Below are positions 1-64,000 of a stretch of DNA of 64,000 nt, piece after piece. Every line of letters begins with the position of its first letter. Position 1 is the stretch's first letter. The translations under genes were made by a program, and so were the position numbers. The stretch spans positions 1-64,000 of the forward strand of contig JAKFYK010000056.1 of the NCBI GenBank assembly GCA_021730905.1, written 5' to 3'. The notes below the pieces were generated by a model. It did not search any database, was not told the DNA's origin, and was given only the letters and a program-made list of their open reading frames with translations. The stretch is from Betaproteobacteria bacterium. GTDB taxonomy: Bacteria; Pseudomonadota; Gammaproteobacteria; Burkholderiales; SG8-41.

Positions 1-728
1 ACAAATACGAGTTCGCCCTCGCGGGTTTTGAAATTGTCGTACAACGCCCATGCGCGCACGCGATCGGGCATCGGCGACACCGGCTTGCCGGTGGCCAACC
101 CCTCCATCATGTGCTGAGCCATCAGGAACGCGTTGTTCTCAAACAGCGCGCTTTGCACGTACTGGCCCTCGCCCGTGGCTTTGCGCTGATGCAACGCGCC
201 GAGGATCGCAATCGCGCCGAACATTCCTCCCATCACGTCGTTCACCGACGCGCCTGCGCGCAACGGGCCATAACGCCCGCCTGTCATGTACGCGAGTCCG
301 CCCATCATCTGCACCACTTCGTCCAGCCCCGTACGATGTTCATACGGTCCCGGCAAAAACCCTTTGAGGGAACAGTAGATCAGGCTCGGCTTGAGATTGC
401 GCAAAGCCTCCTGACCAAACCCCAGCTTGTCCATGGCGCCGGGCCGGAAATTTTCGGTCACCACATCGGCGCTGGCAATGAGCTTGAACACGGCTTCACG
501 ACCTTGCGGTGATTTGAGGTCAACCGCGAAACTTTTCTTGTTGCGGTTATACGTCGGGAAAAATCCCGCGCCCGACGCCACGAGCTTCCGCGTGTGGTCG
601 CCGTCCAACGGCTCGACCTTGATCACCTCGGCCCCCATATCGGCGAGCACCAGCCCGCAGGTCGGCCCCATGACCACATGACAAAACTCTATGACACGTA
701 AACCTTCCAGCGGCAGCGCCTGCGCCAT
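1..728 (-). CDS. CaiB/BaiF family CoA-transferase (partial)
   Basis: Class III CoA-transferase that moves CoA between an acyl-CoA and a free carboxylic acid in the cytoplasm; the substrate cannot be told from sequence. The minus-strand reading starts at the ATG at 728 with MAQALPLEGLRVIEF and continues with GPTCGLVLADMGAEVIKVEP, the family's N-terminal signature. Further on come TENFRPGAMDKLG and a glycine-rich stretch around MMGGLAYMTGG. About 242 residues are present, and the C-terminal part lies beyond the window edge. It is the last visible gene of a minus-strand run with the VOC protein and the HMG-CoA-lyase-like gene, which suggests a branched-chain or hydroxy-acyl-CoA catabolic operon (inference). 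Confidence 0.9.
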   Translation of the reverse strand, partial: MAQALPLEGLRVIEFCHVVMGPTCGLVLADMGAEVIKVEPLDGDHTRKLVASGAGFFPTYNRNKKSFAVDLKSPQGREAVFKLIASADVVTENFRPGAMDKLGFGQEALRNLKPSLIYCSLKGFLPGPYEHRTGLDEVVQMMGGLAYMTGGRYGPLRAGASVNDVMGGMFGAIAILGALHQRKATGEGQYVQSALFENNAFLMAQHMMEGLATGKPVSPMPDRVRAWALYDNFKTREGELVF

Positions 729-759
729 TACTTACCCTCTTCCAGAAAAATACTCATCG

Positions 760-772
760 AAACAAATAATCA
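760..772 (+). repeat. Diverged copy of the AAACAAATACTTA element
   Basis: The sequence AAACAAATAATCA matches 11 of 13 bases of the dispersed core motif. It lies in the short gap between the VOC gene stop (808) and the CoA-transferase start (728). Taken alone it would be unremarkable; it is listed because all the better copies also sit between genes. Confidence 0.3.
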
Positions 773-807
773 ATCAACGTTTCTGCTATGGACTTTTACC
801 GCCGTAC

Positions 808-1338
808 TTATGCCCGCCCAAGAATTTTCGCGAGATCCGCTTCACGCGCCTCTCTGGTTTTGAACGTCAGGTCGCCACGTACCGTTTTCTCGGTTGTCTC
901 GTAAATCACATCATCAGACAAAGATAAGTCCAGCGGATCGCCGTGCGGCTGCGCGACATGCCACGGCGTGTCGAGATAAATTTCAACCTGATTGCCTTCC
1001 GGGTCTGGAAAATACACCGACCACGCGTTGCCATGACTGGTTTGCCGCAGCTTCATGCCACGCGCCGTCGCCTTGCCCGCCACCTCGCGCAACTCCTTCA
1101 GACTCGACACCTTGAACGACAATTGGTTAATGGTACTCGGCGCGTCCTTGGCACGGCCCTGCACCAGCACAAACTGGTGATGCTGCCCGGGATTGGAACT
1201 CATGAAGGTAATCGGCGCCTTTGAACTGCTGCTTAACCCGTGGTCTGTCACGGTAAGTCCAAGCACGTCCTGGTAAAAGCGAATCATGGTTTCGCTGTCC
1301 GTTACATAAATGCCCACATGGCTCAATTGTGGCTTCAT
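808..1338 (-). CDS. VOC family (glyoxalase/extradiol-dioxygenase fold) protein
   Basis: Metal-dependent vicinal-oxygen-chelate enzyme of 176 aa; its exact reaction is unknown. The N-terminus (KPQLSHVGIYVTDSETMIRFY) and the later FPDPEGNQVEIYLDTPWH are the two beta-alpha-beta-beta-beta signatures, with histidine and glutamate at the usual metal-ligand places. I chose the ATG at 1338 because AGGAGG lies 9 bases upstream; an in-frame start 30 bases earlier has no such site. It lies 29 bp downstream of the HMG-CoA-lyase-like gene on the same strand and is probably cotranscribed. The family includes methylmalonyl-CoA epimerase and ring-cleavage dioxygenases; neither is supported specifically. Confidence 0.85.
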   Translation of the reverse strand: MKPQLSHVGIYVTDSETMIRFYQDVLGLTVTDHGLSSSSKAPITFMSSNPGQHHQFVLVQGRAKDAPSTINQLSFKVSSLKELREVAGKATARGMKLRQTSHGNAWSVYFPDPEGNQVEIYLDTPWHVAQPHGDPLDLSLSDDVIYETTEKTVRGDLTFKTREAREADLAKILGRA

Positions 1339-1367
1339 TATCGTCGCTCCTCCTAATCGGGTGTTCA

Positions 1368-2309
1368 CTAGCCGCGCGCCGTCGCCGGCACAAAACCCTT
1401 GGTCACTCCGGCATCAGGCACGTAGCCATACAGTGGTTCGCCAGGAATACCTTCGGCCACGATCTTGCGTATCGCTATGAGCTTGTCGATATCGATGCCG
1501 GTGCGCAACCCCATCGCTTCGAGCATGAACACCAGGTCTTCAGTGACAATATTGCCGGTGGCGCCCGGCGCGAACGGACAACCACCGAGGCCGCCGAGCG
1601 AACTGTCGAAAGTAGTCACGCCTACCTCCAGCGCCGCCACCACATTGGCGAGGCCGAGGCCGCGGGTATTGTGCAGATGCGCGCCGGAGAGCTTACCGCC
1701 GATGGCTGCACGCACCTTCGTGAACACGCGCCGCACCTGTTCCGGATTCGCGTAACCGGTGGTATCAGCAAGGCCCACTTCATCGCAGCCCGCTTCGACC
1801 GACGCCACCGCCATGCGCACCACTTCGTCTTCGCTCACTGCGCCTTCAAGCGTGCAGCCGAACACCGTGGACAAACCGGATTCGATAATGGGACGCTTGT
1901 CCTTGGGTAAACTGTCGCGAAAATCGCAGATTTTTTTTGCGCTCGCAATCGCCTCGTCGGGCGTCATGCGCACGTTCGAAAGACTGTGTTCGCGCGACAC
2001 CGAAATCGTCAGCGTCAGTTTATGCACGCCCGCCCGCATCGCGCGTTGCGCACCCGTAAAATTGGGCGCCAGCGCGGCCACATTCAGGCCGGGAATCGTC
2101 AGCGCATGCGCGACGACTTCAGGCGCATCCGCCATCTGCGGTATCAATTTCGGCGGCACGAACGAACACACCTCGATTTCACGCAGTCCCGCGGCGGCGG
2201 CAGCGCTGATCCATTTTTTCTTGTAGTCGGTCGGCATAAACTGTTTGGTGTTTTGCAGGCCGTCGCGCGGGCCGACTTCGCTGATCAATATATCGATGTC
2301 TTGCGTCAA
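1368..2309 (-). CDS. Hydroxymethylglutaryl-CoA lyase family protein
   Basis: TIM-barrel lyase of the HMG-CoA lyase family (313 aa, usual length). Family members split 3-hydroxy-3-methylglutaryl-CoA or related acyl-CoAs into acetyl-CoA and an acid. Visible are the EVGPRDGLQN active-site loop (residues 11-20), the metal-binding GAHLHNTRG, and the catalytic-cysteine loop GLGGCPFAPGATGN. The start is a TTG at 2309 with AGGAG six bases upstream. An ATG in another frame overlaps this site but meets a stop after two codons. It heads the VOC/CoA-transferase run, so a CoA-thioester degradation pathway is likely. Citramalyl-CoA or another 3-hydroxyacyl-CoA is an alternative substrate. Confidence 0.9.
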   Translation of the reverse strand: MTQDIDILISEVGPRDGLQNTKQFMPTDYKKKWISAAAAAGLREIEVCSFVPPKLIPQMADAPEVVAHALTIPGLNVAALAPNFTGAQRAMRAGVHKLTLTISVSREHSLSNVRMTPDEAIASAKKICDFRDSLPKDKRPIIESGLSTVFGCTLEGAVSEDEVVRMAVASVEAGCDEVGLADTTGYANPEQVRRVFTKVRAAIGGKLSGAHLHNTRGLGLANVVAALEVGVTTFDSSLGGLGGCPFAPGATGNIVTEDLVFMLEAMGLRTGIDIDKLIAIRKIVAEGIPGEPLYGYVPDAGVTKGFVPATARG

Positions 2310-2457
2310 CGCATTCTCCTGATTTGACCTGCTGTGAGCCGGTCTCGAAGAATACGGGCGTTACACTTTCGGGTCAATCAAACCGCACGCATGTTGCACG
2401 CGCCTGTCCCTTCGCGTAGGCTACTGTCACCACTCCAACCCGATAAGGAATCACAAT

Positions 2458-2811
2458 ATGAGCACAGACATCAAGCGTCATTTTCCCGGCCCCACGCTTT
2501 GCCGCGCCGTCGAGTACGGCAATCTGGTATTCATCGCCGGCACCACCGCCGACAACAAATCCGCCAACTGCAAGGGGCAGACGGAAGAAGTACTCAAGAA
2601 GATAGACGGCTTTCTCGCCGAGTGCGGCACCGACAAATCTAAAATTCTGTCTGCCAACGTCTGGGTTGCCGACATGAATGAAAAACCGCAGATGGACGCA
2701 GCATGGACGGCATGGGTCGAACCCGGCAGCAAACCGGTACGCGCCTGCGTGGAAGCTCGACTCGGATCGGCGGAAACGCGCGTGGAAATCATGGTAACCG
2801 CCGCAAAGTAG
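2458..2811 (+). CDS. RidA/YjgF family protein (first of tandem pair)
   Basis: Small cytosolic trimeric RidA-superfamily protein, 117 aa. Classical RidA hydrolyses reactive enamine/imine intermediates from PLP enzymes; many paralogues have other roles. The family core is visible as LVFIAGTTADN, QTEEVLKKID and VRACVEARLG, the last containing the arginine that binds the carboxylate. The start has an AAGGA ribosome site. It is followed 16 bp later by a second RidA-like gene and then by an HD-domain gene, forming a compact plus-strand group divergent from the lyase operon. Confidence 0.9.
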   Translation: MSTDIKRHFPGPTLCRAVEYGNLVFIAGTTADNKSANCKGQTEEVLKKIDGFLAECGTDKSKILSANVWVADMNEKPQMDAAWTAWVEPGSKPVRACVEARLGSAETRVEIMVTAAK

Positions 2812-2827
2812 CAAGCGAGAACGCGAC

Positions 2828-3178
2828 TTGAGCGACATCGTCTACCACACACCAATGAAGAAGCTGTCGGATGCCACCGAGTACAACGGCATCATCTATC
2901 TCGCGGGTCAGGTGGCCGAAGACCTGGGCGCGGGCATGAAAGCGCAGACCACCGACGTGCTGCGCCAGATCGACACGCTGCTCGCAAAGTGTGGCAGCAG
3001 CAAGTCACGCATTCTGAGCGCGACGGTGTATGTGACGGACATGGCGTTGAAGCCGGAGATGGATGAAGCGTGGATGGCGTGGGTCGATCAAACCCGTCCG
3101 CCGGCGCGCGCCACGGTCGAAGCGCGCCTGGGTGCCAATGTGCTGGTGGAAATCATGCTGACGGCGGCCAAGAGTTAG
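2828..3178 (+). CDS. RidA/YjgF family protein (second of tandem pair)
   Basis: RidA-superfamily protein, 116 aa, clearly related to the preceding gene. Shared features are a GxIYLAGQVAED-type strand, a QTTDVLRQIDTLLAKCG helix and the arginine motif ARATVEARLG. The start is a TTG at 2828 with only a weak purine-rich site before it. The pair probably arose by tandem duplication followed by divergence, so hetero-oligomers or different substrates are possible (inference). Confidence 0.88.
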   Translation: MSDIVYHTPMKKLSDATEYNGIIYLAGQVAEDLGAGMKAQTTDVLRQIDTLLAKCGSSKSRILSATVYVTDMALKPEMDEAWMAWVDQTRPPARATVEARLGANVLVEIMLTAAKS

Positions 3179-3181
3179 TTG

Positions 3182-3808
3182 ATGCACTTGATCACGCCGG
3201 CACGCTGGGAGGCATTGTGGAATGGCTTCGGGCTGCCGGCTCCGGCACAGGAATTTGAAGCGCTCGCAGCGCGCTTTGCCGAGCCGCACCGCCACTATCA
3301 CACGGCGCAGCATATCGGCGAGTGCCTTGCGCACTTCGATAGTGCGCGCGCACTGTGCGAACATCCGGCGGAAGTCGAACTCGCGATATGGTTTCACGAC
3401 GCGATCTACGAGCCGCGTGCCGGGGACAACGAGGGAAAAAGCGCGCAGTGGGCGCGGCGCATCATGGCCGACTCCGGCCTCGACGCGCAGGCGCAGGATC
3501 GCGTTCACGCACTCATCATGGCGACGTGTCATCACGCGCAGCCGGAGTCGCAGGATGCCGGAGCGCTGGTGGATATCGATCTGTCGATACTCGGCGCGAA
3601 CGCCGTGCGCTTTGAGGAATACGAGCAGCAGGTGCGTGCCGAATACCACTGGGTGCCGGCGTTTCTGTTTCACCGCAAGCGCAGGGAAGTTCTGCAAGGA
3701 TTTTTCGCGCGGCCGTCAATCTACTCCACCATGCATTTCAAGAATCAGCTCGAAAAAAAAGCGCGCGAAAATCTCGCGCGCGCTTTACACAAACTTGACG
3801 CTGGCTGA
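3182..3808 (+). CDS. HD-superfamily metal-dependent hydrolase
   Basis: Predicted HD-type phosphohydrolase, 208 aa, of the family annotated as predicted metal-dependent HD superfamily phosphohydrolase (COG4339). It shows HYHTAQHIGECLAHF, then AIWFHDAIYEP (the HD pair), CHHAQP, and an acidic DIDLSILG segment, all in the family order. No substrate is established. The start is the ATG at 3182, four bases after the ridA stop; a TTG just before it is possible. The stop abuts the convergent DGQHR gene with no spacer. Confidence 0.8.
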   Translation: MHLITPARWEALWNGFGLPAPAQEFEALAARFAEPHRHYHTAQHIGECLAHFDSARALCEHPAEVELAIWFHDAIYEPRAGDNEGKSAQWARRIMADSGLDAQAQDRVHALIMATCHHAQPESQDAGALVDIDLSILGANAVRFEEYEQQVRAEYHWVPAFLFHRKRREVLQGFFARPSIYSTMHFKNQLEKKARENLARALHKLDAG

Positions 3809-4939
3809 CTAAACGGCGGCCTTGCTCGCCCGCACTTCGATGCCGGCCATGCGCGCGAGATCGCGATGAATGCGCGCAACACGTTCGATTTGCCCCTTCG
3901 CCGGAAAGCGCTCATAAAAACCTTCGGAACGGAACGAGCGCATCTGTTCACGCCACGGCTGCAGCCGAGCTTCCCAGCGTTTGGCGCGGCCATCCACCGG
4001 CTCGGCATCGGCGCGCGCCAAGTCTGCGCACACGCGGATCATCGCCTTGATCGTCACTGGCTTGGTAACCATGTAGCTGTCGTGGTCCCATGAGTCGCCC
4101 CACACTTTTTCGGCAGCTTTGAAAAAGTCTCGGATAATTTCGTAGTAACGCTCACCCTCACGATAACTATTTGTTACTAAACGAATTTTTTTCCAGTCCG
4201 TGCTGATCCAACGATGCAGTTCGTTGAATAATTCGGCCTGCAAAATCCACTTGTCCTGCTGGCTGCGGCCGCCCAGACGGTTGATGCGGTAACGCAGCGG
4301 GCTGTCGCCCTCGCGGTACAAATCTTCAACCAGGCGCGCGGCGAAACGTTTGTCCGGATCAGCCCACGACACGCGCTCGTAAAGGTCGATCAGGTGGCTC
4401 TTGCTGATGCGCGTGGTGGTCGAATTGATGATTACGAACATCTCGGCTGCAAAGTCTTCGCTGCGGCCATCAAAAATAATGCATGGCACGTTAATCGCCG
4501 CCGCTTCCGCTGGATGCTCTTTGAGATAAAAACGCAGCGCGGCAAGCCGATGCTGACCGTCGATGATCAAATACTTGGAATCCGGCTCCTGCATGTTGCC
4601 GACGCTTTCCTGGCCGGACAGTGCGGTGAATTTGAGCGTTTCCGAGGTAAACAACAGCACGGTGCCGGGAATCGGCGGTTGGCTTTGCGCCATTTCGTAA
4701 AAATTACGCAAAGATTTCACTTTGGCACGCGATAACGAACGTTGAAATGCCTCGTCGTTGCGCTCAACGCGCGCAATAAACTGCGCAATTTCATCATTTT
4801 GCGGAATAGACTGAGCGGCGATTTCCTCCCCCTCGCCGTAAAAGCGGCTAATAAAGCGCGCCTTTTCCAGCACGGCTTTCGCCGGGTAGCTCGCAAAATA
4901 GAAAAGTCCGTCCTTTTGGCGTATCCGGGTAGCTAGCAT
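3809..4939 (-). CDS. DGQHR-domain protein (DndB-like), stand-alone
   Basis: 376-aa cytosolic protein carrying LIIDGQHRLAALRFY at about residues 126-140, the signature of the DGQHR/DndB-like family, and an ADP/NST-type follow-up (EMFVIINSTTTRISKSHLIDLY). DndB regulates DNA phosphorothioation; other DGQHR proteins sit in defence or restriction islands, and many are orphans. No dndA/C/D/E, restriction or methylase genes are visible nearby. About 220 bp upstream of the start is non-coding and contains a 5-bp inverted repeat (CGTGT/ACACG near 5113). Function is not known; regulator or nuclease-related roles are both possible. Confidence 0.75.
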   Translation of the reverse strand: MLATRIRQKDGLFYFASYPAKAVLEKARFISRFYGEGEEIAAQSIPQNDEIAQFIARVERNDEAFQRSLSRAKVKSLRNFYEMAQSQPPIPGTVLLFTSETLKFTALSGQESVGNMQEPDSKYLIIDGQHRLAALRFYLKEHPAEAAAINVPCIIFDGRSEDFAAEMFVIINSTTTRISKSHLIDLYERVSWADPDKRFAARLVEDLYREGDSPLRYRINRLGGRSQQDKWILQAELFNELHRWISTDWKKIRLVTNSYREGERYYEIIRDFFKAAEKVWGDSWDHDSYMVTKPVTIKAMIRVCADLARADAEPVDGRAKRWEARLQPWREQMRSFRSEGFYERFPAKGQIERVARIHRDLARMAGIEVRASKAAV

Positions 4940-5139
4940 GGTGCCGTCTCTCGTCCCTGATTCTTATAAGAAATCTTGGAATCCGCCAGCGATGGGCGGA
5001 AGCGTATTCTAACGTTCTACGAGAGGTAATGCGAGCAAGTTGTTGATAGCGGCCAGTTAATGGACTGGCAAACCGGCTTTGACATTCCACGCCAGAGACC
5101 TGCAAAAACCATCGTGTCAGTAACACGAGAGTTTAAATA

Positions 5140-5152
5140 TAACTAATTGTTT
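5140..5152 (-). repeat. Diverged copy of the AT-rich intergenic element
   Basis: On the minus strand this reads AAACAATTAGTTA, 11 of 13 matches to the main core and 11 of 13 to the AAACATATAGTTA variant. It ends 11 bases from the stop codon of the DUF1501 gene and sits in an AT-rich patch, as the exact copies do. Confidence 0.4.
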
Positions 5153-5162
5153 TTATTATACT

Positions 5163-6323
5163 TTATGTTTTTACGACATCAATGGGTGTAAACCTGCCAC
5201 GCAGCGCAACACTGGAGCTTACGCCCCACCAACGTTCAAGGACTGTGGCATAAATGTCGCGAAAGTCCACAGCGAACGGCAGGTTGCCGTTGCCATCCAG
5301 CCGGTCCAGCGCCGGGCGCTGCCCGTAAAGTCCCCCCTTGACGCGTCCACCCAGCAGGAAGTGGGCGCTGGCCGTGCCGTGATCGGTGCCGGCACTGGCA
5401 TTTTCGCGGGGTCGGCGGCCAAATTCCGCGTACGTCGCGACCAGCGTGTCCTCCCAACGACCTACTTCGCCCAGCGCCCCTTTCAGAGCGACCAGTCCCT
5501 CGGCCAGGTCTTTGAGCAAGCGGGTATGCGTTCCCAGTTGCCCGCTGTGAGTATCAAAGCCGTTTAGCGATACTTTGAGCGCCGCCACGCCCGCGCGGCT
5601 GGCCACCACCTGCGACGCGGTGCGGATGGCGTTGCCGAACGCCGTTGGCGGAAAAACCGTGCGAAATGTCTGGTTCATGTTGAGCCCGGACGCCGCCTGC
5701 ACGATGTCCTGCTCCACGCGCATGATGTGGTTCAACGCCGTGTTGTTCGCCTGGCCCGCCGGAACCGCAAGCTTGGCCTGCTGCAGGAACTGCTCGGTGT
5801 TGGTGAGTGCGATGGTGCGCGTGCCGCTGCCTGAAAACGGCCCCATTTCGGCGCTGCCGACCACCACTGCGTCCGCCGCGTAAGTGCGCGGCACGGGCGC
5901 TTGCGTAAACGCGCGCGCGAGCCAGCCGTCTTGCAGAAACTCGTTGCTTTTCGACGCTGTATCCCAGATTTCGATTGAACGAAAATGCGAAAGATTAGCC
6001 GACGGGTAGCCCACACCCTGCACTACCGCGATCTCTCCAGATTTCCACAGCGGCATCAGCGGCGCCAATGCGGGATTGAGGCCGGACGTTTCATCGAGTT
6101 GCAATACCTGATCGCGCGCAACGGCAAGGCGCGGGCGCAACGTGGCATATTGCGGATCGGCGTACGGAATAACGGTGTTCAAACCATCGTTGCCGCCTTT
6201 TAGTTCGACCAGAATCAGCAGCTTGCGGTAATCGGCAGCAGCCCAACTGTATTGCGGCAACCACGCCAGCACACTGCCAGTGGTAACAGCAGCGGCAGTA
6301 TTCAGGAAATCACGGCGATTCAT
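5163..6323 (-). CDS. DUF1501 family exported protein
   Basis: 386-aa protein of the DUF1501 family (sulfatase/alkaline-phosphatase-like fold, function unproven). It begins MNRRDFLNTAAAVTTG, a twin-arginine signal, followed by LLILVELKGGNDGLNTVIPY, the family hallmark, and later GFDTHSGQLGTH and TYAEFGRRP, which carry candidate metal ligands. The start is the ATG at 6323, preceded by a G-rich Shine-Dalgarno (GGGGGGA). It is the last gene of a four-gene operon behind DUF1800. DUF1800/DUF1501 pairs are common in Planctomycetes and scattered in Proteobacteria and are usually cotranscribed. Cell-envelope or secreted-polymer metabolism is a guess. Confidence 0.9.
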   Translation of the reverse strand: MNRRDFLNTAAAVTTGSVLAWLPQYSWAAADYRKLLILVELKGGNDGLNTVIPYADPQYATLRPRLAVARDQVLQLDETSGLNPALAPLMPLWKSGEIAVVQGVGYPSANLSHFRSIEIWDTASKSNEFLQDGWLARAFTQAPVPRTYAADAVVVGSAEMGPFSGSGTRTIALTNTEQFLQQAKLAVPAGQANNTALNHIMRVEQDIVQAASGLNMNQTFRTVFPPTAFGNAIRTASQVVASRAGVAALKVSLNGFDTHSGQLGTHTRLLKDLAEGLVALKGALGEVGRWEDTLVATYAEFGRRPRENASAGTDHGTASAHFLLGGRVKGGLYGQRPALDRLDGNGNLPFAVDFRDIYATVLERWWGVSSSVALRGRFTPIDVVKT

Positions 6324-6340
6324 AGGCAATCCCCCCTTCA

Positions 6341-7792
6341 CTACTTCAACTGGTACACCGGGTCTTGTGTCAGGCGCCGGATCACATCCATGCCCTCAGT
6401 GCCTTGCGGCAACGGATGCTGTGGCGCCATCGCCAGCACCAGACGTTGCAGTTGCGCGGATTCGCCACCCGCCTGTTGCAACCAGCGCTGGCTATCGAAC
6501 TGAATTTCCGCCATGGCACGCAGCAGTCGCTGCCGCATGTCGTTCACCGGACCACCCTTGGCTGGCGGCGCACTGGCGGCCATCATAATCGCCGGGCGTA
6601 ATTCCTCGGCGCGGAACAGCCGGTCGAGAAACTGTTTGCGTGCGAGCAGCGTGGTCGAGTTGATCCACGCCTCGCCGCCAGGCCAACCCTTGACATTGGG
6701 CGGCGAGAACAGATTCTGCCCCAGTTGCGCCAATGTCAGCGCAAAGGGTTGCACGTCGCCCGTGGTGAACTGAAACTGCCGCAGCGTGCCCACCACCAGA
6801 TCCACCGGCGACTTCACCAGCGTCGCACGATATTGCGGTGCGTAGAATGCATCCGAGGTCAGCAACGCGCGCAGCGCCACACGGACATCGTAACGGCTGT
6901 CGCGGAACACACCCGCGATGCGCCGCACTTCGACGGCATCGGGTTCCGGAGAAACGAATTCGCGCCACAGCTTGCGCACGATGAACTCCGCCGTCTGCGG
7001 CTGTGCCAGCAGTATGTCGAGCACCGCATCACCATCGAAATTACCTGTGCGCCCGAGCACGGTTTTCACGCCGTCATCGTGCGCCAATGGACGAAACAGG
7101 AATTCACCTTTTTCGCCGTCGATGCTCCAGCCGGTGAAAGCGCGCGCCGCTTCCTTGATGTCGCGCTCGGTGTAGTGGCCCTCGCCCAGCGTAAACAGTT
7201 CCATCACTTCACGCGCAAAATTCTCGTTCGGCTGGCCCTTGCGGTTCGATGCGTTATCGAGATAAATCACCATCGCCGGATCGCGCGCAATGGCGTGCAG
7301 AAAGACGCCAAAATTTCCCAGCGCATGCTCGCGCAACAGCACATTCTGGCGATACAAATACTGCGGCTGACGCACCTTTTGCTGGCTTGATACGAAATGA
7401 TTGTGCCAGAACAACACCATTTTTTCCGTCAGCGGGCTCGGCGTGGTCACCATCTCCTGCAGCCACCAGCCGCGCAATTCGAGCCCGCGCGTGACATTGG
7501 TGCGTTGAAATGCCTGACGCTCTTCGACGGTCATTTCGCGAAAACGCTGGCCCGACACCACCGGCTCGCGCACCCACACCGGCGGCGGCGTGATGCGGGG
7601 CTTGCCCGTCCACGACAGCAGGCGATCGACCGCCTGTTCGCGGGTCAGTCTGGCAAAGCGCTCAATCTCAGCGGGCGGCGCGGCATAGCTCGACCGCGTG
7701 AGCAGGTGCCGCGCGTCGTCAAAACCAAGCGGGGCGGCTGCAGCCGCCCCGCTCACTACCACCACAATCAGCGCTGAAAACAGCCGCTTCAT
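6341..7792 (-). CDS. DUF1800 family exported protein
   Basis: 483-aa protein of the DUF1800 family. It has a Sec signal peptide (residues 1-20) followed by LGFDDARHLLTRSSYAAP, and the internal signatures MVLFWHNHF, LFTLGEGHYTERDIKEAARAFTGW and PNVKGWPGGEAW. The family has no settled biochemical role. It lies 12 bp after the EF-hand gene and 17 bp before the DUF1501 start, so all three are almost certainly one transcript. Family members are normally exported, which fits the signal peptide. Confidence 0.9.
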   Translation of the reverse strand: MKRLFSALIVVVVSGAAAAAPLGFDDARHLLTRSSYAAPPAEIERFARLTREQAVDRLLSWTGKPRITPPPVWVREPVVSGQRFREMTVEERQAFQRTNVTRGLELRGWWLQEMVTTPSPLTEKMVLFWHNHFVSSQQKVRQPQYLYRQNVLLREHALGNFGVFLHAIARDPAMVIYLDNASNRKGQPNENFAREVMELFTLGEGHYTERDIKEAARAFTGWSIDGEKGEFLFRPLAHDDGVKTVLGRTGNFDGDAVLDILLAQPQTAEFIVRKLWREFVSPEPDAVEVRRIAGVFRDSRYDVRVALRALLTSDAFYAPQYRATLVKSPVDLVVGTLRQFQFTTGDVQPFALTLAQLGQNLFSPPNVKGWPGGEAWINSTTLLARKQFLDRLFRAEELRPAIMMAASAPPAKGGPVNDMRQRLLRAMAEIQFDSQRWLQQAGGESAQLQRLVLAMAPQHPLPQGTEGMDVIRRLTQDPVYQLK

Positions 7793-7804
7793 GCGGGCTT
7801 GCCC

Positions 7805-8326
7805 TTAGATCTTGCTCGGCTCGCGCACGGGCTTGTCGCCCTTGCGCCGCTCGAAGTGCGCCTTGCGCGCAGCAGTCATTTCTTCGCGCGTTACCTGCCC
7901 ATCTTTGTTGGCGTCGATGCGGTCAAAGCGGCGCACCAGCCGTGGCATCGCCTTCTCTGCTTCGGCACGGCTGATCATGCCGTTGCCGTCGGTGTCGGCA
8001 CGCTTGAAGCGCTGATCAAAAGCTGCAGCGCGCTCGGCTCGGCATTTTTCCGGGTTAGCCTTGCATTGCTCCATGCGCTTCGCCATCTTCGCCTTGAACT
8101 CCTTACAGCGCTCGGCGTTCTCGGCACACCATTTTTCACGCTGCGCCTGACGTTCCGCACGGCACTTTTCCGGACTTGCTTTGCAGGCTTCCATGCGCGC
8201 TTGGCGTTGTTCAGCCGACGGGCCTTTTCCGTCGGACTTGACCGTTGCACCGGGTAAACCTTCCGCAGCCATCACTGCCATCGGGAACAGACTAGCAGCG
8301 GCAATAACCAGCCATTTGTGTTTCAT
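7805..8326 (-). CDS. Exported EF-hand protein with repeated C-x6-C motifs
   Basis: 173-aa protein. A signal peptide covers roughly residues 1-20 (KWLVIAAASLFPMAVMAAEG). A charged, helical middle region contains three cysteine pairs with six residues between (CKASPEKC, CAENAERC, CKANPEKC). The C-terminus has two EF-hand loops, DTDGNGMISRAE and DANKDGQVTREE, expected to bind calcium. The ATG at 8326 has GAGGAG just upstream. Position in the DUF1800/DUF1501 operon suggests it works with those exported proteins, perhaps as a calcium-responsive partner (inference). The cysteine spacing could support periplasmic disulfides. Confidence 0.8.
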   Translation of the reverse strand: MKHKWLVIAAASLFPMAVMAAEGLPGATVKSDGKGPSAEQRQARMEACKASPEKCRAERQAQREKWCAENAERCKEFKAKMAKRMEQCKANPEKCRAERAAAFDQRFKRADTDGNGMISRAEAEKAMPRLVRRFDRIDANKDGQVTREEMTAARKAHFERRKGDKPVREPSKI

Positions 8327-8348
8327 GATATTTCTCCTCGTGATGTGA

Positions 8349-8651
8349 TCAACGACCGCGCTTACCACCGTAAATCTCGCGGTTTGCCTTGTCGAGGTCG
8401 CGATGCAACTGGCGGCGTTCTTCTTCCGTCAACTGCCCCCGCGCACGCCCCTTGTCGGGCGGCACATATTGCGGAGTCCGGGCTTCACGAAACTGATGCC
8501 TGTCTTGTCCGCCTTTGCGCCCGCTAAATCCCCGATCCTGTACGCTGAACATCGCGCCGTCGAACGGGCCGGCCCATGCAACTGAGGCCGACTGCATCGA
8601 CAGCACACTGCCCAACATCAGGACCACCCACAGGATTTTCATCGTGCGCAT
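8349..8651 (-). CDS. Small exported hypothetical protein
   Basis: 100 aa with an N-terminal signal peptide (ILWVVLMLGSVLSMQSASVAWAG). The mature part is hydrophilic and rich in Arg, Gln and Gly, ending in a helical LTEEERRQLHRDLDKANREIYG segment. The start at 8651 is supported by AAGG eight bases upstream; an ATG nine bases further in is possible. It is the first gene of the EF-hand/DUF1800/DUF1501 operon and faces the ompR promoter region, so the OmpR-like boxes between them could control it. No function is recognised. Confidence 0.65.
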   Translation of the reverse strand: MRTMKILWVVLMLGSVLSMQSASVAWAGPFDGAMFSVQDRGFSGRKGGQDRHQFREARTPQYVPPDKGRARGQLTEEERRQLHRDLDKANREIYGGKRGR

Positions 8652-8768
8652 TGCGTAAACACCTTTTCCGGCAAAACGTTCATCTGTTCCAGTAGTTCGG
8701 GAATCGCGTTCCCTTGCAATCCAAAACGCCGCCCGATCAGCATCGTTGACCTATCATCGCATCAAGTT

Positions 8769-8905
8769 GTAAGCAGACTGTTACCGGCGGCCCATCCTTT
8801 GTAAGCAACCGTTACCGGCGTGACTCGACTGCTACCGTTCGTATCGTAGCGCGTTTGTACTCATTTGAGACGAAGTCAATTTCCTCATTTGTAACAATTT
8901 GTTAC
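8769..8905. promoter_or_regulatory. Three GTAA-N6/7-TTAC boxes between the EF-hand operon and ompR
   Basis: Three related palindrome-like sites lie in the divergent region: GTAAGCAGACTGTTAC (8769-8784), GTAAGCAACCGTTAC (8801-8815) and GTAACAATTTGTTAC (8891-8905, a perfect inverted repeat). The first two are also direct repeats of each other including the following CGGCG. Spacing and sequence (GTAAC half-sites) resemble winged-helix response-regulator boxes such as OmpR sites, so autoregulation of ompR and control of the divergent exported-protein operon is a reasonable inference. The rest of the 323-bp gap shows no gene. Confidence 0.5.
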
Positions 8906-8974
8906 GGCAATTCACCGGCGGCAGATTCAACATAAAACTGGCCCGAAACAGCCCAAAATTGCTAGGATTGCACC

Positions 8975-9715
8975 ATGACTGAAACAAAAACCAGAATTCT
9001 GGTCGTGGACGACGACGCGCGCCTGCGCGATCTGCTCAACAAATATCTCGCCGAGCAGGGATTTGCCGTGCGCACCGTGGCCAATGCCACAGAGATGAAT
9101 CGTTATCTTGCCCGCGAACGCTACGACCTGCTGATCCTGGACCTGATGATGCCCGGCGAGGACGGCTTGGCCATTTGTCGCCGCTTGCGCGGCGCGAACG
9201 AAGACATCCCCATCATCATGCTCACCGCCAAAGGCGACGAGGTGGATCGTATTGTCGGCCTGGAAGTCGGCGCGGACGACTACCTTCCTAAACCGTTTAA
9301 CCCGCGTGAGCTGGTGGCGCGGATTCAGGCAGTGTTAAGGCGACGGCCCGCCGCGGGCCCGCCCGGCGCGCCCACCACGGATACCGAAATTGCCGCATTC
9401 GGAGAATTTAAACTCAATCTGGGTACACGCTCGCTCACCAAAAACGGTGAGGAAGTCACTGTCACCAGCGGCGAGTTTGCCCTGCTCAAAGTTTTAGTGC
9501 AGCATCCGCGCACACCGCTCTCGCGCGACAAGCTGATGGAAATGGCGCGCGGTCGCGAGTTCGGCGCGTTCGACCGCAGTATCGATGTGCAGGTCTCGCG
9601 CGTGCGCAAGCTCATCGAGTCCGATCCGGCCAAACCCGCGTTCATCCAGACGGTTTGGGGATTTGGTTATGTGTTTATTCCCGATGGGAAAAGCGGTGAA
9701 AGCGCAAAGCAGTGA
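8975..9715 (+). CDS. ompR: OmpR-family response regulator
   Basis: 246-aa two-component response regulator. The receiver domain (about 1-120) has the acidic triad VVDDDAR, the phospho-acceptor Asp56 in LLILDLMMPGED, a conserved Thr (MLTAKG) and Lys (LPKPF). The C-terminal winged-helix DNA-binding domain (about 145-240) ends SRVRKLIESDPAKPAFIQTVWGFGYVF. The phrase VDRIVGLEVGADDYLPKPFNPRELVARI is typical of OmpR/RisA. The partner kinase follows directly, separated by an unusual 70-bp inverted repeat. Likely role: osmotic or envelope-linked gene control. Boxes upstream suggest autoregulation. Confidence 0.9.
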   Translation: MTETKTRILVVDDDARLRDLLNKYLAEQGFAVRTVANATEMNRYLARERYDLLILDLMMPGEDGLAICRRLRGANEDIPIIMLTAKGDEVDRIVGLEVGADDYLPKPFNPRELVARIQAVLRRRPAAGPPGAPTTDTEIAAFGEFKLNLGTRSLTKNGEEVTVTSGEFALLKVLVQHPRTPLSRDKLMEMARGREFGAFDRSIDVQVSRVRKLIESDPAKPAFIQTVWGFGYVFIPDGKSGESAKQ

Positions 9716-9781
9716 AGGAGTGAAGACGTGAAGATGTGAATGGGGTACCCCCTTCACCCTTTCACGCCTTCACCACTTCAC
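9712..9781. repeat. 70-bp intercistronic inverted repeat built from GTGAAG units
   Basis: Starting inside the ompR stop codon, the left arm is four GTGAA-type units spaced 8-9 bases (GTGAAGGA, GTGAAGAC, GTGAAGAT, GTGAATGG). The right arm is their near-complement, ending CACCACTTCAC. The arms match over about 35 bases with eight mismatches and meet at the perfect palindrome GGGGTACCCC (9742-9751). A transcript could form a very stable hairpin just before envZ. There is no U-tract, so it is not a simple intrinsic terminator. Confidence 0.85.
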
Positions 9782-9795
9782 TCATTCGGGCTGTG

Positions 9796-11121
9796 ATGAC
9801 ACTATGGCCGCAAACCCTGCTCGCGCGCAGCGTGCTGCTGATCGCCGTGCTGCTGGTGCTGGCGCATCTGGCATGGTTGCAGATTTTCCGCGTGTCCACA
9901 CGCGAGCCGCGTGCGCGTCAGGTGTCGCAGCAAATCGTGAGCACGGTAAATCTCACACGCGCGGCGCTGGTCACCGCTGAGCCCTCGAAACGCTTTAGCC
10001 TGCTCGGCGATATTGCCGAACACGAAGGTGTGCAAGTACATGTGGCGCAGCGCGGTGAAAAACTGGCGCCGCTGCCCAAAACCGAATTCTACGAATTGGT
10101 CTACGCCGATCTGCGCACACAACTCGGCCCGAATACGCACTTTACGCTGTCGCGCAATGGTGTTGAAGGAATCTGGGTAAGCTTTGACATAGACGGCGAC
10201 GGCTACTGGGTACTGATGCCGGAATCGCGGTTGGCCGGCGATCTATCGTGGCGCTGGATCGGCTGGGGCGCACTGGTGCTGCTGCTCGCTGTGGGCGGCG
10301 CATTTATTATTGTCGTGCGCATCAATCGCCCGTTGCGCGCGCTGACGCTGGCCGCCGAGCAGATGGGACGCGGCGCGACGCCCGCCCCGGTTGACGAAAG
10401 CGGTCCTCTGGAAATCCGCACGCTGTCGCACGCCTTCAACCAGATGGCAATCGACCGCAAAAAGCTCGACGATGAACGCGCCCTGCTGCTGGCGGGTGTG
10501 TCGCATGACCTGCGCACGCCGCTCGCGCGCATCCGCTTGGGCGTGGAAATGCTCGACGACAAGGGCGACGCGTCGATGCGCGCCGGCATTGTCCAGGACA
10601 TCGAAGACATTGATGCGGCGATTAACCAGTTTCTGGATTTTGCGCGTGCGGCCTCGTCGGAAAATGCTACGCAGGATGCCGATCTCAACGCGCTGGTCTC
10701 GGATTTAGCCGCGCGCTACGAACGCGCCGGCAAACACCTCAACGTTCAGTTCGGCGAAGTTCCGCCATTGCCATTGCGGACGCTGGCGATACAGCGGCTC
10801 ATCGGCAACTTGATTGACAACGCACTGCGCCACGGCGGCAATGAAGTCAGCGTGACTACCGGATACGCGAAGTCTGCAGCATTCGTTGAGGTACTCGACC
10901 GCGGCCCCGGCATCCCGCAGGAGCAAGCGGAGCGCATGTTGCAACCGTTCACGCGCATGGACGCTGCGCGCAGCACCAGTGGCACGGGCCTGGGGCTAGC
11001 CATCGTTGATCGCATTGCGCGCATGCACAGCGGACGTGTGCAACTGTTGCCGCGTGAAGGCGGCGGCCTGCTTGCAAGAGTCGAGTTGCCGGTAACGCCG
11101 AGCGTCAGGAGTGATGAATAA
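9796..11121 (+). CDS. envZ: EnvZ-type sensor histidine kinase
   Basis: Inner-membrane sensor kinase of 441 aa paired with OmpR. It has TM1 at about residues 10-32, a periplasmic loop of about 115 residues, TM2 near residue 155 (GALVLLLAVGGAFIIVV), then HAMP (RINRPLRALTLAAEQMGRG), the dimerisation/phospho-acceptor helix with His237 (GVSHDLRTPLARIRLG), an N box (IDNALRHGG) and glycine-rich ATP lids (DRGPGIP, GTGLGLAIVDRI). I chose the ATG at 9796; an upstream in-frame GTG at 9736 would put the start inside the hairpin. No strong ribosome site is seen, so translation may depend on ompR coupling or on the hairpin. Confidence 0.85.
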   Translation: MTLWPQTLLARSVLLIAVLLVLAHLAWLQIFRVSTREPRARQVSQQIVSTVNLTRAALVTAEPSKRFSLLGDIAEHEGVQVHVAQRGEKLAPLPKTEFYELVYADLRTQLGPNTHFTLSRNGVEGIWVSFDIDGDGYWVLMPESRLAGDLSWRWIGWGALVLLLAVGGAFIIVVRINRPLRALTLAAEQMGRGATPAPVDESGPLEIRTLSHAFNQMAIDRKKLDDERALLLAGVSHDLRTPLARIRLGVEMLDDKGDASMRAGIVQDIEDIDAAINQFLDFARAASSENATQDADLNALVSDLAARYERAGKHLNVQFGEVPPLPLRTLAIQRLIGNLIDNALRHGGNEVSVTTGYAKSAAFVEVLDRGPGIPQEQAERMLQPFTRMDAARSTSGTGLGLAIVDRIARMHSGRVQLLPREGGGLLARVELPVTPSVRSDE

Positions 11122-11133
11122 AAATATTAATTA

Positions 11134-11146
11134 AAACAAATACTTA
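11134..11146 (+). repeat. AAACAAATACTTA element, exact copy
   Basis: The core lies between the convergent stops of envZ (11121) and ispF (11174), preceded by about 18 bases of pure A/T. See the finding on the dispersed element. Confidence 0.8.
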
Positions 11147-11173
11147 AGTTATTCAATACCTTTACCGCAAGCA

Positions 11174-11668
11174 TCAACCGTCGCACGAATTTGCCGCCAT
11201 TTTGGTTATCAACGCAACCGCTTCTGCAGCAATGCCTTCGCCACGCCCGATCGCTCCCAAATGTTCTGCCGTTTTGGCTTTGACGTTTACCGCATCCAAT
11301 TCAACGCCCAAATCAGCAGCAATATTTTCACGCATGGCAAGAATAAACGGCGCAAGTTTCGGTGCTTGTGCGATCACTGTGGCATCGACATTGACCACTT
11401 GATAGCAGCGCGCGCGAAGCAATTGCGCCACTTCACGCAGCAGTTTGCGGCTGTCGATACCCGCATAACGCGGATCGGTATCGGGGAAATGTTTGCCGAT
11501 GTCGCCCAACGCCGCTGCGCCTATTAACGCATCGCAAATCGCGTGCAGCAAGACGTCGGCATCCGAATGGCCAAGCAGGCCACGGTCAAACAGTATGGTC
11601 ACGCCGCCGATGATGAGCTTGCGGCCTTCAGCAAGCGCATGCACATCAAAACCCTGGCCGATGCGCAT
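11174..11668 (-). CDS. ispF: 2-C-methyl-D-erythritol 2,4-cyclodiphosphate synthase
   Basis: Fifth enzyme of the MEP isoprenoid pathway: cyclises CDP-ME-2-phosphate to ME-cPP with release of CMP. 164 aa, a normal length. The zinc ligands are in GQGFDVHAL and [18 protein letters not shown], the substrate loop is [15 protein letters not shown], and the C-terminus is [23 protein letters not shown]. The start is the ATG at 11668 ([10 protein letters not shown]); a TTG 12 bases upstream is possible. ispD, usually adjacent, is not in this window. Confidence 0.95.
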
Positions 11669-11723
11669 CGGGCCGCTCAAAAGTGCAGACCAGGCCGGCC
11701 CGGGAATACCGAAAACAAAGAGT

Positions 11724-11799
11724 TGGGGTGGCTGACGGGACTCGAACCCGCGACAACTGGAATCACAATCCAGGACTCTACCAACTGAGCTACAGCCAC
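11724..11799 (-). tRNA. tRNA-His (GTG)
   Basis: The minus strand folds into a standard cloverleaf: acceptor GTGGCTG/CAGCCAC, D arm AGCTCAGTTGGTAGAG, anticodon arm CTGGA-TTGTGAT-TCCAG with anticodon GTG, and T arm with GGTTCGAGTCC. CCA is encoded (11724-11726) and the discriminator base is C. A genomic G at 11800 can serve as the histidine-specific G-1. Confidence 0.96.
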
Positions 11800-11828
11800 C
11801 GTAGAAACCTTTGAGAATGGTGCCAAGA

Positions 11829-11905
11829 TGGTGCGCCCGGCGGGACTCGAACCCACAACCCCCGGCTTAGAAGGCCGGTGCTCTATCCGATTGAGCTACG
11901 GGCAC
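11829..11905 (-). tRNA. tRNA-Arg (TCT)
   Basis: 77-nt minus-strand cloverleaf. The acceptor is GTGCCCG/CGGGCGC with a G-U pair, the D arm AGCTCAATCGGATAGAGC, the anticodon arm CCGGC-CTTCTAA-GCCGG with anticodon TCT, and the T arm contains GGTTCGAGTCC. Discriminator A and an encoded CCA follow. It lies 29 bp upstream of tRNA-His on the same strand, so the two are likely one precursor. Confidence 0.96.
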
Positions 11906-12085
11906 TGTTAACCAGCGACGCCGGGCACGGAAAGGGGCGTAATATACGCTCCGCGATAGCCCGGGTCAATGTAAAATGCTGGCCGGCGCGGGCTTGGGAT
12001 CAGCTTGAAAACCCGCTTGCGGCCCTCATTTATTTCTGATATTAAACCGCTTTTTTAAAGTACGTAGAAGGTGTATATAGCTGCC

Positions 12086-12508
12086 ATGGCGACCGATTTG
12101 AACAAAGCGACACCCGCATACAAGCCCAAAGGGAAAGAAGAGTATATGAATCCCCGGCAGCTCGCCCATTTTCGTAAGATTCTGGACGACCAGAAGCGCG
12201 AACTGAGCCAGGACATCGACCGCACCGTGCACACGATGCAGGACGAGGCCACCATCTTCGCCGACCCCAACGACCGTGCCACCCAGGAATCCGACATGTC
12301 GCTGGAACTGCGTAACCGCGACCGCGAACGCAAGCTGATCAAGAAAATAGATGAAACCATCGCTCATATAGACGCGGGCGAGTATGGCTATTGCGAAAAG
12401 TGCGGCGTGGAGATCGGCTTGAAGCGACTTGAAGCAAGACCTACGGCAACGCTGTGCATCGACTGCAAAACCCTGGATGAGTTGCGGGAAAAGCAGGTTG
12501 CAAAATAA
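12086..12508 (+). CDS. dksA: RNA polymerase-binding transcription factor DksA
   Basis: 140-aa regulator that enters the RNA polymerase secondary channel and acts with ppGpp on rRNA and amino-acid promoters. The coiled-coil tip carries the essential D-x-x-D-x-A motif (FADPNDRATQE), and the C-terminal zinc finger has CEKC and CIDC. The ATG at 12086 gives a normal N-terminus (MATDLNKATPAYKPKGKEEYM); a GTG 15 bases upstream is in frame but less likely. It is followed by a tandem hairpin repeat and a bidirectional terminator before pnp. Confidence 0.95.
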   Translation: MATDLNKATPAYKPKGKEEYMNPRQLAHFRKILDDQKRELSQDIDRTVHTMQDEATIFADPNDRATQESDMSLELRNRDRERKLIKKIDETIAHIDAGEYGYCEKCGVEIGLKRLEARPTATLCIDCKTLDELREKQVAK

Positions 12509-12518
12509 CGTTTTGCGG

Positions 12519-12704
12519 CTTGCTTTCAGTGGAGACTAACTTTTGCTGTAGGCAAAAGTTATGTCGGAACTAAAAACCCGTTGGCCAAATAATATTTCGC
12601 CACCTGTTTTCGGTGAAGACTAACTTTGCCGAAGGCCAAGTTATGTCGAAGCCAAAAGCAGGTCACAAAATAAAACCGCGCCACCTGCTTTAAGTCTAGC
12701 CCAA
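12519..12704. repeat. Tandem ~84-bp repeat with hairpins, two copies plus a fragment
   Basis: Copies begin at about 12519 and 12603, with a short third fragment from about 12684. Each full copy holds a hairpin framed by GACTAAC and GTTATGTC. The first is AACTTTTGC / GCAAAAGTT (12534-12565) and the second AACTTTGCC / GGCCAAGTT (12618-12647), one base pair shorter overall and with one mismatch. No coding potential is evident in this 197-bp gap after dksA. Confidence 0.75.
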
Positions 12705-12705
12705 C

Positions 12706-12733
12706 AAAAAAGCAGCCCTAAGGCTGCTTTTTT
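12706..12733. terminator. Bidirectional intrinsic terminator between dksA and pnp
   Basis: Stem GCAGCC / GGCTGC with loop CTAA is flanked by six A residues on the left and six T residues on the right. It therefore works as a Rho-independent terminator for both dksA (plus) and the pnp operon (minus). Confidence 0.9.
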
Positions 12734-12751
12734 ATATCGTCAACTGCACGA

Positions 12752-14866
12752 TCAAGCGACCGGCGCCGCCTGTTGTTGCGCTTCCGCTGCCGCAGCCTTC
12801 ATCGATAGACGCAGGCGGCCTTTCTCGTCGGCTTCCAGCACTTTCACGCGCACTGCCTGACCTTCCTTGAGATGGTCCGCCACGGCATTAACGCGCTCGT
12901 TGGCAATTTGCGAGATATGCAGCAGGCCGTCACGGCCCGGCAACACGCTCACAATCGCACCGAAATCCAGCAGCTTCAGCACGGTGCCGTCGTAAATCTT
13001 GCCGACTTCGACATCCGCGGTGATTTCCTCGATGCGTTTGCGCGCCGCTTCTCCACCTTCGGCTGAAACGCAGGCGATCGTCACCGAACCGTCATCCTGA
13101 ATATCGATGGTGGTGCCGGTTTCTTCGGTCAGCGCGCGGATCACCGCGCCACCCTTGCCAATCACGTCGCGAATCTTGTCCGGCTTGATTTTGAAGGTAA
13201 TCATGCGTGGCGCCCACGCCGAAAGTGCGGTACGCGGGGTTTCCAGCGCGCCGCGCATTTTTTCCAGAATATGCAAACGGCCTTCGCGTGCCTGCACCAG
13301 CGCGGCATGCATGATCTCCTTGGTAATACCGGTGATCTTGATGTCCATCTGCAGCGCGGTAATGCCCGCAGCCGTGCCAGCCACTTTGAAATCCATGTCG
13401 CCAAGATGATCTTCGTCACCCAGAATATCCGACAGCACCGCGAAACGGTTGCCCTCCTTGATCAGTCCCATTGCGATGCCCGCAACATGGTCCTTGAGCG
13501 GCACGCCGGCGTCCATCAGCGCCAGACAGCCGCCACACACCGACGCCATCGAACTGGAACCGTTGGATTCGGTAATCTCCGAAACCAGGCGGATGGAATA
13601 GGCAAACTCTTCCGCCTTCGGCAGCACCGCCAGCAATGCGCGCTTGGCAAGCCGGCCATGACCGATTTCGCGTCGTTTGGGCGTACCTACGCGACCGGTT
13701 TCGCCGGTGGCATACGGTGGCATATTGTAATGAAGCATGAAGCGGTCTTTAATTTCACCCATCAGCGCGTCAATGCGCTGCTCGTCGCGCGCGGTGCCCA
13801 GCGTCGCCACCACCAGCGCCTGCGTTTCACCACGCGTGAATAATGCCGAGCCATGCGTGCGTGGCAGCACGCTGTTGCGGATGGTGATCGGACGAACGGT
13901 GCGGGTGTCGCGGCCGTCGATACGCGGTTCGCCGTTGAGAATCTGCCCGCGCACGATTTTTGATTCCAGCGCGAAACAGATTTCGCCCACGGCATTGGCA
14001 TCGGGGCCGCCTTCCGCGCCCACGCCCACCTCGGTATGCACGCGTTTCCAGATATCGTCGATGGCCGCGGAACGCGCCTGCTTCTGTTTCATCTGGAATG
14101 CGGCGTTCAAATCGCTATCGGCGATCTGCGCGATGCGTGCAGCCAGCGCTTCGTCCTTCGGCGCGGGCGCCCAATCCCACAGCGGTTTGCCGGCTTCCTC
14201 AACCATCTCGTGAATCACGCTGATCACGGCCTGCATTTGCTCGTGGCCGTAAACCACCGCGCCCAGCATCACGTCTTCGGGCAATACCTGCGCTTCAGAT
14301 TCCACCATCAGCACCGCCTGCTGCGTGCCGGCCACCACCAGATCCAACTGCGAGGTTTTGAGTTCGGTCTGAGTGGGGTTCAACACGTAGCCACCATTCA
14401 TGAAACCCACGCGCGCAGCGCCGATCGGCCCCTGAAACGGAACGCCCGAAATCGCCATCGCAGCCGAGGCGCCAATCATGGCAGGAATGTCCGAATCGAT
14501 TTCGCTGTTCGATGACATCACCGTGGCGATAACCTGCACTTCGTTGTAGAAACCGTCGGGAAACAACGGACGCAACGGGCGGTCGATCAAACGGCAGGTC
14601 AGAATCTCTTTTTCCGACGGGCGGCCTTCGCGGCGGAAAAACCCGCCGGGAATTTTACCGGCAGCGTAAGTTTTTTCCTGATAATCCACTGTCAGCGGGA
14701 AGAAATCCTGCCCCGCTTTGGCTTTGCGCTGCGCCACCACAGTGACCAGCACCACGGTTTCTTCCATCGTCACCAGCACAGCGCCCGATGCCTGGCGCGC
14801 GATTTCACCGGTCTCCAGTGTCAACTGGTGACGCCCCCACATGATCGACTTTTTGACGTGACTCAA
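12752..14866 (-). CDS. pnp: Polyribonucleotide nucleotidyltransferase (PNPase)
   Basis: 704-aa 3'-5' phosphorolytic exoribonuclease, trimeric and part of the RNA degradosome. Two RNase PH cores are separated by the alpha-helical domain. The second contains the active-site loop [25 protein letters not shown] domain ([18 protein letters not shown]) and an S1 domain ([26 protein letters not shown]) follow. The start is a TTG at 14866 with GAGGG seven bases upstream; it gives the expected N-terminus, whereas the next ATG would remove eight residues. It is the last gene of the rimP operon, separated from rpsO by a terminator hairpin, a common processing or readthrough arrangement. Confidence 0.95.
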
Positions 14867-14936
14867 TTCATTACCCTCAATTTTCTAAATGGACGTTCGC
14901 TGAAATTTATCTGTGAAAACTTCAACAACACAAAAC

Positions 14937-14961
14937 AAAAAGACCGCTACACAGCGGTCTT
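14937..14961 (-). terminator. Intrinsic terminator/attenuator between rpsO and pnp
   Basis: Read on the minus strand, stem AGACCGCT / AGCGGTCT with a four-base loop is followed by TTTTTGTTTTG. It lies after rpsO and 70 bp before pnp, so it should end part of the rpsO transcripts and limit pnp expression. Confidence 0.85.
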
Positions 14962-15101
14962 CAGCTTTACAGCACCCGCGCCGGAAATGTAAATGTGACG
15001 GCAGTCATTCCGGACCAGGAACACCAGGCGTAAGCGCTGCCCGGCCAACATGTGCTTGATCCCGACATGGCGGGCAACTATTGGCGTGACGATGCTGGCT
15101 G

Positions 15102-15371
15102 CTACTTGCGCAAGCCGAGGCGATCAATCACGTTCTTGTACTGACCGGCATTGCTGCTCTTCAGATAATCCAGCAGCTTGCGGCGCTTGCTCACCATGCG
15201 CAGCAGGCCGCGGCGCGAGTGATGGTCTTTCACATGCGCCTTGAAATGTTCGGTCAGATCAACGATGCGCGCGGTCAACAGAGCGATCTGCACCTCGGGC
15301 GACCCGGTGTCGCCGGCCTTGCGTTGGTAGTCGGCCACGACCTTGGCCTTTTGGGGAGTTGTAACCGCCAT
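15102..15371 (-). CDS. rpsO: 30S ribosomal protein S15
   Basis: 89-aa primary 16S rRNA-binding protein of the small-subunit platform. The family signature is complete: [33 protein letters not shown] and the C-terminal [10 protein letters not shown]. It lies between truB and pnp in the conserved order. S15 commonly represses its own translation through the leader; no leader structure was identified in the 47-bp gap upstream. Confidence 0.97.
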
Positions 15372-15418
15372 GTGCTTTCTCCGTCTTTCTTGCGCTCGAA
15401 AACCCGTTATTTTACCCG

Positions 15419-16357
15419 CTAATGGGGTGTTTTCTCAAGTATTACATCGCTTTGCGCAAGCATGCGATGCGGCACTGTGCGACCGCCTTCGCCTACCTCG
15501 ACCAATCCCAGAAAACGCTGGTTTGGCCCGTAAATGCGCGCAAAACCGGTGATTCGCGCATGTTTCAGTCCCAGTTTCTGTCCCAGAAGCAGCCTCCCTG
15601 CCTCCGCTGCTTCGACGTTCAGGGCTGGCAGCCCGCTCAGCAGCGTATCCACCGGCAGCAGCAGCGCTTCGCGTTCCGTGTCAGACAGGGCATTCAGCGA
15701 CTCCAGTGTGCAGGCGGACTCGTGTGTCAGGTCAAGCGCGCCCGCCTGCACGCGCGTCAGGGCCGACAGACTCGCCCCGCAGCCCAATGCGGCGCCTATG
15801 TCGGCGGCAAGTACACGGATATACGTGCCCTTGCTGCATCGAACGCGTATCTTCATGCAAGCATCTGCTACGTCCAGCAGTTGTAGCTCATGGATGCGGA
15901 TACTGCGCGGCTTGCGCTCGATCTCGACGCCCTTGCGCGCATATTCGTAAAGAGGCACCCCCTGGTGTTTGAGTGCGCTGTACATCGGTGGCGTTTGTTC
16001 GATGCCGCCGCGAAGTTTTTCCAGCACCTGCAAAATGACACTGCGGTCAGTTACCGGCGGTTTGCTTTCGATCACTTCACCTTCGGCGTCGCCCGTCGTG
16101 GTGACAACGCCCAACCGTACCGTTGCTATATAGGTCTTGTCGGCGTCGAGGAGCAGGTGACTGAACTTTGTTGCTTCGCCAAGACAAACGGGCAGCAAGC
16201 CATCGGCAGCGGGATCCAGCGTCCCGGTATGGCCCGCTTTGGCCGCACTGAACAGATGGCGCACGCGGCTAACCGCCTGCTGCGAACTGATGCCCCGCGG
16301 TTTATTGAGCAGAATGACACCGTCTACCGGTCGGCGCACGCGCTTTCGAAAATTCAC
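15419..16357 (-). CDS. truB: tRNA pseudouridine-55 synthase
   Basis: 312-aa enzyme that converts U55 of elongator tRNAs to pseudouridine. The catalytic aspartate lies in [21 protein letters not shown], preceded by the usual [17 protein letters not shown]; the C-terminal part is PUA-like. The start is a GTG at 16357, whose first bases overlap the rbfA stop (GTGA overlap), indicating translational coupling. Confidence 0.95.
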
Positions 16358-16734
16358 TTCGGGTCGCTGCCGACGTTGCGTTTGCTGCCGCCAACAGCCT
16401 CGTCGATCAATTTGGACAAGCGCACGCCGCGCTCAATGGATTCGTCGTACTCGAAATGCAGTTGCGGCACGATGCGCAATCGCATGCGCTGCGCGAGTTC
16501 GCTGCGCAGGAAACCGGCAGCACGTTCCAGTGCGCGCACAACGTTGGGATTGTCAACCGCATCGCCCAGACGCGTAAAAAAAATCTTGGCGTGTTCATAG
16601 TCAGGCGTCACCTCGACATCGGTAATCGTAACCATGCCCACCCGCGGGTCTTTTAACTCAAGCCGGATGATCTCCGACAACTCGCGCTGGATTTGCTCGG
16701 CGATGCGCCGGCTGCGGGGATAGTCTTTGGGCAT
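16354..16734 (-). CDS. rbfA: Ribosome-binding factor A
   Basis: 126-aa single KH-type-fold protein needed for 16S 5'-end maturation and cold adaptation. The start RRIAEQIQRELSEIIRLELKDPRVG and the middle VTPDYEHAKIFFT are typical. It overlaps truB by four bases. The 48-bp gap from infB contains an 11-bp hairpin and the AAACATATAGTTA variant element. Confidence 0.95.
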   Translation of the reverse strand: MPKDYPRSRRIAEQIQRELSEIIRLELKDPRVGMVTITDVEVTPDYEHAKIFFTRLGDAVDNPNVVRALERAAGFLRSELAQRMRLRIVPQLHFEYDESIERGVRLSKLIDEAVGGSKRNVGSDPK

Positions 16735-16740
16735 CGCCTG

Positions 16741-16779
16741 TAAACGATTTTAATAAAATCGTTTAAAAACATATAGTTA
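16741..16779. repeat. 11-bp perfect hairpin plus AAACATATAGTTA element
   Basis: TAAACGATTTT (16741-16751) and AAAATCGTTTA (16755-16765) form a perfect stem with a three-base loop. Directly next to it is AAACATATAGTTA (16767-16779), which then runs into the infB stop codon. In the transcript (minus) direction the hairpin is not followed by a U-run, so a full terminator is unlikely; RNA processing or a weak attenuator is possible. Confidence 0.65.
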
Positions 16780-16782
16780 TAC

Positions 16783-19344
16783 TTAAAGTGTGCGCGCCAC
16801 TTCAACCACTTCGAATACTTCGATTTGATCGCCAACCTTGAGATCGTTGTAGCCTTTCAGCGACAGGCCGCATTCGAAGCCGGCCTTCACTTCGCGCACA
16901 TCGTCCTTGAAGCGCTTCAACGAATCGAATTCTCCCTCGTGGATCACCATGCTGTCGCGCAACACGCGCACTCTGGCATTGCGCCGCGCGAGGCCGTCGC
17001 TGACAAAGCAGCCCGCCACGGTGCCGACTTTCGAAATCTTGAAAATCTCGCGCACTTCGATAGTACCCAGCGTGCTTTCCTTGCGTTCCGGCGAGAGCAT
17101 GCCGGTCATCGCCGCCTTGATCTCGTCAACCGCTTCGTAAATGATGTTGTAGTAACGGATGTCGACGCCGCTGCCCCCGGCGAGCTTGCGCGCGGCCGCA
17201 TCGGCGCGCACGTTAAAGCCGATGACCACCGCCTTGGACGCCAGCGCGAGATTGATGTCCGACTCGGTAATGCCACCGATGGCAGCATGCACGATGTTGA
17301 CCTTGACTTCATCCGTCGAAAGTTTACTCAGCGCGTGCGACAGGCCTTCATACGAACCCTGCACATCAGCCTTGATGATGAGCTGGAGCATTTTCTTCTC
17401 GCCTTCGCCCATATTCTCGAACATGTTTTCGAGCTTGGCCGACTGCTGCTTGGCGAGCTTGACGTCGCGGAATTTGCCCTGCCGGAACAACGCAATTTCG
17501 CGCGCCTTGCGCTCGTCGCCCAGCACCATCACCTCGGCGCCCGCCGCTGGCACATCGGATAACCCCAGCACCTCGACCGGAATCGACGGCCCAGCTGATT
17601 CGACATTCTTGCCTGCCTCATCCACCAGCGCACGCACGCGCCCAAATACCGCGCCTGCCAGCAGGATATCGCCGCGCTTTAACGTACCCGATTGCACCAG
17701 CACCGTAGCGACCGGGCCGCGGCCCTTGTCCAGACGCGATTCAATCACCACACCCTTGGCCGGCGCATCTTTCGGCGCTTTCAAATCCAGTACCTCGGCC
17801 TGCAACAGCACAGCATCAAGCAGGGCGTCGAGACCTGCACCAGTACGCGCCGACACCGGAACAAACTGTGTGTCGCCGCCCCACTGTTCGGGTACCACTT
17901 CGTGCGTCGATAAATCCTGCATGACGCGCTCGGGGTTCGCTTCGGGTTTGTCAATCTTGTTCAGCGCCACCACCATGGGTACTTTGGCGGCCTTGGCGTG
18001 CGCGATGGCTTCCTGCGTTTGCGGCATCACGCCGTCGTCAGCAGCCACCACCAGAATTACCAGATCGGTCACTTTCGAACCACGCGCACGCATAGCGGTA
18101 AACGCTTCGTGACCCGGCGTGTCGAGAAAGGTAACCATGCCCTTCGCGGTTTCGACGTGATACGCGCCGATATGCTGGGTGATACCACCCGCTTCGCCCA
18201 CTGCAACCTTGGTGCGGCGTATGGCGTCGAGCAGCGAGGTCTTGCCGTGATCCACGTGCCCCATTACCGTCACCACCGGCGCGCGTGACTCTGATACGGC
18301 TTCGGCATGCGCTGGTTGTTCTTCAGTGAGGAAGGCATCCGGATCGTCAAGTTTGGCGCGCACCGCCTTGTGCCCCATTTCCTCGATCACAATCATCGCT
18401 GTTTCCTGATCGAGCACCTGATTGATGGTGACCATGCTGCCGAGTTTCATCAGCGCCTTGATCACCTCGGCCGCCTTCACCGACATCTTGTGCGCGAGAT
18501 CGGCCACCGAGATGGTTTCCGGCACCACCACATCACGCACTACCGGCTCGGTGGGTGCTGCAAATGTACTTTGCGCGTCAGCTTCATCCTTGTGCGAGGC
18601 ATGGCGGCCTTTGCGCTCGCGCCAGCCCAAACCGCCACTGGCGTCACCGCGCGTCTTGATGGTGCGGCGCTTGGCAGCGGTTTCGTCGCGCCACACGCCC
18701 GGCTTGGGCGCAGCGGCTTTTTTGGAGGATTTCTTCTCCGTCGTACCCGGTGCCGCAGCAGGCTTGTGCAAAGTGCCTTCGACCACGGCCTTCGCTTCTT
18801 GCGCACCGGCTTTGGCCGCCTTGCCGGATTCCGCGGGTTTCGCCGCTTCAACTACCGGTGCTTCAGCAACCGGCTCCGCCTTTTTGCGACGTCCCTGCTC
18901 CTGCTCCTGCTTCTTCTGCGCTTCTTCGGCCTGACGTTGCGCGAGTTCCGCGTGCTGCTTGGCCTCGGCTTCGCGCAGCGCGATCTGCTCGGCATCGAGC
19001 ACCGGTTTCGGTGCTTCGGCAGCCTCCGCCGGCGCGGCGGCATCGCGCTTGACCAGCACACGCTTCTTGCGCACTTCGACCTGAATCGTGCGCGCCTTGC
19101 CGGTGGTGCTGTCGGATTTCTTGATCTCCGTCGTCGAACGGCGCGTCAGCGTGATCTTCTTTTTCTCTTCTTTCTGGCCGTGAGCCTGCCGCAGATAATC
19201 CAGAAGTTGCGTCTTATCTTTCTCGGTAAGCGCAGTCTCGGCCGCAAGCGCCTTTTTCACGCCGGCAGCCTGCAACTGCTCAATGAGCTGCGCCGGCGGC
19301 ACGCCGAGTTCTTTTGCGAATTGTGTGACGTTCAGTTGCGCCAT
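16783..19344 (-). CDS. infB: Translation initiation factor IF-2
   Basis: 853-aa GTPase that places initiator tRNA on the 30S subunit. The N-terminal IF2-N domain ([22 protein letters not shown]) is followed by a long Ala/Lys/Glu-rich linker (about 65-260), a second IF2-N-like segment, the G domain ([25 protein letters not shown]) and C-terminal domains with [18 protein letters not shown]. The stop TAA lies in the AT-rich variant element. The C-terminus VVEVARTL is normal, so the element has not eroded the protein. Confidence 0.96.
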
Positions 19345-19391
19345 GCGATGGGGTCAGTCCGTATCTATGTGGTCGGTGCGAGTTTGCGTGC

Positions 19392-20876
19392 TCAAGCGTT
19401 GGTTTCCGCGAACCACGGCGCACGTGCCGCCATGATTAGTTCGCCCGCGCGCACCGCTTCGATGCCGGTCAATTCGACCAGATCGTCGGTGGCGAAATCG
19501 GCAAGTTCTTCCTGCGTGCCCACGCCTTTTGAGGCCAGCATTTTAGCCGTGTCGTGATCCATGGTCTCGACCTTCATCAGGTCTTCGATGTCATGCTCGA
19601 CTTTTTCTTCGGATGCGATTTCCTGTGTCAGCAACGCATTGCGCGCGCGGCTGCGCAACTCGTCAACGGTGGATTCATCAAACGCCTCGATTTCCAGCAT
19701 TTCGGCGCGTGACACGTAAGCCACTTCCTCAAGCGAGGAAAAGCCTTCTTCCATCAGGATATTGGCGACCTCTTCATCCACATCGAGCTTGTCCATGAAA
19801 ACAGCGCGGATGCCGGAGGATTCTTCCTCGCTTTTCTGCTTCCACTCGTCTTCTTTCATGATATTGATTTCCCAGCCCGTCAGTTCGCTGGCAAGCCGCA
19901 CGTTCTGACCACCGCGGCCAATCGCCTGGGCGAGGTTTTCCTCGTCCACCACGATGTCCATGCTGTGCTTTTCTTCATCCACCGTGATCTTGCTCACCTC
20001 GGCGGGTGCCAGCGCATTGATCACGAACTGCGCCGGGTCTTCGTTCCACAGCACAATATCGACGCGTTCCTGCGCCAGTTCGCCGGTCACCGCCTGCACG
20101 CGCGAACCGCGCATGCCGACACAGGTGCCGATGGGATCGATGCGCTTGTCTTTCGACAGCACCGCGATCTTGGCACGCAGTCCCGGATCGCGCGCGGCTG
20201 CCTTGATTTCCATCAGGCCGTCTTCGAGTTCCGGCACTTCCAGTTCAAACAGGCGGATGATGAATTCCGGCGCGGTGCGCGACAGTATCAACTGCGGGCC
20301 GCGCATCGCGCGCTCCACTTTCCACACCAGCGCGCGCACGCGGTCGCCCACGCGCAGGTTTTCCTTGGGAATCATCTGATCACGCGGCAGCAGCGCTTCC
20401 AGCCGCCCGGATTCGAGTATGGCATTGCCGCGCTCCATGCGCTTGATAGTGCCAGTGACGAGATGCTCCTCACGCGCCAGAAAGTCGTTGAGAATCTGCT
20501 CGCGCTCGGCATCGCGGATGCGCTGCAGAATCACCTGCTTGGCGGTCTGCGCGCCGATGCGGCCGACTTCAAAACCCTCCAGCGGCTGTTCGATGAAATC
20601 GCCCACCTTGGAATCAGGCTTTTCCTCGACCGCTTCGTGCAGTTTGTACTGGCGCGAGGGCACTTCGATTTCGATATCGGGCACCACTTCCCAGCGGCGG
20701 AAAAACGTGAACTCGCCCGTGGCACGGTCCACCGAGGCGCGGACATCCACGTCTTCGCTGAATTTCTTCTTGGTGGCCGACGCCAGCGCGAGTTCCAGCG
20801 CGCCGAACACGATTTCCTTGTCGACGTTCTTCTCGCGCGCCAGCGCATCCACCAAAAGCAGAATTTCCTTGTTCAT
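19392..20876 (-). CDS. nusA: Transcription termination/antitermination protein NusA
   Basis: 494-aa elongation factor that binds RNA polymerase and RNA. Domain order: N-terminal RNAP-binding domain ([24 protein letters not shown]), S1 ([17 protein letters not shown]), KH1/KH2 ([34 protein letters not shown]) and two C-terminal acidic helix-hairpin repeats. The ATG at 20876 has GGGAG seven bases upstream, so an earlier in-frame start is rejected. It lies between rimP and infB in the canonical order. Confidence 0.96.
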
Positions 20877-20927
20877 ACAAACTCCCGAATCCTGAACGCC
20901 ACACACTCCGGCACTAAATTGCTGGTA

Positions 20928-21356
20928 CTAAATGTTTGGTACTAAACGCGCCCGGTCAAGGTTGGCCAGTTCAAACACCACCGTTTTACCCTCGACTTCC
21001 AGTTCCACTTTCCCCGCATGGGCCTGCTTCAGCACGCCCACAAAATTACGCTGTCCATCCATCGGCACGCGCAGCTTCACACGCACCTTCTGCCCGGCAA
21101 AGCGCACAAAATCGCGCTCCTGCTTCAGCGGCCGGTCCAGCCCCGGTGACGACACCTCCAGCCGCTCGTAATCCACATTCTCAACCGTCAACACCCGGCC
21201 CAGATGATTGCTCACCTTGGCGCAATCATCCAGGTTGATGCCGCCCGGCTTGTCAATAAAAACGCGCATCAACCGCCCCTTGCCGGAGCGCTCCATATCG
21301 ACCAGCTCATAACCCAGCCCGGCCAACGTTGTTTCCAGCAAGCTTGATAAATCCAT
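20928..21356 (-). CDS. rimP: Ribosome maturation factor RimP
   Basis: 142-aa 30S assembly factor. Typical are the start LSSLLETTLAGLGYELVDME, the central DDCAKVSNHLGRVL and the SPGLDRPLKQERDF motif. First gene of the rimP-nusA-infB-rbfA-truB-rpsO-pnp operon. A terminator-like hairpin stands about 20 bp upstream of the start. Confidence 0.95.
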   Translation of the reverse strand: MDLSSLLETTLAGLGYELVDMERSGKGRLMRVFIDKPGGINLDDCAKVSNHLGRVLTVENVDYERLEVSSPGLDRPLKQERDFVRFAGQKVRVKLRVPMDGQRNFVGVLKQAHAGKVELEVEGKTVVFELANLDRARLVPNI

Positions 21357-21370
21357 TGCAAATCAGCGCC

Positions 21371-21397
21371 ACAAACAAAAAATGGGCGAGCCGCCCA
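21371..21397 (-). terminator. Intrinsic terminator/leader hairpin in front of rimP
   Basis: In the minus direction, stem TGGGCG / CGCCCA with loop GCT is followed by TTTTTTGTTTG, ending about 15-20 bp before the rimP ATG. It could insulate rimP from upstream transcription or act as an attenuator in the rimP leader. Which of these applies depends on where the promoter lies. Confidence 0.7.
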
Positions 21398-21555
21398 CTT
21401 ACTTTTTTGATGCCTTTTCGATACTGCCCCAGTGCCGTTCTTTAGTGCTTCCACCAACTATTTGCAGCAGAGCCCTGAAGTGTAACAAAAATTTCCGCTC
21501 CGGCCAATACACGGACGCTATTTTACATAGAGGATACCTATAAATTTATTTTTAA

Positions 21556-21568
21556 AAACAAATACTTA
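21556..21568 (+). repeat. AAACAAATACTTA element, exact copy
   Basis: Embedded in about 40 bases that are almost purely A/T, within the rimP upstream gap. GC-rich sequence resumes on both sides. Confidence 0.8.
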
Positions 21569-21607
21569 TAAAAATTAACCTATGGAATACACAACCCGCA
21601 TGTCATC

Positions 21608-21640
21608 GTAGCCCGAAAGGGGTGAAGCGTATTCCAGGCT
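21608..21640. repeat. REP-like element, degenerate
   Basis: Begins GTAGCCCGAAAGGGGTGAAG and ends with ATTCCAGGCT. The layout matches the better copy at 22465: GTAGCCCG, a short GAAGCG centre, then ATTCC-GG. The palindrome is imperfect here. Confidence 0.55.
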
Positions 21641-21734
21641 AAGCTTGCTTCGGCGATAACGGGGACAGGCGGCGACATTGGCACGAGCGGTTGACCGCGT
21701 GGGCACGCTGGGCTTTGCCCACCCTTGCTTGCTT

Positions 21735-22385
21735 TTATTTCGTAGCCTGGCATGCGGGTTCAATCCACTTTTGAGCGCCAGCCACCTCATTTATTTCGCG
21801 AGCCAACCCATTTAGCAAATCCACTCCCATCGATACGTCGTATATTTTTAAATGCCTGCTGCGATTCCCGTCCTTGAAGAAAAGCGTGCTCTCAGTGGAG
21901 CGTTCTACCCGAAAGCGCTCAAACCGCTCAATTGAATCTTTGCCTTTACACAAGTCCGCAAGGCCATATTTCATCAGCCACCCTGGGTCCTGGTTGCAAT
22001 CATGCTTTACTGCTCCAGTATTGGGGTTGCGCTCCACCATTTTCATCTCAAAAAATTTAATCGTACGAAAACGCTCTTTCAGACGCGCAACTTCTTCCTT
22101 CGAGATCTGCGATCTGCGTTCACCACGCGAAGTTACATTCTGTAGACCAGTGAAAACAACCAATCCATTCTCAAATATTTCAATCGAATAAATTAATGGA
22201 CATACAATATGTATGGTATCCGGATCACGCCTATCATATTTAATGATTGATGCGGACTCTTGCTCGGCAGATGTGGCCGTAATGCCGTAACTCAGAAGTA
22301 TCGATGTAATCCCACAAACAAAAGCAAATAAAGTTACCTGTCTAATTTTTTTGCAAAAAAGTCCATATACAGCTTCGCTATTCAT
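21735..22385 (-). CDS. Exported or membrane-anchored protein, DUF6438-like
   Basis: 216 aa. A hydrophobic N-terminal segment (VTLFAFVCGITSILLSYGI) serves as signal or anchor. The following region YSIEIFENGLVVFTGLQNV...ISKEEVARLKERFRTIKFFEM resembles DUF6438 proteins, in which a strand-rich YSLxIxxDGxVxYxG segment is followed by a helix. The start at 22385 has GAGG eight bases upstream. Codon use is AT-richer than its neighbours, and the gene is bracketed by REP-like repeats and AT-rich elements, which suggests acquisition by transfer. The C-terminal residues run into repeat-like sequence. Function unknown. Confidence 0.6.
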   Translation of the reverse strand: MNSEAVYGLFCKKIRQVTLFAFVCGITSILLSYGITATSAEQESASIIKYDRRDPDTIHIVCPLIYSIEIFENGLVVFTGLQNVTSRGERRSQISKEEVARLKERFRTIKFFEMKMVERNPNTGAVKHDCNQDPGWLMKYGLADLCKGKDSIERFERFRVERSTESTLFFKDGNRSRHLKIYDVSMGVDLLNGLAREINEVAGAQKWIEPACQATK

Positions 22386-22464
22386 TTGCCACGCCTCAAG
22401 CAATCAAAGGGGTCAGGTCTTGCCTTTTACCTGTCATAAAACCTCAGCAGGAAGAATAGCAAGC

Positions 22465-22495
22465 GTAGCCCGGAAGGAGCGAAGCGCATTCCGGG
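22465..22495. repeat. REP-like palindrome
   Basis: GTAG followed by stem CCCGGAA / TTCCGGG around GGAGCGAAGCGCA. This is the classical proteobacterial REP layout. Related copies lie at 21608 and 35145. A GGGGTCAGGTCTTG string about 50 bp to the left resembles flanks of REP-associated transposase genes, but no transposase is present. Confidence 0.7.
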
Positions 22496-22562
22496 AACGA
22501 CCCAGTCATAAGCATTAAGCTCAACATTCGGCTCGCTCGCGAAATCGTAAAATATAATTTTA

Positions 22563-22575
22563 AAACAAATACTTA
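22563..22575 (+). repeat. AAACAAATACTTA element, exact copy
   Basis: Lies in the divergent gap between the DUF6438-like gene and lexA, about 145 bp before the lexA start and 100 bp before the LexA box. Preceded by an AT-rich tract. Confidence 0.8.
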
Positions 22576-22674
22576 TGTAAACACATCATTTCTGTTGTGC
22601 AAAACCGGACTTCCACTCGCCGCACCTCATTGACTGTATGAATGTCCACGCTTTGCTTGTGTTACCGATATATA

Positions 22675-22690
22675 CTGAATATACTTACAG
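22675..22690. promoter_or_regulatory. LexA-binding SOS box upstream of lexA
   Basis: CTG-AATATACTTA-CAG fits the proteobacterial CTG-N10-CAG consensus and lies 31 bp before the lexA ATG. A weaker CTG-N10-CAC sequence is at 22634-22649. It implies autoregulated SOS control of lexA and probably of the downstream mutagenesis genes. Confidence 0.8.
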
Positions 22691-22720
22691 CCATCAACAC
22701 CAGCACTCAAGGAAACATCC

Positions 22721-23323
22721 ATGGAAGACCTCACCGCGCGCCAGAAAGAAATCCTGCACCTGATTCGCGAGCATACCGCGACCTCGGGCTTTCCCCCCAC
22801 GCGCGCGGACATCTGCCGCGCCATGGGTTTTAAATCCCCCAACGCCGCCGAAGACCATCTGCGCGCGCTCGAACGCAAAGGCGCCATTGAAATGCTGCCC
22901 GGCGCCTCGCGCGGCATCCGCGTCATGCAGCCGTCGGGCATTCCGCTGATCGGGCGCGTGGCCGCCGGCGCGCCGATACTCGCTGCCGAAAACGTCGCCG
23001 CCCACTACAAAATAGATCCGCGCATGTTCAAGCCGCACGCCGACTACCTGCTCACCGTCAAAGGCGAAAGCATGCGCGATGCCGGTATTCTCGACGGCGA
23101 TCTGCTCGCCGTGCATCGCACGTCTGATTTCAAATCCGGGCAGATCGTGGTGGCGCGCATCGCCGACGAAGTCACCGTCAAGCGCGCGCAAAAAAGCCGC
23201 AACCTTATCGAACTATTGCCCGCCAATCCGGATTTCAAACCCATCATGGTCAACCCGCGCAGCGAACCTTTCGCCATCGAAGGCATCGCCGTCGGCGTGA
23301 TCCGCAATGGCGGTATGCATTGA
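22721..23323 (+). CDS. lexA: SOS repressor LexA
   Basis: 200-aa repressor and self-cleaving protease. The winged HTH ([34 protein letters not shown]) is followed by cleavage site Ala82-Gly83 (VAAGAP), nucleophile Ser117 ([10 protein letters not shown]) and general base Lys154 (VTVKR). The ribosome site AAGGAA precedes the ATG. An SOS box lies just upstream. It heads a plus-strand series lexA-VOC-imuA-imuB-dnaE2, so DNA damage should induce the whole error-prone set. Confidence 0.97.
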
Positions 23324-23353
23324 GCACCGTGCCTGCCACGCAAAGGAATAACC

Positions 23354-23746
23354 ATGAAATTTGGCTACACCATTGTTTACGTGCCGGATGTCGGCGCCTC
23401 ACTCACGTTTTTTGAAAAAGCGTTTGGTTTTGCGCGCCGTTTTTTGCACGAATCCGGCACCTATGGCGAACTGAATACCGGCGAAACTACCCTGTCTTTC
23501 GCCGCGCATGCGCTCGGCGCCTCAAACATGCCTGAGGGTTACGTCGCCGCCGACACCTCCAGCACACCACTCGGCATGGAAGTGGCCTTCGTTACGCCCG
23601 ATGTCGCGCAAGCACATAAAACCGCCGTGTCTGCAGGCGCGCGCGAAATCAAACCGCCCCAGCAAAAACCCTGGGGGCAAACCGTGTCTTATGTGCGCTG
23701 CCCCGATGGCACGCTGGTTGAGCTTTGCACGCCGGTCGCGAGTTAA
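23354..23746 (+). CDS. VOC family protein within the SOS cluster
   Basis: 130-aa glyoxalase-fold protein: MKFGYTIVYVPDVGASLTFFEKAFGF at the start and VRCPDGTLVELCTPV at the end. AGGA lies before the ATG. It is placed 30 bp after lexA and 4 bp before imuA, so it is very likely cotranscribed with the mutagenesis genes. A role in detoxifying reactive aldehydes or in antibiotic resistance during stress is conceivable but not shown. Confidence 0.85.
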   Translation: MKFGYTIVYVPDVGASLTFFEKAFGFARRFLHESGTYGELNTGETTLSFAAHALGASNMPEGYVAADTSSTPLGMEVAFVTPDVAQAHKTAVSAGAREIKPPQQKPWGQTVSYVRCPDGTLVELCTPVAS

Positions 23747-23750
23747 CCAT

Positions 23751-24479
23751 ATGACCACACCCACTCAACCGAACGCCGTCATCAACCACCCCGCCCATCC
23801 CAACCTATGGCGCGGCAACGATTTCGCACAGGTCGCCACCCCCAGCGTACCCACCGGTTACGCTGAACTCGACGTGCATCTGCCCGGCACGGGCTGGCCT
23901 ACCGGCGTTATCACCGAAATTCATGTCGAACGGCCGGGCATCGGCGAGTTGCAGCTCGTCATGCCCGCCGCGGCACGGCTCACCCAGGCAGATCGCTGGC
24001 TGGTGATGATCGCTCCGCCCTACTTGCCCTACGCACCGGCGCTGGCCACGCACGGCGTCAAACTGTCGCGGCTGATGCTGATCCGCCCAAAAACTCTCGC
24101 CGAACAACTGTGGGCCTGCGAACAGGCGCTGCAATCGACAAGCTGCGGTACTGTCATGCTGTGGCTCGATCAAACGCACGAACGCATTCCGGAAAACGCG
24201 CTGCGCCGGCTGCAACTTACCGCCGAACGGCGCAACGTGCTGGCCATGCTGTTCCGTGCCTCGCGCGCGTCCTCCTGCACGCAAGCCGCGCTGCGGCTGC
24301 ACGTGAGCCGTGAGGAAAGCAGCACCGTCGTGCGTATCCTCAAACGGCGCGGTGGCGGTATTCCCGCGCCGGTGGCGCTTGATTTACACAGCAGCCTGCT
24401 GCGCCGCTCCGGTATGACGCGCCTTGATAATTTTGATCACACGCCTCATGTGCATAGTCCTGCATTTGTCACGCACTGA
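23751..24479 (+). CDS. imuA: SOS mutagenesis protein ImuA
   Basis: 242-aa RecA/SulA-like accessory protein of the ImuA-ImuB-DnaE2 translesion system. Recognisable are HPNLWRGNDFAQ, VPTGYAELDVHLPGTGWPTGVITEI and the later RRLQLTAERRNVLAMLFR. It starts 4 bp after the VOC stop, probably by translational coupling. The C-terminal tail (about 30 residues) is hydrophilic. ImuA binds RecA and ImuB in other organisms. Confidence 0.9.
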   Translation: MTTPTQPNAVINHPAHPNLWRGNDFAQVATPSVPTGYAELDVHLPGTGWPTGVITEIHVERPGIGELQLVMPAAARLTQADRWLVMIAPPYLPYAPALATHGVKLSRLMLIRPKTLAEQLWACEQALQSTSCGTVMLWLDQTHERIPENALRRLQLTAERRNVLAMLFRASRASSCTQAALRLHVSREESSTVVRILKRRGGGIPAPVALDLHSSLLRRSGMTRLDNFDHTPHVHSPAFVTH

Positions 24480-24505
24480 TTCTTCATCCATCACTGGTTT
24501 TGCCC

Positions 24506-25972
24506 ATGCTGTGGCTTGCGCTGCATTTCCGTCATCTTCCGCTGGAAGTGTTCACGCGCGGCATGCAGCCAAATGCACAACCCACAGCAGTTACCACTGG
24601 CGCTGAAGCTGGCGCCGCAGTCGTAACCACCAATCGCCCGGCGCAAGCACGGGGTATCCACGCTGGCATGAGCGTCTCGGCGGCCTGCGCACTCGCATCA
24701 GATTTGCGTGCCATCGCACGAGACACCGCCAGGGAACGCGCCACACTGACCCGCATCGCCGCGTGGTCGCTGCAATTCACATCGTTCGTGAGTCTCGCTG
24801 AGTCGGATACGGTTCTCCTCGAAATTGACGGCTCGTTGAAGCTCTTTGGCGGGCTGGGCAAGTTGCATCGGCACGTTGCGCGTGGCGTTGCGGAACTGGG
24901 GTTTAACGCCAGCATCGCCTGCGCGCCCACGCCACTCGCAGCGCAATGGTTCGCGCGTGCGGGCGTCAGCGTACGTATGCAGCATCACGATGCATTACGG
25001 CACGCGCTGGAAAAACTCCCTTCCCATGTGCTCTGTGACAATGAAACCACGCGTGCCCTGCTCGAAGGCTTCGGCGCACGCACGCTCGGCGAGTGCCTGA
25101 AACTGCCGCGCGACGGCCTTGCGCGCCGCGCCGGTCAGCGCCTGCTGGACAACCTTGACCGCGCGCTGGGCCTGCGCCCCGATCCGCGCCTGCCGTTCGT
25201 CGCCCCGCAGACTTATAGTGCCGCGCTGCCGCTGCCCGCTCCGGTCGTGCAGGCCGATGCGCTGCTGTTCGCCGCGCGCCGTTTGCTCGCCGAACTGTGC
25301 GGATGGCTCGCTGCCACCGGCCACGGTGTGCTACGCCCAAGGTTTGAATTTCTTCACGAAAAACAAATGGCCACGATCATCACACTGGAACTTGCCAGTG
25401 CCAGCCGTGATCTCGACCACCTGACCACGCTGCTGCGCGAACGGCTGGCGCGCACCGAATTACCGTGCGCAGCGAGTGAAATCGCCATTGTTTCCGGGCG
25501 CGTAACACCACTCGCTTCACGCAATCTCGCATTTCTGCCTGACAGCAAGGGACAGGATGAAAGCACATCACGCTTCGTCGAGCGGCTCAATGCGCGGCTC
25601 GGCGCAAACACCATCTGCGGGCTGACGCCCCACGCCGATTACCGCCCGGAGCGCGCGTGGCGCGCCTGCAGTCCGGGCGCCGCAGCCGAAAACGCGGCCA
25701 CCTCGCTGATGCCGGTACGCCAGCTTACGCGCCCACTCTGGCTGCTCACCACACCGCGCCCGCTGCGCCAGACCAACGCAGCGCCGCACGACCATGATGG
25801 CAATCTGCTGTCACTGCTCGCCGGCCCCGAGCGCATCGAAGCCGGCTGGTGGGATGGCCAGCACGCTGCGCGCGATTACTTTGTGGCACGCAATACCGCG
25901 CAGTCGCTGCTGTGGGTTTACCGGGAGCGCAATGCCGGGGGCGGGTGGTTTGTGCATGGCATGTTTGCCTGA
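24506..25972 (+). CDS. imuB: ImuB, Y-family-like mutagenesis protein
   Basis: 488-aa UmuC/DinB-like protein that bridges the beta clamp and DnaE2. The N-terminus LWLALHFRHLPLEVF lacks the catalytic aspartate of active Y-family polymerases, and the palm motif is VLLEIDGSLKLFGG, as expected for the inactive ImuB group. The start is the ATG at 24506; a TTG two codons earlier is possible. Downstream is dnaE2. Confidence 0.92.
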   Translation: MLWLALHFRHLPLEVFTRGMQPNAQPTAVTTGAEAGAAVVTTNRPAQARGIHAGMSVSAACALASDLRAIARDTARERATLTRIAAWSLQFTSFVSLAESDTVLLEIDGSLKLFGGLGKLHRHVARGVAELGFNASIACAPTPLAAQWFARAGVSVRMQHHDALRHALEKLPSHVLCDNETTRALLEGFGARTLGECLKLPRDGLARRAGQRLLDNLDRALGLRPDPRLPFVAPQTYSAALPLPAPVVQADALLFAARRLLAELCGWLAATGHGVLRPRFEFLHEKQMATIITLELASASRDLDHLTTLLRERLARTELPCAASEIAIVSGRVTPLASRNLAFLPDSKGQDESTSRFVERLNARLGANTICGLTPHADYRPERAWRACSPGAAAENAATSLMPVRQLTRPLWLLTTPRPLRQTNAAPHDHDGNLLSLLAGPERIEAGWWDGQHAARDYFVARNTAQSLLWVYRERNAGGGWFVHGMFA

Positions 25973-26012
25973 ATTGTCCAGACCAAACGCTTGTTGATAT
26001 TTTCGCGGTGCC

Positions 26013-29000
26013 ATGCATCACCCATCCGCCTACGCCGAGTTGCATTGCCTTTCCAACTTCACGTTTCTACGCGGCGCTTCACATCCCGGTGAATTGGTTG
26101 CACGCGCCCATGCGCTGGGTTACACCGCGCTCGCTATCACCGACGAATGTTCGGTTGCCGGCACGGCGCGCGCTCATGAAGCAATCAAAGCACTACCAGC
26201 CGGATCAGCATTCAGACTCATCATCGGCACCGAAATAACGCTGGAAGATCAGCTCAAGCTGGTTTTGCTGGCCACCGACAAAACCGGCTACGGCCATCTC
26301 TGCGCCCTGATCACCCGCGGCCGCAGGCGCGCACCCAAGGGCTGTTATCGACTGACGCGCAACGACCTCGACGATGGCGTGTCGGGTTGCCTTGCCCTGC
26401 TGATACCCGGCGTGCAGACCAATCCGGATGAAGCGAGCTTCATCGCCGGTTGTTTTCCCGGCCGCGCATGGATCGCAACAGAACGCTTCAACGGACCGAA
26501 TGACTGCTCGCGGCTTGAGCAACTGGCCGAACTTGGCAGGCATTCGGGTTTGCCGCTCGTGGCAGCAGGCGACGTCCACATGCACGTGCGCTCGCGCAAG
26601 CCCCTGCAGGATGTGTTGACTGCCATTCGCCTCGGCACTTCCGTGCAGCAGGCCGGCTACGCGCTGCATCCCAATGCCGAGCGGCACCTGCGGCACCGGC
26701 TGCGTCTGGCGCGGCTGTATCCACCCGAACTGCTGGCAGAAACCCTGAAAATCGCCGCACGCTGTGATTTCGATCTCGGCAGCCTGCGCTATGAGTATCC
26801 CGACGAAATCGTTCCGCCGCGGCACACGCCGGCAACGTACCTGCGCGAGCTGACCGAAGCAGGATTGCGCAACCGATATCCGCAGGGCGCGCCGCAAGCC
26901 GTGCTGCATCAGGCCGAGAAAGAACTCGCGCTGGTTGCCGAAAAAAAATATGAGCCTTTTTTTCTGACGGTGTACGACATTGTGAAGTTCGCCCGTGGCG
27001 AGGGCATTCTGTGCCAGGGCCGCGGTTCCGCAGCCAATTCCACGGTGTGCTACGCGCTCGGCATCACCGAAGTGGATCCATCACGCATGAATATGTTGTT
27101 CGAACGATTTCTATCAAGGGAGAGGAACGAGCCGCCGGACATCGATGTCGATTTCGAGCACCAGCGGCGCGAGGAAGTCATTCAGTACATTTACCGCAAG
27201 TACGGGCGCGACCGCGCCGCCATCGCCGCCACACTGATCACCTATAAACCTCGCAGTGCCGTGCGCGACGTCGGCAAGGCGCTGGGCATGGAACCGGCGC
27301 TGCTGGACCGTATAACTCAGTCACTGGCTTGGTGGGACGACCGCCCCGCTTTGACGCAGCGCCTGCGTGAATCCGGCTTCGATCCCGCCAGCCTGATCAT
27401 TACTCAACTATTTTATTTAATTGAAGTTTTAATTGGATTCCCACGCCATCTGTCACAGCATGTCGGCGGTTTTGTGATTTCGCGCGGCCCGCTGTCGCAT
27501 CTGGTGCCGATTGAAAATGCATCGATGCCGGAGCGCAGCGTAATCCAGTGGGACAAGGACGATCTGGAGTCCCTGGGACTGCTCAAGGTTGACGTGCTGT
27601 CGCTGGGCATGCTGACGGCAATCCGGCGCGCGCTGCAACTGGTTGCACCCAATCGCCCGCCGCCTGCCGCGATGAAGGAAATACTCGATGGCGGCGACGA
27701 TCCCGCGGTATACGAAATGATCCGCAAAGCCGATACCATCGGCGTGTTCCAGATCGAGTCGCGCGCGCAGATGTCCATGCTGCCGCGGCTCAAGCCCTGC
27801 AATTTTTACGATCTCGTGGTCCAGATCGCCATCGTGCGGCCGGGTCCGATACAGGGCGACATGGTGCATCCCTATCTGCAAAGGCGCGCCATGAATTCCG
27901 GAGACATCGTGTACGAAAACGAAAAGCTGCGTCCCGTTCTCGAACGCACGCTGGGCGTTCCCATCTTTCAGGAGCAGGTCATGCATCTGGCCATGGTCGC
28001 GGCCGGCTTCACGCCGGATCAGGCAGACGGACTGAGACGGTCGATGGCTGCATGGCGGCGCAAAGGCAACCTGGAAAAATATGAGGACATGCTCAGGGCG
28101 GGTATGAAGAAGAACCATTACTCCGAAGAGTTTATTGACCGGGTGTGCAAGCAAACGCGGGGCTTTGGCGAGTACGGCTTTCCTGAATCGCATTCGGCCA
28201 GCTTTGCCCTGCTGGCCTATGTGTCTTCCTGGCTCAAGCATTACCATCCGGCCGCGTTTTTGGCGGCCCTGCTCAACAGCCAGCCCATGGGATTTTATTC
28301 CGCTTCGCAACTGGTGCAGGATGCACGCCGCCATCATGTCGAAGTCTTGCCGGCCGATGCGACTGTCAGCGCATGGGAATGCACGCTGGAAGCCCAGGCA
28401 ACAGTGCGGCTGGGATTGCTGATGATCAAGGGCCTTTCGCAAGCCTGCGCGGAGCGCATTGTGGCTGCACGCTCGCAACAACCGTGGATTGATGTCAATG
28501 ATCTTACGCAGCGCGCCATGCTCAATCGGCGCGAATTGCAATGTCTCGCTGCTGCCGGCGCGTTGGCCGCACTCGCTGGCCACCGGCGCAATGCCTACTG
28601 GCTTGCCGCAGGCATTGAAACCCTGCCGCAACTTTTGCAGAACGCGCCGATACACGAAGCCCTGCCGCAACTGCCCGCGCCCGGCGAAGGTCAGGACATC
28701 ATTGCCGATTACGCCAGCACCGGGCTCACACTGGGGCGCCATCCGCTGGCACTGTTGCGCCCGCGCCTCACACGCATGAAATGCGTCGCCGCCGCCAAAC
28801 TCGCGCAACTCGCCGACGGCGATATCGTGTGCGCGGCCGGCATTGTCACCTGTCGCCAGCGCCCCGGCACCGCAAGCGGGGTGGTATTCGTCACGCTGGA
28901 AGACGAAACCGGCTACGTCAATGTCGTCGTGTGGAGAAAACTCGTCGAAAGACAGCGGCGCGAGTTGCTCGGCTCACGGCTGCTGGGCGTCGAAGGAAAA

Positions 29001-29102
29001 CTGCAACGCGAAGGCGATGTAATTCATCTGGTCGCGCGGCGGCTGACCGATCACACCCGCTTGCTGGGTACGCTGGCGACCGCATCACGGGATTTTCATT
29101 AA
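26013..29102 (+). CDS. dnaE2: Error-prone DNA polymerase DnaE2 (ImuC)
   Basis: 1029-aa C-family polymerase performing translesion synthesis with ImuA/B. PHP domain at the N-terminus (YAELHCLSNFTFLRGASHP), catalytic palm aspartates in NEPPDIDVDFEHQRREEVIQ, then helix-hairpin-helix and a C-terminal OB fold (DGDIVCAAGIVTCRQRPGT...VFVTLEDETGYVNVVVW). Length is typical of DnaE2 rather than replicative DnaE1. It is the last gene of the SOS cluster. Confidence 0.95.
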   Translation: MHHPSAYAELHCLSNFTFLRGASHPGELVARAHALGYTALAITDECSVAGTARAHEAIKALPAGSAFRLIIGTEITLEDQLKLVLLATDKTGYGHLCALITRGRRRAPKGCYRLTRNDLDDGVSGCLALLIPGVQTNPDEASFIAGCFPGRAWIATERFNGPNDCSRLEQLAELGRHSGLPLVAAGDVHMHVRSRKPLQDVLTAIRLGTSVQQAGYALHPNAERHLRHRLRLARLYPPELLAETLKIAARCDFDLGSLRYEYPDEIVPPRHTPATYLRELTEAGLRNRYPQGAPQAVLHQAEKELALVAEKKYEPFFLTVYDIVKFARGEGILCQGRGSAANSTVCYALGITEVDPSRMNMLFERFLSRERNEPPDIDVDFEHQRREEVIQYIYRKYGRDRAAIAATLITYKPRSAVRDVGKALGMEPALLDRITQSLAWWDDRPALTQRLRESGFDPASLIITQLFYLIEVLIGFPRHLSQHVGGFVISRGPLSHLVPIENASMPERSVIQWDKDDLESLGLLKVDVLSLGMLTAIRRALQLVAPNRPPPAAMKEILDGGDDPAVYEMIRKADTIGVFQIESRAQMSMLPRLKPCNFYDLVVQIAIVRPGPIQGDMVHPYLQRRAMNSGDIVYENEKLRPVLERTLGVPIFQEQVMHLAMVAAGFTPDQADGLRRSMAAWRRKGNLEKYEDMLRAGMKKNHYSEEFIDRVCKQTRGFGEYGFPESHSASFALLAYVSSWLKHYHPAAFLAALLNSQPMGFYSASQLVQDARRHHVEVLPADATVSAWECTLEAQATVRLGLLMIKGLSQACAERIVAARSQQPWIDVNDLTQRAMLNRRELQCLAAAGALAALAGHRRNAYWLAAGIETLPQLLQNAPIHEALPQLPAPGEGQDIIADYASTGLTLGRHPLALLRPRLTRMKCVAAAKLAQLADGDIVCAAGIVTCRQRPGTASGVVFVTLEDETGYVNVVVWRKLVERQRRELLGSRLLGVEGKLQREGDVIHLVARRLTDHTRLLGTLATASRDFH

Positions 29103-29230
29103 ACAGCACACCCTGCCAAATCAATTCGCGAGGGCGGCATCAAAGTGGATTAGGTTTTTTGCTCGCTGGTATCGCCGTCCGCAAATCGGTGTAGGCTTAT
29201 GCGCGAAATATTCACGCCACGGGAGGCATT

Positions 29231-29689
29231 ATGATCACACGCATTGCAAAGATTCTATGCACGTCGATATTTGCCCTGATTGCTGCTGTGCCGGCTTGCG
29301 CCGCCGACATCAACCGCGAATGGGTGGATTTCACGCCGCCGTCGGAAATAAAATGGGTAAAAAACCCGAACGGCAACAATGAATCGGCGATTTTGTTCGG
29401 CGACCCCAGCAAACCAGGACCGTACGTCGCGCGCATCAAATGGTATCCGGGCAAGATGAGCCGGCCGCATTTCCATCAGCACGACCGGTTCTTTGTGGTG
29501 ATCTCGGGCTCATGGTGGATGGGCACCGGCGAAGTGTTCAATCCGGACAGCACCGTGCCGGCACCGGCAGGCAGCTACGTCATCCATCGCGCCAAGGGCA
29601 TTCACTACGACGGCGCGAAAGATCAGGAAACCATCATACAGGTGTGGGGCATGGGGCCGGGAACGTCCACACCCGCCGAGAAGAAGTAA
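29231..29689 (+). CDS. Exported cupin-domain protein
   Basis: 152 aa with a signal peptide (IAKILCTSIFALIAAVPACAA). The mature part has one cupin barrel with PHFHQHDRFFVVISGSWWMGTG and a second motif PAGSYVIHRAKGIHYD, giving candidate His ligands for a metal. Such small exported cupins are often of unknown function. It is followed by a perfect hairpin before the convergent Rieske gene. Confidence 0.8.
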   Translation: MITRIAKILCTSIFALIAAVPACAADINREWVDFTPPSEIKWVKNPNGNNESAILFGDPSKPGPYVARIKWYPGKMSRPHFHQHDRFFVVISGSWWMGTGEVFNPDSTVPAPAGSYVIHRAKGIHYDGAKDQETIIQVWGMGPGTSTPAEKK

Positions 29690-29699
29690 TTACGGCCAC

Positions 29700-29719
29700 C
29701 GTCCGCCGAACGGCGGACG
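29700..29719. terminator. Hairpin between convergent cupin and Rieske genes
   Basis: CGTCCGCCG / CGGCGGACG forms a 9-bp perfect stem with a two-base centre, placed 10 bp after the cupin stop and a few bases before the Rieske stop. No long T-run follows, so it may be a transcript-stabilising end or a weak terminator. Confidence 0.5.
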
Positions 29720-29723
29720 CGCT

Positions 29724-30092
29724 CTACAGCGTAACGACGACGTTGCCGTTCTCGACGGCGGCGGGATACATCAGCAGTTTGGTGGGCCGGCCCGCGCGTA
29801 TCAGTTCGTCGCCGGTCAACAGATCGAATTCGAAGCCGTGCCACGGACAAGCGAGGACTTCGCCGTCGCGGCCGTAGATTAATTCGCCCACAGCGCTGGG
29901 CAACGTAGTACCGCCGATCGTACCTCTGCACACCGGCGCCCCCTTGTGCGGGCACACGTTGCGCACGGCGCGAAACTCGCCGTTTTTCAGCTGCGTGATG
30001 CCGATCTCGCGGCCGTCGATGTCGATGATCTTGAATTTCCCGATGGGGAAGTCGGAGACAGGTCCGGCGGTGATTTGTTTTTTTTCTGCCAT
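29724..30092 (-). CDS. Rieske [2Fe-2S] protein
   Basis: 122-aa soluble Rieske domain. Ligands are in CPHKGAP and CPWHGFEFD, with a longer than usual loop between them (GGTTLPSAVGELIYGRDGE). No signal peptide or oxygenase domain is present, so it is an electron-transfer partner rather than a complete oxygenase. It lies downstream of an amidohydrolase gene on the same strand, 149 bp away with a hairpin between. Confidence 0.88.
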   Translation of the reverse strand: MAEKKQITAGPVSDFPIGKFKIIDIDGREIGITQLKNGEFRAVRNVCPHKGAPVCRGTIGGTTLPSAVGELIYGRDGEVLACPWHGFEFDLLTGDELIRAGRPTKLLMYPAAVENGNVVVTL

Positions 30093-30146
30093 GATTTAAA
30101 ACTGATTCAAAAGAGGTCAGCGCATTGTGGCTTCGACCGCTGCGCT

Positions 30147-30169
30147 TAACATTCGCTGCGCGAATGTTA
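30147..30169. repeat. 9-bp inverted repeat between amidohydrolase and Rieske genes
   Basis: TAACATTCG and CGAATGTTA around a five-base loop form a perfect hairpin in the gap of two same-strand genes. No T-run follows. It may be an RNA-processing site or an operator. Confidence 0.5.
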
Positions 30170-30241
30170 GCCTTCGCCGTAACGCCCTGACGCGGTGTTG
30201 TAAATAATGCAGCCTTTCAATCTTGGGTGGGCCGACTGTCG

Positions 30242-31357
30242 CTATCGCATCCTGAATGTTGTCAGGGCGTTATCCCAAAATATCTTCTGGCGCTCGGCCA
30301 TCGGCAGTCCGCGCAGCGATTGGCCCGGCATGTCATTATCCCAGTGTGGATAATCGGTGCTGAAGCACAACTGGTCGTAGCCCATGATCTCGATCAGCTT
30401 GTCGAGGTCTTTCGGATTCTGCGGCTCGTCGATAGGCTGCGTGCTGAAGCGGATGTGCTTGTGCACGTATTCCACCGGTGATTTTTTTACCCACGGCACT
30501 TCGTGGCGCAGTTGCCGCCAGGTGCGGTCCATGCGCCACAGCAACGGCAGCAGCCATAAAAATCCATATTCGACAAAAATCACCTTGAGATCCGGAAACT
30601 TCTCGAATACGCCGCTGAATACCAGGCTGTTCACGCTGGATTCGCCGGCCTGATTGAGCGTAACGTAACGCTCGACATACGAATCGGGGATGCCGCCGGC
30701 TGAAATCGGCGGACCATAAAAAATGCTGTCCGGCCCGGTCACATGCACCAGTATCGGCAATTGCATTTCCTGCGCCGCTTCGTAAATCGGCCACCAGTAG
30801 CGGTTGCCCATCAGAATATTCAGCAGCGGCAGCGACACCGCGACGATTTGCGGATGTTTGCCGATGCGGCGAATCTCTGCTGCGCTGGCCTGCGGATCCT
30901 GCGACGGCACCGACATTGCGAACTTGAGCCGGCTATCCACCGTCAACCATTGATCAATCAGGTAATCATTGAACGCCGCGCACAGCACGATTGATTCATC
31001 GGTGCCCGCCAGCGTGCTGCACAGTGCGCCGGTTTGCAGGCAGTTGAGCACCGCGTGTTCGATTTTGTTTTTGACCAGCAGATCCTGCACCAGAAAATGT
31101 GGATCGGAACCGGAAACACCGCCGCATGGTGGCCGCGCATCTTCGCGATTCACCGTGCCGTTCGGATGCAGATACTTAAGCGAGCGCGCTTCGGCATTGA
31201 CCACGGCACGTTTGCGCGTGAAACGCTGTTGCCACGCTTCGGGCATGTACGGAAAAACGCTCCTGATGCCGTCCTTCACATAAGGATGCACATCGCAATC
31301 GACAACCTTGAATGCACTTTGCTGACCAGTGGTGGCCTGCTTCTCCGGCATATCCAT
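30242..31357 (-). CDS. Amidohydrolase-2 family metal hydrolase/decarboxylase
   Basis: 371-aa TIM-barrel protein of the amidohydrolase-2 (ACMSD-like) family. It has DCDVHPYV (metal-binding D-x-H), PILVHVTGPDS, FVEYGFLWLLPLLWRMD and STDYPHWDND near the C-terminus. Such proteins often decarboxylate aromatic acids or hydrolyse lactones. The ATG at 31357 has AGGAG eight bases upstream. It faces the MmgE/PrpD gene across a 214-bp divergent region. The downstream Rieske protein suggests aromatic or heterocyclic degradation. Confidence 0.85.
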   Translation of the reverse strand: MDMPEKQATTGQQSAFKVVDCDVHPYVKDGIRSVFPYMPEAWQQRFTRKRAVVNAEARSLKYLHPNGTVNREDARPPCGGVSGSDPHFLVQDLLVKNKIEHAVLNCLQTGALCSTLAGTDESIVLCAAFNDYLIDQWLTVDSRLKFAMSVPSQDPQASAAEIRRIGKHPQIVAVSLPLLNILMGNRYWWPIYEAAQEMQLPILVHVTGPDSIFYGPPISAGGIPDSYVERYVTLNQAGESSVNSLVFSGVFEKFPDLKVIFVEYGFLWLLPLLWRMDRTWRQLRHEVPWVKKSPVEYVHKHIRFSTQPIDEPQNPKDLDKLIEIMGYDQLCFSTDYPHWDNDMPGQSLRGLPMAERQKIFWDNALTTFRMR

Positions 31358-31571
31358 GGACTGACTCCTGCGATGACTGGTTAACATATGAATTATAAGC
31401 CCGCAGCAGCATTCGGCCAACGCTGAAAGTTCACATGTCGCGTGCAAATACCCATGATAAACAACAGCATAAGAAATCCCTGCAAATTCTCTGGGTTGCT
31501 GTTGAACGCCAACTCACGGTAGAGTCTGCCACTCTATTCGCCGGTCAAGTCGTCATTTCTGGAGCACACCC

Positions 31572-33002
31572 ATGAGCGTTCAACCCCTGCACACGCCAGA
31601 AGCCGTCGCGCAGCCTGCGCAAAACCTGTCGGTCTCGCAGCTGATTGCCGACTTCGCCGCTAACCTGACTTACAAAGCCATTCCCAAAGCGACGCGCGAG
31701 AACGCGAAATATCATGTACTTGATGTGGTCGGCACCGCGCTTGCCGCCACGCGTTTTGATTTCGCGCAGCACGCGTTGTCGGGACTGCTCGGTATCGCCG
31801 AAGGCGGCAAAAATTCAGTCATCGGCATGGGCGTAAAACTTCCGCTGCGCGATGCGGTGTTGCTCAATGGCATCCTCGCGCACGGTCTTGATTACGATGA
31901 CACCCATCCAGGCGCCATCGTGCATCCGAGCGGCAGCGCGTTCCCATGTTCGCTCGGCGTGGGCGAACATATCGATGCCTCCGGCAAGGATGTGCTCACC
32001 GCCTACGTGCTCGGCGTCGAAATCGCAACGCGCGTGGGCATCGCCGCCCATGGCCTGATGCACGCGATGGGTTATCACACCACCGGCATCGCAGGTCATT
32101 TTGGCTGCGCGGTGGCGGCAGGCAAGTTATTTAATCTCAGCGCACAAAAACTCGCACTGGCACAGGGATTAGCTGGCAGCACGTCATCGGCCGTGTCGGA
32201 GCATCGCGCCGACGGCGCGTGGAACAAACGCATGCACCCGGGCTGGGCTGCGGTGGGTGGGATCACGGCGGCATCATTGGCGCGCGGCGGCTTTGTCGGC
32301 ACGCGGCGCATTTATGAAGGCCCGGATGGGTTGTTTCGCTCGCATACCGGCGGCAAACTTGCCGAAGTCGATCTTGCATCGATGACCGGCGGCCTCGGCG
32401 ACAAGTGGTATCTCGACGAGGTGGCGATCAAGCCCTATCCGATCTGCCATCTGCTGCACGCGTGCGCGGACTCGGCACTGGCGTTGAAACGCAAGCACAA
32501 TTTAAGACCGCAGGATATCGTTAAGGTGCGCGCACTGTTGCACCCCGATACCTTCCATTATGTTTGTGAGCCGGCGGAAATGCGCCGCAAGCCGGTATCG
32601 GATTACATGGCGAAGTTCAGCGTGCAGTTCGTGGTGGCAGCGTGTTTCGTGCGCGGCAAATTCGGCTTTGCAGAACTGGAAGCCGACGCGCTCAACGATG
32701 CGGAAATCCTCGCGCTGGCACAGCGTGTATCGCACGACACCGATCCGGAATCGCAGTTTCCGAAATATTTTTCCGGCGGCGTGGTCGTCACCACCCGCGA
32801 CGGCCGTGATCTGGTGCACATGGAAAAAATCAATCGCGGCGCCGGCGAACGCGCGCTGACCGGCGACGAAATCGCCGCCAAATTCATGGAGAACGCCGAA
32901 CTGGCGATTTCACACCCGCGCGCCGAGCGCATTCGCGATGCCGTGCTCGACATCGAAAAATTTTCCGCGCGCGAACTCGGTCATCTGCTCGCCGGGCAAT
33001 AG
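31572..33002 (+). CDS. MmgE/PrpD family protein
   Basis: 476-aa member of the 2-methylcitrate dehydratase-like superfamily. The hallmark is GILAHGLDYDDTHPGAIVHPSG (here split: GLDYDDTHPGAIVHPSG), followed by GVEIATRVG, GYHTTGIAGHFG and KPYPICHLLHACAD. Many members near Bug proteins are not methylcitrate dehydratases and have unassigned substrates. GGAG lies eight bases before the ATG. The Bug gene follows 58 bp later. Confidence 0.9.
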   Translation: MSVQPLHTPEAVAQPAQNLSVSQLIADFAANLTYKAIPKATRENAKYHVLDVVGTALAATRFDFAQHALSGLLGIAEGGKNSVIGMGVKLPLRDAVLLNGILAHGLDYDDTHPGAIVHPSGSAFPCSLGVGEHIDASGKDVLTAYVLGVEIATRVGIAAHGLMHAMGYHTTGIAGHFGCAVAAGKLFNLSAQKLALAQGLAGSTSSAVSEHRADGAWNKRMHPGWAAVGGITAASLARGGFVGTRRIYEGPDGLFRSHTGGKLAEVDLASMTGGLGDKWYLDEVAIKPYPICHLLHACADSALALKRKHNLRPQDIVKVRALLHPDTFHYVCEPAEMRRKPVSDYMAKFSVQFVVAACFVRGKFGFAELEADALNDAEILALAQRVSHDTDPESQFPKYFSGGVVVTTRDGRDLVHMEKINRGAGERALTGDEIAAKFMENAELAISHPRAERIRDAVLDIEKFSARELGHLLAGQ

Positions 33003-33060
33003 CATTTTGTGAGAGTGCTGGTGCGATCGGAGAATCATGTATTATTGCGAGGATAAAATA

Positions 33061-34026
33061 ATGAATAAAAACAAATACTTAACGTGTTTCACTACTATGG
33101 CTGCATGGTTTGCCACGACGCCTGCAATAGCCCAGCAGTACCCCACCAAGCCGGTGCGCCTAGTCGTTCCGTTTGCGCCCGGCGGCGGTACCGACACCCT
33201 CGCGCGCATGATCGCGCAGCGGCTCACCGACGTGTTCGGCCAACCGGTGGTCGTGGATAACCGCCCCGCCGTGGATGGCATCGTCGGCAGCGAAACCGTC
33301 GCCAAGGCCGCGCCTGACGGGTACACCCTGATACTGGTTTCGAGCAGCCACGCCATCAACCCGGCGCTGCGCAAGAGCCTGCCGTACGACACGCTGAAGG
33401 ATTTTGCACCGATCACGCAAACCGCCATTCAGCAATTGCTGCTGGTGACGCACCCCTCCGTGCCCGCCAAAAACGTGAAGGAATTGATCGCTGCGCTGAA
33501 AGCAGATTCGTCCAAATACAACTATGGCTCAAGCTCCAACGCCACTGCGCTGCCGATGGAACTGTTCAAATCGATGAGCGGCACGCAGGTGCAGCACATC
33601 CCATACAAAGGTACGGCGCCGATGATGAACGATCTGCTCGGCGGGCAAATACAGATGGGCATTTCCGGCGCCGTCGGCGCGATTCCGCATGTGAAAAGCG
33701 GCAGGCTGCGCGGCTTGGCGATCGGCGACTCCAAGCGCTCGGCCACACTGCCCGACATCCCGACCATCGCCGAATCCGGCGTGCCGGGTTATCAGGCATC
33801 GATCTGGACCGGCATGTTCGGCCCCGCGAAACTGCCGCGTGCAATGACCGACAAGTTGAATAAAGATGTCGTGCGCATCGTGCAGCAGCCCGACTTCAAG
33901 GCCAAAATGAATCAGATGGGTTCCGAAACTGTGGGCAGCACGCCCGAAGAATGGGGAAAATTCATCGAAGCCGAAATCGTCAAATGGGCGAAAATCGCAA
34001 AGCTCGCCGGGCTCAAGCCGGAGTAG
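33061..34026 (+). CDS. Bug/TctC family periplasmic solute-binding protein
   Basis: 321 aa with a signal peptide (LTCFTTMAAWFATTPAIAQ) and the family signature PTKPVRLVVPFAPGGGTDTLARMIAQ, VVVDNRPAVDGIVGSE, HIPYKGTAPMMNDLLGGQIQ. Family members bind carboxylates or other small organics. The start at 33061 has GAGG upstream; an ATG 24 bases earlier is less likely. The first codons coincide with the AAACAAATACTTA element, which encodes residues 3-7 of the signal peptide. Confidence 0.93.
   Translation: MNKNKYLTCFTTMAAWFATTPAIAQQYPTKPVRLVVPFAPGGGTDTLARMIAQRLTDVFGQPVVVDNRPAVDGIVGSETVAKAAPDGYTLILVSSSHAINPALRKSLPYDTLKDFAPITQTAIQQLLLVTHPSVPAKNVKELIAALKADSSKYNYGSSSNATALPMELFKSMSGTQVQHIPYKGTAPMMNDLLGGQIQMGISGAVGAIPHVKSGRLRGLAIGDSKRSATLPDIPTIAESGVPGYQASIWTGMFGPAKLPRAMTDKLNKDVVRIVQQPDFKAKMNQMGSETVGSTPEEWGKFIEAEIVKWAKIAKLAGLKPE
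33069..33081 (+). repeat. AAACAAATACTTA element, exact copy, inside a signal-peptide start
   Basis: The core begins eight bases into the coding region (ATGAATAA then the core). The AT-rich tract therefore includes the start codon. Confidence 0.8.
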
Positions 34027-34056
34027 CTGTCCACGCCAGAGCGCGCGCAGCGGCTG

Positions 34057-34079
34057 GAACTCATTTCATAAATGAGTTC
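34057..34079. terminator. 10-bp perfect hairpin between convergent genes
   Basis: GAACTCATTT / AAATGAGTTC with loop CAT ends on the first base of the minus gene's stop triplet. It fits a shared bidirectional end structure for the Bug gene and the exported hypothetical, though the flanking T-runs are short. Confidence 0.55.
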
Positions 34080-34510
34080 TAGTCTGCCACGCTGAAGCGG
34101 ACTAAGCCCGCAGCCTTATCGTTGATGAACAGATCCACGCGGTAGTCGCCGACAGGCCATCCCTTGGTGGGCCGGCTCATCGTAAACGTGACAGTGTTGA
34201 TCAACGGCCCCTTGGTCAACTCGTAACTATCGATCCGGTAATTGGGTGGCGCCACCTTGGTCTTTTCAGCGATCCAGGCGGCCTTGAGTTTCGCACCATT
34301 CGGCACATCCGTAATCTTGGATACCAGAACAAGCTGTGCCGTATCCTTGCTGAACTTGTTTTTGGCCGCACCACCCTTGGTATCGGAAAGCACGGGATTC
34401 TCATAGCGCGCCTCGCCTGCCCAAACCGGTATGGTCATCAGCATGCCAGTCACGCCCGCAGCTGCGGCAAGCATCACCCGTCCAATCCAGTACCTGTTCC
34501 GAATGGTCAT
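34079..34510 (-). CDS. Exported hypothetical protein
   Basis: 143 aa. Signal peptide at about residues 1-31 (VMLAAAAGVTGMLMTIPVWAG). The mature part looks beta-rich: TAQLVLVSKITDVPNGAKLKAAWIAE, NTVTFTMSRPTKGWPVGDYRVDLFINDKAAG, reminiscent of an Ig-like fold in which a ligand is presented at the end of strands. No family recognised with confidence. Stands alone between two plus-strand genes. Confidence 0.65.
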   Translation of the reverse strand: MTIRNRYWIGRVMLAAAAGVTGMLMTIPVWAGEARYENPVLSDTKGGAAKNKFSKDTAQLVLVSKITDVPNGAKLKAAWIAEKTKVAPPNYRIDSYELTKGPLINTVTFTMSRPTKGWPVGDYRVDLFINDKAAGLVRFSVAD

Positions 34511-34701
34511 GACTAAAACTCCTTTTATCCATGAGTGCTGTTAGTCAGCGTCTGTCACTGTAACCCTTTTAGGGCCTCAGTCAACTTGACGCAATAATTT
34601 AATCTGTTACCGCCCGCCTGGACCCTGCAATTCGCCACACGGATACGTACCGATCTCCTGCGCTGGCAAAAAGTTATTCGCGATGGCAATATCAGAACGG
34701 A

Positions 34702-35127
34702 ATGACCGCTTCGATATCCATCCGCGTGACGATCGCCGCCCTGCTGCTGGGCGCGGCGCTGCAATTGACCGGCTGCGCCACTACAAGCGCCGATATCACG
34801 CCGGTGCGCAACGCATGGCTCGGCGCCAGCTATGAAGAAGTGGTGTCGCGTTGGGGCACGCCGGTACGCAGCACGTCGTTTGACGACGGCCGGCTCATTT
34901 ACACGTGGTTCTCCGAAGGCGCCGCGTCGCGCACTTCACTATGGCCGTCCATCGGCGTTTCCGCCGGCAGCGGCATGGGCGTGGGTATCGGCATCGGCGT
35001 CACCTCCAGCCCCAGCCGCGACGCCTATGTCACCTGCGAACGCACGCTGATATTTCGCGACGGGCGTGTTGTCGATCAATCGTGGTTCGGGCCGTCGGAT
35101 TTTTGCGGCACGTTTCGGCGAAATTGA
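34702..35127 (+). CDS. Lipoprotein, SmpA/OmlA-like
   Basis: 141-aa lipoprotein: lipobox LTGC at residues 23-26 (cleavage before the Cys), then a WLGASYEEVVSRWGTPVRST helix-strand module of the BamE/SmpA type, and YTWFSEG. A Gly-rich GSGMGVGIGIGV stretch follows. Likely anchored in the outer membrane. It differs from BamE itself by the glycine run and lack of partner genes. Confidence 0.75.
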   Translation: MTASISIRVTIAALLLGAALQLTGCATTSADITPVRNAWLGASYEEVVSRWGTPVRSTSFDDGRLIYTWFSEGAASRTSLWPSIGVSAGSGMGVGIGIGVTSSPSRDAYVTCERTLIFRDGRVVDQSWFGPSDFCGTFRRN

Positions 35128-35144
35128 CGAGGCGCTTGCCGCCG

Positions 35145-35181
35145 CAGCCCGAAACCCTAACGGAGCGCAGCGGATTCCGGG
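35145..35181. repeat. REP-like element
   Basis: GCAGCCCGAAACCC... and ...GCGCAGCGGATTCCGGG, same layout as the REP-like copy at 22465, with a slightly longer spacer. It stands right after the lipoprotein gene. Confidence 0.55.
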
Positions 35182-35258
35182 ATTAAATTTCCCGAAATGC
35201 ATTTCATTTCTTTGGGCTGCACTTGCTGACTTGTTGTTCAACATCACAGGAGCAATCG

Positions 35259-35435
35259 ATGCCACATTTCCCGGAACTGCTGCGCAATCTTCCAAAGTTC
35301 GACGGGCCTTTCGACGCTTTCAAATTGGCGGCAAAGGGCTGTGACGTATTGTTTGCCTCGTATCCTGCCGGCACCACCATCCCGCCGCATACGCATGAAA
35401 CGGAAACTTCCGAGATTGAGTTCTGGTTTGCCTGA
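35259..35435 (+). pseudogene. Internally deleted cupin gene
   Basis: The reading frame starts MPHFPELLRNLPKFDGPFD, then FASYPAGTTIPPHTHETE, the first cupin strand with metal-binding histidines, and ends TSEIEFWFA after only 58 residues. Full-length relatives are around 110 aa, with the metal-binding Glu/His region between these parts, and normally end with an IEFWF-like segment. The ends are therefore joined with about 45-50 residues missing, probably by in-frame deletion at the repeated ACGCATGAAACGGAAACTTC region. A non-functional remnant is the simplest view. Confidence 0.6.
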
Positions 35436-35503
35436 TGGGGAAATGCGCCGGGCATTTGCTCATGCTGGCGCAAACCCGGACATAGCGGCAAAATCGCCGC
35501 TCC

Positions 35504-36859
35504 ATGTCTTCGCCTGAATCCCACGCACCCGACGACACCGGCTGGCGCCATCCGCGTAAGGCGAGCACATTGCCAGAGGTCTATCGCTCGATAGCGGTGC
35601 CGCGCAGCGCCAGCGTCGCGCGCAAGATGTTCGCCTTTGCCGGGCCGGGCTATCTGGTCGCGGTCGGCTACATGGACCCCGGCAACTGGGCGACGGCAAT
35701 TGCCGGTGGTTCGGCGTTCGGCTACACGCTGCTGTCGGTAGTGATGCTCGCCAATCTGATGGCCATCGTGTTGCAGTCGCTGTCGGCGCGGCTGGGCATT
35801 GCCACAGGACGCGATCTGGCGCAAGCCTGCCGCGATCACTATACACGGCCGGTGTCGTTCTGTTTATGGCTGCTGGCGGAGCTCGCGGTGTGCGCCACCG
35901 ATCTGGCGGAGATCATCGGCACTGCCATCGCGCTGAATCTGCTGTTCGGCATTCCACTGGCGTGGGGTGTGGTAATCACCGTTGCCGATGTGCTGCTGAT
36001 CCTGATGTTGCAGGCACGCGGCTTCCGTTACATGGAAGCACTGATTGTGTCGCTGATGCTGGTGATCGGCGGCTGCTTTATCTATCTGGTGATCACGTCA
36101 AATCCGGAATGGGCGAAAGTCGCCGCGGGCTTCGTGCCTTCGCCGGAAATTGTCACCAACCCGGCGATGCTGTTTATCGCCATCGGCATTCTCGGCGCAA
36201 CGGTGATGCCGCACAATCTGTATCTGCACTCGGCGCTGGTGCAGACGCGCGACTTCGACGAATCCGTGCCCGGACGGCGCGAGGCCATCCGCTACGCCAC
36301 CATCGACTCGACGATTGCGCTGTTGCTCGCGCTGCTGATCAACGCGGCGATTCTGATCGTCGCGGCGGCGACGTTTCATGCGCACGGCCACACGCAGGTC
36401 GCCGAGATTCAGGACGCGCACAAGATGCTGGCGCCGCTGCTGGGCGCGGGGGCGGCCAGCATGCTGTTTGCAGTGGCGCTGCTGGCATCGGGCCAGAACT
36501 CGACGATTACCGGCACGCTCGCCGGTCAGATCGTGATGGAGGGTTTTCTCGATATCCGCCTGCCGCCGTGGCTGCGGCGGCTGATCACACGGCTGATCGC
36601 GGTAGTGCCTGCGATGATTGTGACGATACACTACGGCGCATCGGGCACGGCGCAACTGCTGGTGCTGTCGCAGGTAATTCTGAGTCTGCAATTGCCGTTC
36701 GCGGTGATACCGCTGGTGAAATTTACCAGCGACCGCGCCAAGATGGGCGCGCTGGCAAGTCCACCATGGTTGACGCATATCGCGTGGACGATGACAGCGC
36801 TGATCATCGTGCTCAACGTCAAGCTCATCTACGATTCAGCGCGCGCGTTCCTCCTGTAA
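35504..36859 (+). CDS. mntH: Nramp family divalent metal transporter
   Basis: 451-aa inner-membrane proton-coupled Mn2+/Fe2+ importer with about 11 transmembrane helices. The metal-site motifs are DPGNWATAI in TM1 and [15 protein letters not shown] in TM6. The N-terminal 40 residues are hydrophilic. The ATG at 35504 has no clear Shine-Dalgarno. The gene symbol follows the family; Mn versus Fe preference is not determined here. No manganese riboswitch was recognised upstream. Confidence 0.88.
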
Positions 36860-36901
36860 AATACGCACGCCCATTCCCATTCGCCGCAAGGAATCCACAT
36901 C

Positions 36902-37807
36902 ATGTATCGCGCCACCACTGCATTGCGCAAGCTCGTCAACGCCGGAAAATTTCTGGAACTGCCCACCGCGTACGATGCACTCACCGGACGGCTGATCGAA
37001 AGCCTCGGCTTCAAGAGCGTTTATGTCGGCGGCTTCGTCACCGGCGGCAGCACTGCGATCAGCGAGCCGCAACTGACCATGACCGAGCAGATCCGTGTCG
37101 CAGCCGATGTCGCCAACGGACTGAAAATCCCCGTGGTGATGGACGCCGGCGCGGGCTGGGGTGAACCGCTGCACACCATGCGCACCATCCGCGAGTGCAT
37201 CCGTGCGGGCATCGCCGGCGTGCATATCGAGGATCAGTTGTTTCCCAAGCGCGCGCACTATCACACCTACGTCGCGCACAACATCCCGATCAACGAGTAC
37301 CGCGACAAGATCAAGCTTGCGTGCGTGCAGCGCGATGAAACCGACAAGGATTTTGTGATCATCGCGCGCTCCGACGCCTGTCGCGAGCAAGGCTATGCCG
37401 AAGCGGTGAAGCGCATGCGCGTGGCCGCAGATGCCGGCGCCGACATGGGGCTGATATTCCCGCGCAACGATAAGGAAACCATCAATGCGCCGAAGCAATG
37501 CAAGCTGCCGATGGTGTATGTGCAAAGCCGCGGCAACCGCGACAAGCGGCCGCTGTATTCGAATTCGCAACTGAAAGACATGGGCTACGCCGGCTGCATC
37601 GACGCGATACTCGCGGTGGGTGTGCAGTTCCACTTCATGCGCAAGGCGCTGCAGGAACTCAAGAAAACCGGCGACTACACCGGCATGACGCAGAATGAAT
37701 GGATCACCGCGCGCCACGATATCGAAACGCTGATCGGCCTTGAGGAGCACTATCGCATCGAGCGCGAAACCGTCGAGAAGGTCTACTACAACAAAAAGCA
37801 GAAATAA
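36902..37807 (+). CDS. Isocitrate lyase/PEP mutase family protein
   Basis: 301-aa TIM-barrel enzyme. Visible are LPTAYDALTGRLIESLGFKSVYVGG, PVVMDAGAGWGEP, GIAGVHIEDQLFPKR (catalytic-loop region) and IIARSDA. It lacks the KKCGH motif of isocitrate lyase; family alternatives are methylisocitrate lyase-like, oxaloacetate decarboxylase-like or carboxyvinyl-phosphonate mutase-like. AAGGA lies before the ATG. The gene ends TAA just before an AT-rich element and a MaoC-type hydratase. Confidence 0.88.
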   Translation: MYRATTALRKLVNAGKFLELPTAYDALTGRLIESLGFKSVYVGGFVTGGSTAISEPQLTMTEQIRVAADVANGLKIPVVMDAGAGWGEPLHTMRTIRECIRAGIAGVHIEDQLFPKRAHYHTYVAHNIPINEYRDKIKLACVQRDETDKDFVIIARSDACREQGYAEAVKRMRVAADAGADMGLIFPRNDKETINAPKQCKLPMVYVQSRGNRDKRPLYSNSQLKDMGYAGCIDAILAVGVQFHFMRKALQELKKTGDYTGMTQNEWITARHDIETLIGLEEHYRIERETVEKVYYNKKQK

Positions 37808-37809
37808 CA

Positions 37810-37822
37810 TAAGTATTTGTTT
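37810..37822 (-). repeat. AAACAAATACTTA element, exact copy
   Basis: Lies in the 29-bp gap between the PEP-mutase-like stop and the MaoC-type start, here antisense to both genes. The gap has no ribosome-binding site for the downstream gene. Confidence 0.8.
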
Positions 37823-37836
37823 TCATAAAAAATTTT

Positions 37837-38685
37837 ATGACAGATGCACTCGAACACTTGCGCCAGTGGGTAGGCCGCAAGGAAACCCATCACGATGTTG
37901 CCACTGCATGGCCAATCGCGGCCATGGCCGCCACGCTCGATCGCCGCGATCCGGCGCCACGCGAGGGCGATGCCATTCCCGAAGGCTGGCACTGGTCGTA
38001 TTTTCTGGAAACCTCGCCGGCCTCCGATCTGGCACACGACGGCCACACCAGGCGCGGCGGATTTTTGCCGCCGGTGACGCTGCCGCGCCGCATGTGGGCA
38101 GGCGGACGGCTGGAGTTCAGGCGTCCAATCACAATCGGCGAGCAACTCTCGCGTGAATCAGAAATTCTCTCGGTTGAATCCAAATCGGGAAAAAGCGGCA
38201 ATCTGGTTTTTGTCACCGTACGGCATACCGTTAGCGCATCGGATGACATCGCCGTGGTCGAGGAACACGACATTGTTTACCGCGATGCCGCCGAACCCGG
38301 CGCACCGGTACCGCCGGGAAAGCCTGCGCCCGCGAACCCCATCTGGAAACACGACGTGATGCCGGACGAAGCGCTGCTGTTTCGTTACTCGGCGCTGATC
38401 TTTAACGCGCATCGCATCCATTACGATATCGACTATTGCCGCAAGGAAGAAGGCTATCCCGGCCTGATTGTGCATGGTCCCCTGCAAACCACGCTGCTGC
38501 TCGACTTGAGCCGGCGCCACTCTACAAAGCCCGTACGCAAACTCGACTATCGCGCGGTCAGCCCGCTTTTCCACAACGAGAAACTTACCGTGGGCGGCAT
38601 CCCTGCGGCGGATGGCGCCGCGGCGCAACTATGGACAGCCGGGCCATCGGGCAACATCGCCATGACGGGCACAGCGAGCTACTAG
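37837..38685 (+). CDS. MaoC/FAS1-type acyl-CoA hydratase
   Basis: 282-aa double hot-dog protein similar to mesaconyl-C4-CoA hydratase (COG3777). The N-terminal half contains LPRRMWAGGRLEFRRPITIGE. The C-terminal half has the hydratase motif FRYSALIFNAHRIHYDIDYCRKEEGYPGLIVHGPL with Asn/His in the catalytic positions. The upstream lyase gene suggests a shared route for a branched dicarboxylic CoA ester. No Shine-Dalgarno is seen; the ATG directly follows the AT-rich element. Confidence 0.87.
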   Translation: MTDALEHLRQWVGRKETHHDVATAWPIAAMAATLDRRDPAPREGDAIPEGWHWSYFLETSPASDLAHDGHTRRGGFLPPVTLPRRMWAGGRLEFRRPITIGEQLSRESEILSVESKSGKSGNLVFVTVRHTVSASDDIAVVEEHDIVYRDAAEPGAPVPPGKPAPANPIWKHDVMPDEALLFRYSALIFNAHRIHYDIDYCRKEEGYPGLIVHGPLQTTLLLDLSRRHSTKPVRKLDYRAVSPLFHNEKLTVGGIPAADGAAAQLWTAGPSGNIAMTGTASY

Positions 38686-38735
38686 GCCTTGCCGCGTGCT
38701 GGCACAAAGTCGCCGCAACCCGCTACAATAGCCGT

Positions 38736-39035
38736 ATGAAACGCCACCTCATCGTGTTTTACGTGGTTGTGGTCGTCCTGCTCATGGCCGGGCGCTTCGC
38801 ATGGCAGCACTGCGTGTGGGAGGTGCTGTCCAGTGTCAGTTCTGCGGCCGTGATCGCATCCACATTGATCATCGGCTGGAAAGTGATCCGCATGAGGCCG
38901 GAGGCGGGCGACGAAGTGACGCTGCGCGGCGACCTGCTTGCGTCCACGCGCATGGCGATTCTGGTACTGTGCGTGGGCATGCTGTTCGCCGGATTCGGCG
39001 ACGTCTTTGGCAAGGCGATATTCGGCTGCCGCTAA
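38736..39035 (+). CDS. Small inner-membrane protein
   Basis: 99 aa with three hydrophobic segments (HLIVFYVVVVVLLMAG, SAAVIASTLIIGWKV, MAILVLCVGMLFAGFGDVFG) and basic residues between. No family recognised. The frame is supported by the coherent membrane topology and by the following hairpin, but the ribosome site is weak. Confidence 0.5.
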   Translation: MKRHLIVFYVVVVVLLMAGRFAWQHCVWEVLSSVSSAAVIASTLIIGWKVIRMRPEAGDEVTLRGDLLASTRMAILVLCVGMLFAGFGDVFGKAIFGCR

Positions 39036-39042
39036 CACAGCC

Positions 39043-39062
39043 CCGGCCGCATCGGCGGCCGG
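39043..39062. terminator. GC-rich hairpin between convergent small genes
   Basis: CCGGCCGC / GCGGCCGG with loop ATCG, inside an outer ACAGC / GCTGT pairing. It separates the small membrane gene from the minus-strand exported protein gene. The T-run is short. Confidence 0.5.
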
Positions 39063-39073
39063 TTCCTGCTGTC

Positions 39074-39391
39074 CTACTTCAGTTTGATCACATTGCCGTA
39101 GCAGTAGTGCCTCGCGCCTGTTTCGCGCGCAAGGCAATGCAGATTTACCACACCGTCGCCGCCGGCACGAGCGGCTTCCTCCAGCAATTCCCGCGTAGCG
39201 GCAGCCGCATCGGCGTGCGATGGCACGTCAAAAGCCGTGCGCCATCGCGCCACCCACAGACGATCGATCACCGTGTAGCGGGAAGGCGCAATCGTGCCTG
39301 CCTGATAGATTTTGACCGGCGCGGTCTCTGCCGCCGGCAGGGTCGTTGACACCGCGATCAAGGCCGGCGCCAGCAGTAACAGCAGTTTCAT
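39074..39391 (-). CDS. Exported hypothetical protein, possibly RcsF/YbjQ-like
   Basis: 105 aa with a signal peptide (LLLLLAPALIAVSTTLPAAE). The mature part IDRLWVARWRTAFDVPSHADAAAATRELLEEAARAGGDGVVNLHCLAR ends HYCYGNVIKLK, resembling the A-x2-GA(D/N)AVVN-x-C pattern of RcsF/YbjQ-type proteins, with two cysteines. The start is supported by GGAGAA eight bases upstream. The assignment is tentative. Confidence 0.6.
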   Translation of the reverse strand: MKLLLLLAPALIAVSTTLPAAETAPVKIYQAGTIAPSRYTVIDRLWVARWRTAFDVPSHADAAAATRELLEEAARAGGDGVVNLHCLARETGARHYCYGNVIKLK

Positions 39392-39482
39392 CGGGCGTTC
39401 TCCATCATACGGGCGAAGCACCATAGCACAACCGGCGCCGCGGGCGCAGGCGTGCTTGGCCCGCGCCTTTGGCCAACAGCCA

Positions 39483-40682
39483 CTACCAGCCGCTGCGTTC
39501 GGGCGTGGCGCTGATCTTGTGGATGCTGAGGTCGGAGCCGTTGAATTCCTCTTCCTCGGTAAGCCGCAAACCCATCATGACTTTGAGCAACCCATAAAGT
39601 ATGACGCCGCCCACCAGCGCCACTGCGATGCCCAAGCCAGTGCCGATCAGTTGCGCGCCCATGCTGACGCCGCCCATGCCGCCCATGCTCTTGGCGCCGA
39701 AAATGCCGCAGGCGATGCCGCCCCACGCACCGCACAAGCCGTGCAACGGCCACACGCCGAGCACGTCATCGATTTTCAGCCGGTTCTGCGTCATGGTGAA
39801 CATGAATACAAATAGCCCGCCCGCCACCGCGCCTGTCGCTAATGAGCCCAACGGATGCATCACGTCCGATCCCGCGCACACCGCCACCAACCCTGCCAGC
39901 GGCCCGTTATGCACAAAGCCGGGATCGTTGCGGCCGGCGACCAGCGCGGCTATGGTACCGCCCGCCATCGCCATCAGCGAATTCAGCGCGACCAGCCCGG
40001 AGATTTTGTCGATGGTTTGCGCAGACATCACGTTAAAACCAAACCAGCCCACCGCCAGTATCCATGCGCCCAGCGCGAGGAATGGAATGCTCGACGGCGC
40101 ATGCGCAACAATACCACCGCCCTTGGGATAACGCCCGGTGCGCGCGCCGAGCAGGATGACCGCGACCAGCGCCAGCCAGCCGCCGACTGCATGCACCACC
40201 ACCGAACCCGCAAAATCATGAAACTTTTCGCCGGTGGCGGCCTTGATCCAGTCCTGCACGCCGTACTTGTCGTTCCACGCCATGCCCTCGAAAAACGGAT
40301 AGATCACCGCCACGATCACGGCGGTCGCGATCAATTGCGTGTTGAATTTCGAGCGCTCGGCGATGCCGCCCGAAATGATGGCCGGGACTGCCGCCGCGAA
40401 CGTCAATAGAAAGAAGAACTTGGTCAGCTCAAAGCCGCTTTTCTCCGCAAGCTTTTCGGCGCCCACGAAGAAATCCACGCCGTAGGCCACTGAATAGCCG
40501 ACAAAAAAGTAGGCCATGGTGGACACTGCAAAATCACACAGAATCTTTACCAGCGCATTCACCTGGTTCTTGCTGCGCACGGTGCCCAGTTCGAGAAACG
40601 CGAATCCCGAATGCATGGCCAGAACCATGATCGCGCCCAGCAATATGAATAGCGTGTCGTTGCTTATTTTTAGAGCTTCCAT
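39483..40682 (-). CDS. amt: Ammonium transporter, Amt family
   Basis: 399-aa inner-membrane ammonium channel with about 11 transmembrane helices. Signatures: HSGFAFLELGTVRSKN, FAGSVVVHAVGGWLALVAVILLGARTGRY (conserved pore His region), LHGLCGAWGGIACGIFG. No glnK precedes it, unlike many amt genes. A possible NtrC half-site and an AAACAAATACTTA element lie upstream. Confidence 0.92.
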   Translation of the reverse strand: MEALKISNDTLFILLGAIMVLAMHSGFAFLELGTVRSKNQVNALVKILCDFAVSTMAYFFVGYSVAYGVDFFVGAEKLAEKSGFELTKFFFLLTFAAAVPAIISGGIAERSKFNTQLIATAVIVAVIYPFFEGMAWNDKYGVQDWIKAATGEKFHDFAGSVVVHAVGGWLALVAVILLGARTGRYPKGGGIVAHAPSSIPFLALGAWILAVGWFGFNVMSAQTIDKISGLVALNSLMAMAGGTIAALVAGRNDPGFVHNGPLAGLVAVCAGSDVMHPLGSLATGAVAGGLFVFMFTMTQNRLKIDDVLGVWPLHGLCGAWGGIACGIFGAKSMGGMGGVSMGAQLIGTGLGIAVALVGGVILYGLLKVMMGLRLTEEEEFNGSDLSIHKISATPERSGW

Positions 40683-40740
40683 TTTCCATGCACTCCCTTT
40701 GAAATGTGACGCACCAAATAAGAATTGATCGATTATTATT

Positions 40741-40753
40741 TAAGTATTTGTTT
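40741..40753 (-). repeat. AAACAAATACTTA element, exact copy
   Basis: Lies about 60 bp upstream of the amt start, in sense orientation for amt. Its A/T tract reads ATATATATAATA, the longest such tract among the copies. Confidence 0.8.
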
Positions 40754-40818
40754 ATTATATATATTTTATAATTTTAGCCGCTCTGTATGCACCACAATGA
40801 GTCAAAATTAGCTGTTAA

Positions 40819-40834
40819 GCATTAGTATAGTGCA
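40819..40834 (-). promoter_or_regulatory. Possible NtrC-type site upstream of amt
   Basis: The minus strand reads TGCACTATACTAATGC, matching the left half of the NtrC consensus (TGCACTA) and weakly the right half. It is 137 bp upstream of amt. Nitrogen control is expected for this gene; no clear -24/-12 promoter was found. Confidence 0.3.
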
Positions 40835-41244
40835 ATCTTATTCGGGTCGTTAACTATGTGTGCAATACTCTTTTCAGGCATAAGAAACCGGCATGCCGCT
40901 GAGTACCCCTGCTCGCTCTGTTGCTTGGCCTCGATCGCAAATTCACAACGCTGCACATGCACAGGTTGCGGCAGACTGTGAGTCGTGGTTTACGGACAAA
41001 ATATGCGGAAGACAGAATGTGCCGTGGCGCGACAGGACAGAAAAGCGCATTGCTCGTTTCGATGCCGCCCTTACGCAGACACCGTGCATGCGTCGAGCGC
41101 CTGGCGCTGTACCGCGACATCAAACCCCATGGCATGCGCAACCGGCACAGCGGTTTTTCCGGACCGATTGACTCCGGATAGTTCATTGAATTCGCTATAC
41201 GTTCCGCGTATAGTCAGCACGCAAAAATAGGCACAATTACAACT

Positions 41245-43050
41245 TTGGCCACACCAAGCACACCCGGTCAGGGCGACCGCCCGCTTACGCTGAATCAGCT
41301 GGTTGCTGATCTGGTCGCAGATAAACTGGCGACCAAGGAGGCGGCAGAGCAACTGCTCGTCAATCGCCGCTCGATCCAGTCCAGCCAGCATCCGCTGATC
41401 ATCATCGCCAACCAGAAGTGGAAAGACCCGCGCGACCCGCGCAAGCTGCTGCATCTCGAAACACTCACGCAGTGGCTGGCAGAGAAATCCGACCTTGATT
41501 ATTTCCACATCGACCCGTTCAAGGTCGATTTCGCGGCGGTGACCAAGGTCATGTCCAACGCCTACGCGGAACGCTACAAGATTCTGCCGGTGGCTGTGAA
41601 TTCCACTGAAGTCACCATTGCCACTGCGGAACCGTTTGTGCGCGAATGGGAAGCGCAGCTCAAACATGTGCTGCGTCTGGACATCAAGCGCGTCATTACC
41701 AATCCGGTCGAAATCCAGTCCTACATTGTTGAATTCTATAACCTGGCGCGCTCGGTCAAGACCGCCTCGGCCAAAGACAAAGGCAACTACAGCGACGTCA
41801 CCAATTTCGAACAGTTGATGCAGTTGGGGCGCAGCGGCAAGCTCGACGCCAACGATCAGCACATCGTGCATATTTGCGACTGGCTGTTTACCTACGCATT
41901 TCAGCAGCGAGCCAGCGATATCCACCTGGAACCGCGCCGGGATGTCAGCAACGTGCGCTTTCGCATCGACGGTGCGCTGCATCAGGTCTATCAAATTCCC
42001 ACGCCGGTGATGGCCGCGATGACCTCGCGCATCAAGATACTCGGCCGCATGGACGTGGTGGAAAAGCGCCGGCCGCAGGACGGACGCCTGAAAACGGTGT
42101 CGCCCGACGGCAGCGAGGTTGAATTGCGGCTGTCAACGATGCCCACGGCGTTCGGCGAAAAATTCGTGATGCGTATTTTCAATCCCGAAACCCTGGTCAA
42201 GGATTATTCCGAGCTGGGTTTCGGCGAAGACGACGAACGCAAGTGGAAGCACATGGTGAGCCAGCCGCACGGCATCGTGCTGGTGACCGGTCCCACCGGA
42301 TCGGGCAAAACCACCACGCTGTATTCGACGCTCAAATCGCTGGCCACAGCCGAAGTCAACGTGTGCTCGGTGGAAGACCCGATCGAGATGGTCGAGCCGG
42401 CGTTTAACCAGATGCAGGTTCAAACCGCGATTGGCCTGAATTTCGCCAGCGGCATACGCACGCTGATGCGGCAAGACCCGGACATCATCATGGTGGGCGA
42501 GATACGCGACCTGGAAACCGCAGAGATGGCGGTGCAGGCCGCACTCACCGGCCACCTGGTGCTGTCCACGCTGCATACCAACGACTCGCCGTCAGCGATC
42601 ACCCGTCTGATCGACCTGGGCGTGCCGGCTTACCTGATTCAATCCACGCTGCTCGGTGTAATGGCACAGCGGCTGATACGCACGATCTGCCCACACTGCA
42701 AGGAAAAAACCGACCTCGACGACGCCACCTGGGAGAACCTCGTCGCGCCGTGGAAAGCGCCCAATCCCAAAGGGACAACCGCGTCGGGTAAAGGCTGTCT
42801 CGAATGCCGCATGACCGGCTACATGGGACGCGTCGGCATATATGAAACGATGGTGCTCACGCCGGACATCAAACGCCATATCGTTGAAAATACCGATCTC
42901 GAAGCGTTCCGCGAGCAGGCCTACAAGGAAGGCTTGAAGCCGCTGCGCATCAACGGCGCGATGAAAGTCGCCGCCGGGCTCACCACGGTGGATGAAATTC
43001 TGAAAACCTCCCCGCCGCCCGGCGGCGACCGGCGCCAGGCAACACGCTGA
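41245..43050 (+). CDS. GspE/PilB family secretion ATPase
   Basis: 601-aa hexameric ATPase of type II secretion / type IV pilus assembly. It has an N-terminal MshEN-like region, an ASDIHLEPRRDVSNVRFRIDG arm, Walker A at Gly349 (GPTGSGKTT), Asp box (VCSVEDPIEMV), Walker B (DPDIIMVGEIRDLETAE), His box (TGHLVLSTLHTND) and a tetracysteine zinc site (CPHC, CLEC). It begins with a TTG at 41245. No other pil/gsp genes are next to it, so its partner system is elsewhere. Confidence 0.9.
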   Translation: MATPSTPGQGDRPLTLNQLVADLVADKLATKEAAEQLLVNRRSIQSSQHPLIIIANQKWKDPRDPRKLLHLETLTQWLAEKSDLDYFHIDPFKVDFAAVTKVMSNAYAERYKILPVAVNSTEVTIATAEPFVREWEAQLKHVLRLDIKRVITNPVEIQSYIVEFYNLARSVKTASAKDKGNYSDVTNFEQLMQLGRSGKLDANDQHIVHICDWLFTYAFQQRASDIHLEPRRDVSNVRFRIDGALHQVYQIPTPVMAAMTSRIKILGRMDVVEKRRPQDGRLKTVSPDGSEVELRLSTMPTAFGEKFVMRIFNPETLVKDYSELGFGEDDERKWKHMVSQPHGIVLVTGPTGSGKTTTLYSTLKSLATAEVNVCSVEDPIEMVEPAFNQMQVQTAIGLNFASGIRTLMRQDPDIIMVGEIRDLETAEMAVQAALTGHLVLSTLHTNDSPSAITRLIDLGVPAYLIQSTLLGVMAQRLIRTICPHCKEKTDLDDATWENLVAPWKAPNPKGTTASGKGCLECRMTGYMGRVGIYETMVLTPDIKRHIVENTDLEAFREQAYKEGLKPLRINGAMKVAAGLTTVDEILKTSPPPGGDRRQATR

Positions 43051-43130
43051 TTCCCAATCAGCATCTTCCGTCAGTCCCATGCAAGGTAACAACCATCACG
43101 CTACAGCCGCACATCACAAAAAATAAATAT

Positions 43131-43143
43131 AAACATATAGTTA
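43131..43143 (+). repeat. AAACATATAGTTA variant element
   Basis: Identical over 13 bases to the variant between infB and rbfA. It lies in the 246-bp gap between the GspE-type gene and the kinase-BON gene, preceded by AAAAAATAAATAT. Confidence 0.6.
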
Positions 43144-43296
43144 CAAAGGGCCTCCTGAAAATATTCAAAACCGTGTCGCTCAGAAGTGCCGGTGCCGCCA
43201 CGCATGAGGCTTGATTCGTTGGCATGCAACGGATATGTTTCTAAAATAATAGTCCACCCTGATTAAGGGTGCTTCATTTAATACAGAGAGGGTCAC

Positions 43297-44127
43297 ATGC
43301 CACTGATCACCATGCCCCGTGAAATGGGGTCGCTCGGGAAAGATGTTGCCGCGGAGGTTGCAAAACGGCTTGGAAAATCGGTGGTACATCATGAAATCGC
43401 CGATCAGCTTGCCAACAAGATGCGGCTGCGCAAAAGCCATGTCATGCGCTTTCTCGAAGGCAAGTCGGGCATGTGGGAAAAAATGGCCACCGATGAAACC
43501 AGCCTGTCGATATTCACTGCCGACGAAATTTTTCGTATCGCCGAAAGCCAGGATGTCGCCGTGATTCGCGGCTGGGGTGCTACGCACCTGCTGAATCAGG
43601 TGTCGCACGTGATGCGCGTACGCGTGTGCGCGCCGTACGAAACGCGCGTAAAACGCATGATGGAACGGCTCAAGACCGACGATCAGGCGTTCGTTGACAA
43701 GGAAATCCGCATGTCGGAAGAAGCGCATACCGCGATCACGCGACGCCACTTCGATCTGAACTGGAAAGATGCCGAGCATTACGACCTCGTGCTTAACACC
43801 GAGCGTGTGTCGGTGGAAGAATGCGCCAGCTCACTGTTGGATCTGCTCAAATCCCCGCATTTCAGGGAAACGGATGAATCGCGGCAGCGGCTGCGCGATC
43901 TGGCGCTGGTCGCCCATGTTCGTGCGGCACTGCGCAATGACGAAAAAACCCAGAAACTCCACGTCAATGTTGAGTCCGCAAACGGCCATGTCACGCTGAG
44001 CGGGGTCACGGAAAGGGGCGAGAATTCCGACAACGCCGCCGAAATCGCCGCCAAAACACCCGGTGTCGGCGGTGTCACCAATAACATCCGATCCAGAGAT
44101 CGCCAGTTCAGCAGGCTGGACAGCTAG
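43297..44127 (+). CDS. Cytidylate-kinase-like domain fused to a BON domain
   Basis: 276 aa. Residues 1-195 form a cytidylate-kinase-like P-loop domain of the Cytidylate_kin2 type (ITMPREMGSLGKDVAAEVAKRLG, VAVIRGWGATHLL, RVRVCAPYETRVKRMMERL). Residues about 205-272 are a BON domain (LALVAHVRAALRNDEKTQKLHVNVESANG; HVTLSGVTERGE; VGGVTNNIRS). BON domains usually occur in exported or membrane-associated proteins; here there is no signal peptide. The nucleotide site departs from classical kinases, so activity is uncertain. Confidence 0.8.
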   Translation: MPLITMPREMGSLGKDVAAEVAKRLGKSVVHHEIADQLANKMRLRKSHVMRFLEGKSGMWEKMATDETSLSIFTADEIFRIAESQDVAVIRGWGATHLLNQVSHVMRVRVCAPYETRVKRMMERLKTDDQAFVDKEIRMSEEAHTAITRRHFDLNWKDAEHYDLVLNTERVSVEECASSLLDLLKSPHFRETDESRQRLRDLALVAHVRAALRNDEKTQKLHVNVESANGHVTLSGVTERGENSDNAAEIAAKTPGVGGVTNNIRSRDRQFSRLDS

Positions 44128-44205
44128 ATTTACGGTGCGGCCATCGGGCTGCTGAAGGCAGCGCGCCCGACAATCCGATCGGCATGTTTTGCGCTTGCGG
44201 CGGCC

Positions 44206-44634
44206 ATGAAAACCACATTGCAGCCGGGCCTGAACCACCGCTTTACGTTCAGCGTGCCTGCGAACAAGACGGTACCGCATCTTTATCCGGAATCGGATGC
44301 TTTCCAGCAAATGCCGCAGGTGCTGGCGACAGGCTATCTGGTCGGTTTGCTCGAGTGGGCCTGTATCGAAGCCATCCAGCCGCACCTCGACTGGCCGCGT
44401 GAACAATCGTTGGGCACGATGGTCAACTTCACCCATCTCGCCGCGACCCCGCCTGGCATGACCATTACCGTTGACGTGCGGCTCGACACGGTCGAAGGCC
44501 GCAAACTGGCATTTTCAGTGTCGGCGCACGATGGTGTGGACAAAATTTCAGAAGGCACGCACGAACGCGTGGTGATCGACGCGGAACGATTCAACGCCAG
44601 ACTCGCGGAAAAAACACGTCGCGCGGGAATCTAG
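44206..44634 (+). CDS. Hot-dog thioesterase, fluoroacetyl-CoA thioesterase-like
   Basis: 142-aa single hot-dog protein. The arrangement VLATGYLVGLLEWACIEAIQPHL followed by SLGTMVNFTHLAATPPGMTITVDVRL matches the FlK-type thioesterases, with the conserved Glu and His in place. The substrate is probably an ordinary acyl-CoA. The stop codon TAG is the first triplet of a 273-bp MITE, so the C-terminal end may have been altered by that insertion. Confidence 0.8.
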   Translation: MKTTLQPGLNHRFTFSVPANKTVPHLYPESDAFQQMPQVLATGYLVGLLEWACIEAIQPHLDWPREQSLGTMVNFTHLAATPPGMTITVDVRLDTVEGRKLAFSVSAHDGVDKISEGTHERVVIDAERFNARLAEKTRRAGI

Positions 44635-44904
44635 AACCTATTTCACAATTATTCGCGTGATGCGTTGTGGCCCAAACACGATGGATGCAAGGAGCGCGGC
44701 GCAGCCCATATCGTGAATATGGGCAAGCCGTGCGACGCCGCAGACGCGTGTTTCGGCCACAACCCTTCGGGACGGGGCACTGCGGGCGCGCTGCTTTGTC
44801 GGCCTCGCTTGTGCCATATTCGCGATATGGCTGTGCGAGTCCTCCTCACATCGCATCCCGCATTGCCGCCGTCGCACACGTGAATAATCATGAAATAGGT
44901 TCTA
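44632..44904. mobile_element. 273-bp MITE with 28-bp terminal inverted repeats, IS630-like
   Basis: The ends read TAGAACCTATTTCA...CGTG and the complement CACG...TGAAATAGGTTCTA; 25 of 28 positions match. The terminal TA at each end fits a TA target duplication, typical of IS630/mariner elements. Inside, TTGTGGCCCAAACACG (44665) pairs with CGTGTTTCGGCCACAA (44747), and two small hairpins, GCCCATAT/ATATGGGC and GCCATAT/ATATGGC, are visible. No transposase is encoded; open frames across it are incidental. Confidence 0.85.
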
Positions 44905-44932
44905 ATCAACGGCGCAAGCCGTTACGCGCGCT

Positions 44933-46114
44933 TCAATGCGCCTTGGAAAGCAGCTTCATCCCGCGGTCAAGACCCTCTATCGTCAGAGGGAACATGCGGC
45001 CCGACATGATGTCACGCGTGATGCGTATCGACTCGTGGTAATCCCATAACGACTCGGATTGCGGATTGATCCAGATCGTATTCGGATAAACGCTCAGCAC
45101 ACGCTGCATCCATACCGCGCCCGGTTCCTCGTTGGTATGCTCGACGCTGCCGCCGGGAAAGGTGATTTCGTATGGGCTCATGGTCGCGTCGCCCACAAAA
45201 ATCACCTTGTAGTCGTGCGCATAGGTATGCAGCACGTCCCACGTCGCCATGCGCTCGGTATGACGGCGGCGATTGTCTTTCCACACCCGCTCATATAAAA
45301 AGTTGTGAAAATAAAAATACTCCAGGTGCTTGAACTCGGTGCGCGTGGCGGAAAACAGCTGCTCGCACACGCGGATGTGATCGTCCATCGAGCCGCCGAT
45401 GTCGAAGAACAGCAGCACCTTCACCGCATTGTGCCGCTCCGGCACCATCTTCAGATCCAGCCAGCCGGCGTTTTTGGCGGTTGAGCGTATGGTGTCCTCC
45501 ATATCCAGTTCGTCCGGCGCACCGGTGCGCGCGAACTTGCGCAGCTTGCGCAGCGCCACCTTGAGATTGCGCGTTCCCAGTTCAACGCTGTCGTCCAGAT
45601 TTTTGTACTCGCGCTGATCCCATACCTTGACTGCGCGGCGGTGGCGCGATTCCTGCTGGCCGATGCGCACGCCCTCGGGGTTGTAGCCGTACGCGCCGAA
45701 CGGACTGGTGCCCGCCGTGCCTATCCATTTGTTGCCGCCCTGATGGCGGCCTTTTTGTTCTTCGAGGCGCTTTTTCAGCGTTTCCATCAGTTTTTCCCAG
45801 CCGCCGAGAGATTCGACGAGCTTTTTTTCTTCTTCGGTCAAATGCCGCTCGGCAAGCTTGCGCAACCATTCCTCGGGGATTTTTGCCTCGATGCCCTCGA
45901 CATCGATGATGCCCTTAAAGTAGGCCGAGAACACGCGGTCGTAACGGTCGAAATATTTTTCGTCCTTGACCAGACAGGTGCGCGACAGATAGTAGAAATC
46001 CTCGACGCTGCCAAAAATCACCTGCTTCTCGAAACCTTGCAGCAGCACCAGAAACTCCTTGACGGAAACCGGCACCCCGCCTTCTTTCAATTTCAAGAAA
46101 AATTCTATAAGCAT
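44933..46114 (-). CDS. CoxE-like von Willebrand factor A domain protein
   Basis: 393-aa protein of the CoxE/YehP-like VWA family (COG3825). The C-terminal VWA region includes a degenerate MIDAS in LLFFDIGGSMDDHIRVC and FVGDATMSPYEI. The family works with MoxR-type AAA ATPases, and one is encoded 1 kb upstream on the same strand. The start codon ATG (46112-46114) lies inside the AT-rich element and is created by the A-to-G change that distinguishes this copy. No ribosome-binding site is visible. Confidence 0.85.
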   Translation of the reverse strand: MLIEFFLKLKEGGVPVSVKEFLVLLQGFEKQVIFGSVEDFYYLSRTCLVKDEKYFDRYDRVFSAYFKGIIDVEGIEAKIPEEWLRKLAERHLTEEEKKLVESLGGWEKLMETLKKRLEEQKGRHQGGNKWIGTAGTSPFGAYGYNPEGVRIGQQESRHRRAVKVWDQREYKNLDDSVELGTRNLKVALRKLRKFARTGAPDELDMEDTIRSTAKNAGWLDLKMVPERHNAVKVLLFFDIGGSMDDHIRVCEQLFSATRTEFKHLEYFYFHNFLYERVWKDNRRRHTERMATWDVLHTYAHDYKVIFVGDATMSPYEITFPGGSVEHTNEEPGAVWMQRVLSVYPNTIWINPQSESLWDYHESIRITRDIMSGRMFPLTIEGLDRGMKLLSKAH

Positions 46115-46120
46115 TTGTTT
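46108..46120 (-). repeat. AAACAAATGCTTA element, one mismatch, carries a start codon
   Basis: The core has G instead of A at position 9, creating the ATG that starts the CoxE/VWA gene. The flank reads TTTAAATAATGTTTAA on the 5' side. Confidence 0.75.
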
Positions 46121-46289
46121 TTAAACATTATTTAAAGATACATCTACTTACAATTGGTAACGGCTTTGTCGATAGTTGGCGCGTAGTATGACTGTGAGCG
46201 GACATTCCATCCGCCTATGTAACGGTAACAAACGAAAACAACGGGACGCCAGCACGGGATCCCAAGCGATAGTGTAAAGGAAAACAATC

Positions 46290-46580
46290 ATGCGTAAATA
46301 TCTCGTCTCAGCACTTGCCGGTCTCGCGATCCTCGCCACCGGTAACATCTCGACAGCCCACGCAGGCGGCGTATCGGTGGGTATCGCCATCGGTGTGCCG
46401 TTTCCCGCGCCCGTTCGATACGTGCCTGCGCCAGTTTACTACGCGGAGCCGGAATACTATCCGCCGCCCGTTTACTACGCGCCACGGGTGGTTTACGCGC
46501 CACCGGTGTATTACGCGCCACGCGTGGTTTATTCCAGCCATCGCCATCACCGCCATCACAACCGCCGCCACTGGCGTTAG
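46290..46580 (+). CDS. Small exported PXPV/YY-repeat protein
   Basis: 96 aa with a signal peptide (LVSALAGLAILATGNISTAHAG). The mature part consists of repeated Pro-Val-Tyr-Tyr-Ala-Pro units (PVYYAPRVVYAPPVYYAPRVVY) and a basic His/Arg-rich end (SHRHHRHHNRRHWR). The His-rich tail could bind metals. AAAGGAAA precedes the ATG, and a strong terminator follows. Such proteins are common in Burkholderiales and have no assigned function. Confidence 0.8.
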   Translation: MRKYLVSALAGLAILATGNISTAHAGGVSVGIAIGVPFPAPVRYVPAPVYYAEPEYYPPPVYYAPRVVYAPPVYYAPRVVYSSHRHHRHHNRRHWR

Positions 46581-46615
46581 CCCGTTCGCCGGCATTTTTC
46601 CTGGCTTTTCGGAGA

Positions 46616-46645
46616 CGCGCCCGGATCCGTCCGGGCGCGTTTTTT
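46616..46645 (+). terminator. Intrinsic terminator after the PXPV gene
   Basis: CGCGCCCGGA / TCCGGGCGCG stem with a four-base loop, directly followed by TTTTTT. The T-run touches the stop of the convergent glycosylase gene. Confidence 0.92.
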
Positions 46646-47139
46646 CATTTCTGCCCATGCAACACACCGCGCCACGCTTTGAGTTTTGCCTCAAACCTCA
46701 GCGTGTATGCCGGACTTGAAGAAGGCAGCACCAGCGTCTCGTATCCCGCGTCTGCAAAGACCGGCTCGAAACGCCCCGCCATCTTGCCGTTGAAACAAAC
46801 GCGCCTTAATCCACGCGCCATGCGCGTTACCTTGCGAAAATCATTGTTCACGGCGTTGCGGATATGGCTGTCGAGCGCACCCGGGCGTTCGCAAGCGTGC
46901 AGCACATCCCACAAGCCTATGCCATGCTTGAGCAGCAACGGCAGCCGCTGCGCATATTCCATTTCATACAGCGGCTCACCCAACAGCGCACCCATCAGCT
47001 TCCAGAAATGATTTTGCGGATGGCCGTAATACTGCATCTTCTCCAGCGACGCAGGGCTCGGAAAGCTCCCTAAAATTAAAATCCTGACGCCGCTATCGAT
47101 GACCGGCGGGAAACCCCTCTGCCGTGGACCCCCGCGCAT
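46645..47139 (-). CDS. DNA-deoxyinosine glycosylase (UDG superfamily)
   Basis: 164-aa base-excision enzyme of the UDG superfamily, family 6 (hypoxanthine-DNA glycosylase). It contains ILILGSFPSPASLEKMQYYGHPQNHFWKL and a second motif VLPSSSPAYT. The active-site asparagine characteristic of the family is in GHPQNHFW. It starts 10 bp after the MoxR stop, so probably cotranscribed. Confidence 0.85.
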   Translation of the reverse strand: MRGGPRQRGFPPVIDSGVRILILGSFPSPASLEKMQYYGHPQNHFWKLMGALLGEPLYEMEYAQRLPLLLKHGIGLWDVLHACERPGALDSHIRNAVNNDFRKVTRMARGLRRVCFNGKMAGRFEPVFADAGYETLVLPSSSPAYTLRFEAKLKAWRGVLHGQK

Positions 47140-47149
47140 GCAAGCGTGG

Positions 47150-47989
47150 TTATTTCTTGCGCGTCATGAATACCAGCCGCTCGAACAGATGCACATCCTG
47201 CTCGTTCTTGAGCAGCGCGCCATGCAGCGGCGGGATGATTTTATGCTGGTCCTGGCTGTGCAGCGTTTCGGGGGAAATATCCTCCGCCACCAGCAATTTC
47301 AGCCAGTCGAGCAGTTCCGATGTCGAAGGTTTTTTCTTGAGGCCGGGCACGTCGCGAATCTCAAAAAATGCATTCAGCGCCTGGTTCAATAAAATCTTCT
47401 TGATATCCGGAAAATGCACATTGACGATTTGCGTCATCGTGCCGTGATCGGGAAAACGAATGTAGTGAAAAAAGCAGCGCCGCAGAAATGCATCGGGCAA
47501 TTCTTTTTCGTTGTTGCTGGTGATAACCACCAGCGGCCTGGTTTTCGCCTTGATCAGTTGTTGCGTCTCATAGACGTAAAACTCCATACGGTCGAGTTCG
47601 CGCAGCAGGTCGTTCGGGAACTCGATATCCGCTTTATCCACTTCGTCGATCAGCAGCACCGATGGCGCATCCGACTCGAAGGCTTTCCACAGCATGCCCT
47701 GCACGATGTAATTGGAAATATCCTTGACCTTCTCATCGCCCAATTGCGAATCGCGCAAGCGCGACACCGCATCGTATTCATACAAACCGTGCTGCGCCTT
47801 GGTGGTGGACTTGATGTGCCATTCGTAAAGCGGCCGTTTCAATGCCTTGGCCACTTCCAGCGCCAGCATGGTTTTCCCGGTGCCCGGTTCGCCCTTGATC
47901 AGCAGCGGACGCTCGAGCGTGATCGCAGCGTTGACTGCCATCATCAAATCCTGGGTTGCTATGTAACTGTCAGTGCCTTCGAAACGCAT
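47150..47989 (-). CDS. MoxR-type AAA+ ATPase
   Basis: 279-aa AAA+ ATPase: Walker A GEPGTGKTMLALEVA, Walker B VLLIDEVDKADIEFPNDLLRELDRME, sensor 1 VVITSNNEKELPDAFLRRC. Works with CoxE-like VWA proteins in maturation or chaperone roles. The VWA partner lies downstream, separated by a glycosylase gene and by an oppositely oriented PXPV gene. Specific client unknown. Confidence 0.92.
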   Translation of the reverse strand: MRFEGTDSYIATQDLMMAVNAAITLERPLLIKGEPGTGKTMLALEVAKALKRPLYEWHIKSTTKAQHGLYEYDAVSRLRDSQLGDEKVKDISNYIVQGMLWKAFESDAPSVLLIDEVDKADIEFPNDLLRELDRMEFYVYETQQLIKAKTRPLVVITSNNEKELPDAFLRRCFFHYIRFPDHGTMTQIVNVHFPDIKKILLNQALNAFFEIRDVPGLKKKPSTSELLDWLKLLVAEDISPETLHSQDQHKIIPPLHGALLKNEQDVHLFERLVFMTRKK

Positions 47990-48057
47990 TTTTTATTCTC
48001 GCGGTGGTGAGTGAGTCAGTGGGTTGAGTCATGAATTATAACTTCTACCGGATGCCT

Positions 48058-50100
48058 CTACCGCTTCAGCCCGGAAAGACGTTTCTCCACCTGCAGCAAT
48101 TTCTCGCGTATGGCCGCGCCCACAAAAATCCGCGGCTCGGAGGGTTCATGCCCCTGCGCCAGTTCCTTCTGACGAATCGTCTTGCGAGCCTGCTCGAACG
48201 CCGTCTCGAAAGAGTAAGTCATGCGCAATTCCTCGTCGAACAGCGCTTTGGCCAGATAAGTCGCGTCGGATTCGTTGCCGCAGCCGAACGAGGTCCTGGT
48301 CGCGCTCGAGGCGGTGATGATCAGGGTGTTATCGTCCTTGAGCGGCTCGACGAAACCGCCGGAGTAACACGCGGATACCACCACGACTTTCCATTTGATC
48401 GCCGCATCGTCCAGCGCTTTTTTCAGCACCGGCGGATCAATCGTTTGCAGACGCAATGGCCAGAAATTGACCGATAAGTGGTGCTTTTCCGAGCCGTGCG
48501 ACGACACATAGAGCACCAGCACATCCTCATCGCGGTTCATCAACCCGCCGATGTGCCGCAATGCGATGGACAAGCTGGTGGCACTGGCAATGGGTGTTTC
48601 GTGAACAGTCTTCGGATTATTGATCAGCACCAGCGAACGTCCATTGGCATCGAAGCGTTGCCGAAACAGCGTATCGATAAGCTTGACCTCCTTCATGAAC
48701 ACGTCTTCGTTCGCATCCAGACCGGCGGTAACGGTATACAAGTCGGTGACGCCAGGCCGTTCCGGCAGCAGTGCAGATAGCGCGCGCTGCAGCGCCCCGT
48801 GCTGCGCGTAAAATCCCCTCTCATTCGCGAGCGCGTTATGGTTTTCGCGCGCAGCGCGGTGCGCCTCAGCATCATTTACGGGACGCCACAGGTAGCCCTG
48901 CGGATACCAGATTGACGGCGCGGCAAGCAGCACAATGCCCAACACGGCCAGCGCCGCCGCATTCGCCGTACGCGTCTGTAAACGTAGCGGCGCAAAACGC
49001 CATACCGCAAAAATGACAATGGCCGACCACCAGACGAGCTGTACATAAAACACCCATCTCCAGTACTTGGCCGCAACCACAATGATTTTCTGTTGAGCCA
49101 GGATACCCAGTGCGCCACCCGCCAGCGAAACAATCAAGCCGCCGGCCAGCAATGCAACCGGCAGCGCGAGCAGCAGCGAACGATCATCCGCGAGACGCGC
49201 GGCAGCCACGCCAAACAGCAGCAGCAACGGCACGATCAACAGGGAACGCGGCAACTCGTAGTAATTGAACTGCCCATTGAGTCCGACACTGGCGATCCCG
49301 AACGCAAGCAACAGCCCCAGTTCCAGCACCATAAGCGTGATGAAAGCTTCGGCGCTGGAAACAAACTCTTCCCGCCGAACGCGCCGGAAAAACGCCAGTC
49401 GCGCGCCCGCACGCATATTTTCGCGCAATCCGAACGCTGCCGGGGATGCGGGCTGCGCCGCTTGCGCGACATCCGGTGGTGCAGTGCCGGAATGCCCGGA
49501 TGAACGCGCGGGCGTTGCATGCATCACCGCGTCGGACACGTGTTCGCGCAGCGCCGCCAGCCATGCCGTGCGCTGCCCTGCCTCGGAAAACGCCTGCTCC
49601 GGAACGACCATAAAAAAATAATTCTTCAGCACAATCAATATTCTGGCGTCGCTCACCGCAATATGCCTGATAGCTGGCCACGCCACACGGGTAGTCATGC
49701 CGCGCCCCTCATGGGTCAGCGCATCGCGCGTGATGACCAACGCTTGCGAACCGAGCACCATGCCGTCGTCTTCGGCATAGGCGGAATAGATGCGCGCAGC
49801 GCGCAAACGCTGCTGCCATATCGTCAGCAGGCAAACACTCAGGAACGCCACCGCGATCAACCACTGCAATCGCCAGTGTCTGCCGATGTACCCGTTGACG
49901 AGTTCGATGTAACCCATGCCGATGGCAATGCCGCACGCCACCGAAGCGGCGGCCAGCAAAACCATCGCGGTTCCCCACCTGACCGAGCGCAGCAACAATT
50001 GCATTGTGTCCCGCAGGGCGGCTATATATTCCTCGCGCGACACGGCGTACTCGATACGTAAATCCGCGCCTGTTTCGATAGGAGACTCCTGCGTCGACAT
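48058..50100 (-). CDS. Membrane-bound C13-family (caspase-clan) peptidase with YcxB-like N-domain
   Basis: 680 aa. The N-terminal region has two TM helices (about 42-60 and 78-95) and then a soluble YcxB-like domain (RIYSAYAEDDGMVLGSQALVITRDALTHEG). A middle region with about five more TM helices follows. The C-terminal part is a cysteine peptidase of the legumain (C13) type: His535 in LYVSSHGSEKHH and Cys578 in VVSACYSGGF, then ASSATRTSFGCGNES. Located 8 bp after a nucleotidyltransferase gene. Signal-sensing or cell-death roles are unproven speculation. Confidence 0.8.
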   Translation of the reverse strand: MSTQESPIETGADLRIEYAVSREEYIAALRDTMQLLLRSVRWGTAMVLLAAASVACGIAIGMGYIELVNGYIGRHWRLQWLIAVAFLSVCLLTIWQQRLRAARIYSAYAEDDGMVLGSQALVITRDALTHEGRGMTTRVAWPAIRHIAVSDARILIVLKNYFFMVVPEQAFSEAGQRTAWLAALREHVSDAVMHATPARSSGHSGTAPPDVAQAAQPASPAAFGLRENMRAGARLAFFRRVRREEFVSSAEAFITLMVLELGLLLAFGIASVGLNGQFNYYELPRSLLIVPLLLLFGVAAARLADDRSLLLALPVALLAGGLIVSLAGGALGILAQQKIIVVAAKYWRWVFYVQLVWWSAIVIFAVWRFAPLRLQTRTANAAALAVLGIVLLAAPSIWYPQGYLWRPVNDAEAHRAARENHNALANERGFYAQHGALQRALSALLPERPGVTDLYTVTAGLDANEDVFMKEVKLIDTLFRQRFDANGRSLVLINNPKTVHETPIASATSLSIALRHIGGLMNRDEDVLVLYVSSHGSEKHHLSVNFWPLRLQTIDPPVLKKALDDAAIKWKVVVVSACYSGGFVEPLKDDNTLIITASSATRTSFGCGNESDATYLAKALFDEELRMTYSFETAFEQARKTIRQKELAQGHEPSEPRIFVGAAIREKLLQVEKRLSGLKR

Positions 50101-50108
50101 TCAGCCGC

Positions 50109-50687
50109 TCAGCAACCAAGGTCCGAATGACTGTCGATATCGTACACAACGCCGGGGTCGTCGCACGCGATCAAGCCCAGTTGCGCGCGGTGTTTCAGGA
50201 TCACGGCACGCGCGCCTTCGTCGCCACTGCACGACAGCAACTCATCGCGCAAGGTTGCGCTGAAACCCACCGGATGGCCTCGTTCGCCATGATATTCGGG
50301 TGCGGCAATGACCGCGCCTTCCTGTATCGCATCGACGATTCGTTTAATCGTTTGTGGTCGTATGCACGGCATATCCGCCAGCGCCACGACCCAACCCGCG
50401 GCCTCGCACGACTGTGCAATCGCATGCGCGAGACTCACACCCATGCCGTCAGCGGCATCGGCACATTCCGTTACTGTGCAATGCGCCTGTTCGAGCAGGC
50501 GCCGCAATTCATCACTGCCCGGCCGTACTACCGCCGTTACCGGCAAACCCGAGGCTATCAAATTGCGCGCCGAGCGCACCCCGATCGGCACGCCGTCGAG
50601 CGGATGCAAAAGTTTACCGCCGCCAAAGCGCGATCCGGCACCGGCAGCGAGAAGAACGCCGACAACGCGCGGCGATGAATCTTTCAT
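50109..50687 (-). CDS. MobA-like NTP transferase
   Basis: 192-aa nucleotidyltransferase with VVGVLLAAGAGSRFGGGKLLHPLDGVPI (nucleotide loop), GWVVALADMPCIRPQTI (metal-binding Asp) and GERGHPVGFSATL. Similar to molybdopterin cytidylyltransferase (MocA) and related cofactor enzymes. The substrate is not specified by neighbours. The start is taken at the ATG at 50687; in-frame codons up to 50720 are less likely. Confidence 0.85.
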   Translation of the reverse strand: MKDSSPRVVGVLLAAGAGSRFGGGKLLHPLDGVPIGVRSARNLIASGLPVTAVVRPGSDELRRLLEQAHCTVTECADAADGMGVSLAHAIAQSCEAAGWVVALADMPCIRPQTIKRIVDAIQEGAVIAAPEYHGERGHPVGFSATLRDELLSCSGDEGARAVILKHRAQLGLIACDDPGVVYDIDSHSDLGC

Positions 50688-50817
50688 GGTTGGCGGATTA
50701 TACGCAGCGCCGTTATGCAAGCCGGCTGTGCCTGCCGCGCATGCGGTAAACTCTTCACTGCGGAATATCGCATACTCTGTTGTCCAATCTCGCTCTGGAA
50801 ATACAGGATTCTATACA

Positions 50818-51795
50818 TTGAAACAAATACTTACGATAACCTTGGGCATCAGTTGCGCGTGCGCTACCACTGCCCTGCAGGCGCAGCCCGAAACATATCC
50901 TTCCCGGCCCATTCGCCTCATCGTGCCGTTTTCACCCGGCTCCAGCACCAACGATATTCTCGGCCGCGGCATCGCGCAGCGACTGACTATAGCGCTGGGC
51001 CAGCAAGTGGTCGTCGATAACCGGCCCGGCGCCGGCGGCACCTCGGGCTCGGAAATCGTCGCGAAAGCGCCGGCGGACGGTTACACGCTGCTGGTGGCGA
51101 TAGCCGGACCGCTCACCGTCGCGCCCAGCGTTTATAAAAAAATCGGCTACGATCCCACGCACGATTTCGCTGCTGTGGCGCGTATCGCCGTGATCCCGTA
51201 CCTGATGGTGGTCAACAACAACGTGCAAGCCACCAACGTGAAAGAACTGATTGCGCTCGCCAAATCCAAGCCGCGCGGCATCAACTTTGCGTCGTCGGGC
51301 GTGGGCGGCTCGCCGCATCTGTGCGGAGAGTTGTTCAACACCATGGCCGGCCTCGACATGGTGCATATTCCATACAAAGGCGCCGGTGTTGCAACCACCG
51401 ATGTGTTGTCGGGGCAGATTCAAATGTTCTGCACTGGCGTTACCGCACTTAACGCGCTGGTCAAAGCCGGGCGCATGCGCCCGATTGGCATGGCTACGCT
51501 CAAGCGTTCGGCGCTGATGCCGGACATTCCGACCATCAGCGAGCAGGGGCTGAAGGATTTTGAAGTGACGTCATGGACCGGCATTGCTGCGCCGGCCAAA
51601 ACGCCGCGCGCCATCGTGCAAAAACTTTATGACACCATTGCCAAAATCGCACAGACCGACGACATGAAGAATTTCGTGCAGGGACAAGGCGCGGAATTGA
51701 GCGTGCTCGGCCCGGAAGCCTTTGCCGCGGACATCAAGAGCGACATCGCGAAATGGGCCAGAGTCGTCAAAGCGGCGAAGATCACGCCGGAATAG
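50818..51795 (+). CDS. Bug/TctC family periplasmic solute-binding protein
   Basis: 325 aa. The start is TTG at 50818, with AGGA about nine bases upstream. The signal peptide ILTITLGISCACATTALQAQ is followed by YPSRPIRLIVPFSPGSSTNDILGRGIAQ and HIPYKGAGVATTDVLSGQIQ. It opens a plus-strand set including hydroxypyruvate isomerase and tartronate-semialdehyde reductase. The AAACAAATACTTA element forms codons 2-6. Confidence 0.92.
   Translation: MKQILTITLGISCACATTALQAQPETYPSRPIRLIVPFSPGSSTNDILGRGIAQRLTIALGQQVVVDNRPGAGGTSGSEIVAKAPADGYTLLVAIAGPLTVAPSVYKKIGYDPTHDFAAVARIAVIPYLMVVNNNVQATNVKELIALAKSKPRGINFASSGVGGSPHLCGELFNTMAGLDMVHIPYKGAGVATTDVLSGQIQMFCTGVTALNALVKAGRMRPIGMATLKRSALMPDIPTISEQGLKDFEVTSWTGIAAPAKTPRAIVQKLYDTIAKIAQTDDMKNFVQGQGAELSVLGPEAFAADIKSDIAKWARVVKAAKITPE
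50821..50833 (+). repeat. AAACAAATACTTA element, exact copy, codons 2-6 of a Bug gene
   Basis: Immediately follows the TTG start codon (50818-50820). The AT-rich tract is shorter on its 5' side here (CTATACATTG). Confidence 0.8.
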
Positions 51796-51810
51796 TGGCG
51801 TGAACGCCAA

Positions 51811-52251
51811 ATGATTCATGATGTGTCCACCGATGCCGACGATCCGCCGCAATTCATTGCGCTGCGCGACGTAAGATCGAAGTGCAGGAACGGTGTGGAA
51901 TACAGCGGCCTGCGCGCGGACGAACATCACAATCGTTACCCGGACATACAGCCTGCTCATTTCCAGTGCCCGCCAGCGCGAGTTTTTGGCACGGCGCTCG
52001 CGTTTGCCGACGCGCTCGACTGGCATGTCGCTGCCGCAATAGAATCCGATGGCCGTATCGAAGCCACCGCCACCACACGGTTATTGCGCTTCAAGGATGA
52101 CGTGGTAATCCGCATTCGCTCCAACAACGGCGGCACGCGCCTGGATATACGTTCCGCATCGCGCATCGGCAGCAGCGATTTCGGCGCCAACGCCAGGCGC
52201 ATACGCCTTTTTTTGGATAACTTGAATTCATCTTTAAAAACAAATACTTAA
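51811..52251 (+). CDS. DUF1499 domain protein
   Basis: 146 aa. The DUF1499 core is clear: FGTALAFADALDWHVAAAIESDGRIEATATTRLLRFKDDVVIRIRS, then IRSASRIGSSDFGANARRIRLFLDNL. No signal peptide is evident at this start; family members often have one, so the N-terminus may be truncated. The last residues LKTNT and the TAA stop are encoded by the AT-rich element. Function unknown. Confidence 0.8.
   Translation: MIHDVSTDADDPPQFIALRDVRSKCRNGVEYSGLRADEHHNRYPDIQPAHFQCPPARVFGTALAFADALDWHVAAAIESDGRIEATATTRLLRFKDDVVIRIRSNNGGTRLDIRSASRIGSSDFGANARRIRLFLDNLNSSLKTNT
52238..52250 (+). repeat. AAACAAATACTTA element, exact copy, supplies a stop codon
   Basis: The final bases TTA, with the next A, give the TAA stop of the DUF1499 gene. 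The hydroxypyruvate isomerase ATG begins eight bases after the core. So one copy lies between two genes and touches both. Confidence 0.8.
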
Positions 52252-52257
52252 AACATC

Positions 52258-53037
52258 ATGCCGAAATTCTGCGCCAACCTTACCTTGCTCTACAACGAAC
52301 ATCCGTTTCCCGAACGTTTCGGCGCGGCCGCGCGCGCGGGATTCAAAGGTGTCGAGTACCTGTTTCCGTACGATTACGACAAGCATCAACTGGCCGAACT
52401 CCTGAATCGCCACCGGCTGGTGCAAGTGCTGCACAATCTGCCCGCGGGCGAATGGGCCAAAGGCGAACGCGGCATTGCGTGTCATCCCGATCGCGTCAAC
52501 GAGTTTCAGGCCGGCGTCGAAAAAGCCATCGATTACGCCACGGCACTCGGCTGCAAGCAGGTGAATTGCCTCGCGGGGTTGGCGCTCGCGAGCGTGGCAG
52601 CGGAAAAGCTGCGCGAAACCTTCATCACTAATCTCAAATTCGCAGCACCAAAATTCAAGGCCGCCGGCATTAAATTGCTGATCGAGCCCATCAACAGCCT
52701 TCGCGACATGCCGGGCTTTTATCTCGATCACACGCAGCAGGCGCTCGACATCATTCGCGACACGGGCTCCGACAACCTGTTCGTGCAATATGACATTTAC
52801 CACATGCAGATCATGGAAGGCGATCTCGCCAGCACCATTGAAAAACATCTGAACATGATTCCGCACATGCAACTGGCCGACAATCCCGGCCGCCACGAAC
52901 CGGGCACCGGCGAGATCAACTACAAATTCCTGTTTGATTTCATCGACAAGACCGGCTATGCCGGCTGGATCGGCTGCGAATACAAGCCGCTTACGACCAC
53001 TGATGCCGGCCTCCACTGGATCAAACCCTACCTGTAA
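52258..53037 (+). CDS. hyi: Hydroxypyruvate isomerase family protein
   Basis: 259-aa TIM-barrel isomerase interconverting hydroxypyruvate and tartronate semialdehyde. Typical are PKFCANLTLLYNEHPFPERFGAAARAGFKGVEYLFPY, LLIEPINSLRDMPGFYLD (metal Glu), VQYDIYHMQIMEGDLA and ADNPGRHEPGTGEINY. Next to glxR-type reductase, the classical glyoxylate pair. No ribosome-binding site is visible; the AT-rich element is directly upstream. Confidence 0.9.
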   Translation: MPKFCANLTLLYNEHPFPERFGAAARAGFKGVEYLFPYDYDKHQLAELLNRHRLVQVLHNLPAGEWAKGERGIACHPDRVNEFQAGVEKAIDYATALGCKQVNCLAGLALASVAAEKLRETFITNLKFAAPKFKAAGIKLLIEPINSLRDMPGFYLDHTQQALDIIRDTGSDNLFVQYDIYHMQIMEGDLASTIEKHLNMIPHMQLADNPGRHEPGTGEINYKFLFDFIDKTGYAGWIGCEYKPLTTTDAGLHWIKPYL

Positions 53038-53094
53038 GCTATTTCAATTTCAGACTGTGGCAGAATTCACCTATTCCTCAACCGGAGAACTGGC

Positions 53095-53979
53095 ATGAGC
53101 AACATCGGATTCATCGGACTCGGCATCATGGGCAAACCCATGGCAGCCAATCTCATCAAGGGCGGTCACACCCTGTTTCTCACTTCGCGCAGCGGCGTGG
53201 CGAAAGAACTCACCGACGCCGGCGGCAAGGCTTGTGCCAGCGCGAAAGAAGTCGCGCAGAAATCCGACATCATCATCATCATGGTGCCGGACACGCCCGA
53301 TGTTGAAAAAGTATTGTTCGGTACCAACGGCGTCGCCGAGGGATTGAGCAAAGGGAAAACCGTCATAGACATGAGTTCGATTTCACCGATGGAAACCAAA
53401 GCCTTTGCAAAAAAAATCAATGCGCTGGGTTGTGAGTACATCGATGCGCCGGTATCCGGTGGTGAAGTGGGTGCGAAAAATGCCGCGCTCACCATCATGT
53501 GCGGCGGCACCCAGGCCACCTTCGACAAGGTGAAGCCTGTCTTCGACCTGATGGGCAAGAACATTACTTTGGTCGGTGGCAACGGCGACGGCCAGACGTG
53601 CAAGGTGTGCAATCAAATCATTGTGGCACTCAATATCGAGGCCGTAAGCGAGGCACTGGTGTTTGCGTCCAAGGCCGGCGCCGATCCGGCCAAAGTGCGG
53701 CAGGCGCTGATGGGCGGATTCGCCGCCTCGCGCATACTCGAAGTGCACGGCGAGCGCATGATCAAGCGCACTTTCGATCCGGGGTTCCGTATCGAACTGC
53801 ATCAAAAAGATTTGAACCTCGCGCTGCAGGGTGCGCGCGCGATGGGTGTGTCGCTGCCCAATACCGCTACTGCGCAGGAACTGTTCAACTCATGCACCGC
53901 CAACGGCGGCGCAAAATGGGATCACTCCGGCATGGTCAAGGCGCTGGAACGCATGGCCAATCACGACGTTGCAAAGTAG
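53095..53979 (+). CDS. glxR: Tartronate-semialdehyde reductase (2-hydroxy-3-oxopropionate reductase)
   Basis: 294-aa beta-hydroxyacid dehydrogenase reducing tartronate semialdehyde to D-glycerate with NAD(P)H. It has GFIGLGIMGKPMAANLIKGGH (Rossmann), IDAPVSGGEVGAKNAALTIMCGG (substrate loop) and the catalytic Lys in NGDGQTCKVCNQI. GGAG precedes the ATG. Together with hyi, the set fits glyoxylate/glycerate metabolism; glyoxylate carboligase is not in the window. Confidence 0.92.
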   Translation: MSNIGFIGLGIMGKPMAANLIKGGHTLFLTSRSGVAKELTDAGGKACASAKEVAQKSDIIIIMVPDTPDVEKVLFGTNGVAEGLSKGKTVIDMSSISPMETKAFAKKINALGCEYIDAPVSGGEVGAKNAALTIMCGGTQATFDKVKPVFDLMGKNITLVGGNGDGQTCKVCNQIIVALNIEAVSEALVFASKAGADPAKVRQALMGGFAASRILEVHGERMIKRTFDPGFRIELHQKDLNLALQGARAMGVSLPNTATAQELFNSCTANGGAKWDHSGMVKALERMANHDVAK

Positions 53980-53993
53980 ATACCGGTGAGGCG

Positions 53994-55409
53994 ATGCGCA
54001 GCATGAATCGCGCGGAATCCCCTCTGCGTGCGTCCTGCCCGCCTGCGCTGATCGATGCGTTGCGCGCGCGTTTTGGCGAGCGCTTCACTACATCGCCAGC
54101 CATCCGTGAACATCACGGCAAGGACGAATCGGCGTTTCCCATCGCGCCGCCCGACGCAGTGGTGTTTCCGCAATCCACCGATGAAGCCGTGGAGATCGTC
54201 AAACGCTGCGCTGCGCACAACACCAACATCATTCCTTACGGCGTGGGCACCTCGCTCGAAGGCCATGTGCTCGCCATTCACGGCGGGATCTGCATGGATA
54301 TGAGCCGCATGAATAGCATCCTCGCAGTCAACGTCGATGATCTCGACTGCACCGTGCAAGCCGGCGTTACGCGCAAGCAATTGAACCAGCACTTGCAGCA
54401 CACGGGACTGTTCTTCCCCATCGACCCCGGCGCAGACGCCACGCTTGCCGGCATGGCCGCGACGCGCGCTTCGGGCACCAACGCCGTGCGCTATGGCACC
54501 ATGCGTGAGAACGTGCTGGGGCTGACTGTCGTAATGGCGGATGGACGCATCATCAAAACCGGCGGACGCTCGCGCAAATCCGCCGCAGGCTATGATCTCA
54601 CGCGGCTGTTCGTCGGCTCCGAAGGCACGCTCGGACTGATTACTGAAGTGACACTGCGCCTTTATCCTCAGCCCGAGGCCGTGTCGGCGGCAACGTGTAC
54701 CTTTCCCAGTGTCGATGCGGCGGTGTGCACGGTGATCCAGACCATACAACTCGGCGTGCCCATCGCGCGTTGCGAGTTGCTCGACGCACTCACCATCAAG
54801 GCCGTCAACAACCACAGCAAACTGGGTTTACGCGAAGCGCCGATGCTGTTCTGCGAATTTCATGGCACCGCGGCATCCGTCGCCGAACAAGCGAAGACGG
54901 TACAAACCATCGCCAAAGAACAGGGCGGCATGGATTTCGAATGGGCCACAAAACAGGAAGAGCGCACGCGCCTGTGGCAGGCGCGCCACGACGCCTACCC
55001 CGCGTGCCTGAGACTGAAACCCGGCGGCCGCGCCATGTCCACCGATGTCTGCGTGCCCATTTCGCGGCTCGCCGAATGCATCGCCGACACCAACAAAGAC
55101 GTGCAGGCCTCTCCGCTGCAAATGGCGCTGTTCGGCCACGTCGGCGACGGCAACTTTCACCTCGCCATCATGATTGACCCGAACAATCCGCAAGACCTCG
55201 AAGAATCAGAACGCATTAACCACCGTGTCGTAGCGCGCGCACTCGCGATGGGCGGCACCTGCACTGGCGAGCACGGTATCGGTTTCGGCAAACTCGATTT
55301 TCTGGATGCAGAGCATGGCGATGCGGTAATGGTCATGCAGGCCATCAAGCAGTCGCTCGATCCGCAGAATTTGTTCAATCGCGGAAAGGTTGTGCGTTAC
55401 GCAGGCTGA
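53994..55409 (+). CDS. FAD-linked oxidase, D-lactate/glycolate dehydrogenase type
   Basis: 471-aa FAD-binding oxidoreductase of the GlcD/DLD type. The FAD-binding domain has VVFPQSTDEAVEIVKRCAAHNTNIIPYGVGTSLEGH and FFPIDPGADATLAGMAATRASG. The C-terminal FAD-oxidase_C domain ends GGTCTGEHGIGFGKLDF. Starts are ambiguous: ATG at 53994 and 54003 are both in frame; the first is used here, but GAGG is better spaced for the second. Likely oxidises a 2-hydroxyacid for the same pathway. Confidence 0.9.
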   Translation: MRSMNRAESPLRASCPPALIDALRARFGERFTTSPAIREHHGKDESAFPIAPPDAVVFPQSTDEAVEIVKRCAAHNTNIIPYGVGTSLEGHVLAIHGGICMDMSRMNSILAVNVDDLDCTVQAGVTRKQLNQHLQHTGLFFPIDPGADATLAGMAATRASGTNAVRYGTMRENVLGLTVVMADGRIIKTGGRSRKSAAGYDLTRLFVGSEGTLGLITEVTLRLYPQPEAVSAATCTFPSVDAAVCTVIQTIQLGVPIARCELLDALTIKAVNNHSKLGLREAPMLFCEFHGTAASVAEQAKTVQTIAKEQGGMDFEWATKQEERTRLWQARHDAYPACLRLKPGGRAMSTDVCVPISRLAECIADTNKDVQASPLQMALFGHVGDGNFHLAIMIDPNNPQDLEESERINHRVVARALAMGGTCTGEHGIGFGKLDFLDAEHGDAVMVMQAIKQSLDPQNLFNRGKVVRYAG

Positions 55410-55426
55410 ACCCGGCACACCTTCCA

Positions 55427-57241
55427 TTGGGTAAGCCGCACCAAACCATGCCGGAAGTCCGAAATACGACAGAGATAACCGTCACCCACGGACCCAGCCT
55501 GCGCGCGCCGTTTTCAGCAGTCATCGGTGATTTCGACCTGCCCGTCGCCTCAGGTACCCGGGCTGCCGAGTTCGCCCGGTGCATGGAATCCTGGCTACCG
55601 GCAGACTGCCTCTCGCGGCTGCACCTGCCACAGCAGGGGGACGATCTGCCGCAATTGGCCTTGCTGCTTGCACAAGCGTTCACAGAGACGCGCGGATGCA
55701 TGAACCTGCCGGCAACTTGCGGAGCGACAGAAACACGCGGCTGGATAGCGCTGGGCTACTACGACGCACTCGCCACGCAATACGCTTTGCGATTTGCCCT
55801 GGCAGCCCTGCAAGGCGTGCTGACGGGCAAGGACAGTGCCGCGTTGAAGTCTCGTGCGAACACGACGCTTAACATGCAGCGCCGGCGACAACCCAACAAC
55901 ACGACGCGTGCGCTGATGCGTATGGCGCGTGCCCGAGACATACCGCTCTATCCCATCGCCGCCGAATCGCAAATCTGGCAATACGGACAGGGATGCAAGG
56001 CGTGGCACTTACACACAGCGTCCACGCACGCGGACTCGACTACCGGCGTCATGCTGCAACAGAACAAGGCGCAGAGCAACGAATTGGTACGCCGCCTGGG
56101 ACTGCCGGGCGTCGAGCACGGCCTGGCGGCCCAGCCACAGCAGGCGCTCGTCCTGGCCAGGCAGTTGAGTTACCCGCTGGTGGTAAAACCCCTTGATAGC
56201 GGGCAGGGATACGGGGTGACCGTCAACATCCATAACGCGGAAGAAGTTTCCGCGGCCTTTAAAAAGGCAATGCGATATTCGCGCTTGCGGCAGGTGATCA
56301 TAGAGCGCTGGGTGGCTGGTGACGATTTTCGCCTGATGGTCACCGGCGGCCGGTTTCAGTGGGCAATTCGGCGCAGCCCTCCCGAAGTCACGGGCGACGG
56401 CGCATCGACCATCGCAGAACTGATCGCCCGCAAGAATGCAGGCATTGCTCAAGACCTTATCGACAATGGCTTTGGAAAACCCGTCACCGTGGATGATGAA
56501 GTGCGCCGCACACTGGCCGCGCACGGATGGAATCCTGAACACCGGCTGCCGGCTGGACAGATTGCGCGCTTGAGATCCAACGCCAATGTTTCCACTGGCG
56601 GCTCATTCACGGATGTGAGCGCCGCGACACACCCGGATAACCGGGCGATGGCGGAGACTATCGCAAGAGCGTTCCGGCTGGACAGCGTGGGTATCGACTT
56701 TCTCACGCCTGATATCGCGCGTTCATGGCGTGATGTCAAATGTGCCGTCATCGAAGTCAACGCGACCCCCATGCTGTTCAGCGACGATCATGCAGAATGT
56801 CTGCTTGAAAACAAATTTCCCGGTGGCGGTAACGGCCGCATTCCCTCAGCCCTGGTATTGTGCGATACACCTGCGTCGTGCAACCGGTTGTCCGGAACAT
56901 TTGCACAGTCCTCATCCGGCACCGGCATCGCGGCGTGCAATTCGGTGCGTCTCAATGGCTTGATCCGCCCGTTCCGCAACAGCACGGACACCGGCGCTGC
57001 GGTACAGGCATTGTTGCTTGATCCCGCCTGCGAAGCCCTCATCGTAATCTGCACCATGAACGACATACGTCAGCACGGCTTGCCGCTGGATCGCTTCGAT
57101 GTTTGTGCGTGGACAGAAGGCGCCAACCCCGATCACGCATTGCACGAACTACTGAAAGTTTCGTGCGGCAAAACGATGCAAATTTCTGCCGGGTCGGTTG
57201 CCGATGCGCTGCAAACCGTCTTGCTGCGGGCACATGAATGA
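55427..57241 (+). CDS. CphA-like ATP-grasp protein with degenerate Mur-ligase end
   Basis: 604 aa. Residues 1-180 match the N-terminal cyanophycin synthetase region. About 200-480 is an ATP-grasp domain: YPLVVKPLDSGQGYGVTVNI, IIERWVAGDDFRLMVTGG, VTGDGASTIAELIARKNAG, CAVIEVNATP. The last 120 residues contain LLLDPACEALIVICTMNDIRQHGLPLDRFDVCAWTEG, recalling the Mur-ligase part of CphA, but without its GTNGKT-type P-loop. A full CphA is about 870 aa. It therefore looks like a shortened, altered relative that may ligate one type of residue only. Confidence 0.75.
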   Translation: MGKPHQTMPEVRNTTEITVTHGPSLRAPFSAVIGDFDLPVASGTRAAEFARCMESWLPADCLSRLHLPQQGDDLPQLALLLAQAFTETRGCMNLPATCGATETRGWIALGYYDALATQYALRFALAALQGVLTGKDSAALKSRANTTLNMQRRRQPNNTTRALMRMARARDIPLYPIAAESQIWQYGQGCKAWHLHTASTHADSTTGVMLQQNKAQSNELVRRLGLPGVEHGLAAQPQQALVLARQLSYPLVVKPLDSGQGYGVTVNIHNAEEVSAAFKKAMRYSRLRQVIIERWVAGDDFRLMVTGGRFQWAIRRSPPEVTGDGASTIAELIARKNAGIAQDLIDNGFGKPVTVDDEVRRTLAAHGWNPEHRLPAGQIARLRSNANVSTGGSFTDVSAATHPDNRAMAETIARAFRLDSVGIDFLTPDIARSWRDVKCAVIEVNATPMLFSDDHAECLLENKFPGGGNGRIPSALVLCDTPASCNRLSGTFAQSSSGTGIAACNSVRLNGLIRPFRNSTDTGAAVQALLLDPACEALIVICTMNDIRQHGLPLDRFDVCAWTEGANPDHALHELLKVSCGKTMQISAGSVADALQTVLLRAHE

Positions 57242-57262
57242 TTCGCCCGCAAGGAATCTCGT

Positions 57263-57275
57263 TAAGTATTTGTTT
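57263..57275 (-). repeat. AAACAAATACTTA element, exact copy, at a gene end
   Basis: Lies between the convergent stops of the CphA-like gene (57241) and the zinc-ribbon gene (57279). The AT-rich tract on its 5' side codes for the last residues VKNN and the stop TAA of the zinc-ribbon gene. Confidence 0.8.
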
Positions 57276-57278
57276 TAA

Positions 57279-57659
57279 TTAATTATTTTTAACACGTAAC
57301 AAACCTGCCAGATGCACGCGTCGTGCCTCATCGCGGCGCCCGCGCTCGCGGCGGCGACAGGCGCGGCAGCGCGTTGCGGTAGTCCATACGCTGCCCTTCG
57401 CGGTTTCGTACCACCACTTCTGCTGGGTTGCGGTCCAGACTTCCTGCTTGCCGCAGTCCTTGCACGTAAATGGTTTGTCGAGGTAGTAACCGCGCTCCAC
57501 GTAATCCGGAAGGCTGTAACTGTTGTCCGGCCGCAGCAGTGCTGCATTGACTCGGGTTCGGCCGCGCAACAACGCGGCTTCATGTGCTGCTACGAGCCGC
57601 GCTTTCAACGCGTCGCGTTTAGCCGCAAGCGGTGCGCTGCCATTGCGGTTGCGCTTCAT
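57279..57659 (-). CDS. Zinc-ribbon protein
   Basis: 126 aa. A zinc-ribbon of the probable zinc-binding type is seen as FTCKDCGKQEVWTATQQKWWYETAKGSVWTTATRCRACRRRER, with two CxxC pairs. The ends are basic and helical. The C-terminal residues VKNN come from the AT-rich element. It follows hyuA by 16 bp and may be cotranscribed. A regulatory or structural nucleic-acid role is possible; nothing specific is known. Confidence 0.8.
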   Translation of the reverse strand: MKRNRNGSAPLAAKRDALKARLVAAHEAALLRGRTRVNAALLRPDNSYSLPDYVERGYYLDKPFTCKDCGKQEVWTATQQKWWYETAKGSVWTTATRCRACRRRERGRRDEARRVHLAGLLRVKNN

Positions 57660-57675
57660 GAAGTCCCAAACACCG

Positions 57676-59778
57676 TCATCGTTCCAATTCGACCACGATA
57701 TTTCCCGACCGTTCTACTTTCGCGCGCGACTTCGGCGGCAAAATCAGTGTGGTGGAATCTTCCTCAATGATCGCCGGACCACGCACCGCTACGCCGACGG
57801 CGAGACGATAGCGGTCGTAGACAGGCAACTGCTCAAACCTTGCGCGTGCGCCCACCCAGGCTCTGCGCTTGCCTTTCTGCGCGCGCATCTCACCACGTGC
57901 GCCGCGCTTGCCGCTGGCCACCTTGAGTTCGCCCTTCGCTACCTGCGCCGAAGCCGCCACGCGGATATTGATGATTTCGATTTCACCCACCGGCGGCACA
58001 TGGCCGAACGTTTTTTCGTACACCGACTTGAACGCCGCACGCAACGCCGTATCCGAGCGCGCGGAGTACGGGCCTGCCGGCAGCGCCACCACCAGTTCAA
58101 AACCCTGCCCCACGAAACGCTTGTCCGCAGCGCGCGCCACCGTAACCCTGGTTCGCTTCAATGCCGTTTTCGCGATAACCGTTCCTGCCTCGCGTTCCAG
58201 TTTCGTATAGGCGCTTTCGAACGTGCGCCAATTCATGTCACCGAGACGGCACGCCACCGTGGCCACGCGGTCGATGCGCGCCGGCGCCATCAACAACCCC
58301 AGTGCGGAAGCCACTCCGGCGCTGGGCGGGCAGATGACGCGCGTGATGCCGAGCCGCCGCGCGACTTCGCAGCCGTGCAGCGGTCCGCCGCCGCCGGTGG
58401 CCAGCAATGCGAAATTGCCCGCATGATGCCCGCGTTCGGCGACATGCACGCGGGCAGCGGCGGCCATGTTCTCATTCACCACGGAATGGATGCCCCAGGC
58501 AGTTTCCTCGACGCTGAGTTTTGAACGCGCAGCCAAGGGCTTTATGGAGGCATGTGCGAGGCCGGGGTCTATGCTCATGGTCCCGCCGGCAAAGGTCGCA
58601 GCGTCGAGATAACCCAGCACAAGATTGGCGTCGGTGACGGTCGGCGCGGTACCGCCGCGCCGGTAACACGCCGGACCCGGTGCCGCACCCGCACTTTCCG
58701 GTCCCACTTTAAGCAGACCGAGCGCGTCAATAGTGGCGATGCTGCCGCCGCCTGCGCCGATTTCGATCAATTCGATGGTGGAGATATTGATCGGCAGCCC
58801 GCTGCCTTCCATGAAGCGCTGCTGGCGGCCAGCTTCAAACTGATAGGCGATCAGCGGCTCACCGTTTTCCACAATCGCCAGCTTGGCGGTGGTGCCGCCC
58901 ATGTCGAAGGCGAGCACATTGCGCGCTTTCGAGCGCATGCCGAATGTCGATCCCGCCAATGCGCCCGCCGCGGGCCCCGATTCAAGCAACTGGATCGGCA
59001 CGCGCTTGGCTTCATCGATATGCGTCAGCCCCCCGTTGGACAGCATCATGAACAGCGGCGCCTTGATGCCAAGTTTCGCTATTTCGTGGCTCATCAAATC
59101 CAGATAACTGTCAGCAAGCGGCTTGATGTAGGCATTTGCGACCGTAGTCGACGTGCGCTCGTATTCGCGTATCTGCGGCGCAACCTCGGACGACAGCGAA
59201 ACAAACAGGTCGGGATAGCGCTCGTGTATCACCGTGCGCGCCTGTACCTCATGTGTCGCATTGGCGTAGGCGTGCAGAAATGCAATTGCCAGAGAGCCGA
59301 TGCCCGCAGACTTGAGCTTTTCCACTTCTATCAGCAGCGCATCGACATCGAGCGGTCGTTCGATCCTGCCATCGGGACCGATGCGCTCCGGCGCTTCCAG
59401 ACGCAGGCTGCGGCGCACCAGCGGCCGCGGTAGTTCCATGAACAGGTTGTAAAGCTCGTACTTGTGTTCGCGGCGCAGTTCCAGCGTGTCGCGGAATCCC
59501 GCGGTGGTAATCAACCCGGTAGGCGCACCCTTGCGTTCAATCAGCGCGTTGGTGAAGAGTGTCGTTGCGTGCACCACGCGCGACACGTCGCTGCAGGCGA
59601 TGCCTTCGGCGTCGAACAATTTTCGTATGCCGGTGATCACGCCGCGATGCGGCGCCTCCGGCGTGGTGAGTTCCTTATACGCAGATGAAACGCCATGTGT
59701 CACGTCATACACCACGATGTCGGTGAAGGTGCCACCGATGTCTATGCCCAGTGCGTACTCGGTTTTATGTCCGGCCAT
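57676..59778 (-). CDS. hyuA: Hydantoinase/oxoprolinase family, subunit A
   Basis: 700-aa ATP-dependent subunit of the HyuA/oxoprolinase family. N-terminal ALGIDIGGTFTDIVVYD (actin-like ATPase fold), then ATTLFTNALIERKGAPTGLITTAGFRDTLELRREHKYELY, and NVLAFDMGGTTAKLAIVENGEP. It starts one base after the hyuB stop. The complex hydrolyses a cyclic amide or activates a carboxyl with ATP; acetophenone carboxylase-like functions are an alternative. Substrate is probably brought by the adjacent Bug protein. Confidence 0.92.
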   Translation of the reverse strand: MAGHKTEYALGIDIGGTFTDIVVYDVTHGVSSAYKELTTPEAPHRGVITGIRKLFDAEGIACSDVSRVVHATTLFTNALIERKGAPTGLITTAGFRDTLELRREHKYELYNLFMELPRPLVRRSLRLEAPERIGPDGRIERPLDVDALLIEVEKLKSAGIGSLAIAFLHAYANATHEVQARTVIHERYPDLFVSLSSEVAPQIREYERTSTTVANAYIKPLADSYLDLMSHEIAKLGIKAPLFMMLSNGGLTHIDEAKRVPIQLLESGPAAGALAGSTFGMRSKARNVLAFDMGGTTAKLAIVENGEPLIAYQFEAGRQQRFMEGSGLPINISTIELIEIGAGGGSIATIDALGLLKVGPESAGAAPGPACYRRGGTAPTVTDANLVLGYLDAATFAGGTMSIDPGLAHASIKPLAARSKLSVEETAWGIHSVVNENMAAAARVHVAERGHHAGNFALLATGGGGPLHGCEVARRLGITRVICPPSAGVASALGLLMAPARIDRVATVACRLGDMNWRTFESAYTKLEREAGTVIAKTALKRTRVTVARAADKRFVGQGFELVVALPAGPYSARSDTALRAAFKSVYEKTFGHVPPVGEIEIINIRVAASAQVAKGELKVASGKRGARGEMRAQKGKRRAWVGARARFEQLPVYDRYRLAVGVAVRGPAIIEEDSTTLILPPKSRAKVERSGNIVVELER

Positions 59779-59779
59779 G

Positions 59780-61393
59780 TCAGCTCACATAACCGTCAAC
59801 ACGGTCGGCATCGATCAGCGTTGCATCGCGCTGCGCGGGCGCGCCATAACCGCCGCCGCCCGGTGTCTTCAGTTCGATCAGGCCGCCGGATTCAATCACA
59901 TGCTGTATCTTGGGATCGGCGCGCTCACCGTTGATCAATACTTCGCCAGGCGCACCCGCCTCGCCACCGGATATGCCGGAGGGTGCGGTCTCGGCGCGCG
60001 TACGTTCGGCGAGAAATGCCACGGTAATCGGCGTCTCCGAGCGATTCTCGAACAGGATTTCCTGTCCGGTGCCGCCGCGGTAGCGTCCGCCGCCACCACT
60101 GTCCGTGCGCAAGCGCCGGTGCTTCACATGCAGCGGCGAAAGCTGCTCGATCATTTCCACCGGCGTTGACGAAATATTGCTCGGCCACGACAGCACATTG
60201 GCGCCATCGCGGTCGTGCGCAGCGCCGAAGCCGCCGTTCATGAAAAACAGATTGGTGAAGCTCTTGCTTTGACTATTCGTGTCGCGCCGTACACCCGAGA
60301 GGTTGATGCACCACAGCGGCGAACCTACGGTGGCCACCACCTTTTGCGGCATCGCCTTGGCCAGCGCGGTGATCACCATCATCGGCAGAAAATGCCCCAT
60401 CAATGCGCGCGCGCCGCCTGCTGCCGGCGGCGTGGAATTGAGTATCGAACCTGCCGGCGCGGTGATCGTGACCGGCCGCAGCACGCCCTCGTTATTGGGA
60501 ATGTTGGGCGACAGCACTGCTTTTACGCCGTACGAGGTGTAAGCATTGGTGTAGGCCATGCACACATTGATCGAGCGCGGCACCTGTGCGGCGGAACCGG
60601 CAAAGTCGATGGCGATGGATTCGTCCTTCACCGTCATCGCCATTTTGAGTTCGATGGGCTTTTCGAAGCCATCACACACCGCGCTGTGATGATAGACGCC
60701 ATTGGGCACTTCGCGTATCGCCGCGCGCATAGCTGCCTCGGATCGACGGTGAATTTCATCCGCCAGATCTGCCAGCGTACGTAATTTGTGCTCGGCCAGC
60801 ACCATCAACACACGATTTTCGATCAGATGCAGCGCGGTGAATTGCGCCCACAGATCGCCCATCACCTGATCCGGCACGCGCACATTCTTGCGCACAAAGC
60901 GCTCGAATGTCGGATCGATCCTGCCGCGGCGTATCACTTTCATCACTGGGATCTGCAAGCCTTCCTCGAATACTTCGCGCGCGTCAGCCGAGCGCATCTT
61001 GCCGCCGATGTCCGGCGCATGCGCCACCGAACCGGCAAAGCCGACCAGCTTGCGTTTCAGGAATATCGGCTTGGCGCAGGTGATGTCCGGCAGATGCCCG
61101 GTGCCGAGCCAGATGTCGTTGGTGATGAGCACATCGCCCGGCTCCAGCGTGTCGACGGGAAATTCATTGAGGAAATGGCGGATCGTGCGCGGTACCGTGC
61201 CAATGAACGACGGAATACTGTCCGTTGCCTGCGCCAGCGAGCGCCCGCGCGCGTCGGTGAGCACGCAGGCGAAATCGTTCGATTCGCGCACGATGGTCGA
61301 AAACGAGGTGCGCACCAGCGCGGCCGCAGCTTCATCGACGATGGAGATCAGCCGCGTCCACAGCATCTCCAGTGTCACAGCGTTGAATTTCAT
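59780..61393 (-). CDS. hyuB: Hydantoinase B/oxoprolinase family, subunit B
   Basis: 537 aa. The start NAVTLEMLWTRLISIVDEAAAALVRTSFSTIVRESNDFACVLTDARG is typical, as are VLITNDIWLGTGHLPD and GGAGGRYRGGTGQE-like glycine segments (here GGGGRYRGGTGQEI). The ATG at 61393 stands one base after the AAACAAATACTTA core; no other ribosome site is visible. An in-frame upstream extension to 61471 overlaps the Bug gene stop and is rejected. Partner of HyuA. Confidence 0.92.
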   Translation of the reverse strand: MKFNAVTLEMLWTRLISIVDEAAAALVRTSFSTIVRESNDFACVLTDARGRSLAQATDSIPSFIGTVPRTIRHFLNEFPVDTLEPGDVLITNDIWLGTGHLPDITCAKPIFLKRKLVGFAGSVAHAPDIGGKMRSADAREVFEEGLQIPVMKVIRRGRIDPTFERFVRKNVRVPDQVMGDLWAQFTALHLIENRVLMVLAEHKLRTLADLADEIHRRSEAAMRAAIREVPNGVYHHSAVCDGFEKPIELKMAMTVKDESIAIDFAGSAAQVPRSINVCMAYTNAYTSYGVKAVLSPNIPNNEGVLRPVTITAPAGSILNSTPPAAGGARALMGHFLPMMVITALAKAMPQKVVATVGSPLWCINLSGVRRDTNSQSKSFTNLFFMNGGFGAAHDRDGANVLSWPSNISSTPVEMIEQLSPLHVKHRRLRTDSGGGGRYRGGTGQEILFENRSETPITVAFLAERTRAETAPSGISGGEAGAPGEVLINGERADPKIQHVIESGGLIELKTPGGGGYGAPAQRDATLIDADRVDGYVS

Positions 61394-61394
61394 A

Positions 61395-61407
61395 TAAGTA
61401 TTTGTTT
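61395..61407 (-). repeat. AAACAAATACTTA element, exact copy, directly before a start codon
   Basis: In sense orientation for hyuB. One T lies between the core and the ATG (61393-61391). Preceded by TTAAATTACTAATA on the 5' side. Confidence 0.85.
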
Positions 61408-61428
61408 TTATTAGTAATTTAAAATTCA

Positions 61429-62412
61429 TTAGTCGCCGCGTATGCCCGCCGCCTTGATCACCCGGTTCCATTTAACGGTTTCGCTGGCAAAAAACTTCGC
61501 GGCAACATCGGTAGTACCGCCGAGCGGCGTAACGCCCATTTCTTTCCAGCGCGCCTGCATGTCCGGCGCTTTCAACCACGCGTCGATATCGGTGTTGAGT
61601 TTGCGCACGATATCCGCAGGAACCTTGGCAGCAGCACCGATGGTGAACCACGCCGTGGCTTCATACGCCGGCAGGCCGGTCTCCGCGATGGTAGGCACTT
61701 CGGGCATGCTCTGCGAGCGCTGGCGGCTGGTCACGCCGATGCCGCGAATTTTTCCGGCACGCACATGCTGAATTGCCACCGGCAGATTCTCGAACATCAG
61801 GTGAATCTGCCCGCCAAGCAAATCCGCCATTGCCGGCGCGCTGCCCTTGTAGGGAATATGCGTGAGATTCACACCCGCAACGACTTTGAACAATTCGCCG
61901 ATCATATGCGTGGACGAACCGCTGCCTGCGGTACCGAAATTGAGTTCACCCGGCCGCGCCTTGGCAAGTGCGATGAATTCTTTCGTGGTGCGCGCGGGCA
62001 CCGACGGATGCACCACCAGGATGTTGGGCAACTCCGCCAGCAGGCTGATCGGTTGCAAATCTTTCGCCGGATCGTACGCGAGCTTCGAATATATGCCGTA
62101 TGCGGCATGGATGCCGATGGTGCCGAACATGATGGTGTAGCCGTCGGGCGCGGAGCGCGCGGCAAACTCGGCGCCGACGTGACCACCCGATCCTGCGCGA
62201 TTCTCTACCACCATCTGCTGGCCGTACTGCGTGGAGAGGCGCTGCGCCATCATGCGTCCCAGCACGTCTGCCACGCCGCCCGCCGGAAACGGCACTACCA
62301 GCCGAATCGCCCGCGTGGGATATGTTGACTGGGCCGCTACAGGCACAGACGTCACGATGGAAACGCCAACGACTACCGCACCGGCAATCCCGAACATGGC
62401 CATGCGCTTCAT
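61429..62412 (-). CDS. Bug/TctC family periplasmic solute-binding protein
   Basis: 327 aa with a signal peptide (MFGIAGAVVVGVSIVTSVPVAAQ), then YPTRAIRLVVPFPAGGVADVLGRMMAQ, MVVENRAGSGGHVGAEFAA and HIPYKGSAPAMADLLGGQIH. AGGGAG lies before the ATG. First gene of the Bug-HyuB-HyuA-zinc-ribbon operon, so its ligand may be the Hyu substrate (inference). Confidence 0.93.
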   Translation of the reverse strand: MKRMAMFGIAGAVVVGVSIVTSVPVAAQSTYPTRAIRLVVPFPAGGVADVLGRMMAQRLSTQYGQQMVVENRAGSGGHVGAEFAARSAPDGYTIMFGTIGIHAAYGIYSKLAYDPAKDLQPISLLAELPNILVVHPSVPARTTKEFIALAKARPGELNFGTAGSGSSTHMIGELFKVVAGVNLTHIPYKGSAPAMADLLGGQIHLMFENLPVAIQHVRAGKIRGIGVTSRQRSQSMPEVPTIAETGLPAYEATAWFTIGAAAKVPADIVRKLNTDIDAWLKAPDMQARWKEMGVTPLGGTTDVAAKFFASETVKWNRVIKAAGIRGD

Positions 62413-62503
62413 GGTTGCTCCCTTTTGGTTAAACCGCTGTTCACGTGGAAGCTAACGTGCGCGCAGGACGGAGTCAATACGCTGCGTTTGTTAGAATGGA
62501 AGC

Positions 62504-63991
62504 ATGAGCGCTCACGCCACCGAGAATATAGACGCGTCCCGCCAATCGGCAGTGGCACAAGCGTTGCGCGCTTTTCTGCCGGAAGCGGCGGTACTGTTCA
62601 GCGCCGAAGACGTGAAGCCTTACGAATGCGACGGACTTTCCGCGTTCAGGCAGGTACCAATGGTGGTTGCGCTGCCCGAAAACGAAGCGCATGCGCAGCG
62701 CGTGCTGCAAACCTGCCATCGACTGCAGGTGCCGGTGGTGCCGCGCGGCGCTGGCACCGGACTTTCGGGCGGCGCATTGCCGCTGGGCAATGGCGTGCTG
62801 CTGTCGCTGGCGAAACTGATGCGCATCATCGAGATCGATCCGCATGCGCGCACTGCGCGCGTGCAGCCGGGTGTGCGCAACCTGGCGATTTCCGAAGCGA
62901 CGGCCGCCCACGGCCTTTATTACGCGCCCGATCCGTCGAGCCAGATCGCCTGCTCCATCGGCGGCAACGTCGCCGAAAACTCCGGCGGCATGCATTGCCT
63001 CAAGTACGGACTTACTGTGCACAATGTTTTGAAGCTGCGCGCTTACACGGTTGAAGGCGAACTCGTTGAAATTGGCAGCGACAGTCTTGACGCCGCCGGC
63101 TACGATCTGCTTGCGCTGCTCACCGGTTCGGAAGGACTGCTGGCGGTGATTACCGAAGTCACCGTCAAGCTGCTGCCTAAACCGGAACGCGCGCAATGCG
63201 TGCTGGCGGCATTCGATGACGTAGCAAAAGCCGGGCAAGCCGTCGCCAACATCATCGCCGCCGGCATCATCCCCGCCGGACTGGAGATGATGGACAGGAT
63301 CACCACCGGCGCGGTCGAGCCGTTTGTCAATGCGGGCTACCCACTCGATGCCGAGGCGATTTTGTTGTGCGAATCCGATGGCAACACCGAAGAAGTCACC
63401 GACGAAATCGAACGCATGAAAGCGGTCATGCAACAAAGCGGCGCCACCGAAGTGCGCGTGTCGCAAAGCGAAGCGGAGCGCCACCGTTTCTGGGCCGGAC
63501 GCAAGGCGGCATTTCCGGCGGCCGGGCGCGTGTCTCCCGATTACTACTGCATGGACGGCACGATTCCGAAACGTGCATTGCCGCGTGTGTTGAAAGCCAT
63601 TGCCGAGCTATCGCAGGAATATGGCTTGCGCTGCATGAACGTGTTTCATGCGGGCGACGGCAATCTGCATCCGTTGATTTTGTATGACGCCAATCAGCCC
63701 GGCGAACTGGAACGCACCGAACGGTTCGGAGCGGCGATATTACGACTGTCGATTGACGTCGGCGGCACCATCACGGGAGAACATGGCGTCGGCGTGGAAA
63801 AAATTGATTCGATGTGCGACCAGTTTCGCGCGCCGGAACTGGAAATGTTTCATGCGGTGAAGCGCGCGTTCGATGACACCGGACTGCTCAATCCCGGCAA
63901 GGCCGTGCCCACGCTGCATCGCTGCGCCGAGATGGGCCGCATGCATGTGCATGCGGGGCAGGAAAAATTCCCGGACATTCCGCGGTTTTAG
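62504..63991 (+). CDS. glcD: Glycolate oxidase subunit GlcD
   Basis: 495-aa FAD-binding subunit of glycolate oxidase, oxidising glycolate to glyoxylate. Motifs: VPRGAGTGLSGGALPLGNGVLLSLAKL, DPSSQIACSIGGNVAENSGGMHCLKYG, LLTGSEGLLAVITEV, FHAGDGNLHPLI, GGTITGEHGVGVEK. Divergent from the Bug operon. The next gene begins 2 bp after the stop and is probably glcE. This could feed glyoxylate to the hyi/glxR set. Confidence 0.93.
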   Translation: MSAHATENIDASRQSAVAQALRAFLPEAAVLFSAEDVKPYECDGLSAFRQVPMVVALPENEAHAQRVLQTCHRLQVPVVPRGAGTGLSGGALPLGNGVLLSLAKLMRIIEIDPHARTARVQPGVRNLAISEATAAHGLYYAPDPSSQIACSIGGNVAENSGGMHCLKYGLTVHNVLKLRAYTVEGELVEIGSDSLDAAGYDLLALLTGSEGLLAVITEVTVKLLPKPERAQCVLAAFDDVAKAGQAVANIIAAGIIPAGLEMMDRITTGAVEPFVNAGYPLDAEAILLCESDGNTEEVTDEIERMKAVMQQSGATEVRVSQSEAERHRFWAGRKAAFPAAGRVSPDYYCMDGTIPKRALPRVLKAIAELSQEYGLRCMNVFHAGDGNLHPLILYDANQPGELERTERFGAAILRLSIDVGGTITGEHGVGVEKIDSMCDQFRAPELEMFHAVKRAFDDTGLLNPGKAVPTLHRCAEMGRMHVHAGQEKFPDIPRF

Positions 63992-63993
63992 AC

Positions 63994-64000
63994 ATGGACG
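63994..64000 (+). CDS. Start of the next gene, possibly glcE (partial)
   Basis: An ATG at 63994 follows the glcD stop by two bases; only two codons (Met-Asp) are inside the window. The usual glcD-glcE-glcF order makes glcE likely, but nothing in the visible bases proves it. Confidence 0.35.

Follow-up and report, generated by a model that had tools for sequence, protein, structure and literature searches.

Within the 64,000-nucleotide stretch of DNA analyzed here (the window), the spacer between a response regulator gene and the histidine kinase gene downstream of it is filled by a long palindrome, which raises the question of whether this element serves these two genes in particular or is one instance of something more widely distributed. 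As read from the sequence, positions 9712 to 9781 consist of four GTGAANNN octamers, the sequence GGGGTACCCC, and four octamers in inverse orientation (Table 1), which confirms the GTGAAG-type octamers described in a first-pass annotation of this DNA as mirrored around a center; there are four on each side. The same annotation spoke of a near-perfect 70-bp inverted repeat; this holds for the GTGAA/TTCAC cores, while the bases between the cores often mismatch. A repeat finder reports a single palindrome with 50-nt arms (9701 to 9750 and 9743 to 9792) that are 78% complementary, and it is the longest of the 9 inverted repeats listed in the window (arms of at least 20 nt, no more than 200 apart). 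The TGA stop codon of the response regulator gene (9713 to 9715) sits within the first repeat unit. The kinase gene most likely starts at the ATG at 9796, which was picked by comparison with relatives; its mechanical open reading frame (ORF) begins at a GTG inside the array (9736). The pair had been named ompR-envZ, but a RisS periplasmic domain (PF16524) in the kinase makes it RisA/RisS-like, and we refer to the junction as risA-risS. This domain is betaproteobacterial, and together with the best match of the window's PNPase in a plasmid collection (Neisseria, 67.5%) it suggests that the DNA comes from a betaproteobacterium.

Table 1. Coordinates and strands of the features at the risA-risS-like junction
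Feature	Position	Strand	Remarks
Upstream gene, response regulator, RisA/OmpR type	8975..9715	+	Pfam Response_reg and Trans_reg_C
Left arm, four GTGAANNN octamers	9712..9743	+	GTGAA cores at 9712, 9720, 9728, 9736
Palindromic center GGGGTACCCC	9742..9751	.	Variants in 17 further palindromes of the same genome (by eye)
Right arm, four octamers in inverse orientation	9750..9781	-	TTCAC at 9753, 9761, 9769, 9777
Downstream gene, histidine kinase	9796..11121	+	Pfam RisS_PPD, HAMP, HisKA, HATPase_c

The mRNA stem envisaged in the first-pass annotation is borne out by prediction. The computed fold of positions 9690 to 9810 has an energy of -50.9 kcal/mol (z score of -5.6), equaled by none of 200 shuffled sequences, and the predicted stem of 9710 to 9781 is stable on both strands (-38.4 and -44.0 kcal/mol). 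Such stability is in line with a functional intercistronic RNA hairpin resembling REP/BIME elements, with the base of the stem near the stop and start codons, which would stabilize the upstream mRNA or tune or couple downstream translation. No intrinsic terminator (a GC-rich stem followed by a T run) was found between 9600 and 9900, which removes that candidate and also counts against the hairpin. A known Rfam family was likewise discarded, as the only families matched in the window are two tRNAs and the miRNA and snoRNA families at 9400 to 10100 remain far below threshold. The two tRNA genes (His and Arg) lie on the minus strand downstream of the kinase gene (11724 to 11905).

The palindrome has many counterparts in the genome of the window (G000; 5.1 Mb, 91.7% complete). 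There, GTGAAGNNGTGAAG was counted 34 times and its reversed control 2 times, and the corresponding counts for GTGAANNNGTGAA are 126 and 6. By eye, at least 18 palindromes with a GGTACC-like center were recognized, including the copy in the window (the other 17 in 33 stretches examined), together with about ten arrays of GTGAAC units that have no GGTACC-like center; the resulting list of copies is a lower bound. When 38 array clusters were classed by mechanical ORFs, 30 fell between ORFs and 8 within them, 6 of the latter being single pairs of units, as chance would produce. The clusters between ORFs, 6 of which rest on one pair of units, comprise 23 at co-directional, 3 at convergent, and 4 at divergent junctions. 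These are the mechanical counts, although by eye three loci classed as divergent (L032, L033, and L034) would be co-directional and the first array of L040, classed as co-directional, would be convergent. Array-bearing junctions, identified by Pfam or by eye, include hslV-hslU, leuD-leuB, guaB-guaA, kdsB, nuoJ, hrcA-hemH, and fumC. Since the element is not specific to the risA-risS operon, evolved control of the kinase by the stem, as proposed in the first-pass annotation, is not the first explanation for it; that annotation saw a real palindrome but took too local a view.

The check it suggested, for similar arrays elsewhere in the genome and in relatives, also finds them at the junction itself: 9 of 13 congeners carry an inverted array between risA and risS, built of other units or with another period. 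The period is 8 bp in L115, L116, and L119, 7 bp in L118, L120, L121, L123, and L124, and both in L125. Of the remaining congeners, one has a different inverted repeat (L122), one has no repeat (L126), and in two the kinase was not seen within the 330 bases examined (L114 and L117). The idea that the absence of the repeat from close relatives, with the kinase unchanged, would speak against a function is therefore not simply applicable here: besides the congener without any repeat and the two in which the kinase was not seen nearby, most replace the array by one of different units or period.

Other operon junctions behave in the same way. At hslV-hslU, 30 loci were processed (2 without the motif), and in the by-eye count, which covers 20 loci of the same family, 14 carry arrays of about seven unit types (GTGAAG, GTGAAC, GTGAGGC, GAGTAAG, GTGATTG, GCGATAA, and GTGAACG). 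Three of the 20 are empty ATGA overlaps (L155 and L159, both within the genus, and L164), one lacks an array (L163), and two have other or unclear repeats (L167 and L168). In L122 (G003, risA-risS) and L167 (G017, hslV-hslU), the inverted repeats consist of longer units, which are ATCTGTGTTCATCTGTG-like and CGCAGATACACGCAGAT-like, respectively. In L158 (G004), the right arm of the hslV-hslU array contains 13 TTCAC units whose spacing varies between 7 and 8 bp, which points to local tandem expansion. For leuD-leuB, 13 loci were processed (2 without the motif), and arrays were seen by eye at 8, an unrelated CATTCCCGC palindrome at 2, and nothing at 1; the CATTCCCGC-type palindrome takes the place of the array in L184 (G006) and L192 (G008). 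For 6 of 20 arrays of genome G011, the orthologous junction of G000 also has an array, in 5 of these 6 cases in another flavor, against a chance expectation of about 0.4, which derives from the 110,933 bases of G000 compared (about 2% of the genome) and ignores gene conservation. Recurrence of the same junctions with a changing unit code implies either a preference for certain sites or inheritance with rewriting. Operon joints are usually regarded as tight and conserved, and here palindromic arrays whose code varies occupy the joints of core operons again and again. We think that these recurring arrays are natural experiments on what spreads them and what reads 7- or 8-bp units, and also on how a long intercistronic stem bears on protein ratios, including those of a two-component system.

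The orthologous arrays of the close species G004, G005, and G011 look inherited. In four orthologous array pairs, changes amount to 12 of 166 core positions against 9 of 71 spacer positions (P = 0.21) and 17 of 94 loop positions (P = 0.013 for core versus loop). In both comparisons, 10 of the 12 core changes trace to just two places, a loop that contains GTGAA by chance and a first unit that is shifted.

A scan for tandem periods of 4 to 15 bp, covering 1.725 Mb from 16 genomes of the family in stretches partly picked for GTGAA arrays, gave 238 matches, of which 140 have a period of 7, 50 of 8, 21 of 14, 11 of 9, and 9 of 6, with 0 to 2 for each of the others; a block-shuffled control gave 5 matches at period 7 and 0 at all other periods. 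Arms with a period of 7 or 8 number 190 and resolve into 72 consensus flavors in the sampled stretches, several of them within one genome. Among the junctions of this multigenome set, delimited by mechanical ORFs, arrays occur at 77 of 916 co-directional, 20 of 294 convergent, and 24 of 284 divergent ones, corresponding to 0.76, 0.49, and 0.50 arrays per intergenic kb, a milder bias than in G000, and 25 of the 190 arms lie away from any inter-ORF gap. The distance of arrays from the upstream stop codon peaks near zero, which is partly mechanical because many arrays contain stops.

Triplets of octamers were detected in 25 of 60 relatives and triplets of heptamers in 31 of 60. Across the order, the distribution is patchy: of 399 genomes, 75 have one or the other, and the families with high counts are scattered. 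Quadruple octamers are found in 3 of 398 genomes of a phylum sample, G000 among them; in the other two they are confined to one strand, and the matches listed for either genome fall within a single tandem run. A scan of 84,980 named species for the GGGTACC-centered form, in a collection that may leave out records near G000, returned 19 matches in scattered phyla, none of them followed within 45 bases by two inverted units spaced 8 bp apart. Two of the 19 have TTCACTTCAC in common, and the 19 matches are probably due to chance.

What is conserved in the units bears directly on the hairpin. We collected paired arrays whose arms contain at least three exact units (49 octamer and 10 heptamer arrays). 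The commonest build is 4+4 (24 of the 49 octamer arrays), with three to four units per arm in 19 more, and the loop between the arms of the octamer arrays ranges from 11 to 137 nt with no evident helical phase. If pairing were under selection, the variable bases of partner units should match, yet they match no better than those of nonpartners: 0.75, 0.67, and 0.30 for partner spacers against 0.70, 0.70, and 0.37 in octamers, and 0.83 and 0.33 against 0.83 and 0.43 in heptamers. Nor do the substitutions follow RNA pairing. Among 159 single-base variants of GTGAA adjoining exact units (five classes summed), positions 1 to 5 changed 22, 11, 69, 5, and 52 times. A4>G was seen 2 times and A5>G 26 times, although the mutation is the same and both leave a G-U pair, and the commonest substitution, G3>A (52 times), breaks the pair. 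The constraint resembles the motif GT[G>A>T]A[A>G] and is the same in sense and antisense arms. The lack of spacer covariation, together with substitutions unlike those expected from RNA pairing, suggests that the units are kept as units and read as a DNA motif. The annotation had also allowed that the repeat may bind a protein, and judging from the partner spacers, which are no more alike than others, and from the asymmetry between A4>G and A5>G, this is the better supported half of its proposal.

For the functional hairpin, the position of arrays inside operons, directly after the upstream stop, and their presence at conserved junctions of many relatives add to the predicted stability. Its difficulties are the variable positions that do not covary between arms, the lack of preference for substitutions that keep a G-U pair, the wide range of loop lengths, and the absence of the array from the same junction in some relatives. 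We therefore consider it rather unlikely as the primary explanation, and the predicted mRNA hairpin is probably secondary.

Since a period of 7 or 8 puts TGA in all frames and inversion extends this to both strands, the arrays could also be six-frame translation-stop cassettes. In keeping with this, upstream stops fall within the array, and when GTGAA octamers flanked on both sides differ at one base, 33 of 34 retain the stop triplet, as do 11 of 11 variants of CTGAG heptamers. However, retention is as marked elsewhere, with 35 of 37 in antisense arms against 44 of 51 in sense arms, and 9 of 10 at divergent junctions, and it is weaker in other units (11 of 15 GTGAA heptamers, 11 of 16 GTGAG, 2 of 3 GTGAT, and 1 of 7 TTGAA heptamers). 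Many flavors, e.g., GGAACTT and CGGGTTC, have no stop at all. With stop codons replaced by relabeled triplet sets, the true set ranks second of 24, with 64 of the 190 arms where the top set has 77. The retention in antisense arms and the weaker or stopless flavors indicate that translation is not what keeps the unit; the cassette is mostly refuted by the sense/antisense comparison, with the flavor list and the triplet-set control also against it, and we deem it most improbable. Stop-bearing units could nevertheless make insertion beside a gene end harmless.

The order of units within copies bears on their origin. When all units are included, spacers of G000 copies match at 0.452 for the same index and 0.413 for different indices. 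Once the innermost unit is excluded, spacers at the same place match no better than those at different places in G000, G004, and G024 (the observed value was equaled or exceeded in 85, 82, and 109 of 150 permutations) and slightly better in G011 and G019 (6 of 150 permutations each). The same-index excess is thus gone in three of the five genomes and small in two, and descent of the copies from one sequence was rejected. By this comparison of spacers, array copies have units, and not an element sequence, in common. Recent copy-and-paste would give more of a common unit order, and its lack weighs against recent copying.

Copies without a common unit order are also what would be expected if arrays formed and were rewritten in place, via replication slippage and template switching at palindromes, as the two periods of 7 and 8, the mixed 7/8 registers, and the long one-sided arm (L125 and L158) would suggest. 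Against this, the identical flavor and center at many unlinked loci of one genome mean that local sequence alone is insufficient, and partner units do not have the common spacers that arm-to-arm copying would leave. Such local formation is, to our mind, improbable as a sufficient account.

The explanation we favor, with somewhat less than even confidence, is a dispersed, lineage-specific element whose 7- or 8-bp units are read by a protein and which lands or survives at operon junctions; we rank it above the functional hairpin and above regulatory sites of the host. The palindrome of the window would be one copy of this dispersed repeat, in which a short center or loop separates two inverted arms, each typically made of four tandem units that measure 8 bp here and 7 bp elsewhere. 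The conserved short motif, here G-T-[G/A/T]-A-A, would most likely be recognized by a protein at the level of single DNA bases; a plausible candidate is a recombinase or transposase by which the element is spread or rewritten. Copies would insert into, or persist in, the narrow gaps between cotranscribed genes, where the element can provide the upstream stop while the downstream start stays intact, and in the mRNA its arms would fold into a stem between the cistrons, with a possible secondary effect on the relative amounts of the two proteins or on their coupling. The computations establish the anatomy, the copy number, the excess at operon junctions, the recurrence at shared sites with changing flavor, the absence of covariation between arms, and the position-specific constraint; a protein reader, mobility, and any influence on expression are inferences. 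This reading is supported by the high copy number with lineage-specific flavors, the regular 4+4 build, the junction excess, the change of flavor at shared junctions, and the empty hslV-hslU sites (L155 and L159), as well as by partner spacers that are not driven by pairing and a motif-like constraint on both strands. We weigh against it the milder junction excess in the multigenome set and the inherited look of the orthologous arrays of G004, G005, and G011, which also fits a retained host function. It is further weakened by the Y1 transposase profile, in a search confined to the Y1 family, having no match in G000 (91.7% complete), G001, or G013. No target-site duplication was found, the empty hslV-hslU sites being ATGA overlaps. 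As regards a comparison with MITEs, such empty overlaps are seen, while no duplication was found and the copies have no common unit order. A bolder version, in which an unnamed class of mobile or rewriting DNA elements has ends made of rows of about four 7- or 8-bp units, a dedicated reader protein, and operon stop/start joints as targets, where it is swapped for differently coded versions as species diverge, is conceivable but on balance unlikely.

Among known systems, REP/BIME elements and REPINs with their RAYT transposases are, in the parts of the reports considered, similarly high-copy extragenic palindromes (PMC2817692, PMC3116915). The arms described here are tandem units, G000 has no Y1/RAYT match, and the Y1 loci examined in congeners are without arrays. 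REP arms are single hairpins. A RAYT/REPIN origin is accordingly not supported, on the basis of 0 Y1_Tnp matches in G000 and 30 of 30 congener Y1 loci lacking a 7/8-mer array (the only match is a run of N in L320).

The architecture belongs, in our analysis, with paired sites of the Geobacter metallireducens genome, for which the portion of the account considered proposes IHF/HU binding at rows of octanucleotides that form opposite-strand pairs a variable distance apart, and at classes of heptanucleotides; insertion sequences lie close by (PMC2700814). Class 1 there has four GTTGCTYN octamers, the outer two poorly conserved, class 3 has mostly five MTYCTGA heptamers, and another set has two TWGTTGAY units per strand (PMC2700814). 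Both groups of sites, as far as that portion goes, are multicopy, with several tandem 7- to 8-nt units per site, opposite-strand pairs, and variable spacing, but the unit sequences differ, and placement at operon junctions and flavor change at orthologous junctions are features of the present arrays that do not appear in that portion of the Geobacter account. The IHF/HU reading, itself a proposal, suggests that the arrays might be functional, coevolving chromosomal sites of a nucleoid-associated or regulatory host protein that reads tandem 7/8-bp units. Position-specific constraint equal on both strands, the regular 4+4 build, units exchangeable within arms, and junctions common to different species all agree with such a protein, as does the published Geobacter parallel to the extent described; placement between operon genes and the 72 flavors, several per genome and too many for a single protein to be expected to read, do not. 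We judge host-protein sites to be unlikely, ranking them below both the dispersed element and the hairpin.

The TAACTGA heptamer repeats of Beggiatoaceae, Cyanobacteria, and Bacteroidetes, direct repeats with 169 sets and one indirect set in the genome described, according to the part of the report consulted (PMC4679880), are likewise short tandem 7-mers, mostly intergenic and in many copies, some of which overlap the upstream stop codon. That part also has them placing stops in all frames in one direction, which can be likened to the arrays here (PMC4679880). They differ, by the same partial account, in being direct repeats of one fixed unit, located mostly just upstream of the start codon and usually devoid of an inverted partner arm (PMC4679880). 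A literature search gave no description of these GTGAA arrays among the matches listed.

Copies also look unevenly spread. Several arrays lie within tens of kb of each other on contigs C2 and C9 of G000 (L031 and L039 to L041), and contig C3 of G005 carries only three GTGAA arrays in 200 kb.
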